Origin: an uncultured Lachnospiraceae bacterium
Lineage (GTDB): Bacteria > Bacillota > Clostridia > Lachnospirales > Lachnospiraceae
Length of the DNA: 38,572 nucleotides
Assembly: GCA_902799015.1 (NCBI GenBank)
Contig: CADBZI010000014.1
Coordinates: 1-38,572 of the forward strand
Reading direction: 5' to 3'
A program made the translations under genes and the position numbers. The notes below the pieces were generated by a model. The model did not search any database, was not told the origin of the DNA, and worked only from the letters and a program-made list of their open reading frames with translations. Below are positions 1 to 38,572 of this stretch, piece after piece; the first letter of the stretch is position 1, and each line of letters begins with the position of its first letter.

Positions 1-103
1 CTCCACGCAGCTTTCGGATGCGATTGTATTTCTGGTATTGATTATCGTCCTGCTTGTGAAGCCGACCGGTCTTCTGGGCAAGAAGGCAGCAGTGAAAGTG
101 TGA
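1..103 (+). CDS. livH: Branched-chain amino acid ABC transporter permease LivH, C-terminal end only
   Basis: Partial gene: only the last 33 codons and the TGA stop (101-103) lie in the window. The visible peptide is a hydrophobic helix (around IVFLVLIIVLLV) followed by KPTGLLGK, the usual C-terminal ending of LivH/LivM-type permeases. The next gene, livM, starts 10 bases after the stop, and livG and livF follow. That fits the standard livH-livM-livG-livF order, where LivH is one of two membrane subunits importing leucine, isoleucine and valine. The substrate-binding protein, usually upstream, is outside the window. The call rests on the short tail and on context. Confidence 0.8.
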   Translation, partial: STQLSDAIVFLVLIIVLLVKPTGLLGKKAAVKV

Positions 104-113
104 GGTGGGACGT

Positions 114-1253
114 ATGGCGAAAACAGGGAACATTATCCGAAAGAAAAGTACAAAAACCTATGTGTTCTCCTATGCCCTGATTGTGGGGTTCTGGGCGGTT
201 GTCCAGATCATGGGACACATGGGGCTTCTCTCGAGCAAGATGCTCGGACTGCTTATTCCGATCTGTGCCTACGCAATCATGGCGGTTTCTCTGAATCTCG
301 TAGTCGGATTCCTCGGAGAGCTCTCGCTTGGCCACGCCGCGTTCATGCTTTCCGGCGCAACGGCAGGTGTTGTCTTTTATAATGGCGCAGGTCTCAATAT
401 GCCTCAGGTTCCGCGTGTGATCATCACACTGATCATCGGCGCGGCAGCAGCAGGACTGTTCGGCGTGATCGTCGGCGTTCCGGTGCTGCGTTTCTCCGGA
501 GACTATCTTGCCATTGTTACGCTGGCATTCTGCCAGATTCTGAAAAATGTGCTGAGCACCACCTATCTCGGTGTGGATTCCAAGGGCGTGCATCTTGCCC
601 TGGAGCAGAGCTCCTTCCGCCTGGAGCCGGGGGCAAAGCCTCTGATTAAGGGAGCGCAGCCGATCTCCGGCATCAACAAGATCTCCCCGGATATGATGAT
701 CAGCTTCACGGTGGGAATCGTGCTTCTGCTTCTGACCGTCACATTTGTCCTGAATCTGATGAACTCAAGGGCAGGGCGGGCGATTACCGCGATTCGTGAC
801 GATGAGATCGCCGCGAAGTCCATCGGAATCAATCTGACCAGATATAAGCTGATGGCATTTATCTCGAGTGCGGTCTTCGCCGGACTGGCCGGTGTGATCT
901 ATGTGCTGAACCTTTCCACGCTGGACTTCAAGAAGTATGACTATAACCTCTCGATCAATGTTCTGGTTATGGTGGTTCTGGGCGGAATGGGGAACGTTCC
1001 CGGATCGATCATCGCGGCGGCGCTTCTCACACTGCTTCCGGAGCTTCTGAGAGACTTCAGCCAGTACCGCATGTTCATCTATTCGATTGTACTGATCGTT
1101 ATCATGCTGTTCAACCAGGCACCTGTCTTCGTACAGCTCCGGCAGAGGCTTGCGGCGAAGCTGCGTGGAAACAGGCAGATGCCGGAGGAAACGGTCGAGA
1201 CGGCAGATGCAGGATACTTTGAAGCAAAGAAGTCAGGAAAGGAGGAGGAGTGA
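114..1253 (+). CDS. livM: Branched-chain amino acid ABC transporter permease LivM
   Basis: A 379-residue polytopic membrane protein, the second permease subunit of a Liv-type (HAAT family) importer. Many hydrophobic segments run from about residue 15 to 335. The family's cytoplasmic loop that contacts the ATPases is visible near residues 226-240 (AIRDDEIAAKSIGIN). A glycine-rich segment (VLGGMGNVPGSIIAA) near residue 290 is also typical of LivM. The ATG at 114 is chosen over the in-frame GTG at 105 because AGGTGGG lies at 103-109, directly upstream. The C-terminus is a charged tail of about 30 residues. livG begins one base after the stop, so the two are translated together. Confidence 0.93.
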   Translation: MAKTGNIIRKKSTKTYVFSYALIVGFWAVVQIMGHMGLLSSKMLGLLIPICAYAIMAVSLNLVVGFLGELSLGHAAFMLSGATAGVVFYNGAGLNMPQVPRVIITLIIGAAAAGLFGVIVGVPVLRFSGDYLAIVTLAFCQILKNVLSTTYLGVDSKGVHLALEQSSFRLEPGAKPLIKGAQPISGINKISPDMMISFTVGIVLLLLTVTFVLNLMNSRAGRAITAIRDDEIAAKSIGINLTRYKLMAFISSAVFAGLAGVIYVLNLSTLDFKKYDYNLSINVLVMVVLGGMGNVPGSIIAAALLTLLPELLRDFSQYRMFIYSIVLIVIMLFNQAPVFVQLRQRLAAKLRGNRQMPEETVETADAGYFEAKKSGKEEE

Positions 1254-1254
1254 T

Positions 1255-2022
1255 ATGGCACTTTTGGAAGTGACGAATCTCGGCATCTCCTTTGGCGGAC
1301 TTCAGGCAGTTTCCGGTTTCCGGCTGTCGGTCGATTCCGGACATCTGTATGGTCTGATCGGCCCGAATGGCGCCGGAAAGACAACCGCGTTCAACATGCT
1401 GACCGGCATGTATGAGCCGGATGAAGGAAAGATCATTCTGGACGGCGTGGACATCACCGGCAAAAGCCCGGAGTTTATCTCCAAGGCCGGGATCGCCCGT
1501 ACCTTCCAGAACATCCGTCTGTTCAAGCGCATGTCTGTGCTGGACAATGTCAAGGTCGGCATGCACAATAAGGTTCCGTACGGAATGTGGCACGGAGTTC
1601 TTCGGGACGGAGTGTTTCGGGCAAAAGAGAAGGAGATGGATCAAAGAGCCATGAATCTTCTCGAGGTATTCGGGATCGCGGACAAGGCGGGGCATGTAGC
1701 TTCCCAGCTTCCCTACGGGGAACAGAGAAAGCTGGAGATCTGCAGAGCGCTCGCGTCCGAGCCGAAGCTGCTCTTGCTGGATGAACCGGCGGCCGGTATG
1801 AACCCGAACGAGACGATCGAACTGCGCGAAACGGTGCGGAAGGTAAGAGATGACTTCGGCATCGCGATTCTCCTGATCGAACATGACATGAAGTTTGTTA
1901 TGGGAATCTGTGAAGAGATCACGGTTCTTGAGTACGGAAAGATCATCGCGCATGGTGATCCGGAAACCGTCAGCAATGATCCACGTGTCATCGCTGCATA
2001 TCTGGGAGGTGACGACGACTGA
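1255..2022 (+). CDS. livG: Branched-chain amino acid ABC transporter ATP-binding protein LivG
   Basis: A 255-residue ABC ATPase. Walker A is GPNGAGKTT at residues 36-44. The signature region reads LPYGEQRKLEICRAL, the LivG-type variant in which the usual SGGQ is YGEQ. Walker B is LLLLDEPAAG with the Asp at about residue 176, and the switch His is in LLIEHDM. The LivG-specific C-terminus (ILEYGKIIAHGDP-like, then VIAAYLGG) is present. It pairs with LivF to power the LivH-LivM channel at the inner face of the membrane. The ATG at 1255 follows GGAGGAGG (1241-1248) at good spacing. Its TGA overlaps the livF ATG by one base. Confidence 0.95.
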   Translation: MALLEVTNLGISFGGLQAVSGFRLSVDSGHLYGLIGPNGAGKTTAFNMLTGMYEPDEGKIILDGVDITGKSPEFISKAGIARTFQNIRLFKRMSVLDNVKVGMHNKVPYGMWHGVLRDGVFRAKEKEMDQRAMNLLEVFGIADKAGHVASQLPYGEQRKLEICRALASEPKLLLLDEPAAGMNPNETIELRETVRKVRDDFGIAILLIEHDMKFVMGICEEITVLEYGKIIAHGDPETVSNDPRVIAAYLGGDDD

Positions 2023-2744
2023 TGGGTGAATTGTTGAAGGTAGAGAACCTGAATGTATATTACGGATCGATCCATGCGATCAAGGATCTGTCCCTTACGG
2101 TCAACGAAGGGGAGATCGTGACGATGATCGGCGCGAACGGCGCGGGGAAAACGACCACCATGCATGCGATTTCCGGCCTGTTGAAACCGCGCAGCGGCTC
2201 GATCACCTATGACGGACATCTGATTTCCAGGATGGACGCCTATAAGATCGTGACCCTCGGGCTGGCGCAGTGTCCGGAAGGAAGACGCGTCTTCTCTGGG
2301 CTGACGGTGCATGAGAATCTGGAGCTGGGCGCCTATTCCAGAAAGGATTCGAAAGCAGCAGTCGAGGATGATTTCAACATGGTGTTTGAACTGCTGCCGC
2401 GGCTGAAGGAAAGAAGAAACCAGCTGGCCGGCACCCTGTCCGGCGGCGAGCAGCAGATGCTGGCCATGGGCCGGGCTCTGATGTCTAAGCCGAGAATGCT
2501 CCTTCTTGACGAGCCCTCGATGGGCCTCAGCCCGCTCCTGGTCAAGGAGATCTTCCGCACGATCAAACGGGTCAATGAAAACGGCGTCACAGTCCTTCTG
2601 GTGGAGCAGAATGCGAAGATGGCACTCAACATCGCAAACCGCGGATATGTCATCGAGACAGGCAGCATCACCATGGAAGGCAAGGCCTCCGATCTTGCGG
2701 ATGACCCGAAGGTGAAGCAGGCATATCTGGGCGGAGCCGCCTGA
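2022..2744 (+). CDS. livF: Branched-chain amino acid ABC transporter ATP-binding protein LivF
   Basis: A 240-residue ABC ATPase, the normal length for LivF and the last gene of the liv operon. Walker A is GANGAGKTT from residue 37. The signature is LSGGEQQMLAMGRAL, Walker B is MLLLDEPSMGLSP, and the switch histidine is replaced by Gln in LLVEQNA, as is usual for LivF. The C-terminal VKQAYLGG motif is also typical. The start codon shares its A with the livG stop (TGATG), which indicates translational coupling. A strong intrinsic terminator begins about 45 bases after the stop. Confidence 0.95.
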   Translation: MGELLKVENLNVYYGSIHAIKDLSLTVNEGEIVTMIGANGAGKTTTMHAISGLLKPRSGSITYDGHLISRMDAYKIVTLGLAQCPEGRRVFSGLTVHENLELGAYSRKDSKAAVEDDFNMVFELLPRLKERRNQLAGTLSGGEQQMLAMGRALMSKPRMLLLDEPSMGLSPLLVKEIFRTIKRVNENGVTVLLVEQNAKMALNIANRGYVIETGSITMEGKASDLADDPKVKQAYLGGAA

Positions 2745-2790
2745 GAGAAAGACTGCCGCTGGCAGAATAATACGATTGCGAAACAAAAAA

Positions 2791-2838
2791 ACTGCCGCAT
2801 CAGGCAAAAGAATGCCTGATGCGGCAGTCCGCTTTTTT
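2791..2838. terminator. Bidirectional intrinsic terminator between livF and pyrI
   Basis: A perfect 16-bp stem (arms 2791-2806 and 2813-2828) with a six-base loop AAAGAA. On the plus strand it is followed by GCTTTTTTTC. On the minus strand it is followed by the complement of AAACAAAAAA (2781-2790), also a U-rich tail. It lies between two convergent operons, so it should end both liv and pyrBI transcripts. Confidence 0.92.
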
Positions 2839-2843
2839 TCGGA

Positions 2844-3302
2844 TCAGCTGCGCTTCTTCGTCGAGTGGTATTTCTCCTCACAGTAGACACAGCGGTAGAT
2901 TTCCTGCTCCTCGTCCGCGAGATAGAAGACATGGTCCAGCCCCTGCTCGATTGAGGTGATGCAGCGGGGGTTTTTGCAGTGGATGATGTTGACCAGCTTT
3001 TTCGGAAGACGAAGCTTGCGCTTTTCCACGATCTGGGCATCCTTGATGATGTTCACCGTGATGGAATGATCGATGAATCCCAGTGCGTCAAGGTTCAGCT
3101 GCTCGAGGGGAGCTTCTACCTTGATGATATCCTTCTGTCCCATCTTGCTGGATCTGGCATGCATGATCATGGCGACCTGGCAGTCCATCTTGTCCAGCTT
3201 CAGTCTCTTATAGATGTCCATGGCTTTCCCTGCAGGGATGTGATCGAGAACGACACCCTCATGCAGTCCGCCGATACTGAGCATGTGATCTGGCGTATTC
3301 AT
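2844..3302 (-). CDS. pyrI: Aspartate carbamoyltransferase regulatory chain PyrI
   Basis: A 152-residue protein matching the roughly 153-residue PyrI family. The N-terminal nucleotide-binding domain includes [15 protein letters not shown] near residues 20-35, typical of the CTP/ATP allosteric site. The C-terminal zinc domain keeps all four cysteines: CKNPRC and later CVYC. PyrI forms the holoenzyme with PyrB and confers feedback control on pyrimidine synthesis. The ATG at 3302 overlaps the pyrB stop by four bases (ATGA); an upstream in-frame extension to 3377 lies inside pyrB and is rejected. The gene ends just short of the shared terminator. Confidence 0.95.
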
Positions 3303-4216
3303 TTTGTCACCTCCAGCAAAGTCATGATCAAAGCCATCCTGATATAGACGCCGTACTGTACCTGCCTGAAATAGCATGCGCGCGGATCATTGTCGACATC
3401 CACCGAGATCTCATTTACCCGGGGAAGGGGGTGAAGTACGGTGCAGTCCTCGCGCGCGAGTTTCATCTTTTCCGCGTCCAGGATATAGAAGTCCTTCATT
3501 CTTACGTAGTCTTCCTCATTGAAGAAACGCTCTTTCTGCACTCTGGTCATATAGAGGACATCGAGCCTGGGCATCGCGTCTTCCAGACGGATCACCTCTT
3601 CAAAAGGAATATGATTCTTTTTCAGGACATCCTCCCTGACATAATCCGGGATTCTCAGCTCCTCCGGGGAGATGAGGATAAAACGGATGCCGGGATACCG
3701 GACCAGGGAAGAGATCAGAGAGTGAACGGTCCGGCCAAACTTCAGGTCGCCGCACAGTCCGATGGTAAGATTCTCAAGCCGTCCCTTGATCTGACGGATC
3801 GTGGTCATGTCCGTCAAGGTCTGCGTCGGATGCTGATGACCGCCGTCTCCGGCATTGATCACAGGGATCGTAGAATGGAGGGAGGCAACATAAGGCGCTC
3901 CTTCCTTCGGATGCCGGATCGCTGCGATATCCGCAAAGCAGGAAATCACACGGATCGTATCCGCGACGCTTTCTCCTTTTGCCGCTGAGCTTGACTGGGC
4001 AGAAGAAAAGCCAATTACGTTGCCCCCGAGATTCAGCATCGCTGTTTCGAAGCTTAATCGGGTGCGTGTACTTGGCTCATAGAATAATGTGGCTATTTTT
4101 TTTCCGTCACAAACGTGTTCGTATGCCTCCGGATTCTTCTCGATATCCGCCGCCAGATCCATCATCCGGTCGAGCTCTTCTACGGAGAAGTCCAGAGGGC
4201 TCATGCAGTGTCTCAT
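3299..4216 (-). CDS. pyrB: Aspartate carbamoyltransferase catalytic chain PyrB
   Basis: A 305-residue catalytic subunit that makes carbamoyl-aspartate from aspartate and carbamoyl phosphate, the first committed step of pyrimidine synthesis. Carbamoyl-phosphate binding STRTR is seen in [15 protein letters not shown] (about residues 46-60). The 80s-loop serine/lysine region (SSSAAKGES), [21 protein letters not shown] and the aspartate-binding HPLPRVNEI are all intact. The ATG at 4216 is preceded on the minus strand by AGGAGGGACCC. It is translationally coupled to pyrI. No pyrimidine-type attenuator was recognised in the short leader. Confidence 0.96.
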
Positions 4217-4261
4217 GGGTCCCTCCTGACGTATTTCATGTAGCCTGTTACGATCGTAGAC

Positions 4262-4290
4262 ATATTACTCTAATTCTTTTCCCCGCGCAA
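4262..4290 (-). promoter_or_regulatory. Candidate sigma-A promoter for pyrBI
   Basis: On the minus strand TTGCGC (4285-4290) and TAATAT (4262-4267) are separated by 17 bases. The -35 is weak and the -10 matches at 4 of 6 positions. It sits about 45 bases upstream of the pyrB start and just beside the oppositely directed candidate promoter at 4311-4339. Confidence 0.4.
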
Positions 4291-4310
4291 CCCGAAATCT
4301 GTTCTGTGAA

Positions 4311-4339
4311 GTGAAACCCGGGACAAAACATGGTATACT
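4311..4339 (+). promoter_or_regulatory. Candidate promoter for the hicB-like/pheA operon
   Basis: Extended -10 TGGTATACT (4331-4339) with a 17-base spacer from GTGAAA (4311-4316), a 4-of-6 match to the -35 consensus. The predicted start near 4346 leaves an untranslated leader of about 120 bases before the first gene at 4465. Confidence 0.5.
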
Positions 4340-4359
4340 GTCTGATGAATCATTCAAGT

Positions 4360-4455
4360 CTGCCGCCGCCGGAAGCGGCGGAGGCATCTCAGTGGGGGAG
4401 ACTCCCGCCTCTATAGGCGTTCTTGAACCCTTCGGGGATGCAGCATTTGAGAGAA
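4360..4455 (+). promoter_or_regulatory. Structured 5' leader of unknown class
   Basis: Several hairpins follow one another in the leader. CCGCCGC and GCGGCGG (about 4364-4382) form a strong stem. A GGGG/CTCC stem closes a GAGA loop near 4393-4405. CGCC-TCTATA-GGCG follows, then CCC-TTCG-GGG. An outer pairing of CTCAGTG (from about 4388) with CATTTGAG (to about 4451) would enclose the last three as a multi-branched fold. None has a U-tract, so this is not a plain terminator. I could not match it to a T-box or a riboswitch class I know. Confidence 0.35.
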
Positions 4456-4464
4456 GGACAGGAT

Positions 4465-4743
4465 ATGACATTCACTTACCCGGTCATTATGACCAGACGA
4501 GAAGACGGATCCTGGGAGGGGGAATTCCCGGATCTTGAGATGTGCCGGTGCCACGGGGCAAGCCTGGCGGAAGCGCTGGAGGATGCCAGAGCGCAGGCTT
4601 ACAACTGGATCGATCTGGAGCTGCAGGAGGAGCATCCTGTTATGCCGTATGTTTCCGATATCGAGGACCTTACGCTGAAGGAAGGCCAGCAGGCGCACCG
4701 GATTATGTTCCATTACCGGCTGTATGATGGCTGGGATGAATAA
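4465..4743 (+). CDS. HicB-like (UPF0150 fold) small protein, no HicA partner
   Basis: A 92-residue protein whose first 50 residues follow the HicB antitoxin N-terminal fold: YPVIMTRREDGSWEGEFPDL, then CRCHGASLAEALEDA and a helix. In HicAB systems this domain neutralises the HicA mRNA interferase. No HicA-sized ORF lies beside it, and the C-terminal half shows no clear DNA-binding helix-turn-helix or ribbon-helix-helix, so its role is open. The ATG at 4465 is chosen because AAGGACAGG precedes it; an in-frame ATG at 4423 lies in the structured leader. It ends 17 bases before pheA, so it is probably co-transcribed with it. Confidence 0.75.
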   Translation: MTFTYPVIMTRREDGSWEGEFPDLEMCRCHGASLAEALEDARAQAYNWIDLELQEEHPVMPYVSDIEDLTLKEGQQAHRIMFHYRLYDGWDE

Positions 4744-4760
4744 GAGAGCAGGAAGATGGG

Positions 4761-5906
4761 ATGCAGGAGATAAGAACCTCTGATCTGAGAGAATTGAGAG
4801 AGAGAATCGACGCGGTTGACTGTGAGATGGTCCGCCTGTTTGAAGCGCGCATGGCAATCTGTGAGGAGGTTGCCGCGCTGAAGGCAAAGACCGACCGCAA
4901 GGTGTATGACAGGGAACGGGAGGAGCAGAAGCTTCAGAAGGTTCGCGCTCTGGCACATGGCGAATTCAACAAGAAGGGCGTCGATGAGCTGTACCGTCAG
5001 CTGATGGGAATGAGCCGCAGGCGGCAGTATGCGATTCTGGAGCAGGGCCATTCCTCCGGAAGGATTCCCTTTATCGAGGTTGACCAGCTGGACCGGGAGA
5101 ACATCCATGTCGTGTATCAGGGCGTCGAGGGCGCCTACAGCCACGCTGCGATGCAGACCTATTTCGGAAAAGGGACCGAGTCCTTTCATGTGAGAAAGTT
5201 CCGCGACGCGATGGAGGCGATTGCGGATGGCTCCGCGGATTACGCGGTGCTGCCGATCGAGAACACGACTGCCGGAATTGTGGCGGATAATTTTGATCTG
5301 CTGGTGGACTTTGAGAATTACATTGTTGCCGAGCAGATTATTCCGGTGGAGCATGTGCTGATGGCTGCGCCCGGTACCGCGATCGAAGAGATCAGAAAGG
5401 TGTTTTCCCATCCGCAGGCCCTGAGTCAGTGTGAAGGTCTGTTCAGCCGGCATCCCGACTGGCAGGCAGTGGCGTACGATAACACAGCGCTCGCCGCGCG
5501 GAAGATCGCAGGGGACAAAAAGAAGGACGAGGCCGCGATCGGAAGCAGGTTCGCCGCGGAGCATTTCGGGCTCGAAGTGCTTCAGGACCATGTCAATGAC
5601 ATGGAGGAGAATGCGACCCGGTTTATGATCGTCACGAACCAGAGGATCTTTGTCAAAGGCGCGAAGAAGATCACGATCTGTTTCGAGCTGCCGCATTCGT
5701 CCGGGACCCTGTACAATATCCTGTCAAACTTCATATACAATGATGTTAACATGACGCACATCGAATCGAGACCGATCCCGGGCAGAAACTGGGAATACCG
5801 TTTCTTTATCGATTTTGAAGGAAACCTGAACGATGCCTCTGTCAGAAGCGCGCTGCGCGGAATCCGGCAGGAGGCCATCCACATGAAGATACTCGGCAAT
5901 TATTGA
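4761..5906 (+). CDS. pheA: Bifunctional chorismate mutase/prephenate dehydratase (P-protein)
   Basis: A 381-residue cytosolic enzyme converting chorismate to prephenate and then phenylpyruvate for phenylalanine synthesis. Three domains are visible: an AroQ-type chorismate mutase at about residues 8-90 (LRERIDAVDCEMVRLFEAR, later KVYDREREE); a prephenate dehydratase at about 112-290 with YQGVEGAYSHAA, LPIENTTAG and the catalytic-region motif ATRF; and a C-terminal ACT domain from about 300 with SGTLYNIL and ESRPIPGRNWEYRFFID, the phenylalanine-binding signatures. The length fits the E. coli P-protein. The ATG at 4761 follows an AGGAAG site. Confidence 0.95.
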   Translation: MQEIRTSDLRELRERIDAVDCEMVRLFEARMAICEEVAALKAKTDRKVYDREREEQKLQKVRALAHGEFNKKGVDELYRQLMGMSRRRQYAILEQGHSSGRIPFIEVDQLDRENIHVVYQGVEGAYSHAAMQTYFGKGTESFHVRKFRDAMEAIADGSADYAVLPIENTTAGIVADNFDLLVDFENYIVAEQIIPVEHVLMAAPGTAIEEIRKVFSHPQALSQCEGLFSRHPDWQAVAYDNTALAARKIAGDKKKDEAAIGSRFAAEHFGLEVLQDHVNDMEENATRFMIVTNQRIFVKGAKKITICFELPHSSGTLYNILSNFIYNDVNMTHIESRPIPGRNWEYRFFIDFEGNLNDASVRSALRGIRQEAIHMKILGNY

Positions 5907-5919
5907 ACGGAGCAATACC

Positions 5920-7230
5920 ATGTTGAGAATTGAAGAGCTTGTATTATACCGTGATCCGGGAGAGGGCGTCCTGGAGAAGGTGTCCAGACTCCAGAAGACG
6001 GTGCAGGATGTCGTGCGGGATTCCTCTCTGCGGGTTCTGTGTACGCAGGAGTACTGTGCCTTAATGAAAGAGATGACGGAGATCGCGGAAAACTACGGGT
6101 TTTCCGGCAATGTCTGGCATTCCTGGCTGACTTACTACCTGGTCTACCATGAGAACGCCTATTCCAGAGCGCATGAGATCCGGGAAAGCGTACCGGGAGG
6201 CATCAATCCCATTGCGCTGCATGATTTTGAGATCTTTCGTGACCTGTTTTCCTACGACTTTTCTGACATTGAGAAAAACCTGAAGGTATCCCTGTACCGG
6301 ATGGCCGCGGACTATGAATTCGGCGGAGACGACAGGCGCCTGGCCAGCAGAAGGATCCGTGACCGGATCGAAGAGCTGAGCGGAAAGCTTGCTGGCGCGC
6401 GCAGCACGGAGGAATTCAAGCAATATGTCGATGAATTCTACCGGGATTTCGGCTGCGGAAAGTTCGGCCTTCACAAGGCATTCCGGATCGTGCCGGACAA
6501 AAAAGAGCGGATGAAGATCGTCCCGATCACGAATATCGCCCATGTCAGGCTGGATGACCTGATCGGCTGCGAGACACAGAAGAAAAAGCTCAGAGAAAAC
6601 ACGGAAGCATTTCTGGAGGGCAGGAGGGCAAACAACTGCCTGCTGTTCGGAGACGCGGGGACCGGTAAGTCGTCCTCCATCAAGGGCATTCTGAACGAAT
6701 ACTATGAGCGGGGACTGCGGATCATCGAGGTATACAAGCATCAGTTCCGGGATCTGGTGGATGTGCTGGATCAGATTAAGAACAGAAATTACAGGTTCAT
6801 CATCTATATGGATGATCTGTCTTTTGAGGATTTTGAAACCGATTATAAATATCTGAAGGCGGTGATCGAGGGCGGCCTCGAGAAGAAGCCCGAGAATGTC
6901 CTGATCTACGCGACAAGCAACCGCAGACATCTGATCCGGGAGAATTATGAGGATAAGGAAGGCGATATCCGCTCCGACATGCATACCTCGGATACCGTTC
7001 AGGAGAAACTGTCCCTGGCGTACCGCTTTGGCGTCACGATCTATTTCGGAGCGCCCGTGAAAAAGGAGTTTCACCGGATCCTGAAGGGCATCGCCGACGC
7101 GGAGGGCCTGAAGATCGATGAGAACAGCCTCTATGAACAGGCCAATGCATGGGAACTGAGCCATGGAGGGCGGAGCGGAAGGACTGCCAGACAGTTTATT
7201 GATTATCTGCTGGGAAGCGTGGAGGAATAA
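5920..7230 (+). CDS. DUF815-family AAA+ ATPase of unknown function
   Basis: A 436-residue predicted cytosolic ATPase. The C-terminal half is an AAA+ module: Walker A LLFGDAGTGKSSSIK at about residues 241-255, Walker B FIIYMDDLSFED at about 293-304, a sensor-1 segment (VLIYATSNRRHL) and an arginine-containing region near DKEGDIRSDM. This arrangement is that of DUF815 (PF05673 by family knowledge). The N-terminal 200 residues are helical and unassigned. The function of the family is not established. It sits 13 bases after pheA and two bases before a Ppx/GppA-like gene, so it is probably part of the same transcript and may act with the polyphosphate genes downstream. Confidence 0.88.
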   Translation: MLRIEELVLYRDPGEGVLEKVSRLQKTVQDVVRDSSLRVLCTQEYCALMKEMTEIAENYGFSGNVWHSWLTYYLVYHENAYSRAHEIRESVPGGINPIALHDFEIFRDLFSYDFSDIEKNLKVSLYRMAADYEFGGDDRRLASRRIRDRIEELSGKLAGARSTEEFKQYVDEFYRDFGCGKFGLHKAFRIVPDKKERMKIVPITNIAHVRLDDLIGCETQKKKLRENTEAFLEGRRANNCLLFGDAGTGKSSSIKGILNEYYERGLRIIEVYKHQFRDLVDVLDQIKNRNYRFIIYMDDLSFEDFETDYKYLKAVIEGGLEKKPENVLIYATSNRRHLIRENYEDKEGDIRSDMHTSDTVQEKLSLAYRFGVTIYFGAPVKKEFHRILKGIADAEGLKIDENSLYEQANAWELSHGGRSGRTARQFIDYLLGSVEE

Positions 7231-7232
7231 GT

Positions 7233-8777
7233 ATGGCTGTGAAAATATTTGCTTCCATCATGATCGGCTCGACCGAGACGGAGATGAAGCTGTATGAAGT
7301 CTCGGCGCGGAAGGGATTTCATATGTTTGACTGCCTGAGCTGCAGGATTGACCTGGGCAATGACGCATATGAGAGCGATACGCTGTCAACCGCGAAGATG
7401 GAGCGTCTGATTGAGACGCTGACGGAGTACCGTCAGATTATGGAGGGATATCATGTGGATGCCTACCGGCTGGTCGGCACCAGTGCGCTCCGGGAGATCA
7501 GGACGACCCTGATTACGAAGGACTACATTGAACAGAGGACCGGATTGCAGATGACGGTTCTTTCAAATTCCGAGCAGCGGTTCCTTGACTACAAGTCCAT
7601 CGCGTCCCAGACGAAGTCCTTTGAGAATGTCATCAAGAAGGGTACCGCGATTATCAACATCGGCGGAAGCTCGCTTCAGATCTCCGTCTTCGACAAAGAT
7701 AAGCTGATCACAACGCAGAATGTGAGGATCGGCCGGATTACGACCCGGAACAAGCTTTATCCCATCGCGCGGAACAATGCGCATTTTGAGCATCTTCTGA
7801 GAGAGCTCCTTTCGCATGAGATTGCCGGATTCGGGAAGCTGTACCAGAAGGATCGTCTGATCCGGACGCTGATTGCGACGAACAAGGAGCTTCAGCTTCT
7901 GTTCCGGTCTCTGTATCCGCGCAGGGAGAGCCTGATCATCACGAAGCAGGAGCTTTTTGACGCCTGCGTGAAGTATGTGCCGATGAATCCGGAGGAGCTT
8001 GCCAGACAGTGTTCGATTCCTGCTGAGTTTTCGATGTTTGTCTCCTCCGCGCTGATCATCTGTCAGTTTTTGCTGGAGCATTTTGAATCTGAGAGCGTAT
8101 GGGTTCCGGAGATCTCGATCGGAGACGGACTGGCGTATGACTATGCGCTTCAGAACAAGGCAGTCGTCTCCCCGCATGCATTTGATGAGGACATCATTGC
8201 CGCGGCCCGGAACATCGCAAAGCGATACAAGTCAAACCAGTCCCATATCCGCAACGTGGAAGCGCTGAGTCTGACAATCTTTGACAAGACCAGGAAGCTT
8301 CATCTGCTGGGGAAGAGAGAGCGGCTGCTCCTTCAGATCTCCGCGATCTTACATAATTGCGGTAAGTACATCTCCCTCACGGATGTGTCCGACTGCGCAT
8401 ACAACATCGTGATGGCGACCGAGATCATCGGGCTGAGCCATGCGGAGCGCCAGATGGTCGCGAATATTGTGCGGTTCAATACGGCAAAGCTGATGTATTA
8501 TGATGACCTTGCGCAGGTCAGTTCGGTCAGCCGGGAGGAGTATCTGGTGATTGCGAAGCTGACGGCGATTCTGCGCGCCGCAAACGCGCTGGACCGTTCC
8601 CATTTTCAGAGAATCTCAGAGATCAGTGTCTCCATCAAGAAGGATGAACTGGTACTCTCCGCCTCGTCCGATGAGGACCTGACACTGGAGAAGGCCACAT
8701 TGGAGGAAAAGAATTCTCTGTTTGAAGAGGTCTTCCATCTGAAGCCCGTTCTGCATCAGAAGAGGAAGACATTGTAA
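7233..8777 (+). CDS. Ppx/GppA-like protein with HD-type C-terminal domain, altered catalytic residues
   Basis: A 514-residue protein with the exopolyphosphatase/guanosine pentaphosphatase layout: two actin-like lobes (about 1-300) and a C-terminal HD-type helical domain (about 320-490). The phosphate-1 loop reads SIMIGST where the family has a D-x-G-S motif, so M10 replaces the Asp. The phosphate-2 loop reads INIGGSS where the family has DIGGGS, so N142 replaces the Asp equivalent to D143 of E. coli Ppx. The E121 region reads SNSEQRF, with Q115 probably at the E121 position. The HD signature is LHNCGK, an H-N pair. It is adjacent to ppk, so a role in polyphosphate or (p)ppGpp metabolism is likely. 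Catalysis is doubtful and a binding or regulatory role is possible. Confidence 0.85.
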   Translation: MAVKIFASIMIGSTETEMKLYEVSARKGFHMFDCLSCRIDLGNDAYESDTLSTAKMERLIETLTEYRQIMEGYHVDAYRLVGTSALREIRTTLITKDYIEQRTGLQMTVLSNSEQRFLDYKSIASQTKSFENVIKKGTAIINIGGSSLQISVFDKDKLITTQNVRIGRITTRNKLYPIARNNAHFEHLLRELLSHEIAGFGKLYQKDRLIRTLIATNKELQLLFRSLYPRRESLIITKQELFDACVKYVPMNPEELARQCSIPAEFSMFVSSALIICQFLLEHFESESVWVPEISIGDGLAYDYALQNKAVVSPHAFDEDIIAAARNIAKRYKSNQSHIRNVEALSLTIFDKTRKLHLLGKRERLLLQISAILHNCGKYISLTDVSDCAYNIVMATEIIGLSHAERQMVANIVRFNTAKLMYYDDLAQVSSVSREEYLVIAKLTAILRAANALDRSHFQRISEISVSIKKDELVLSASSDEDLTLEKATLEEKNSLFEEVFHLKPVLHQKRKTL

Positions 8778-8789
8778 AAAGAACACAGG

Positions 8790-8816
8790 CGGATCCGTGA
8801 TCGGAAGACGGATCCG
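8790..8816 (+). other. Hairpin in the ppx-like/ppk gap
   Basis: Two copies of CGGATCCG (8790-8797 and 8809-8816) can pair across an 11-base loop. There is no T-run after it, so it is not a terminator. It could serve as an mRNA processing or stability element between the two cistrons. Confidence 0.35.
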
Positions 8817-8850
8817 GTGACCCGGAAATACCGAAGAGAGGGGTAAGGGC

Positions 8851-11265
8851 ATGGAAAAGATAAAATCCGTCCCAAAGGGAAAGACGACGGAAAAAGGCAA
8901 GAGCGCCGGAAAGGCCAGGAGCGCCGCAGCAGCGAAAACCGCGCAGCCGGCAAAGAGTGCCGGACGGAGAAAGAGCACGGAGCCGGCAAAAAGCACCGTC
9001 CGGAAAAAGAGCGCGGAAGCAGTGCGTGAGCCTGCGCCCCAAAGCGCTGTGGACTTTTATCATCCGTCCTACTATACAAACCGTGAGCTGAGCTGGCTTG
9101 ATTTCAATTACCGGATCCTGGATGAGGCCAGGGACAAGACGAACCCTCTTTTTGAGCGGCTGAAGTTTCTGTCCATCACTGCCTCAAACCTGGATGAGTT
9201 TTTCATGGTACGTGTCGCCTCCCTGATGGACATGGTGCATGCGAAGGTGAACAAACCGGACCTTGCCGGACTGACGCCGGCACAGCAGCTGGAACAGGTG
9301 GAGCAGAAGTGCCATGAGCTGATTGACAAGCAGTATTCCACGCTGTCCCGTTCCCTGATCCCCGCGCTTCGCAATGAGGGATATGATCTGGTGACCGATC
9401 CCGAAGTTCTGAGCATACCGCAGAGAGAGTATCTGGAAACCTATTTTGAGGAGACCGTCTATCCCGTGCTGACGCCGACCGCGGTGGATGCGTCGAGACC
9501 ATTCCCTCTGATCCGGAACAAATCCCTGAATATCGGCGCCCTGATCTCCAGACGCAAAGGGGACGCGGATGAGAAGAATTCCTCTGCCGCGGCATTCATC
9601 GAGAGCCTGCAGAAGAATGGTGAGAAGATCGCGGATAAGATCTCAAAGGACAAGACGCTGAAGAAGGGGATGATGTTTGCAACGGTTCAGGTTCCCAATG
9701 TCCTTCCGCGTGTTGTCAGAATCCCCTCCGAAGACGGAGCCGGAATATCAGGCGTTCTGCTCGAGGATCTGATCAAGGCGCACCTGGATATTCTGTTCAC
9801 AGGCTATGATGTTGTCTGTGCGCACACCTACCGCATTACAAGAAATGCAGACATGGAGCTCGACGAGGATGACTCGGACGATCTTTTAGAGGAGATCCAG
9901 AGCAAGCTGAAGCAGCGGCAGTGGGGGGAAGTCATCCGCTTTGAGTATGAAGACTCCATGAATCCGAAGCTTCTGAAGATTCTGCGCCGGGAATTCAATG
10001 TCGGGGATTCCGAGATGTATCCGATCCAGGGCCCGCTTGATCTGACCTACCTGATGAAGCTCTATTCGCTGCCCGGATCGGACCGGCTTAAGGATAAGCC
10101 TTGGACGCCCCAGCCCAATCCGGCTCTTCGGAAAATGGACGGCCGGGATCTGTTCGCCATGATCCGGAAGCAGGATATCTTCCTGCATCATCCGTATCAG
10201 ACCTTTGATCCGGTTGTGGACTTGATCCGTACCGCCTCCAAGGATCCGGATGTCCTTGCCATCAAGATGACACTGTACCGGGTATCCGGCAATTCTCCGA
10301 TCGTTGCCGCGCTGGCAGCTGCCGCGGAGAACGGAAAGCAGGTCACTGCGCTGGTTGAACTGAAGGCGCGGTTTGACGAGGAGAATAATATCCAGTGGGC
10401 GGAGATGCTGGAGAAAGCCGGCTGCCATGTGATCTACGGGCTTGTCGGTCTGAAGACGCACAGCAAGATTGCCCTTGTCGTCAGGCGGGAGGAGGACGGC
10501 ATCCGCCGTTATGTCCATCTTGCGACCGGCAATTACAACGATTCCACGGCGAAGCTGTACACGGACTGCGGGATTATGACCTGCAGAGAGGCTTACGGGG
10601 AGGATGCGACCGCTGTCTTCAATATGCTGTCCGGCTACAGCGAGCCGAGACAGTGGAACCGGCTGTATCTTGCGCCGATCTGGCTGCGGGATGCCTTCTA
10701 TATGCTGATCAACCGTGAGATCCAGCATGCCAGGGAACATGAGCCTGCGCACATTACGGCAAAGATGAATTCTCTGTGTGACAGAGAGATCATTGCGAAG
10801 CTTTACGAGGCTTCCGCGGCGGGCGTCAAGATTGATCTGATCATCCGCGGAATCTGCTGCCTGAAGGTCGGGATTCCGGGTGTCTCGGAAAACATTACGG
10901 TACGCTCCATTGTCGGAACATTTCTGGAGCATGCAAGAATCTTCCGGTTTGCCAATGGCGGAAACGAAGAGGTCTATATGGCCTCCGCGGACTGGATGCC
11001 GAGAAATCTGGACCGCCGCGTAGAGATCCTGTTCCCGCTTGAGGATGAGTCCTGCAAGGCGCAGGCGATTCATATTCTGGATGTTCAGATGGCGGACACA
11101 ATGAAAGCGCATGTGCTCGGGAGCGACAACACCTATGAGAAGGTTGACCTGAGAGGAAAGGCAAAGATCGGAGCCCAGGATACGCTGATGAAGGAAGCAC
11201 TTCAGGCGGGCAGCGATCCGGATGATCCGATCCGGAGCAGAACCTTTATTCCGGCGCAGCCATGA
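8851..11265 (+). CDS. ppk: Polyphosphate kinase PPK1 with a basic N-terminal extension
   Basis: An 804-residue enzyme that reversibly polymerises the terminal phosphate of ATP into polyphosphate. The family core begins near residue 77 ([17 protein letters not shown]) and is complete. The phosphorylated His lies in LKTHSKIAL, the second His in FLEHARIF and a conserved Arg in [17 protein letters not shown] is also present. The first 70 or so residues are an added Lys/Ala/Ser/Arg-rich, probably disordered tail containing two 12-residue tandem units. The ATG at 8851 follows GAGAGGGGTAAGG. It lies 73 bases after the Ppx-like gene and 19 bases before ispG. Confidence 0.95.
8947..9018 (+). repeat. 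36-bp tandem repeat in the ppk N-terminal tail
   Basis: Two adjacent 36-base units (8947-8982 and 8983-9018) encode [12 protein letters not shown] and [12 protein letters not shown]. They keep the reading frame and extend the basic tail of PPK. Confidence 0.75.
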
Positions 11266-11284
11266 ATACCGGGAGGCAGAATCC

Positions 11285-12343
11285 ATGTTTACAAGAGAGC
11301 ATACAAGATGCGTGAAGATCGCGGACCGCACGATCGGCGGAGGACATCCGATTCTGATCCAGTCGATGACCAACACGAGAACGGAAGACGTGGAGGCGAC
11401 GGTCGCCCAGATTCTCCGTCTGGAGAAGGCCGGCTGCGAACTGATCCGCTGTACGGCAGCGACGATGGAGGGTGCCGAGGCGCTGTCTGAGATCAAGAAA
11501 AGAATCCACATTCCCCTGATTGCGGACATTCATTTTGATTACCGGCTCGCGATCGCGGCGATTGAACATGGTGCGGACAAGATCAGGATCAATCCGGGCA
11601 ACATCGGGTCGGATGACAGAGTCCGCGCCGTGGTAGACGCGGCGAAGGAGCGGGGAATTCCGATCCGGGTTGGAGTAAACTCGGGATCTTTGGAGAAGGA
11701 GATCCTGAACCGGCACGGCGGCGTGACCGCGCAGGGACTGGTGGAGAGCGCTCTGGAAAAGTGCCGCCGGATCGAAAGCATGAATTATGACAATCTGGTT
11801 GTTTCGATCAAGTCATCGGATGTTCTGATGTGTGCCGAGGCATATGAGAGATTTGCCGAACAGAGTGATTATCCGCTCCATGTCGGCATCACGGAGGCCG
11901 GAACGCTCTATTCCGGAAATATCAAGTCCGCGATCGGGCTGTCCCTGATTCTTTCTAAGGGCATCGGCGATACCATCCGCGTCTCCCTGACCGGAGATCC
12001 GGTGGAGGAGATCCGCAGCGCGAAGCTGATTCTGCGCACGCTGGGGCTGAGAAAGGGAGGCATCGAGGTTGTGTCTTGCCCGACCTGCGGGCGCACCCGG
12101 ATCGACCTGATCTCGCTTGCGGCCCAGGTGGAGGAGATGGTTCGGGACTACCCGCTGGAGATTAAGGTTGCCGTGATGGGATGCGTGGTCAATGGCCCGG
12201 GTGAGGCAAGGGAGGCTGACATCGGCATTGCCGGCGGCCTGAAGGAGGGTCTTCTGATCCGGCACGGCGAAGTGATCCGGAAGGTACCGGAAGAAAAAAT
12301 ACTCGAAACCCTGAAACAGGAGCTGGATAACTGGCAGGAGTAA
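11285..12343 (+). CDS. ispG: 4-hydroxy-3-methylbut-2-enyl diphosphate synthase IspG (GcpE)
   Basis: A 352-residue iron-sulfur enzyme of the methylerythritol phosphate route to isoprenoids, converting MEcPP to HMBPP. The N-terminal TIM-barrel begins with [19 protein letters not shown] and shows [12 protein letters not shown] and [11 protein letters not shown]. The C-terminal [4Fe-4S] domain has SCPTCGRT and [11 protein letters not shown], giving the three cysteine ligands. The ATG at 11285 follows GGGAGG; an in-frame start at 11222 would overlap ppk and is rejected. It sits one base before polC; ispG-polC closeness is common in Bacillota, but the usual dxr and rseP are not upstream here. Confidence 0.96.
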
Positions 12344-12344
12344 T

Positions 12345-15300
12345 ATGACGAAAGCTTTTTTTGACGCGTTCCCTACGGTAATGCCGGAGGATGAAGAGCT
12401 GAGCAGTCTTCTTGAACATACGACTGTGACAAAGGTCGCAGTCAGCGAGAAGCGTGCTCAGCTTCGGATCTATCTGGACGCGGACCGCCTGATCGGAAAG
12501 AAGGATCTCGAGAAGGTCGAGAAGACCTTTGATGAGGAGTTTGCTTCCGGACAGGGACTCAAGACAAAGATCATCGAGCATTTCCATCTGTCCGGTCAGT
12601 ACACGCCGAAGAATCTGATGCGTGCCTACCGTTCTTCCATCCTGTATGAGCTGCAGGGCTACCAGAAATGCATCTACACGATGTTCCGCGGCGCCGATCT
12701 TCATTTTTCAGATGAGGAGACCTGCATTGTCACGGTGGAGGACAATCTGGTGTCCCGCTCCTATGCACAGGAGCTGAAGCGTATTCTGGACAAGATCTTT
12801 ACCGAGCGCTTCGGCTTGAATTTCAGATGTACGGTTGATTTCTGCAAGAGCGATCCTGCGGAAGATTTTGTGCCCCTTCCAAAGAGCGTGGGAATGCAGA
12901 AAGAGGATTCTTCCGCAGCTCCCCTGCAGCAGAAAGAGGATCCTCCTGCAGCCCCCCTGCAGCAGGCGGAGGATGCCGGGAGCAAAAAGAGAACGCTTTC
13001 GGGCGGCAGGCGCCGCTATTCCAAAAAGGGACAGGGATCTTCCCAGGACCGCGCACTCAAACTGTCTTCGAATCCCGACGTTGTCTACGGCCGGGACTTT
13101 TCTGATGACGCCGTACCGATTGATTCCATCACGGAGGCGATCGGCACGGTGACGATCCGCGGTGAGGTGATCTCTCTGGAGCCCAGGCAGATTCACACCA
13201 GAGCCGGAAAAGATCTGACGATTATCCTGATGAATGTGACAGACTACACGGATACCATGAGCGTGAAGCTGTTTATCGATGCCGCGCAGTCTGAGGAGTT
13301 CCTTTCTTCCGTGAAAACGGGCATGTTCCTGAAGATCAAGGGAAGTGCTTCGGTTGACCGGTTTGACGGAGATCTGTCTGTTGGCAGTGTGGCCGGGATG
13401 AAGAAAATCGCTGACTTTCGGCCGCACCGGATCGACGATGCGCCCGTTAAGCGCGTGGAGCTTCACTGCCATACCAAGATGAGCAGGATGGACGCGGTCT
13501 GCGATGTAAAGGAGATCGTCAAAACAGCCATGCAGTGGGGGCACAGTGCGATCGCGATCACGGATCACGGCGGCGTACAGGCGCTGCCCGATGCCTGGCA
13601 TGCGGTACCGAAGGATTCTGATTTCAAGGTGATCTATGGCTGTGAAGCCTACCTGGTGGACGATGAAGCGCTGGCGGTGACAGGCGCGAAAGAAGGACAG
13701 CTGTTCAGCGGCTCCTATGTGGTGTTCGATCTTGAGACAACCGGATTCTCTCCGGTGAATGACAGGATCATAGAAATCGGGGCCGTGAAGATCGAGGACG
13801 GAAAGATCGTCGAGAGGTTCTCGGAATTCGTGAATCCGCTCCGGCCGATCCCGTTCCGGATCGAACAGCTTACCTCCATCAATGATTCCATGGTGATGGA
13901 TGCGGAACCCATCGAGGAGGTTCTGCCGCGCTTTCTTGCTTTTTGCGGCGGCGCTCCGCTGGTCGGGCACAATGTATCCTTTGACATCAGCTTCATCGAG
14001 GAAAACTGTGATCGGATGCGGATTGCGCATGATTTTACAACGGTGGATACCGTGACGCTGGCGCGCTTCCTGCTGCCGAACCTGGCGCGCTTTAAGCTGG
14101 ATCAGGTGGCAAAGGCTCTGAATGTGCCGATCGGACATCATCACCGCGCGGTGGATGATGCGGAATGCACGGCAGGGATCTTTCTGAAGTTTCTCTCCAT
14201 GCTTTCGGACCAGGGGCTGAGCTGTCTTCAGGAGATCAATGAATCCTGCCGGTACTCGGAGGAACAGATCCGGCATCTGCATTATTACCATATTATTCTG
14301 CTTGCGCAAAATGAAACCGGCCGGGTGAATCTGTACCGGTGTGTGTCTGAATCGCACCTGAAGTACATGTATACAGGAAGGCCGCTTCTTCCGAGAAGCT
14401 TTCTGAGTGCGCATCGTGAGGGGCTGATCATCGGCTCCGCATGTGAGGCGGGAGAGCTTTTCCAGGCGATTGAGCGCGGCGCGACGGAGCGCGAGCTGAA
14501 GAAGCTGGTGGATTACTATGATTACCTGGAGATTCAGCCGCTGGGAAACAATCATTTCCTGACGGTCCCCAGGTATGACAAGAACGGAAATCTCCGGAAC
14601 GAGCCAAAGACTCTGGAGGATCTGAAGAACTTCAACAGGGCGGTGGTCAAGCTGGGAGAGCAGTACGGAAAACCGGTTGCCGCGACCTGCGATGTTCATT
14701 TTCTCAATCCCGAGGATGCGATCTACCGCGAGATCCTGATGGCGGAGTTTGAAGACGGCATGAATCAGCCGCCTTTGTATCTGCGCACGACAAAGGAGAT
14801 GCTGCAGGAATTCGAGTACCTCGGCGAGGAGAAGGCACGGGAGGTTGTGATCACCAACACCAATCTGATCGCGGACCGGATCGAGCGCTTCTCCCCGGTA
14901 CGGCCGGACAAGTGTCCCCCCGTGATTCCGAACTCAGACGAAACGCTGACCCGGCTGTGCTACGACAAGGCGCATGAGATCTATGGAGAGAAGCTCCCCG
15001 ATGTCGTTGAGAAGCGGCTGAAGAAGGAGCTGGATTCGATTATCTCCAACGGCTTTGCCGTGATGTACATCATTGCGCAGAAGCTTGTGTGGAAGAGCGT
15101 GGCGGACGGATACCTTGTCGGCTCGAGAGGGTCGGTCGGATCGAGCTTTGTCGCCAATATGGCAGGCATCACGGAGGTCAATTCTCTCCATCCGCATTAC
15201 CTGTGCCCGAACTGTCATTACGCGGACTTTGATTCGGAGCTCGTGCGCAAGTTTGACGGCATGGCCGGCTGCGATATGCCGGACAGAGAGTGCCCTGTGT

Positions 15301-16814
15301 GCGGCACAAAGCTTGAGAAGCTGGGATTCGACATTCCCTTTGAGACCTTCCTCGGATTCAAGGGGAACAAGGAGCCTGATATCGACCTGAACTTTTCGGG
15401 GGAATATCAGTCAAAGGCCCATAAGTATACGGAGGTGATCTTCGGCGCCGGACAGACCTTCCGCGCCGGAACCGTGACCGGCCTTGCCTCCAAGACGGCG
15501 TACGGGTATGTGAAGAAGTACTTCGAGCAGAAGGGGGAGCATCGCAGGCGCGCTGAGATCGAGCGTCTGTCTGTCGGCGTTACCGATGTCAGAAAGTCAA
15601 CCGGACAGCATCCGGGCGGCATCATTGTTCTGCCCTACGGCGAGGAGATCAACACCTTCACGCCGGTGCAGCATCCTCCGACGGATGATGCGACGGTCAC
15701 GACGCATTTTGACTATCATAAGATTGACCACAATCTGCTGAAGCTGGATATTCTCGGACACGATGATCCGACCATGATCCGGATGCTGGAGGATCTGACC
15801 GGCGTCAATGCGAGGCAGATTCCGCTCGATGACAGGAAGGTTATGAGCCTGTTCCAGAATACGGATGCGCTGGGCATCAAACCGGAGGACATCGGCGGGT
15901 GCCCGCTCGGCTCCCTCGGCATTCCGGAGTTCGGAACAGAGTTCGCGATTCAGATGCTGGTCGATACAAAGCCCAGGTATTTTTCCGACCTGGTCCGCAT
16001 CGCGGGACTGGCCCACGGCACGGATGTCTGGCTGGGAAATGCGCAGGATTTGATTCTCTCCGGAACCTGCACCATCTCCACCGCGATCTGTACCCGTGAT
16101 GACATCATGGTGTATCTGATCGGAAAGGGGATGGATCCGGAACTGTCATTTTCCATTATGGAAAAGGTGCGGAAAGGAAAGGGCCTGACGCCGGAGTGGG
16201 AGAAGGAGATGCGTGAGCACGATGTCCCGGAATGGTATATCGGCTCCTGCAAGAAGATCAAGTATATGTTCCCGAAGGCACATGCGGCTGCCTACGTTAT
16301 GATGGCATGGCGGATCGCCTGGTTCAAGATCAATGAACCGCTGGCTTATTACGCGGCATATTTCTCGATCCGGTCTCCGGGCTTCGATTATGAGCTGATG
16401 TGTATGGGACCGGAAGCGCTCAAACGCCATATGGAAGAATATGAGGCAAAGGACGCAGGCAGCGTCCAGCCGAAGGAACAGGAACAATACAAGGCAATGA
16501 AGGTGGTCCGTGAGATGTATGCGCGCGGATATGAATTCATGAAGATTGACCTGTCACGATGCAAGGCAACCAAGATGTGTGTCATCGACGGCAAGATCAT
16601 GCCTTGTCTGAATAAGATCGACGGACTCGGGGACAATGTAGCCGCGAACATCACGGAGGCGGTAAAGGACGGTCCCTTCCTGTCTCTGGATAACTTCCGG
16701 GAGCGCACCGGCTGTCCGAAGACGATTGTTGAAAAGCTGGTAAAGTTCCGGATTCTGGAAGGACTGCCGGAATCGAATCAGCTGAGCATCTTTGACCTGA
16801 TGGGAACCGCGTAA
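12345..16814 (+). CDS. polC: DNA polymerase III alpha subunit, PolC type
   Basis: A 1,489-residue replicative polymerase in the size range of Gram-positive PolC. Domain order by residue: N-terminal domain 1-180; a low-complexity linker near 184-245; an OB fold near 265-350; PHP segment with ELHCHTKMSRMD (about 371) and ITDHGG; an inserted DEDDh proofreading exonuclease (FDLETTGFSP near 460, LVGHNVSFD, HHRAVDDAEC near 600); the rest of PHP; a zinc knuckle (CPNC near 955 and CPVC); the palm with PDIDLNFSGEY near 1008 and KLDILGHDD; and C-terminal helix-hairpin-helix regions. All the expected exonuclease and polymerase acidic residues are visible. The ATG at 12345 follows CAGGAG at the ispG end. 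Confidence 0.97.
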   Translation: MTKAFFDAFPTVMPEDEELSSLLEHTTVTKVAVSEKRAQLRIYLDADRLIGKKDLEKVEKTFDEEFASGQGLKTKIIEHFHLSGQYTPKNLMRAYRSSILYELQGYQKCIYTMFRGADLHFSDEETCIVTVEDNLVSRSYAQELKRILDKIFTERFGLNFRCTVDFCKSDPAEDFVPLPKSVGMQKEDSSAAPLQQKEDPPAAPLQQAEDAGSKKRTLSGGRRRYSKKGQGSSQDRALKLSSNPDVVYGRDFSDDAVPIDSITEAIGTVTIRGEVISLEPRQIHTRAGKDLTIILMNVTDYTDTMSVKLFIDAAQSEEFLSSVKTGMFLKIKGSASVDRFDGDLSVGSVAGMKKIADFRPHRIDDAPVKRVELHCHTKMSRMDAVCDVKEIVKTAMQWGHSAIAITDHGGVQALPDAWHAVPKDSDFKVIYGCEAYLVDDEALAVTGAKEGQLFSGSYVVFDLETTGFSPVNDRIIEIGAVKIEDGKIVERFSEFVNPLRPIPFRIEQLTSINDSMVMDAEPIEEVLPRFLAFCGGAPLVGHNVSFDISFIEENCDRMRIAHDFTTVDTVTLARFLLPNLARFKLDQVAKALNVPIGHHHRAVDDAECTAGIFLKFLSMLSDQGLSCLQEINESCRYSEEQIRHLHYYHIILLAQNETGRVNLYRCVSESHLKYMYTGRPLLPRSFLSAHREGLIIGSACEAGELFQAIERGATERELKKLVDYYDYLEIQPLGNNHFLTVPRYDKNGNLRNEPKTLEDLKNFNRAVVKLGEQYGKPVAATCDVHFLNPEDAIYREILMAEFEDGMNQPPLYLRTTKEMLQEFEYLGEEKAREVVITNTNLIADRIERFSPVRPDKCPPVIPNSDETLTRLCYDKAHEIYGEKLPDVVEKRLKKELDSIISNGFAVMYIIAQKLVWKSVADGYLVGSRGSVGSSFVANMAGITEVNSLHPHYLCPNCHYADFDSELVRKFDGMAGCDMPDRECPVCGTKLEKLGFDIPFETFLGFKGNKEPDIDLNFSGEYQSKAHKYTEVIFGAGQTFRAGTVTGLASKTAYGYVKKYFEQKGEHRRRAEIERLSVGVTDVRKSTGQHPGGIIVLPYGEEINTFTPVQHPPTDDATVTTHFDYHKIDHNLLKLDILGHDDPTMIRMLEDLTGVNARQIPLDDRKVMSLFQNTDALGIKPEDIGGCPLGSLGIPEFGTEFAIQMLVDTKPRYFSDLVRIAGLAHGTDVWLGNAQDLILSGTCTISTAICTRDDIMVYLIGKGMDPELSFSIMEKVRKGKGLTPEWEKEMREHDVPEWYIGSCKKIKYMFPKAHAAAYVMMAWRIAWFKINEPLAYYAAYFSIRSPGFDYELMCMGPEALKRHMEEYEAKDAGSVQPKEQEQYKAMKVVREMYARGYEFMKIDLSRCKATKMCVIDGKIMPCLNKIDGLGDNVAANITEAVKDGPFLSLDNFRERTGCPKTIVEKLVKFRILEGLPESNQLSIFDLMGTA
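12894..12977 (+). repeat. 33-bp tandem repeat in the polC linker
   Basis: Two full 33-base units (12894-12926, 12927-12959) and a partial third encode an 11-residue repeat of the form QQKED-x-x-AAPL. It lies in the linker before the OB fold and keeps frame, so length variation here should be tolerated. Confidence 0.8.
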
Positions 16815-16832
16815 GAAATGGCGGGAGGAATC

Positions 16833-17375
16833 ATGAAAAACAAGCAGAAGAAGCAGACCCTGTTTTATCCTTCGGAATTGATCTCTTCCACCTACAGGAT
16901 CGATTTTGAAAGACTCTATGCAGAAGGATGGAGAGGAATCATTTTCGATATCGACAACACGCTCGTTCCGCACGGAGCTCCTGCGGATGAGAGGGCGATC
17001 CGGCTGTTCAGGCGCCTGAAAAAGATCGGGTTTGAATGCTGCCTGGTTTCAAACAATAAAAAGCCCCGCGTGGAAATGTTCAACAAAGAGATACAGGTGC
17101 ACATGGTATGGCTGGCGCATAAACCCCTGTCCGCAGGATACCGGAAGGCGATCAAAGAGATGGGAACCCAGGAGCACAACACGCTGGTCATCGGCGACCA
17201 GATCTTCACGGATCTGTGGGGCGGGAGCTTCCTGGGACTGAAGACCATCCTGGTGCTTCCCATCAATCCGAAAGAAGAGATCCAGATTGTACTGAAGCGG
17301 ATTCTGGAAAGGCCGATTCTGTGGCTGTACCGGCACTCTCAGTATTATTCCAATGAGCACGAGCTGCCCGGGTGA
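16833..17375 (+). CDS. YqeG-family HAD-IIIA phosphatase
   Basis: A 180-residue HAD hydrolase. Motif I is IIFDIDNTLVPHG with the catalytic DxD, motif II is LVSNNKK, a conserved Lys sits in AHKPLSAGYRKA, and motif III/IV is VIGDQIFTDLWGG. This matches the YqeG family (TIGR01668-type), whose substrate is not firmly settled; distant relatives include phosphatidylglycerophosphate phosphatases. The ATG at 16833 is chosen over that at 16818 because GGGAGG lies four bases upstream of it. It starts 18 bases after polC, and a 119-base gap without a recognisable signal separates it from aroK. Confidence 0.88.
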   Translation: MKNKQKKQTLFYPSELISSTYRIDFERLYAEGWRGIIFDIDNTLVPHGAPADERAIRLFRRLKKIGFECCLVSNNKKPRVEMFNKEIQVHMVWLAHKPLSAGYRKAIKEMGTQEHNTLVIGDQIFTDLWGGSFLGLKTILVLPINPKEEIQIVLKRILERPILWLYRHSQYYSNEHELPG

Positions 17376-17494
17376 TGATCAGGCAGCCTGCAGTCCAAGG
17401 CGGCGGGAGAGAAGAACCGAGAGAAGAAAGCTGGCCGGAGGAGACAGCAATGCCTTCCGCAGGAGGAGAAAAGCTGCCGGAAATATGAGGTGAG

Positions 17495-18019
17495 ATGGAA
17501 TACAAAGGGAAAAGCGTAGTACTCATCGGATTCATGGGAGCAGGAAAAACCAGCCTGGGCAAGGCGGTGGCGAAGCTGCTGCAGGTACCTTTTCTGGACA
17601 CAGACTGTCTGATCGAACAATCGGAGGGTCTGACGATCAATGAGATCTTTGCACAGAAAGGGGAAGCATACTTCCGCAGTCTGGAGACCCAGACCGTTCA
17701 AAAGCTCGGGGACAGGGACGGAAGATTCGTGCTGTCTGTCGGCGGCGGACTTCCCCTTCGCAAGATCAACCAGCCGCTTCTTCACAGGGCAGGCTGCGTG
17801 GTATATCTGAAGGCCGGCGTCCCGACCCTGAAGGAGCGTCTTGCGAAGGACACAACGCGGCCGCTCCTGCGTCAGGGAGAGGGAACCCTGGAAGAGAAGA
17901 TCGCACGGATTCTGGCGCAGAGAGAGCCCGTATATCTGGAAGCGGCGGATGTCGTGGTGGTCAATGAAGGAAAGCGATTTCAGGAGACTGTACGCGAGAT
18001 CGCCCGGATCGTCAGCTGA
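17495..18019 (+). CDS. aroK: Shikimate kinase
   Basis: A 174-residue P-loop kinase that phosphorylates shikimate in the aromatic amino acid pathway. Walker A is GFMGAGKTSLGK (about residues 12-23). Shikimate binding is seen in DTDCLIE and the GGG of SVGGGLPLR, and the lid arginine lies in TTRPLL. The length is typical. The ATG at 17495 follows GAGGTGAG. With pheA upstream it adds a second aromatic-pathway gene to this run. No terminator was seen before the efp promoter. Confidence 0.95.
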   Translation: MEYKGKSVVLIGFMGAGKTSLGKAVAKLLQVPFLDTDCLIEQSEGLTINEIFAQKGEAYFRSLETQTVQKLGDRDGRFVLSVGGGLPLRKINQPLLHRAGCVVYLKAGVPTLKERLAKDTTRPLLRQGEGTLEEKIARILAQREPVYLEAADVVVVNEGKRFQETVREIARIVS

Positions 18020-18022
18020 GGG

Positions 18023-18051
18023 TTGAATTTGGCGGCCTGATATATTAAAAT
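18023..18051 (+). promoter_or_regulatory. Sigma-A promoter for efp
   Basis: TTGAAT (18023-18028), a 17-base spacer and TAAAAT (18046-18051), four bases after the aroK stop. It leaves a short leader of about 55 bases before efp. Confidence 0.68.
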
Positions 18052-18114
18052 ATTTACACGTGATTCACTTCAGTGTGAAGAACAGGATAATCAGAAAGAT
18101 GGAGGATATCAGAT

Positions 18115-18672
18115 ATGATTTCAGCAGGTGATTTCAGAAACGGTCTCACACTGGAGATTGACGGACAGGTCATGCAGGTCCTGGAGTTCCAGCATGTCAA
18201 GCCAGGGAAGGGCGCAGCATTTGTCCGTACCAAGATGAAGAATGTCATCGACGGCGGCGTTGTGGAAAAGACGTTCCGCCCGACTGAGAAGTTCCCGCAG
18301 GCGAGGATTGACCGTGTGGATATGCAGTACCTGTATCAGGACGGCGATCTCTACAATTTCATGAATGTCGAGACCTATGATCAGATCGCGATCGGAACCG
18401 ATATTGTCGGTGACAACATGAAGTTCGTCAAAGAGAATGAGATGTGCAAGGTGCTTTCCTACAACGGATCGGTGTTCGCGATCGAAGCGCCGCTGTTTGT
18501 TGAGCTGGAAGTAACCGAGACAGAGCCGGGCGTCAAGGGCAATACCGCGACAGGTGCAACGAAGCCCGCCATCGTCGAGACCGGCGCGCAGGTCATGGTT
18601 CCGCTGTTTGTCAACACAGGCGACAGGCTGAAGATCGATACCAGAACCGGCGAGTATCTGTCGAGAGTCTAA
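18115..18672 (+). CDS. efp: Translation elongation factor P
   Basis: A 185-residue, three-domain tRNA mimic that relieves ribosome stalling at polyproline. The N-terminal KOW-like domain carries the loop [12 protein letters not shown]; the Lys of PGKG (about residue 32) is the position modified in many species. The later domains include [26 protein letters not shown] and the C-terminal [19 protein letters not shown]. All are standard. The ATG at 18115 follows GGAGGATATCAG. No modification-enzyme gene is in the window. Confidence 0.97.
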
Positions 18673-18718
18673 GGGCTTGGGCCTTTGAAAGGCAAAAACC
18701 AGATATATTAAAAAAAAG

Positions 18719-18760
18719 AGAGGTGCAGACGCAGCAGATGCGATTGCACTTCTTTTTTTG
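18719..18760 (+). terminator. Intrinsic terminator after efp
   Basis: Outer arms AGAGGTGCA (18719-18727) and TGCACTTCT (18745-18753, one G-U pair) enclose an inner CGCA/TGCG stem. It is followed by seven T at 18753-18759. An A-run on the 5' side gives it some activity on the other strand too. Confidence 0.88.
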
Positions 18761-18780
18761 AGCGTACCGGGTTTTAAGAA

Positions 18781-18807
18781 GAGGCCTCTTATGACGGAGG
18801 CCTTTTT
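18781..18807. terminator. Second hairpin between efp and the convergent activase gene
   Basis: AGGCCTC (18782-18788) pairs with GAGGCCT (18797-18803), and TTTTT follows on the plus strand. It lies about 40 bases beyond the minus-strand gene's stop, so it may act as a backup for efp and as the end for the activase transcript, whose U-tract is poorer. Confidence 0.65.
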
Positions 18808-18846
18808 GGTGCATCTGATGTTGATGCGGAATTCGCGCGAAGCTTC

Positions 18847-21800
18847 TCACGCAAGGTTCTTGTTCGCAGTCGACAGCATCAGCTTGATCCGGTTCAGCTG
18901 ATTGACTTCCGATGCGCCGGGATCGAAGTCGATCGCGGCGATGTTCGCATTCGGATGCAGCCGCCTTACTTCCTTGATCACGCCTTTTCCGACGACATGA
19001 TTCGGCAGGCAGCCGAAGGGCTGGATACAGACAATGTTGGGGGTTCCATCCTCGATCAGCTCCAGCATCTCTGCAGTGAGGAACCATCCTTCTCCTGTCT
19101 GGTTTCCAAGGGAGACCACGCCCTTTGCCATATCTCCCAATTCCTGAATTCTGCGGGGCGGCTCGAAGCGTTTGGAATCGGCGAGCGCCTCATTTCCTGC
19201 TTTCCGCACATACTCCAGATACTGGATGACCCAGTTGCATACCCGCGCCGTCCACCTGGAAGCGTAATGATTCTGCGCCCGGAAGTTTGCGTTGTAAAAG
19301 CTGTACAGGAAAAAGTCGATCATCTCTGGCTGGACTGCTTCCGCGCCTTCCGCCTCAAGGAGCTCTACCAGATGGTTGTTCGCGGCCGGCAGGTATTTGA
19401 CCAGAATCTCTCCGACGATACCGACACGCGGTTTCTTCACGTTCTCCAGGATCGGGAGCGTATCAAAGGATGCGACGATCTTCCTGCAAAGCTTGCGGAA
19501 ACGTCCCATCGAAGTACTCCCGGACAGAAGAAAGCTGCGGCATTCCTCCTTCAGGGATTCATGCAGCCGGTCGGCGCTTCCTTTTTCTGCCTCATAAGGC
19601 CTGACATGGTAGAGGCATTTCATAAACAGGTCGCCGAATTCAATGGCAAACAGGCATCTCTTGGCGAAGGACAGATTCACCTGGAAGCCCGGATTGGACT
19701 CCAGTCCCTGGACGGATGCGGAGATGACAGGGACATTTTCCAGCCCTGCTTTTTTCAGTGCCCGCCGGAAGAATCCGATGTAGTTGGATGCCCGGCAGCC
19801 GCCTCCCGTCTGGGACATGATAATCGCTGTGCGGTTCAGATCATATTTTCCGCTTGTCAGCTCCGCCATCATCTGTCCGACGACGATGATAGACGGATAG
19901 CAGGCGTCATTGTTGACATACTTCAGTCCCAGGTCGACCGCGTACTTTTCCGGAGGATCGACACAGACCAGACGATACCCGCTCGCCTGGATCCCGGCCT
20001 CGAGAAGATCGAAGTGGATCGGGCTCATCTGCGGGCACAGGATCGTATAGTCCTTGCGCATCTGCTTTGTGAAGACGACCGGATGGATTGCGGCTGAGTG
20101 AAGCTCGCGCATCTGCGGGTGAGAAGCGTGGATCCGGATCGCTGCGATGAGGGAGCGCACACGAATCCGGGCTGCTCCCAGGTTGTTGACCTCATCAATC
20201 TTCAGGCAGGTGTAGATCTTGCCGGAGGAGGAGAGGATATCCTGCACCTGATCGGTTGTCACGGCATCGACGCCGCAGCCGAAGGAGTTGAGCTGGATCA
20301 GATCCAGATCATCCCTGGTCATGACGAATTCCGCCGCCGCGTAGAGTCTGGAGTGGTACATCCACTGGTCGAGCACCGTGAGCGGACGTTCGATCTGTGC
20401 CAGATGGGAGACGCTGTCCTCTGTGAGAACTGCCATTCCGAAGGAATTGATCAGCTCCGGAATCCCATGGTTGATCTCCGGGTCAATATGATAGGGACGT
20501 CCGGCCAGAACGATGCCATGCCTTCCGGTTTCCTCCAGATACTGAAGTACTTTTTCTCCCTCTTCGTAGATGGCCTTGCGGCAGCGCTCCAGTTCATCCC
20601 ACGCTGCGATGACAGCCTGGCGGATCTCATTTCCGGAAATGTCCCTGAACAGGTCAACCAGCTGCCGCTCCACGGATTCTCTGCTGGTAAACGCGATAAA
20701 CGGGCACAGGAATTCCACGTCGAGATCACGGAGATTCTCGACATTGTTTTTGATATTCATCGGATAGGAGGTTACGATCGGGCAGTCATAGTGATTGCCG
20801 GCGTCCTTAAACTCCTTCCGCTCATAGGGGACGCAGGGATAGAAGATCTTCTTCAGTCCCTGTGCGATCAGCCATTCGATATGGCCGTGTGCAATCTTGG
20901 CCGGATAGCATTCCGACTCGGAGGGAATGGACTCGATTCCCAGCTCGTAGATCCGGTAGGATCCGGGCGGAGAGAGTACCACACGGTATTTCAGCTTCGT
21001 AAAGAAGGTGTGCCAGAACGGATAGAGCTCATACATGTTCAGGACACGGGGGATGCCGATGACGCCGCGCTGTGCCTCGTCCTCTGAGAGAGACTGCCTG
21101 CGGAACAGGAGCTTTTGCTTGAAATCATACAGATTCGGGAGGTTGTCCTTGTTCTTCTTCAGTCCGAGTCCCCGTTCGCAGCGGTTTCCCGAGATGAACT
21201 GACGTCCTCCGGAGAACCGGTTGATCGTCAGACGGCAGTGATTGGTGCATCCCTGGCATTTTGCATTGTGTGTGGTAAAGCGCAGGGATTCAATCTGCTC
21301 GATGGGTAGCATGGTAGTTTCTTTTTCTGCGCCGTTTTGGGCATCGTCCTCCTCGTGGAACCGCTCGCGCGCGATGAGCCCGGCGCCGAACGCGCCCATG
21401 ATTCCCGCAATGTCAGGGCGGATTGCTTCGCAGTGCGCGATTTTCTCAAATGCTCTCAGCACGCCGTCGTTATAAAATGTGCCGCCCTGCACAACGATAT
21501 GTTTTCCGAGCTCCTTCGCATCGGAGACCTTGATCACTTTGTAGAGCGCATTTTTGATTACAGAATAGGAAAGACCTGCTGAGATGTCCTCCACAAGGGC
21601 ACCTTCCTTCTGGGCCTGCTTCACCTTGGAGTTCATGAAGACGGTACAGCGGGTTCCCAGGTCAAAGGGGTGCTCCGCGAACAGGGCCGCCTTCGCGAAG
21701 TCTGCGATGGTGTAATTCAGGGATCTGGCAAAGGTCTCGATGAAGGATCCGCATCCGGAGGAGCAGGCTTCATTGAGCAGCACCGAATCCACGGCATGAT

Positions 21801-23103
21801 CCTTGATCTTGATGCACTTCATGTCCTGCCCGCCGATGTCCAGGATACAGTCGACCTCCGGATCAAAGAATGAAGCAGCATAATAGTGCGCAATCGTTTC
21901 CACCTCGCCCTCATCCAGCATCAGCGCGGACTTGATCAGGGCTTCCCCGTATCCGGTGGAGCAGGAGTAGGCGATATGTGCGTCCTGAGGCATCAGGGAA
22001 TAGATCTCCTTTACTGCATTGATTGCAGTCTGCAGGGGACTTCCATTGTTGTTGGAGTAGAAAGAATACAAAAGTTCTCCGTCCTCGGAGACAAGAGCGG
22101 CCTTTGTGGTTGTGGAGCCGGCGTCAATTCCCAGATAGCAGTTGCCCGCATATGTGCTGAGATCGGCGGTCTTAACATTGTAGTGCTCCTGCCGCTTCAG
22201 GAAGGAATGATAGTCCTCGTCAGACGCAAACAGAGGCTCCATTCTGGGAACCTCAAAGCTGATCTGCACGCCATTCCTGAGGGTATGGACGAGCTCGGAA
22301 AGCTTCGTGCCTGCCGCTGTGTCCGCCTTCATGGCGGAGCCGATCGCGGCAAACAGATGCGAATTGTCCGGAATGATTGCATGCGCGTCGTCCAGATTCA
22401 GGGTGCGGATAAACGCTGTCCGAAGCTCACTGAGAAAATGCAGCGGCCCGCCCAGAAATGCGACATGGCCGCGGATCGGGCGTCCGCAGGCAAGACCGGA
22501 GATGGTCTGATTGACAACTGCCTGGAAGATGGAGGCCGCAAGATCCTCCTTGGTTGCGCCCTCATTGATCAGCGGCTGGATGTCAGACTTCGCGAATACG
22601 CCGCATCTGGCCGCAATGGTGTAGAGGGACTTATAGTGTTTCGCGTACTCATTGAGTCCGCTGACATCCGTCTGCAGCAGGGAAGCCATCTGGTCGATAA
22701 AAGAACCGGTGCCGCCGGCACAGGTTCCGTTCATACGCTGGTCAATACCGGAGGGATCAAAGTAGATGATCTTCGCGTCCTCGCCGCCCAGCTCGATCGC
22801 GACATTGGTCTGCGGAAACTGCTTCTGCAGACTGGCTGAGACCGCGACAACCTCCTGCAGAAACGGAATCTTCATATTGCCTGCAAGGGTCAGCCCGCCG
22901 GATCCGGTAATGACGGGACTGACTTCCCGGTCCCCGAGTTTTTCCATGGCTTCTTCCATCAGGTCAGCCAAAGTCCCCTGGATATCTGCAAAATGTCTGC
23001 GGTAATCTGCCGCGAGAATCTGCAGGTTTTCGTCCAGCACCGCGATTTTTACCGTAGTGGACCCGATATCAATACCAAGGGAAAGCGTATTATCTGCACT
23101 CAT
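18847..23103 (-). CDS. Two-domain BadF/BcrA-type acyl-CoA dehydratase activase with DUF2229 region
   Basis: A 1,418-residue protein. Two tandem ASKHA ATPase domains open with LGIDIGSTTVK (residue 9) and LGIDAGSTTTK (about 322). Each has the cysteines that hold a bridging [4Fe-4S] in HgdC-type activators (GTCAGGTGSF and ARCGVF; ACSSGCGSF and TRCTVF). A four-Cys cluster (CQGCTNHC plus a later Cys) sits near 615. The C-terminal half is DUF2229 and a 2-hydroxyacyl-CoA dehydratase-like part (GRPYHIDPEINHG; SQTGGGCRASNY). Such proteins are annotated as CoA-substrate activases; the partner is unknown and no dehydratase gene is adjacent. The ATG at 23103 follows AGGAAGAATT. It is monocistronic here. 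Confidence 0.92.
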   Translation of the reverse strand: MSADNTLSLGIDIGSTTVKIAVLDENLQILAADYRRHFADIQGTLADLMEEAMEKLGDREVSPVITGSGGLTLAGNMKIPFLQEVVAVSASLQKQFPQTNVAIELGGEDAKIIYFDPSGIDQRMNGTCAGGTGSFIDQMASLLQTDVSGLNEYAKHYKSLYTIAARCGVFAKSDIQPLINEGATKEDLAASIFQAVVNQTISGLACGRPIRGHVAFLGGPLHFLSELRTAFIRTLNLDDAHAIIPDNSHLFAAIGSAMKADTAAGTKLSELVHTLRNGVQISFEVPRMEPLFASDEDYHSFLKRQEHYNVKTADLSTYAGNCYLGIDAGSTTTKAALVSEDGELLYSFYSNNNGSPLQTAINAVKEIYSLMPQDAHIAYSCSTGYGEALIKSALMLDEGEVETIAHYYAASFFDPEVDCILDIGGQDMKCIKIKDHAVDSVLLNEACSSGCGSFIETFARSLNYTIADFAKAALFAEHPFDLGTRCTVFMNSKVKQAQKEGALVEDISAGLSYSVIKNALYKVIKVSDAKELGKHIVVQGGTFYNDGVLRAFEKIAHCEAIRPDIAGIMGAFGAGLIARERFHEEDDAQNGAEKETTMLPIEQIESLRFTTHNAKCQGCTNHCRLTINRFSGGRQFISGNRCERGLGLKKNKDNLPNLYDFKQKLLFRRQSLSEDEAQRGVIGIPRVLNMYELYPFWHTFFTKLKYRVVLSPPGSYRIYELGIESIPSESECYPAKIAHGHIEWLIAQGLKKIFYPCVPYERKEFKDAGNHYDCPIVTSYPMNIKNNVENLRDLDVEFLCPFIAFTSRESVERQLVDLFRDISGNEIRQAVIAAWDELERCRKAIYEEGEKVLQYLEETGRHGIVLAGRPYHIDPEINHGIPELINSFGMAVLTEDSVSHLAQIERPLTVLDQWMYHSRLYAAAEFVMTRDDLDLIQLNSFGCGVDAVTTDQVQDILSSSGKIYTCLKIDEVNNLGAARIRVRSLIAAIRIHASHPQMRELHSAAIHPVVFTKQMRKDYTILCPQMSPIHFDLLEAGIQASGYRLVCVDPPEKYAVDLGLKYVNNDACYPSIIVVGQMMAELTSGKYDLNRTAIIMSQTGGGCRASNYIGFFRRALKKAGLENVPVISASVQGLESNPGFQVNLSFAKRCLFAIEFGDLFMKCLYHVRPYEAEKGSADRLHESLKEECRSFLLSGSTSMGRFRKLCRKIVASFDTLPILENVKKPRVGIVGEILVKYLPAANNHLVELLEAEGAEAVQPEMIDFFLYSFYNANFRAQNHYASRWTARVCNWVIQYLEYVRKAGNEALADSKRFEPPRRIQELGDMAKGVVSLGNQTGEGWFLTAEMLELIEDGTPNIVCIQPFGCLPNHVVGKGVIKEVRRLHPNANIAAIDFDPGASEVNQLNRIKLMLSTANKNLA

Positions 23104-23145
23104 AATTCTTCCTGCTGCTATAGATTTGGTTCAGTTCAAAACAGT

Positions 23146-23174
23146 AGTATACCGCTTACCCTACCCGAAATCAA
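23146..23174 (-). promoter_or_regulatory. Sigma-A promoter for the activase gene
   Basis: On the minus strand TTGATT (23169-23174), a 17-base spacer and TATACT (23146-23151), about 43 bases upstream of the start codon. Confidence 0.66.
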
Positions 23175-23191
23175 ATTGAAGAGCCGTTTTG

Positions 23192-23203
23192 ATTGTATAC
23201 AAT
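23192..23203. promoter_or_regulatory. Perfect palindrome, possible GntR-type operator
   Basis: ATTGTATACAAT is a perfect 12-base dyad centred about 24 bases upstream of the activase -35. The form resembles operators of FadR/FCD-type GntR regulators (NyGTnnACnN). No GntR gene lies in the window, so the binder is not identified. Confidence 0.4.
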
Positions 23204-23283
23204 ATATTAGAAGTGTCTAATGAAAGGAACGCTTTACAAAGAGTGTATCCAGTTGATAAACTGATTACAGCGCAAAAGCCTGA

Positions 23284-23490
23284 CCTCCACGCAAGCTGAG
23301 TCGCGCGCACCGTACTAGCTTCGCGTCGCCGCAAGCTCCTCGCGCACCACGCGCGATATGCTTGCTTGCCGTGGAGGGAAAGGGTGTTGGCGTGCCCCTA
23401 CATGAGTGCGTAGTGGGGCCCACGACGTCCAGTGGACGCTCGTTTAGCGCCGACCGAAGCGAAGCGCGGAGCAATCCGTAATCGACTTTT
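23284..23490. repeat. GC-rich hairpin cluster, candidate dispersed element or structured RNA
   Basis: This part of the 475-base gene-free gap (23104-23578) differs sharply in composition from the A/T-rich sequence before it. A long nested stem pairs 23284-23296 with 23364-23377 (one bulge). Inside are TCGCGCG/CGCGCGA and AGCTT/AAGCT arms. It is followed by GCCCCTAC/GTAGTGGGGC (23394-23419), CGTCC-AGT-GGACG (23426-23438), CGCT/AGCG (23437-23449) and CGAC-TTTT-GTCG (about 23483-23494). A 69-codon minus-strand frame crosses it but has an unlikely composition and no good start site. The remaining bases to 23578 show only the tgt ribosome site. Confidence 0.5.
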
Positions 23491-23578
23491 GTCGGGTTGA
23501 TCCTAAACTAGAACAATCAGAAAATAATCCGGATGCTTGCACACGACGGCAGATCCGGGTCTGACAGGAGAATCTTAC

Positions 23579-24721
23579 ATGAGTGGAACCTACCAGCTGA
23601 TCACAACAGACGGCAGAGCGAAGCGGGGACAGCTGAGCACCGTACACGGAACGATTCAGACACCTGTATTTATGAATGTCGGGACAGTGGCCGCAATCAA
23701 AGGGGCAGTCTCGACGGATGATCTGCGCGGGATCGGGACGCAGGTGGAGCTGAGCAACACCTATCATCTGCATGTGAGAACCGGGGATGAAGCGATTAAA
23801 AAGCTGGGCGGCCTTCATAAGTTTATGAACTGGGACAGGCCGATCCTGACCGACTCCGGCGGATTTCAGGTATTCTCTCTTGCCTCGCTGCGCAAGATCA
23901 AGGAAGAAGGCGTTTCTTTTCAGTCGCATATAGACGGCCGCAGGATCTTTATGGGGCCGGAGGAAAGCATGCAGATTCAGTCGAATCTGGCTTCCACGAT
24001 TGCGATGGCATTTGATGAGTGTCCTTCCTCCAGGGCGGACAGAGCGTATGTGCAGGATTCCGTCGACCGGACCTACCGGTGGCTTGTGCGGTGCAAGGCG
24101 GAGATGAAGCGGCTGAACAGCCTGCCGGACACGATCAATCGGGAGCAGATGCTGTTTGGCATCAATCAGGGTGCCGTGTATGACGATATCAGGATCGAGC
24201 ATGCGAAAAAGATCGCGGAGCTGGAGCTTGACGGATACGCGGTCGGCGGCCTGGCGGTCGGAGAGACGCACGAGGAGATGTACCGCGTGCTTGACAGTAC
24301 GGTGCCGTTCCTTCCGAAGGAAAAGCCCGTCTATCTGATGGGAGTCGGCACGCCGGTGAACATCGTCGAGGGCGTATACCGCGGCGTCGATTTCTTCGAC
24401 TGTGTCTATCCCTCCCGGAACGGAAGGCATGGACATGCGTATACGCACCGCGGAAAGATCAATCTGAATAACGCAAGGTTCGCTTTTGACGAAACCCCTC
24501 TGGAGGAAGGCTGCCACTGCCCGGCATGCAGAAGCTACACAAGAGCCTATATTCACCATCTGTTCAAGGCGAAGGAGATGCTTGGGATGCGGCTGCTTGT
24601 GCTTCATAACCTGTACTTCTACAACCATCTGATGGAAGAGATCCGCACCGCGATCGAAGAACACCGCTACGAACAGTTTCGCGCAGACTGGATCGAAACC
24701 TATGAATCGGGGGAGACATAA
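23579..24721 (+). CDS. tgt: tRNA-guanine transglycosylase
   Basis: A 380-residue enzyme that swaps guanine-34 of certain tRNAs for the queuosine precursor preQ1. The TIM-barrel shows ILTDSGGFQVFSL with the base-binding Asp (about residue 95), the active-site GVDFFDCVYPSRNGRHG with the nucleophilic Asp (about 270) and FGINQGA. The zinc site is CHCPAC plus a further Cys/His region (RSYTRAYIHHL). The length is typical. The ATG at 23579 follows ACAGGAGA; the in-frame ATG at 23537 is rejected for lack of a ribosome site. It precedes yajC, a common gene order. No clear promoter was found upstream. Confidence 0.96.
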   Translation: MSGTYQLITTDGRAKRGQLSTVHGTIQTPVFMNVGTVAAIKGAVSTDDLRGIGTQVELSNTYHLHVRTGDEAIKKLGGLHKFMNWDRPILTDSGGFQVFSLASLRKIKEEGVSFQSHIDGRRIFMGPEESMQIQSNLASTIAMAFDECPSSRADRAYVQDSVDRTYRWLVRCKAEMKRLNSLPDTINREQMLFGINQGAVYDDIRIEHAKKIAELELDGYAVGGLAVGETHEEMYRVLDSTVPFLPKEKPVYLMGVGTPVNIVEGVYRGVDFFDCVYPSRNGRHGHAYTHRGKINLNNARFAFDETPLEEGCHCPACRSYTRAYIHHLFKAKEMLGMRLLVLHNLYFYNHLMEEIRTAIEEHRYEQFRADWIETYESGET

Positions 24722-24732
24722 AGAAGTTCTTC

Positions 24733-24761
24733 TTGAATACAGGCGGAAAGTTGTGTAGAAT
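24733..24761 (+). promoter_or_regulatory. Sigma-A promoter for yajC
   Basis: TTGAAT (24733-24738), a 17-base spacer and TAGAAT (24756-24761), just after the tgt stop. yajC can therefore be transcribed independently of tgt. Confidence 0.66.
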
Positions 24762-24833
24762 AACCTACGGTTTCGTCCGGATGATCCGTACGGATGGAGA
24801 CAGGAAGAGAGCATATTAAGGAGGAATTGTTTC

Positions 24834-25184
24834 ATGAGTCCAGCACTGTTAGAGACTTCTGCCGCGGCAGGCGGTTCCGGCATGATCATGATGATCGTCT
24901 ATATGGTGATTATCTTCGGCGTGATGTATTTTCTGGCGATCCGTCCGCAGAAGAAAGAGCAGAAGCGAATGGCTGCACTTCTTTCCACGATGGAGGTCGG
25001 GGACACGGTTGTGACGAACAGCGGCTTCTACGGAACGGTGATCCAGGTTTCCGAGGAAGATTGCATCATTGAGTTCGGAAACAACAGAAACTGCCGTATT
25101 CCGATGCGCAAGAGCGCGATCGCCGAGGTTGAAAAGGCTTCTGACGGAATCGCCGATGCCCAGACGGCTGCGGATAAGAAGTGA
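24834..25184 (+). CDS. yajC: Preprotein translocase subunit YajC
   Basis: A 116-residue membrane protein with one transmembrane helix (about residues 16-36, rich in M, I, V) followed by the family signature FLAIRPQKKEQKRM and a small cytoplasmic domain (VGDTVVTNSGFYGTV). YajC associates with SecDF at the Sec translocon. The ATG at 24834 follows AAGGAGG (about 24818-24824). Unlike many genomes, secD and secF do not follow; a terminator ends the unit. Confidence 0.94.
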   Translation: MSPALLETSAAAGGSGMIMMIVYMVIIFGVMYFLAIRPQKKEQKRMAALLSTMEVGDTVVTNSGFYGTVIQVSEEDCIIEFGNNRNCRIPMRKSAIAEVEKASDGIADAQTAADKK

Positions 25185-25205
25185 TCTGAAACAGAAAGAT
25201 CAAAT

Positions 25206-25239
25206 AAAGGCTGCCGAAGGAGATTCGGCAGCCTTTCTT
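25206..25239. terminator. Intrinsic terminator after yajC
   Basis: A 13-bp perfect stem (25206-25218 with 25224-25236) and a GGAGA loop; the 3' arm ends in TTT, followed by CTT. The A-rich 5' foot means it may also stop the convergent lrp-like transcript, whose stop is at 25284. Confidence 0.88.
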
Positions 25240-25283
25240 ACAGACAGGTCAATGGACTATGCCTGATGGCACCCCGGCCTTCT

Positions 25284-25748
25284 TCAGCGTCTGGAAGGCT
25301 CTGACTCGAATCCGGAGGAGTGAATGTTCTTCACCGTCCGCAGTACATAGTGCGTTCTTGTCAGCCGGACACCCGGATAGTCCTTGATCCGGTTGTGGAT
25401 CTGTTCCAGGTGATCGCTGGACCGGCAGCAGATCTTCAGCATGAAGTCAAATTCACCGGTCAGGTAATAGCATGCGATGATATTCGGATCCAGATCGATG
25501 TGCTGGATGAATTCATCGTTGAAGCGGGGATGCTCCATGCCGATCTCCATCAGGACCGTGATGTCATTACCGAGCTTGGAATCGTCGCAGATCACGGTAT
25601 AAGACTGAATCAGTCCGGACTTTTCCATCTTCTTGATCCGTTCGATTACGGTGGATACCGACAGGTGAATGGTTTTGCTGATATCGGACGCGGTCTGCCG
25701 GGCATTCGCTTTCAGTTCGGCGAGAATCTGAAAATCCAGGTTATCCAT
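25284..25748 (-). CDS. Lrp/AsnC-family transcriptional regulator
   Basis: A 154-residue regulator. The N-terminal winged helix-turn-helix spans about residues 3-60 (LDFQILAELKANARQTASDI and VSTVIERIKKMEKSGLI). The C-terminal RAM/AsnC effector domain follows (ACYYLTGEFDFMLKICCRS). Lrp-family proteins bind amino acids, often leucine, and form octamers. It is transcribed away from leuB-ilvD-ilvB, so it probably governs that operon and itself; this is inference from position. The ATG at 25748 follows AAGAGGTATATTG. Confidence 0.93.
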   Translation of the reverse strand: MDNLDFQILAELKANARQTASDISKTIHLSVSTVIERIKKMEKSGLIQSYTVICDDSKLGNDITVLMEIGMEHPRFNDEFIQHIDLDPNIIACYYLTGEFDFMLKICCRSSDHLEQIHNRIKDYPGVRLTRTHYVLRTVKNIHSSGFESEPSRR

Positions 25749-25792
25749 ATCAATATACCTCTTGTACCATAAGATTTTGCAATTACGGTGGT

Positions 25793-25798
25793 ATTATA
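25793..25798 (-). promoter_or_regulatory. Extended -10 of the lrp-like gene
   Basis: On the minus strand TGTTATAAT forms an extended -10 with a perfect TATAAT. The -35 region is poor, so a TG-dependent promoter is proposed. It lies 45 bases upstream of the start. Confidence 0.45.
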
Positions 25799-25820
25799 AC
25801 ATAAATCTTTTGTTTGTGTG

Positions 25821-25849
25821 TTGAAAAAACGAAAATAATAAATTATGAT
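25821..25849 (+). promoter_or_regulatory. Sigma-A promoter for leuB-ilvD-ilvB
   Basis: TTGAAA (25821-25826), a 17-base A/T-rich spacer and TATGAT (25844-25849). An inverted repeat starts inside the -10: ATGATGACCT (25845-25854) pairs with AGGTGTCATCAT (25874-25885) with a two-base bulge. It could be an operator or a leader hairpin. The leader is only about 55 bases, with no room for a T-box or leader peptide. Confidence 0.7.
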
Positions 25850-25909
25850 GACCTCATGCCTTGTATAGGGAAAAGGTGTCATCATGATTCAGGAAAGGTA
25901 TGATAAGAA

Positions 25910-27022
25910 ATGGGAAAAGAAGGGAAAAGCTTCAGAATCGGCGTGATTGAGGGAGACGGGATCGGTCCGGAGATTGTCCGGGAAGCGGTCAGGGTATTGA
26001 ACCAGGCTGCCGCGCGGTTTGACGTTTCTTTAGAGTATGTTCCGATGGTGATGGGAGGATGCTCCATCGACCGTTATGGAATCCCCCTTACGGAAGAGAC
26101 AATTGCCCAGGCAAAGACCTGCGATGCGGTCCTCATGGGATCGATCGGCGGAGATCCCGCGGTCAGCCCCTGGTATCAGCTCGAGCCCTCCAAAAGGCCG
26201 GAGGCGGGTCTTCTCGGAATCCGCAAGGCACTTGGACTGTTTGCGAACCTTCGTTTTTCCGTTCTGTATGAAGACCTGAAGGATGCGTGTCCGCTGCGGG
26301 AAGATATCGCGCAGGAGGGAATCGACTTTGTGATTCTGAGAGAGCTGACCGGAGGTCTGTATTTCGGCGAGAAGAAGACGGAAACGGTGAACGGCGAAGC
26401 GCGCGCGACGGACGTGCTGGCTTACTCAGAGAGTGAGATTCGCAGAATTGCCGTGAAGGCATTTGACAGTGCGATGCTCCGCAGAAAAAAGCTGACTCTG
26501 GTGGATAAGGCGAATGTCCTTGAGAGCTCGCGTCTGTGGAGAAAGGTCGTCGGCGAGATGGCGAAGGAGTATCCGGAGGTTTCGGTTGATTATATGTATG
26601 TGGACAATGCTGCCATGCAGCTGATCCGCAGACCTTCCCAGTTTGACGTGATCCTGACCGAGAATATGTTCGGCGATATCCTCTCCGATGAGGCATCTAT
26701 GGTCACCGGATCGATCGGGATGCAGCCCAGCGCTTCTTTGGCGGAAGGAAGGTTCGGTTTGTATGAACCCAGTCATGGAAGCGCGCCTGACATTGCCGGG
26801 CAGGATAAGGCGAACCCGCTGGCGACGATTCTGTCCGCCGCATGCATGCTGCGCTATTCCCTCGGGCTGGAGGAGGCTGCCGACGCGATCGAGAAGGCTG
26901 TGATTGAGGCGATCGGAAAGGTCAGGACCGCTGACCTGAAGACCGATGGAGACGGTACCAAGCTGGTTGGATGCACCGAGATGGGGCAGTATGTTGCCCG
27001 GTTGATTGGAGGAGAGAAATGA
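25910..27022 (+). CDS. leuB: 3-isopropylmalate dehydrogenase
   Basis: A 370-residue NAD-dependent enzyme of leucine synthesis, oxidatively decarboxylating 3-isopropylmalate. It shows [14 protein letters not shown] (about residues 8-21), VMGGCSID, the substrate loop [50 protein letters not shown] and the cofactor region [14 protein letters not shown]. All are standard for LeuB rather than isocitrate dehydrogenase. The ATG at 25910 follows AGGAAAGG at slightly long spacing. The stop overlaps the ilvD start (ATGA). Confidence 0.96.
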
Positions 27023-28698
27023 AAAGCGATAAGGTGAAAGCAGGCGTTCAGCAGGCCCCGCACAGATCATTGTTCAATGCACTTGGATTCACAAAAGAAG
27101 AGCTGGAAAAGCCTTTGATCGGAATCGTCAGCTCTTATAATGAGATTGTTCCCGGTCATATGAACATCGATAAAATCGTTGACGCCGTGAAGATGGGAGT
27201 TGCCATGGCCGGCGGCGTCCCCAGAGTCTTTCCCGCGATTGCGGTATGCGACGGCATTGCGATGGGACACGAGGGAATGAAGTATTCCCTGGTGACGCGC
27301 GATCTGATCGCGGACTCCACGGAGTGCATGGCGAAGGCACATCAGTTCGACGCGCTGGTCATGGTACCGAACTGTGACAAGAACGTCCCTGGCCTTCTGA
27401 TGGCTGCCGCCAGAATCAATGTTCCGACGATCTTCGTCTCCGGCGGTCCGATGCTGGCAGGACATGTCATGGGACAGAAGCGCTCCCTGAGCTCGATGTT
27501 TGAGGCAGTCGGAGAGTATACCGCGCACAGGATTACCGAGGAGCAGCTTCTGGAATATGAGCGCAAGGTATGTCCGACCTGCGGAAGCTGCAGCGGCATG
27601 TACACCGCAAACAGCATGAACTGCCTGACGGAGGCCCTTGGCATGGGGCTTGCCGGAAACGGCACGATTCCGGCAGTCTACTCCGACCGTCTGCGTCTGG
27701 CCAAGCATGCCGGCATGCAGATTATGGAGCTTCTGCGCCGCAACATCCGCCCGCGCGATATCATGACGAAAGAGGCATTTATGAACGCCCTTACCGTCGA
27801 CATGGCACTGGGATGCTCCACGAATTCCATGCTGCATCTGCCGGCAATCGCGCATGAGGCCGGTGTGGAGATCAATGTCGACATCGCGAATGAGGTTTCC
27901 GAGCGCACGCCGAACCTGTGCCATCTGGCTCCTGCAGGTCCGACCTATATGGAGGACCTGAACGAAGCCGGCGGCGTGAGGGCCGTGATGAAGGAGCTGA
28001 CCAAGAAGGATCTGCTGAACCTGAATTGTCTCACCTGCACCGGCAGGACGGTGGGAGAGAACATTGCGGATGCGAAGAACCTGAACCCTGAGGTTATCCG
28101 CCCTGTGGAGAATCCGTTCTCCGAAACCGGCGGGCTTGCAGCCCTGAAGGGGAATCTTGCCCCGGATTCCGGAATCGTGAAACGTTCCGCGGTTGTAAGC
28201 GAGATGATGGTCCATGAAGGCCCCGCACGGGTATTTGACTGCGAGGAGGATGCCATCGAGGCGATTCTCGGCGGCAGGATCCACGAGGGAGATGTGGTTG
28301 TGATCCGCTACGAAGGACCCAAGGGCGGCCCGGGTATGCGGGAGATGCTGAATCCGACCAGCGCGATTGCCGGAATGGGACTTGGCAGCTCGGTTGCCCT
28401 GATTACAGACGGCAGATTCTCCGGCGCGTCCAGAGGCGCGTCGATCGGACATGTTTCTCCGGAAGCGGCGGTGGGCGGCCCGATCGCACTTGTGAAGGAA
28501 GGAGACAGAATCCGGATCGATATTCCCGCGTACAGCCTTGAGCTTCTGGTGAGTGACGAGGAACTTGCCGAGAGAAGAAAGGAATGGAAGCCGAGAACGC
28601 CGAAGATTACGGAGGGATATCTGGCCCGGTACGCTGCGCTTGTAACAAGCGGAAACAAAGGTGCCGTTCTGCGGGTTCCCGGGGAGGAAAATGAATGA
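27019..28698 (+). CDS. ilvD: Dihydroxy-acid dehydratase
   Basis: A 559-residue iron-sulfur dehydratase acting in valine, isoleucine and pantothenate synthesis. Visible features are [24 protein letters not shown] with the first cluster Cys, [16 protein letters not shown] with the second and third, and [12 protein letters not shown] near the C-terminus with the conserved Ser. The length is normal. The ATG at 27019 overlaps the leuB TGA by four bases and follows GGAGGAGAG, so it is preferred over in-frame starts upstream. It is coupled to ilvB in the same way. Confidence 0.97.
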
Positions 28699-30386
28699 AG
28701 ATGAATGGATCCCAGATACTGATCGAGTGTCTGAAGGAACAGGGAGTCGATACTGTATTCGGTTATCCGGGCGGTGCAATCCTGAATGTCTATGACGAGC
28801 TGTACCGGCACCAGAAGGAGATCCGTCATATCCTGACCTCCCATGAGCAGGGGGCTGCACACGCAGCCGACGGCTATGCGAGAGCAACCGGCTCCGTAGG
28901 CGTATGCCTGGCAACATCCGGCCCCGGGGCAACGAATCTTGTCACGGGAATCGCGACGGCCAATATGGATTCGGTTCCGCTGGTCGCCATCACCTGCAAC
29001 GTCGGAATCTCTCTTCTGGGAAAGGATTCCTTCCAGGAGATTGACATCGCGGGTATCTCGATTCCGATCACCAAGTACAACTGCATCGTGAAGGATGTCA
29101 CCTGCCTTGCCGACACCATCCGCAAGGCGTTCCGGATCGCCAGGGAAGGGCGGCCGGGACCGGTTCTGGTTGACCTGACCAAGAATGTCACTTCGGATGT
29201 CACCGACTATGAGCCGGTCACGCCGGAGGAAATCATTCCGCAGAGCGAGTATATCCGGCTGCATGATCTGGAAGCTGCTGCCGATCTGATCGGAAAGGCG
29301 AAGCGGCCGGTCATCTTTGCCGGGGGCGGCGCGGTGATCTCAGGATGCTCGAAGGAGCTGAAGAAGCTTGCGCATCTGCTTCAGGCGCCAGTCTGCGACT
29401 CCCTGATGGGAAAGGGCGCATTTGACGGAAATGATCCCCTGTATCTGGGCATGCTGGGCATGCACGGAACGAAGGCGGCGAATCTTGCCGTATCGCGCTG
29501 TGACCTTCTTCTTGCCGTGGGCTGCCGGTTCTCTGACCGCGTCATCGGAAACCCGAAGTCCTTTGCGAAGGGGGCAAAGATCGTTCAGATCGATATCGAC
29601 CCTGCGGAGATCAACAAGAATATCAAGGTGGATGTCTGCATTACCGGGGACTGCAATGAAGCTTTGAAGCGGCTGAACCCGCTGGTGAAATCGCTCGACC
29701 ATACGGATTGGGCCAGAGAGTGTATGGAGCTTGGGGAAAGGTTCCCGCTGCGCTATGACGAAGACCGCCTGACAGGACCCTTTATCATGCAGGAGATCTA
29801 CCGTCTGACCGAAGGCGAAGCAAAAATCGTGACAGAGGTTGGCCAGCATCAGATGTGGGCTGCGCAGTATTATTGCTACAAGGAGCCAAGGCAGCTCTTT
29901 ACGTCGGGCGGACTCGGTACGATGGGATACGGCCTCGGCGCCTCTTTGGGCGTGAAGACAGCCTGGCCGGCAAAGACAGTGATCAACATCGCCGGAGACG
30001 GCTGCTTCCGGATGAACATGAACGAGCTTGCGACTGCGAGCCGGTACAACATCGGGATCATCGAGGTGGTGTTCAACAATTCTGTTCTGGGCATGGTCCA
30101 TCAGTGGCAGGAGCTGTTCTATGGAAAGCGTTATTCCCAGACAATCCTGAAGGATAAGGTGGATTACTGCGCGCTGGCAAAGGCGCTGGGCTGTGAGGCG
30201 GTCCGCGTTACGAAGAGAGAAGAATTCGCGCCGGCATTCGAAAAGGCCCTGAAGGCGGGCGGACCTGTTCTGATCGAATGTGTGATCAATGAAAATGACA
30301 ATGTCTTCCCGATGGTGCCGGCCGGTCACTCGATTTCGGAGGCATTTGACCAGGCGGATCTGGAAGCAAAGGGTGCAAAGTCCTGA
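28695..30386 (+). CDS. ilvB: Acetolactate synthase, large catalytic subunit
   Basis: A 563-residue thiamine diphosphate enzyme condensing pyruvate for valine/leucine or pyruvate with 2-oxobutyrate for isoleucine. It shows [14 protein letters not shown], the catalytic Glu in [16 protein letters not shown] (about residue 50), [13 protein letters not shown], the FAD/central domain, and the ThDP motif from [11 protein letters not shown] to NNSVLGM. The ATG at 28695 overlaps the ilvD stop and follows GGGGAGG; a second ATG lies two codons on. The regulatory small subunit gene ilvN does not follow, which is unusual for an anabolic enzyme of this type. Confidence 0.95.
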
Positions 30387-30445
30387 CTGGACCAAGTTGT
30401 AAAAAGTGACAGAAGACAGAGACAGAGGAGAAGGAGAAAACCGAT

Positions 30446-31603
30446 ATGTACAAATATGCATGCCTGAACCCGATCAGTGAAAGCGGACTTCGCGGGTTTG
30501 GGGACAATTACACGAAAACCGATGACGTGAAAGACGCAGACGCAATTCTCGTGCGCAGCGCGGATATGCATGCAATGGAGCTGGAGGAGAATGTCCTTGC
30601 TGTTGCCAGAGCAGGCGCCGGCGTCAATAATATTCCGGTTGAGGAGTATGCGTCCAAAGGGGTTGTTGTCTTCAATACGCCCGGCGCAAACGCGAACGGT
30701 GTGAAGGAGATGGTATTTGCAGGCATGCTGCTGGCAGCCCGGGATATCGTGGGAGGCGTGAACTGGGTCAAGGCAAATGTGAATGATGAGAACATCAAGA
30801 AGGATGTCGAGAAACAGAAGAAAGAATTTGCCGGAACCGAGCTTTCCGGAAAGAAGCTGGGCGTGATCGGCCTTGGCGCGATCGGGAATCTGGTTGCGAA
30901 TGCGGCGGTGCATTTCGGGATGGAGGTATATGGCTATGATCCGTATATCTCGGTGAACTGGGCCTGGAACCTGAGCCGTTCTGTCAGGCATATCGACAAC
31001 GTCGAGACGATCTACCGCGAGTGTGATTACATCACGATTCATGTTCCGCTGCTTGACAGCACGAAAAAGATGATCGGAAAGGATGCGATCGCGCTCATGA
31101 AACCGAATGCGGTTTTGCTGAATTTTGCGCGTGATCTGCTGGTGGATGAGGATGAGGTCCTCAAGGCGCTGGATGAGAGGCGTCTTGCGCACTATGTCTG
31201 CGATTTCCCGAATACAAAGACAAATGGCCATGAGAAGGTGATTCTGACACCGCATCTGGGCGCGTCCACACAGGAGAGTGAGGAGAACTGCGCGGTGATG
31301 GCAGTGGAGCAGCTGAGGGATTTCCTGGAAAACGGCAATATCCGCAACAGCGTCAATTATCCTGCCTGCAGCATGGGACAGTGCACCTCACAGCACAGAA
31401 TCGCGATCTACCACAAGAATGTCAAACACATGATCCGCCAGTTCGCGGACATTCTCTCCTACACGAATGTTGCGAACATGTCCAATACCAGCCGCGGTGA
31501 GTATGCTTACACCATGATTGACATTGAGGACGCTCTGGAGCCGGAGACGGTCAGACAGATCAGCGGCATTGAAGGAGTGGCCCGCGTCAGAGTTGTGCGT
31601 TAA
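30446..31603 (+). CDS. serA: D-3-phosphoglycerate dehydrogenase with ACT domain
   Basis: A 385-residue NAD-dependent dehydrogenase, the first step of serine synthesis. The NAD-binding domain has KLGVIGLGAIGNLVANAA (about residues 134-151). The catalytic Arg lies in LLNFARD, and the catalytic His in TPHLGAST. The usual Glu motif is replaced by CDFPN, as in many clostridial SerA proteins. A short ACT domain closes the protein (YTMIDIED to VARVRVVR), suggesting serine feedback. It begins 59 bases after ilvB following GAGAAGGAG. It may be read from the leuB promoter; no separate promoter was evident. Confidence 0.9.
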   Translation: MYKYACLNPISESGLRGFGDNYTKTDDVKDADAILVRSADMHAMELEENVLAVARAGAGVNNIPVEEYASKGVVVFNTPGANANGVKEMVFAGMLLAARDIVGGVNWVKANVNDENIKKDVEKQKKEFAGTELSGKKLGVIGLGAIGNLVANAAVHFGMEVYGYDPYISVNWAWNLSRSVRHIDNVETIYRECDYITIHVPLLDSTKKMIGKDAIALMKPNAVLLNFARDLLVDEDEVLKALDERRLAHYVCDFPNTKTNGHEKVILTPHLGASTQESEENCAVMAVEQLRDFLENGNIRNSVNYPACSMGQCTSQHRIAIYHKNVKHMIRQFADILSYTNVANMSNTSRGEYAYTMIDIEDALEPETVRQISGIEGVARVRVVR

Positions 31604-31618
31604 CGGCCCGGCCGTTTT
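31602..31618 (+). terminator. Weak possible terminator after serA
   Basis: AACGG and CCGTT form a five-base stem around a CCCGG loop, ending in TTTT. It is short and overlaps the stop codon, so termination would be partial at best. Confidence 0.28.
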
Positions 31619-31678
31619 CGAAAAGGATCTGGTTACATTGCTTTCAGAAAGAAATCACAAGGACTCGGGGGTGTATCT

Positions 31679-34069
31679 ATGAAGAAAAAACTGTATGATC
31701 TGATGGATTGGGGCCGTATCGAGGGAATTGTTTATTCGGAGGAAAACCAGCCGCACAGCTTTCTGGGCGCTCAGCTTACCCCTCAGGGCGTGCTGATCCA
31801 GACATTTCTTCCTGCTGCTGAAGCGGTGTGCGTGACGGCGGGGAAAGAGCGCGTCCAGATGGAGATGGTCGATGAGAATGGCTTCTTCGCCGCGCTGCTC
31901 TCCGGAAAGGAGATTCCGGATTACCGGCTGGAGATCCGTTATCAGGATGAGAGCACCAGATCCGTGCGGGATCCCTATAACTATGAACCGCAGATACCGG
32001 AAAAGATTCTGAAAAAGTTCCGCGCAGGGATCTGCTATAACATCTACGAGTATCTCGGCGCGCATCCTGTCACGGTGAACGGGGAGCGCGGCATGTATTT
32101 TGCCGTATGGGCACCGAACGCACTCCGCGTCAGCCTTGTCGGTGATTTCAATCACTGGGACGGCCGGGTTCTTCCGATGAGGAAGCTTACGGAATATGGG
32201 ATCTTTGAGCTGTTCGTTCCCGAGATGAAGGAGGGCGTTCTCTATAAGTACGAGATCAAGACGCCGGGCGGACTGACCTTCCTCAAGACAGATCCCTATG
32301 GATATCAGTGTGAGCTCAGACCTGACAATGCTTCGGTTACAACCGATCTTTCCTCGTATGAGTGGAAGGATGCCTCCTGGATGGAGGAACGCCAGCGGGT
32401 GGATGTGAAGACTCTGCCGATGAGTGTCTATCAGATCCATGCCGGTACCTGGCAGGTTCCCGGGAACGAAGATGCGCCTTTTGAAAATTACCGGCAGCTG
32501 GCGGAAAAGCTGGCCGCTTATGTGCTGGAGATGGGCTACACCCATGTGGAGCTTCTGCCGATTATGGAGCATTCGGAGGACCGTACGCTTGGCTTTGCCA
32601 CGACCGCCTATTATGCGCCTACCAGCCGGTACGGAAGCGCGCAGGACTTCATGTATTTTGTGGACTATCTGCATCAACACAAGATCGGCGTCATCCTGGA
32701 CTGGGTGCCGGGTCATTTCCCGCGGGATGTGAACGCTCTGATCGGCTTTGACGGCACGAATCTGTATGAGCACCGGGATCCCCGTCAGTCACTCTATGCG
32801 TATGACGGAAGCCTGACCTACAATTACGGCCGGGCTGAAGTCAAGAATTTCCTGATCGCGAACGCCCTGTTCTGGGCGAAGGTATATCATGCGGACGGGC
32901 TGCGTCTGGAGGATATCTCGCGCATGCTGTATCTTGACTACGGCAAGAATCCGGGACAGTGGGTCGCAAACCTGTACGGGGGAAATGAGAACCTGGACGC
33001 GGTGGAATTCTTCAAGCACCTGGATTCCATCTTCCGCCAGGAGGCAGGCGGCGCGCTGCTGATCGCGCAGGACAGCTCCCAGTGGCCGATGGTGACCTCG
33101 GCTGTGGAGGAGGACGGACTCGGATTTGATTTTAAGTGGAATAAGGGATTTCGGGATGCGCTGATCGATTATATGCAGCTGGATCCGATCTTCCGGGGCC
33201 CGCATCACCAGGAGCTGATCTTCAGCATGGTGTACAATTATTCCGAAAACTTCATGCTTGCGCTGGACTATGAGGATGTGTCCGGAAGGCATGGTTCCAT
33301 GTACAGCCAGGTTCCCGGCAGAAGAAAGACGAAGCTGGCAAACCTGCGGGCAATGTACGGCTATATGATGCTTCATCCGGGCAAGAAGCTGTTTGCCATG
33401 GGCTGCGAGATTGCGCAGAAGGCAGCGCTCAGCGATCAGGAGGGCGTTGACTGGAGCTCGCTGGAGGAGGAAGAGAACAGGCAGTTTCAATCCTACTGCG
33501 CCGCGCTTTTGCATTTTTATCGTGAGAATCCCGCTCTTTACGCACTGGACTATGCGCCGGAAGGGTTTGAGTGGATCAACAATATTTCCGCAAATGAAAA
33601 CATGCTGGTATTCCTGCGCCGCAGTGCCATCGAGGAAGAGACGCTTCTCGCGGTTGTGAACTTCTCGAATCTGGCCTACAAGAACCATAAGATCGGCGTT
33701 CCCTTCCCCGGGAAGTACAAGGAGATCCTGAATTCGGATGCGGTATCCTTCGGCGGAGAGGGCAATGTGAATCCCAGAGTCAAGAATTCACGGCAGGATG
33801 AATGTGACGAACTGCCCAATTCCATCCGGATCACGGTTCCTCCGCTCGGAATCAGCATCTTCCGCTGCAGCAGAGTGGAGCCTGCGAAAGAGACAAAGGA
33901 GTCAAAGCGGTCTGCTTCGAAGACAGCGGGGCAGCTCTCCGGCGGGAAAAAGAAGACAGCCGGAAAGAAGGCGGCACAAAAGTCCGGCCATGCCCCGGCC
34001 GGGACTGCTTCGAAAAAAAGTCTGAAGGAAGAACTGGAGGAAAAGGTACAGAGGGAAGATTACCGCTGA
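31679..34069 (+). CDS. GlgB-like 1,4-alpha-glucan branching enzyme paralogue, catalytic residues substituted
   Basis: A 796-residue GH13/CBM48 protein with the overall layout of bacterial GlgB: N-terminal modules to about 230 (YFAVWAPNALRVSLVGDFNHWDG), a barrel to about 630 and a C-terminal beta domain. LDWVPGHFPRD and FDGTNLYEH are conserved. The nucleophile position reads GLRLED (E411) where GlgB has RVDA. The acid/base reads IAQDS (Q464) where GlgB has AEES. The third carboxylate reads DYEDV (E532) where GlgB has SHDEV. The 53- and 68-residue spacings equal those of E. coli D405, E458 and D526. The last 60 or so residues are a Lys/Ala/Ser-rich tail. The frame is intact, so it is likely an expressed protein with reduced or changed activity. 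Confidence 0.88.
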   Translation: MKKKLYDLMDWGRIEGIVYSEENQPHSFLGAQLTPQGVLIQTFLPAAEAVCVTAGKERVQMEMVDENGFFAALLSGKEIPDYRLEIRYQDESTRSVRDPYNYEPQIPEKILKKFRAGICYNIYEYLGAHPVTVNGERGMYFAVWAPNALRVSLVGDFNHWDGRVLPMRKLTEYGIFELFVPEMKEGVLYKYEIKTPGGLTFLKTDPYGYQCELRPDNASVTTDLSSYEWKDASWMEERQRVDVKTLPMSVYQIHAGTWQVPGNEDAPFENYRQLAEKLAAYVLEMGYTHVELLPIMEHSEDRTLGFATTAYYAPTSRYGSAQDFMYFVDYLHQHKIGVILDWVPGHFPRDVNALIGFDGTNLYEHRDPRQSLYAYDGSLTYNYGRAEVKNFLIANALFWAKVYHADGLRLEDISRMLYLDYGKNPGQWVANLYGGNENLDAVEFFKHLDSIFRQEAGGALLIAQDSSQWPMVTSAVEEDGLGFDFKWNKGFRDALIDYMQLDPIFRGPHHQELIFSMVYNYSENFMLALDYEDVSGRHGSMYSQVPGRRKTKLANLRAMYGYMMLHPGKKLFAMGCEIAQKAALSDQEGVDWSSLEEEENRQFQSYCAALLHFYRENPALYALDYAPEGFEWINNISANENMLVFLRRSAIEEETLLAVVNFSNLAYKNHKIGVPFPGKYKEILNSDAVSFGGEGNVNPRVKNSRQDECDELPNSIRITVPPLGISIFRCSRVEPAKETKESKRSASKTAGQLSGGKKKTAGKKAAQKSGHAPAGTASKKSLKEELEEKVQREDYR

Positions 34070-34113
34070 TCTTTCGTCATAATTCATAAAAGAAGTAGTG
34101 ATATCAAAAAAAG

Positions 34114-34163
34114 AGTTAGGGAAATTGGCGTCTTTTGATTGCCTATTTCCCTAACTTGTTTTA
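34114..34163. terminator. Bidirectional terminator between glgB-like and the YheO-like gene
   Basis: AGTTAGGGAAAT (34114-34125) pairs with ATTTCCCTAACT (34145-34156), 12 bp perfect, with an inner GGC/GCC pair. TTGTTTTA follows on the plus strand. On the minus strand the complement of CAAAAAAAGA gives a strong U-tract for the regulator gene. Confidence 0.9.
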
Positions 34164-34182
34164 TCATGATGGTAAGGATGCG

Positions 34183-34857
34183 TCAGTCGCCGGAGGAGGC
34201 CTGACCGTCATCAGAAGCAGATTGCTTTGCTTCATCGAGATAGCTGTACAGCGTGTATTTGGAGATGCCAAAGATCTGGCAGACCTTGGGCCCGGACTTG
34301 GTGATCAGGAACGCGCCGGAATCGTTCAGGAACCGGATCGCTCTGACCTTTTCCGCCTTGTCCATGAGTGCCGCGGGCTTTCCGACCATACGGATGGACT
34401 GGTCGATCAGAGAGTCCAGAAGATCGGCAACATTTGTAGAGATCGGCTCCGGTTCTTTGGTGCTTTGCAGGGAAGTGTTGTAAGAGTGGAGCGCATGTTC
34501 GCCGGCAACGGTTAAGGTGATGTCGTTGTTGATCGCCAGAACACCGATCGCTTTTCCATTTTCATCGCGCAGAAAGATCGTGCTGGACTTCAGAATCTTT
34601 CCGTCTCTGGTTTTGGTGAGATAGGAAAGCTTGTCCGAGTGGGTTTCCTCGGCGTCATGGATCGCTTCGAGCGCAATCTTGGAGGGCCCGTCCCCGATCG
34701 AACGTCCGGAGATATGTCCGTTCTCAATCGCGATAATGGTGTGATCCAGATCGTCGCCGGTCAGATCGTGAAGAACGACTTCACAGGTCGAGCCGAATTG
34801 AATGGCAAGTGCTTTTACCAGACGTCTGGCGAAGTCAAAGGAATCCGCTTTCTTCAT
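34183..34857 (-). CDS. YheO/DauR-type transcriptional regulator (PAS-like plus HTH)
   Basis: A 224-residue regulator. The N-terminal half is a YheO-like PAS domain (CEVVLHDL, then HIIGRS-like GHISGRSIGD, and SSTIFLRDENGKAIGVLAINND). The C-terminal part is a helix-turn-helix of the HTH_22 type (VRFLNDSGAFLI-like segment, then VCQIFGISKYTLYSYLDE). The family includes DauR. It is divergent from ssnA-ygfK, so local control of those genes is the simplest inference. The ATG at 34857 follows GAGGG; the in-frame ATG at 34902 has no site. The effector may be a purine or related metabolite, which is not shown by the sequence. Confidence 0.88.
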   Translation of the reverse strand: MKKADSFDFARRLVKALAIQFGSTCEVVLHDLTGDDLDHTIIAIENGHISGRSIGDGPSKIALEAIHDAEETHSDKLSYLTKTRDGKILKSSTIFLRDENGKAIGVLAINNDITLTVAGEHALHSYNTSLQSTKEPEPISTNVADLLDSLIDQSIRMVGKPAALMDKAEKVRAIRFLNDSGAFLITKSGPKVCQIFGISKYTLYSYLDEAKQSASDDGQASSGD

Positions 34858-34897
34858 CTTACAACCCTCATCTGCATGATACTTTCCAGGCAGCGCA

Positions 34898-34926
34898 TTC
34901 ACGCTCCCAGGAGCTGAATATAAAAT
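34898..34926 (+). promoter_or_regulatory. Candidate promoter for ssnA
   Basis: TTCACG (34898-34903), a 17-base spacer and TAAAAT (34921-34926). Its spacer contains GCTCC-CA-GGAGC (34903-34914), a possible operator. Confidence 0.42.
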
Positions 34927-34955
34927 ATTTTAAGGCAGGAAAACAAATATTACAA
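34927..34955 (-). promoter_or_regulatory. Candidate promoter for the YheO-like regulator
   Basis: On the minus strand TTGTAA (34950-34955), a 17-base spacer and TAAAAT (34927-34932). Its -10 abuts the -10 of the ssnA promoter, and together they form the perfect 12-base palindrome TAAAATATTTTA. Confidence 0.45.
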
Positions 34956-34967
34956 GGAGGTAGAACA

Positions 34968-36332
34968 ATGCTTTTGGTGGGAAACGGACGCGTTTTTACG
35001 CTGGATGATTCAAATCCTTATCTGAAAGACGGAGCGGTCGTAATAGACGGCGAAGTAATCAAGGAGATCGGTTCCTTTGCCGCTATGAAGGAGAAGTATC
35101 CCGACGCAGAGTTTGTGGATGCGCATGGACAATTGATTCTGCCCGGCTTTATCAACGCGCACACGCACATTTACTCAGGTCTTGCAAGAGGGCTTGCGAT
35201 CAAGGGAAACAATCCGACGAATTTCTATGAGGTGCTCGACGGAACCTGGTGGAAGATAGACCGTCATCTGACCATAGACGGAACAAAAGCGTGCGCCTAT
35301 GCCACGATTCTTGACTGCATCCGGGACGGTGTGACGACCATCTTTGATCATCATGCTTCCTTCTGTGAGATTCCGGGAAGCCTGTTTGCCATCAAAGATG
35401 TGGCGAAGGAGCTCGGGATCCGCTCCTGCCTGTGCTATGAGGTCTCAGAGCGCGACGGCATGGAAAAGTGTGATCAGGGCATTCAGGAGAATGCTGACTT
35501 TATTGCCTGGGCGCAGAAAGAGGACAGCGATATGATCAAGGCCATGTTCGGCGGCCATGCGCTGTTTACGATTTCTGACAGGACGTTCCAGAAGATGGTG
35601 GAGGCGAATGACGGGCGGACCGGATTCCACATTCATGTTTCCGAAGGAATGAATGATGTCTGGGACAGTCTTCAGAATTACGGATGCCGTCCGGTGGAGC
35701 GCCTTTTGAACAATCGGATTCTCGGACCGATGACCCTGCTGGGACATTGCATTCACCTCAGCCCGGATGAGATGGACATGATCAAAGAGACGAACACCAT
35801 GGCAGTGAACAACCCCGAGTCCAATATGGGCAACGCGGTAGGCTGCGCCCCGGTTCTTCAGATGCTGAAGAAGGGGATCACGGTCGGCCTTGGTACGGAT
35901 GCCTATACACATGACATGCTGGAATCTTTGAAGGTGTTCCTGATCATCCAAAGACACAACGCCGGCCTTCCCAATGTTGCGTTCGGGGAAGCGCTTCAGA
36001 CACTTCTGGAAAACAACCGGAAGATCTGTGCGAAGTACTTCAAAAAGCCGCTTGGCATTCTGAAGGAAGGCGCAGCCGCTGACGTCATTGTCATGGATTA
36101 CAAGCCCTTCACGCCGATCGATGAGAACAATCTCGGCGGACATATGATCTTCGGGCTCATGGGAAAGAATTGCCGTACCACCATCATCAACGGTAAGGTC
36201 CTGTATCAGGACCGTGCGTTTGTCGGCATCGACGAGGAGAAGATCAATGCCTGGACGATGGAGCAGGCATGCAGGCTGTGGGGCGAACTGAACGAAACGA
36301 CTTACGATCCGGAGCAATACCTGAGCCGGTGA
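34968..36332 (+). CDS. ssnA: SsnA-type putative aminohydrolase
   Basis: A 454-residue metal-dependent amidohydrolase. The metal-binding motif HTHIYSGLARGL (about residues 60-71), HIHVSEG, GHCIHLS and the Asp in GLGTDAYTHDM are intact, so a divalent-metal active site is expected. The product matches SsnA, a chlorohydrolase/guanine-deaminase-like enzyme commonly beside ygfK, xdh-type and hydantoinase genes in purine-degrading anaerobes. Its substrate is not settled. The ATG at 34968 follows AAGGAGG with seven-base spacing; an in-frame extension to 34809 overlaps the regulator and is rejected. ygfK follows after 83 bases. Confidence 0.92.
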   Translation: MLLVGNGRVFTLDDSNPYLKDGAVVIDGEVIKEIGSFAAMKEKYPDAEFVDAHGQLILPGFINAHTHIYSGLARGLAIKGNNPTNFYEVLDGTWWKIDRHLTIDGTKACAYATILDCIRDGVTTIFDHHASFCEIPGSLFAIKDVAKELGIRSCLCYEVSERDGMEKCDQGIQENADFIAWAQKEDSDMIKAMFGGHALFTISDRTFQKMVEANDGRTGFHIHVSEGMNDVWDSLQNYGCRPVERLLNNRILGPMTLLGHCIHLSPDEMDMIKETNTMAVNNPESNMGNAVGCAPVLQMLKKGITVGLGTDAYTHDMLESLKVFLIIQRHNAGLPNVAFGEALQTLLENNRKICAKYFKKPLGILKEGAAADVIVMDYKPFTPIDENNLGGHMIFGLMGKNCRTTIINGKVLYQDRAFVGIDEEKINAWTMEQACRLWGELNETTYDPEQYLSR

Positions 36333-36415
36333 TGTCAGCACGCGGGAGGCGATCGATCAATTCTGGAAAATAATAAGTTTACTTACAAAACTTTGTTATG
36401 GGAGGAGGATAAAAT

Positions 36416-38572
36416 ATGAGTGATCTGATGAGACTGATCCCTTACAGACAGCTTCTGGCGTGGTCGGTCGGGGAGTATGAAAAGAGCGGGAGCATCTTTG
36501 GAGTTTCGAAGATTCTCAAGAGAAATGATAAGCATTATCCGATCTTTGACCAGAAGATCAAGACCGTGTTCGGACCGGCAGCCGGGCCAAATACCCAGCT
36601 GGCACAGAATCTGGTGGCTTCTTATCTGGCGGGATCTTCCTGGTTCGAGCTCAAGACGGTCCAGAAGATGGACGGACGTGAGCTTGCGGCCTGTGTGCCG
36701 AAGCCATGTATTGTTGCCGAGGATGAGTGCTACAACTGCGAGTGGTCCACCGAGCTGGAGGTCGGACAGGCTTATGAGGAATATGTGAAAGCCTGGGTGC
36801 TGATTCACATTCTGGCGACAGAGCTGGAGCTGGGATGTCCGAACGCGGTCGTCTTCAACATGTCTGTCGGCTATGACCTGGACGGCATTAAGACCGAGAA
36901 GATTCAGACGTTCCTTGATAACATGATCGAAGCGAAGGACAACCCTGTCTTCCGGGACTGCATCGCAGCTTCCCTGGAGGCGGTGGATCAGGGCATTCTG
37001 AAGAAGGTGACCAAAGAGGACATCCTGAAGATTCCGTCCCGGATCTCGAATTCCGTCACGGAGTCAACACTGCACGGATGTCCCCCGAAGGAGATCGAGG
37101 CGATTGCTTCCTACCTGCTTCAGGAAAAGCACCTGAATACTTATGTAAAGTGCAATCCGACGCTGCTGGGATATGACTTCGCGAGAAAGACACTCGATGA
37201 CCTGGGATTTGATTACATTGCCTTTGACGATCATCATTTTACGACGGATCTTCAGTGGGAGGATGCCGTTCCGATGTTTGAGCGTCTGATCCGCCTTTCC
37301 GAAAGCCTTGGACTTGCGATCGGAATCAAGCTGACGAATACCTTCCCGGTGGATGTGAAGGCCGGCGAGCTCCCGAGCGAGGAGATGTATATGTCCGGAC
37401 GCAGCCTCTATCCGCTGACGGTTCAGCTCGTCAAGAGAATCGCGAAGCAGTTTGACGGAAAACTTCGGATCTCCTATTCGGGCGGCGCTGACTACTTCAG
37501 CATCCGGGATCTGGTCACGGCGGGTGTCTGGCCGGTCACGATGGCAACCACCCTGCTTAAGCCGGGCGGATATCAGAGACTGTATCAGATCGGGAAGCTC
37601 CTGGAGGATATCCCGGATGATGAATGGGAGGGAGTGGATGTCGAAAAGGTCAGTGAACTGGCTGACGCAGCTTTGACCAGGAAGCGGAACCGCAAGAGTG
37701 TGAAACCGCTTCCATCCAGGAAGAAGGAAGAGAGCCTTCCGCTCATGGACTGCTTCGACGCGCCCTGTCAGAGCGGATGTCCGATTCATCAGGATATTCC
37801 TGCGTATCTGCGTGCGATGGAGGAGGGTAGAAGTGAGGATGCGCTTCAGATCATCCTTGAGAAAAATGCACTTCCGTTCATTACCGGAACGATCTGTCCG
37901 CATACATGCGGTGACCGCTGCATGCGAAATCACTATGAGGAGAGCGTCCATATCCGGGAGGTGAAGCTGGCGGCTGCGAAAGAAGCCGCGTCTGCTGTCT
38001 GTAAAAAGGCGGAAACCGGAAACGCGGCAAGCGGCAAGAAGGTGGCGGTTGTCGGAGGCGGTCCTGCCGGACTTGCGGCAGCTTCCTTCCTGTCAAGGGC
38101 CGGAGCCCAGGTCACGGTATTCGAGAAGCAGGATACCCTCGGCGGTGTCGTGCGCCAGGCAATTCCGCTCTTCAGAATTCCGGATGAGGCAATTGACCAT
38201 GATATTGCTCTGTGTGCCAGATACGGGGCACAGTTCAAAACAGGCTGTGAGATTACAGACCTGGATGCGCTGAAGAAGGAAGGCTTTACAGATATCCTTC
38301 TGGCTGTCGGCGCATGGAAGCCGGGCAGAAGTGCGCTTCAATACGGAGAGGCTCTGGATGCGCTGGAATTCCTGACGAAGGTCAAGAGAGACGACAGCGC
38401 TGTGAATCTGGGCGAGAAGGTTGTTGTGATCGGCGGCGGAAATACCGCGATGGATGTCTCCCGGGCCGCGAAGCGCGTGAAGGGCGTAAAGCAGGTCAGC
38501 CTTGTATACCGCAGAACAAAGAGATACATGCCTGCGGATGAGGAGGAGCTTCAGGAAGCCATCGCAGATGGC
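36416..38572 (+). CDS. ygfK: YgfK-like putative selenate reductase/FAD-NAD(P) oxidoreductase, 5' part
   Basis: An open frame of 719 codons running off the right edge; the family is about 1,000 residues, so roughly 70% is visible. The N-terminal half follows a dihydropyrimidine dehydrogenase-like barrel (VFGPAAGPNTQLAQN near residue 50, STLHGCPPKEIE, YSGGADYFSI). From about residue 440 a GltD-like part begins with iron-sulfur cysteines (CFDAPCQSGCPIH, CPHTCGDRC), then FAD binding VAVVGGGPAGLAAA (about 545) and NAD(P) binding VVIGGGNTAMDVS. In E. coli it is named as a selenate reductase subunit; in gut anaerobes it goes with anaerobic purine breakdown. The ATG at 36416 follows GGAGGAGG. Confidence 0.9.
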   Translation, partial: MSDLMRLIPYRQLLAWSVGEYEKSGSIFGVSKILKRNDKHYPIFDQKIKTVFGPAAGPNTQLAQNLVASYLAGSSWFELKTVQKMDGRELAACVPKPCIVAEDECYNCEWSTELEVGQAYEEYVKAWVLIHILATELELGCPNAVVFNMSVGYDLDGIKTEKIQTFLDNMIEAKDNPVFRDCIAASLEAVDQGILKKVTKEDILKIPSRISNSVTESTLHGCPPKEIEAIASYLLQEKHLNTYVKCNPTLLGYDFARKTLDDLGFDYIAFDDHHFTTDLQWEDAVPMFERLIRLSESLGLAIGIKLTNTFPVDVKAGELPSEEMYMSGRSLYPLTVQLVKRIAKQFDGKLRISYSGGADYFSIRDLVTAGVWPVTMATTLLKPGGYQRLYQIGKLLEDIPDDEWEGVDVEKVSELADAALTRKRNRKSVKPLPSRKKEESLPLMDCFDAPCQSGCPIHQDIPAYLRAMEEGRSEDALQIILEKNALPFITGTICPHTCGDRCMRNHYEESVHIREVKLAAAKEAASAVCKKAETGNAASGKKVAVVGGGPAGLAAASFLSRAGAQVTVFEKQDTLGGVVRQAIPLFRIPDEAIDHDIALCARYGAQFKTGCEITDLDALKKEGFTDILLAVGAWKPGRSALQYGEALDALEFLTKVKRDDSAVNLGEKVVVIGGGNTAMDVSRAAKRVKGVKQVSLVYRRTKRYMPADEEELQEAIADG

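Follow-up and report, generated by a model that had tools for sequence, protein, structure and literature searches.

An uncultured Lachnospiraceae bacterium encodes a long-form glycogen branching enzyme (GlgB) in which all three catalytic residues are replaced and which presumably lacks activity. The loss of the triad, its persistence throughout the genus, purifying selection on the gene, a predicted GlgB fold and the retention of binding-site residues are each directly supported by the data below. The original prediction, made from the DNA of this one genome and so without sight of a loss that spans the genus and recurs in the family, proposed a glycogen-binding pseudoenzyme or regulator, or else an enzyme with a different reaction. 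Its pseudoenzyme part is well supported at the level of sequence, by the genus-wide loss, a second copy with the canonical Asp/Glu/Asp triad (D/E/D), purifying selection and changes centred on the barrel; the binding part has indirect support, from conserved residues.

The gene lies at 31679..34069 on the plus strand of the window (the whole 38,572-nucleotide stretch of DNA that was analysed; all features below are on the same strand) and is one open reading frame with exactly those bounds, starting at ATG and encoding 796 amino acids. Its Pfam domain order of GlgB_N, CBM_48, Alpha-amylase barrel and Alpha-amylase_C identifies it as a GlgB by descent, with GlgB_N (PF22019) at residues 11–100 (31709..31978) and CBM48 at residues 126–208 (32054..32302). 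The protein scores above three NCBIfam GlgB equivalog cut-offs (NF003811, 758.1 versus 741; NF008967, 717.8 versus 577; TIGR01515, 707.7 versus 463.95) and below the cut-offs of three other branching-enzyme models (NF011293, NF009221 and NF011294). When an AF2 model (pLDDT 84.1, pTM 0.85) was searched with Foldseek, the best matches were GlgB (TMq of 0.85 to 3k1d and about 0.76 to Cyanothece entries), and the predicted fold is GlgB-like. Membership in the isoamylase ISA2 family was rejected, as the closest solved relatives are GlgB proteins (E values down to 4e-186) and isoamylases appear only at about 1e-4.

We aligned the protein to the solved Cyanothece GlgB 5gqw, with no gaps near the catalytic segments, and found DGLRLEDI in place of DGIRVDAV, IAQDS in place of IAEES and LDYEDV in place of LSHDEI. 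D405, E458 and D526 of E. coli K-12 GlgB align to E411 (codon 32909..32911), Q464 (33068..33070) and E532, the last preceded by Y531 at the position of H525 (both codons, 33269..33274). These alignments bear out the residues originally assigned to the catalytic positions, the Tyr in place of the usual His before the third carboxylate, and the reading of the barrel motif WGY as LGF (W298 to L304 and Y300 to F306); D335, H340 and R403 are conserved. The alignment was computed; labels such as Y300 or H340, and the roles of these positions beyond the triad, are what we take to be the accepted ones. GH13 enzymes use an Asp nucleophile, a Glu acid/base and an Asp stabiliser, as outlined in parts of PMC11046441, and the window copy carries E, Q and E at the positions where an active GlgB has these residues. 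Restoration of D/E/D by a shift of the alignment had been named as grounds for abandoning the prediction. Residues 412, 465 and 533 are indeed all Asp in the window copy, yet moving the alignment by one residue does not bring the triad back: genus members with D411 carry D412 next to it as an additional residue ('FDD', 'VDD' or 'LDD'), and Asp at 533 is missing in six of the seven copies with E/Q/E.

The loss extends across the genus. Long GlgB was found in 18 of the 19 genus genomes searched, in one of which (G162) the gene is split across two contigs; in the remaining genome (G164, 72% complete) only the short copy was found. The triads of the 18 long copies are EQE in seven (the window included), DEG in five, AEE in two, and DEQ, DEA, DEE and DKE in one each, and none is D/E/D. 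Since E/Q/E recurs in seven genomes and D/E/D is absent from all 18 copies, chance or an error of sequencing or assembly is very unlikely; three of the seven genomes (L062–L064) correspond to named records, each from a different project. The stabiliser Asp and the preceding His are lost in 18/18 copies, so the third carboxylate was probably the first to go, in the ancestor, the other two following later in some branches.

A second, canonical glgB, which the original prediction had suggested seeking elsewhere in the genome, is present as a short D/E/D copy on contig C1, so that, as with ISA2, a paralogue with an intact triad occurs in the same genome. Short GlgB or its fragments were found in 19/19 genus genomes, and the 17 short copies in which all three positions can be read (L001, L050–L061 and L202–L205) are all D/E/D. 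In two genomes the short gene is in two fragments, which jointly give D, E and D in one (G163) and in the other (G156) make only the third position visible, as D in both. Glycogen synthase (glgA) and glgD were detected above cut-offs in 19/19 genus genomes and phosphorylase in 19/19 (as short fragments only in G164 and G165), showing that the glycogen pathway is present in the genus. The named records that match genus members come from uncultured Lachnospiraceae, in part sampled from rumen or reindeer.

We next estimated selection on the dead copies (NG86). Nine pairs of genus dead copies gave dN/dS of 0.037–0.114 and nine matched pairs of short copies 0.022–0.042, the dead copies being higher in every matched pair by about 1.5 to 4 times; no folded domain exceeded 0.19 where the ratio was computable, and the values are rough because dS is greater than 1 in several pairs. 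No internal stops occur in the dead copies read. On the evidence of these ratios, the dead long GlgB copies are kept by purifying selection, which has acted on an intact reading frame after catalysis was lost. Barrel dN/dS was 0.030–0.091 in five genus pairs and 0.034–0.040 in three pairs of active long copies, so that some genus pairs (L040/L041, at 0.030) are as constrained as active enzymes. This is more than a pure binding scaffold need require, and it counts against a scaffold reading.

To locate the changes, we used 65 active long copies, which were chosen as D/E/D; their conservation at the triad is therefore circular, but at Y300, D335, H340, R403 and H525, where it is 65/65 each, it is not. 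Of the 174 positions that are invariant (at least 97%) in these copies, 33 are lost in the window protein. Genus copies keep 102/102 alignment cells at such positions in the N-domain (residues 1–110), 532/544 in CBM48 and 233/233 in the C-domain, against 1588/2202 in the barrel. Thirteen other dead copies keep 76/78, 383/415, 164/169 and 1174/1582, respectively. Nineteen positions are lost throughout the genus; most of them lie at the barrel strand ends of the AF2 secondary structure or directly behind these, which we read as the catalytic-cleft side of the predicted fold. Eight former active-site positions have a mean entropy of 1.27 bits in the genus, versus 0.49–0.99 in folded domains, and this variability speaks for a release from catalysis. 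Five derived residues are fixed genus-wide (Q252 in 17/17; D376, D412, D465 and S467 in 18/18 each; codon 412 is at 32912..32914 and is Ala in active long GlgB), which leaves room for a new pocket.

These observations bear on two enzymatic alternatives. The first is a different reaction, carried out by an old active site that was remodelled with new acidic residues at its centre, as the five fixed residues and the strong constraint on the barrel would allow; the E/Q/E clade also keeps its polar replacements in 7/7 copies, though 61% of all barrel columns are invariant there. We consider this unlikely, as the eight former active-site positions vary more than the average of any folded domain and the triad differs by subclade (EQE, DEG, DEQ, DEA, DEE, AEE and DKE), a pattern not expected of a conserved new reaction. 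The second is a slow branching or hydrolysing enzyme in which the changed carboxylates still do the old job. Eight of the 18 genus copies do keep nucleophile and acid/base (the DE- forms), and D335, H340 and R403 are retained in the window copy. In that copy, however, the acid/base is Gln and the nucleophile Glu, none of the 18 retains H525 or the stabiliser Asp, and GH13 mutants at catalytic positions lose nearly all activity; we therefore regard slow catalysis as improbable.

E. coli GlgB has twelve surface glucan sites, and mutation of sites I, IV and VI lowers its activity, according to the portions of PMC10254366 that describe them. The representative tryptophans of these three sites correspond to W592 (E. 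coli W586; 33452..33454), W160 (W159, within CBM48) and W632 (W628; 33572..33574) of the window protein, and they are present in 18/18, 17/17 (one gap) and 18/18 genus copies and in 65/65, 65/65 and 63/63 (two gaps) active long copies. Most of the other nine sites already have a residue in active long copies that is not the one listed; the residues of three of the twelve sites are shared and kept, their binding role being defined in the E. coli enzyme. The same portions of PMC10254366 give the region of sites I, II and VII as conserved only in Enterobacteria, so W592 may be retained for structural reasons rather than for binding. Conservation of CBM48, the C-domain and the three tryptophans indirectly suggests that the window GlgB may bind glycogen.

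A structural partner without glucan binding of its own, for example a subunit that stabilises the short GlgB in a heteromer as GlgD does for GlgC, would have no need of conserved glucan-site tryptophans or CBM48. Bacterial GlgB is, moreover, usually monomeric, and we give such a partner little credence, even though a second GlgB occurs in every checked genome with a dead copy (D/E/D wherever fully readable) and the pathway has a precedent for a non-catalytic subunit in GlgD (described in part of PMC10395257 as the regulatory subunit of GlgC). Decay into a pseudogene, harmless as the short GlgB suffices, would suit the presence of a second GlgB in 19/19 genomes and the higher ratios of all nine dead pairs, but it is nearly excluded by dN/dS far below 1 outside the tail and by stop-free reading frames, the gene persisting in all but one of the 19 genomes, of which many are incomplete, with the loss seen across the genus and N- and C-domain invariants intact, and we hold it to be highly improbable.

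The gene is not part of a glg operon but adjoins serA and ilv genes, a location that counts against a scaffold of glycogen metabolism. Upstream of it is a serA-like 2-hydroxyacid dehydrogenase (30446..31603; Pfam and synteny), which we use as a marker of the shared locus and do not propose as a functional partner. In the longest genus flanks (L062–L064) the gene lies downstream of leuB-ilvD-ilvB-serA, and in two others (L065 and L066) of ilvD-ilvB-serA. Four active long copies (L067, L075, L076 and L077) have ilvD, ilvB and serA upstream in the same order, with leuB as well in L067, and serA is upstream of L016, L028 and L070. One genus member (L042) has ilvB immediately upstream, without serA, and the 10 kb flanks of the active long copies L069, L072, L080 and L081 contain none of the leuB-ilvD-ilvB-serA neighbours. 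Because the locus is shared with L067 and L075–L077, a fresh duplicate is disfavoured, and the simplest reading is that the long GlgB lost catalysis in place. The description 'GlgB paralogue' in the original prediction thus holds with respect to the short GlgB of the same genome; by position, the gene corresponds to the long GlgB of several active relatives.

We then asked how often long forms have lost catalysis in the wider family, using 150 genomes drawn evenly. The 28 closest long copies outside the genus among the matches listed in this sample (L006–L033) are all D/E/D. Beyond the first 30 loci we read 60 of the 66 further long copies among the matches listed, of which 49 are D/E/D and 11 are not (NED and TED twice each, and NNS, CTE, GDQ, HDE, SKD, DEE and DQR). 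All 11 genomes with such a dead copy carry another D/E/D GlgB; in one of them (G010) one D/E/D copy was read in two pieces and another, more distant one is whole at the triad. The named collection adds DEN in L078 and L079 and NED in Falcatimonas sp. MSJ-15 (L073, by length and position the same contig as L178 of the family sample), and all of L084–L141 (58 loci, mostly from cyanobacteria and other phyla, with some Lachnospiraceae and other Clostridia) are D/E/D. A second GlgB accompanies 11/11 dead copies outside the genus, but among the matches listed many genomes with an active long copy also have more than one match, and we claim no significance for the association. GlgB content varies across the family genomes searched: there is a single match in some, more than one D/E/D copy in others, and in others again a dead copy next to a D/E/D one.

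Trees were built by 'quick' LG+G4 searches. The larger tree holds 139 of the 200 translated loci, leaving out second copies of genus and family loci and all but five of L084–L141; a point of caution is that the long branches L178 and L187 meet in it. The fewest changes between D/E/D and other triads were seven in this tree and eight in a 55-row tree. A single origin of the loss was rejected, with p-AU of 5.7e-42 for all 20 dead rows as one clade and 6.7e-9 without L078 and L079 (55-row tree). Two smaller joins were not rejected, namely one that derives the genus clade and the group L148/L194/L191/L200 together (p-AU 0.072) and the four-row clade L178/L187/L165/L174 (p-AU 0.32), which puts the number of losses at about six to eight. 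Catalytic loss thus appears to have recurred in about seven lineages, with six to eight as a fair range. The residues lost also differ: genus copies keep H340 in 18/18 and have lost H525 and D526, whereas the other dead copies have lost H340 in 11/13 and keep H525 in 10/13.

Whether active or dead, the family's long forms mostly end in a basic Lys/Ala-rich tail that short forms lack. In the window protein the tail covers residues 733–796 (33875..34066), has low confidence (pLDDT below 50 for 736–779) and ends in a short predicted helix (782–795). Its median length is 74 residues in 17 closed genus copies, 79 in 32 active long copies and 51 in 13 other dead copies, compared with 1 in 19 short copies and 13 in 53 copies of L087–L141, mostly from other phyla. 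The helix region carries the motif SLKEELEEKV (34019..34048); a regular expression for such motifs, written after inspection of the tails, matched 12/17 genus, 12/32 active long, 1/13 other dead, 0/19 short and 0/53 L087–L141 copies, and about no shuffled tails. The motif is thus missing from five of the 17 closed genus tails (one of which, L034, has SLKEELEEKT) and from 12 of the 13 other dead copies. We considered LKEELE(E/A/D)KV as a docking motif shared with other genes, but all six matches to the DNA pattern in the 19 genus genomes fall in this gene, so within the genus the motif in that form is confined to it. Tail dN/dS was 1.1 over 33 codons in L043/L044 and 0.33 in L035/L037, with dS saturated in other pairs. 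The fast evolution of the tail and the patchy motif count against a scaffold reading in which the tail docks.

A triad loss maintained by selection beside an active-looking second copy, with similar losses in relatives, suggests a job other than catalysis. Catalysis is presumably lost, the glucan-binding shell, the fold and the basic tail are kept and a D/E/D paralogue is present, a combination that fits a non-catalytic glucan-binding subunit or scaffold. The explanation that we favour, with somewhat more confidence than doubt, is that catalysis disappeared from the long form no later than the ancestor of the genus, that the separate short GlgB retained D/E/D, and that the long protein would now work in the manner of plant ISA2: its CBM48, C-terminal domain and surface sites would bind glycogen, and it would serve the active glycogen enzymes as a scaffold or regulatory subunit. 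The Lys/Ala-rich tail and its LKEELEEKV helix would be a possible docking or tethering part. We infer the partner, the glucan binding, the regulatory effect and the lack of activity from the features listed above.

More tentatively, and with appreciably less confidence, the long form in this family may always have had a second, non-catalytic job, carried by the glucan-binding shell and a histone-like tail; wherever a short GlgB took over branching, the long form would have been free to lose catalysis, and the roughly seven losses would each have left a dedicated glycogen tether protein. What such a tail fastens to glycogen might be, for instance, nucleic acid, polyphosphate or an assembly of enzymes, and these proteins would then be a recurrent bacterial counterpart of plant ISA2. 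If, as in the scaffold or regulatory-subunit reading that we favour, the role is structural, bacteria would rely on non-catalytic subunits to organise their glycogen, in the way known for starch in plants. Since the loss has recurred, comparison of genomes can test why selection retains a non-catalytic glucan enzyme. Family models label the window protein a 1,4-alpha-glucan branching enzyme above their cut-offs, so branching capacity deduced from glgB gene counts can be wrong.

Among the matches listed in the open-access literature, a scope that mostly excludes subscription journals, we found no paper on a bacterial GlgB pseudoenzyme, and the available part of a pseudoenzyme review (PMC10211241) does not mention amylase, glycosidase, glycoside hydrolase or starch. 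Plants are known to have a non-catalytic GH13 partner; we did not find a recurrent bacterial branching-enzyme version described in that open-access literature. Compared with canonical long-form GlgB (Cyanothece 5GQW and 3K1D), the window protein has the same domains and predicted fold, and its locus is that of several active relatives, but it lacks the triad and the surrounding barrel invariants are altered. GlgD acts as a non-catalytic subunit in the glycogen pathway, as set out in part of PMC10395257, but belongs to an unrelated family and acts at a different step. The chlamydial GlgA–GlgB fusion has a branching-enzyme domain without activity (part of PMC11046441), which makes it comparable to the window protein; that fusion arose by genome rearrangement, whereas the window protein is free-standing and intact, with its triad residues replaced. 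Closest in kind is plant ISA2, portions of PMC12510319 describing a non-catalytic GH13 glucan protein that binds ISA1 and in which the catalytic residues were replaced long ago and under selection. Both are GH13 proteins with an ancestral catalytic replacement, kept by selection beside a catalytic paralogue; ISA2 is a plant debranching isoamylase with ISA1 as its partner, whereas here the protein is a bacterial branching enzyme by descent, and the loss is recurrent.

Two matches above the cut-off were found for glgA in 13 of the 19 genomes of the genus and likewise two for glgD in 13 of 19, so the glycogen pathway is doubled beyond GlgB; examples are provided by the contig pairs G000:C61 with G000:C1 and G000:C13 with G000:C72, all from one genome of the genus. 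Some genomes also carry a further, more distant GlgB type (loci L211, on G154:C68, and L234–L237), which has the D/E/D triad of active GlgB and shares 31–38% identity with the window copy.

Downstream of the pseudo-glgB gene, Pfam and NCBIfam models identified a YheO-like PAS/HTH regulator (34183–34902, minus strand; Pfam), an SsnA-like aminohydrolase (34809–36332, plus strand; NCBIfam) and a Fer4/pyridine-nucleotide oxidoreductase ORF (from 36416, plus strand; Pfam) that is incomplete at the window's end. The YheO-like regulator lies close to pseudo-glgB in 12 of the 18 genus loci, for which the available flanks are short. At the genus loci L062–L066, flank comparison revealed relatives of a 481-aa ORF (23444–24889, minus strand) at 49–55% identity and in the same neighbourhood; this ORF had no match to Pfam or NCBIfam models at E 0.001. 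We note that the window also encodes a polyphosphate kinase (8851–11265, plus strand; Pfam), which may be of interest because of the Lys-rich tail of the pseudo-GlgB.

Broken triads were also observed in long GlgBs outside the genus, at L073 (Falcatimonas sp. MSJ-15), L078, L079, L148, L165, L174, L180, L187, L189, L191, L193, L194 and L200. When 13 such non-genus copies were aligned, with L178 used in place of L073, the residue corresponding to H340 of Escherichia coli GlgB was also replaced in 11.
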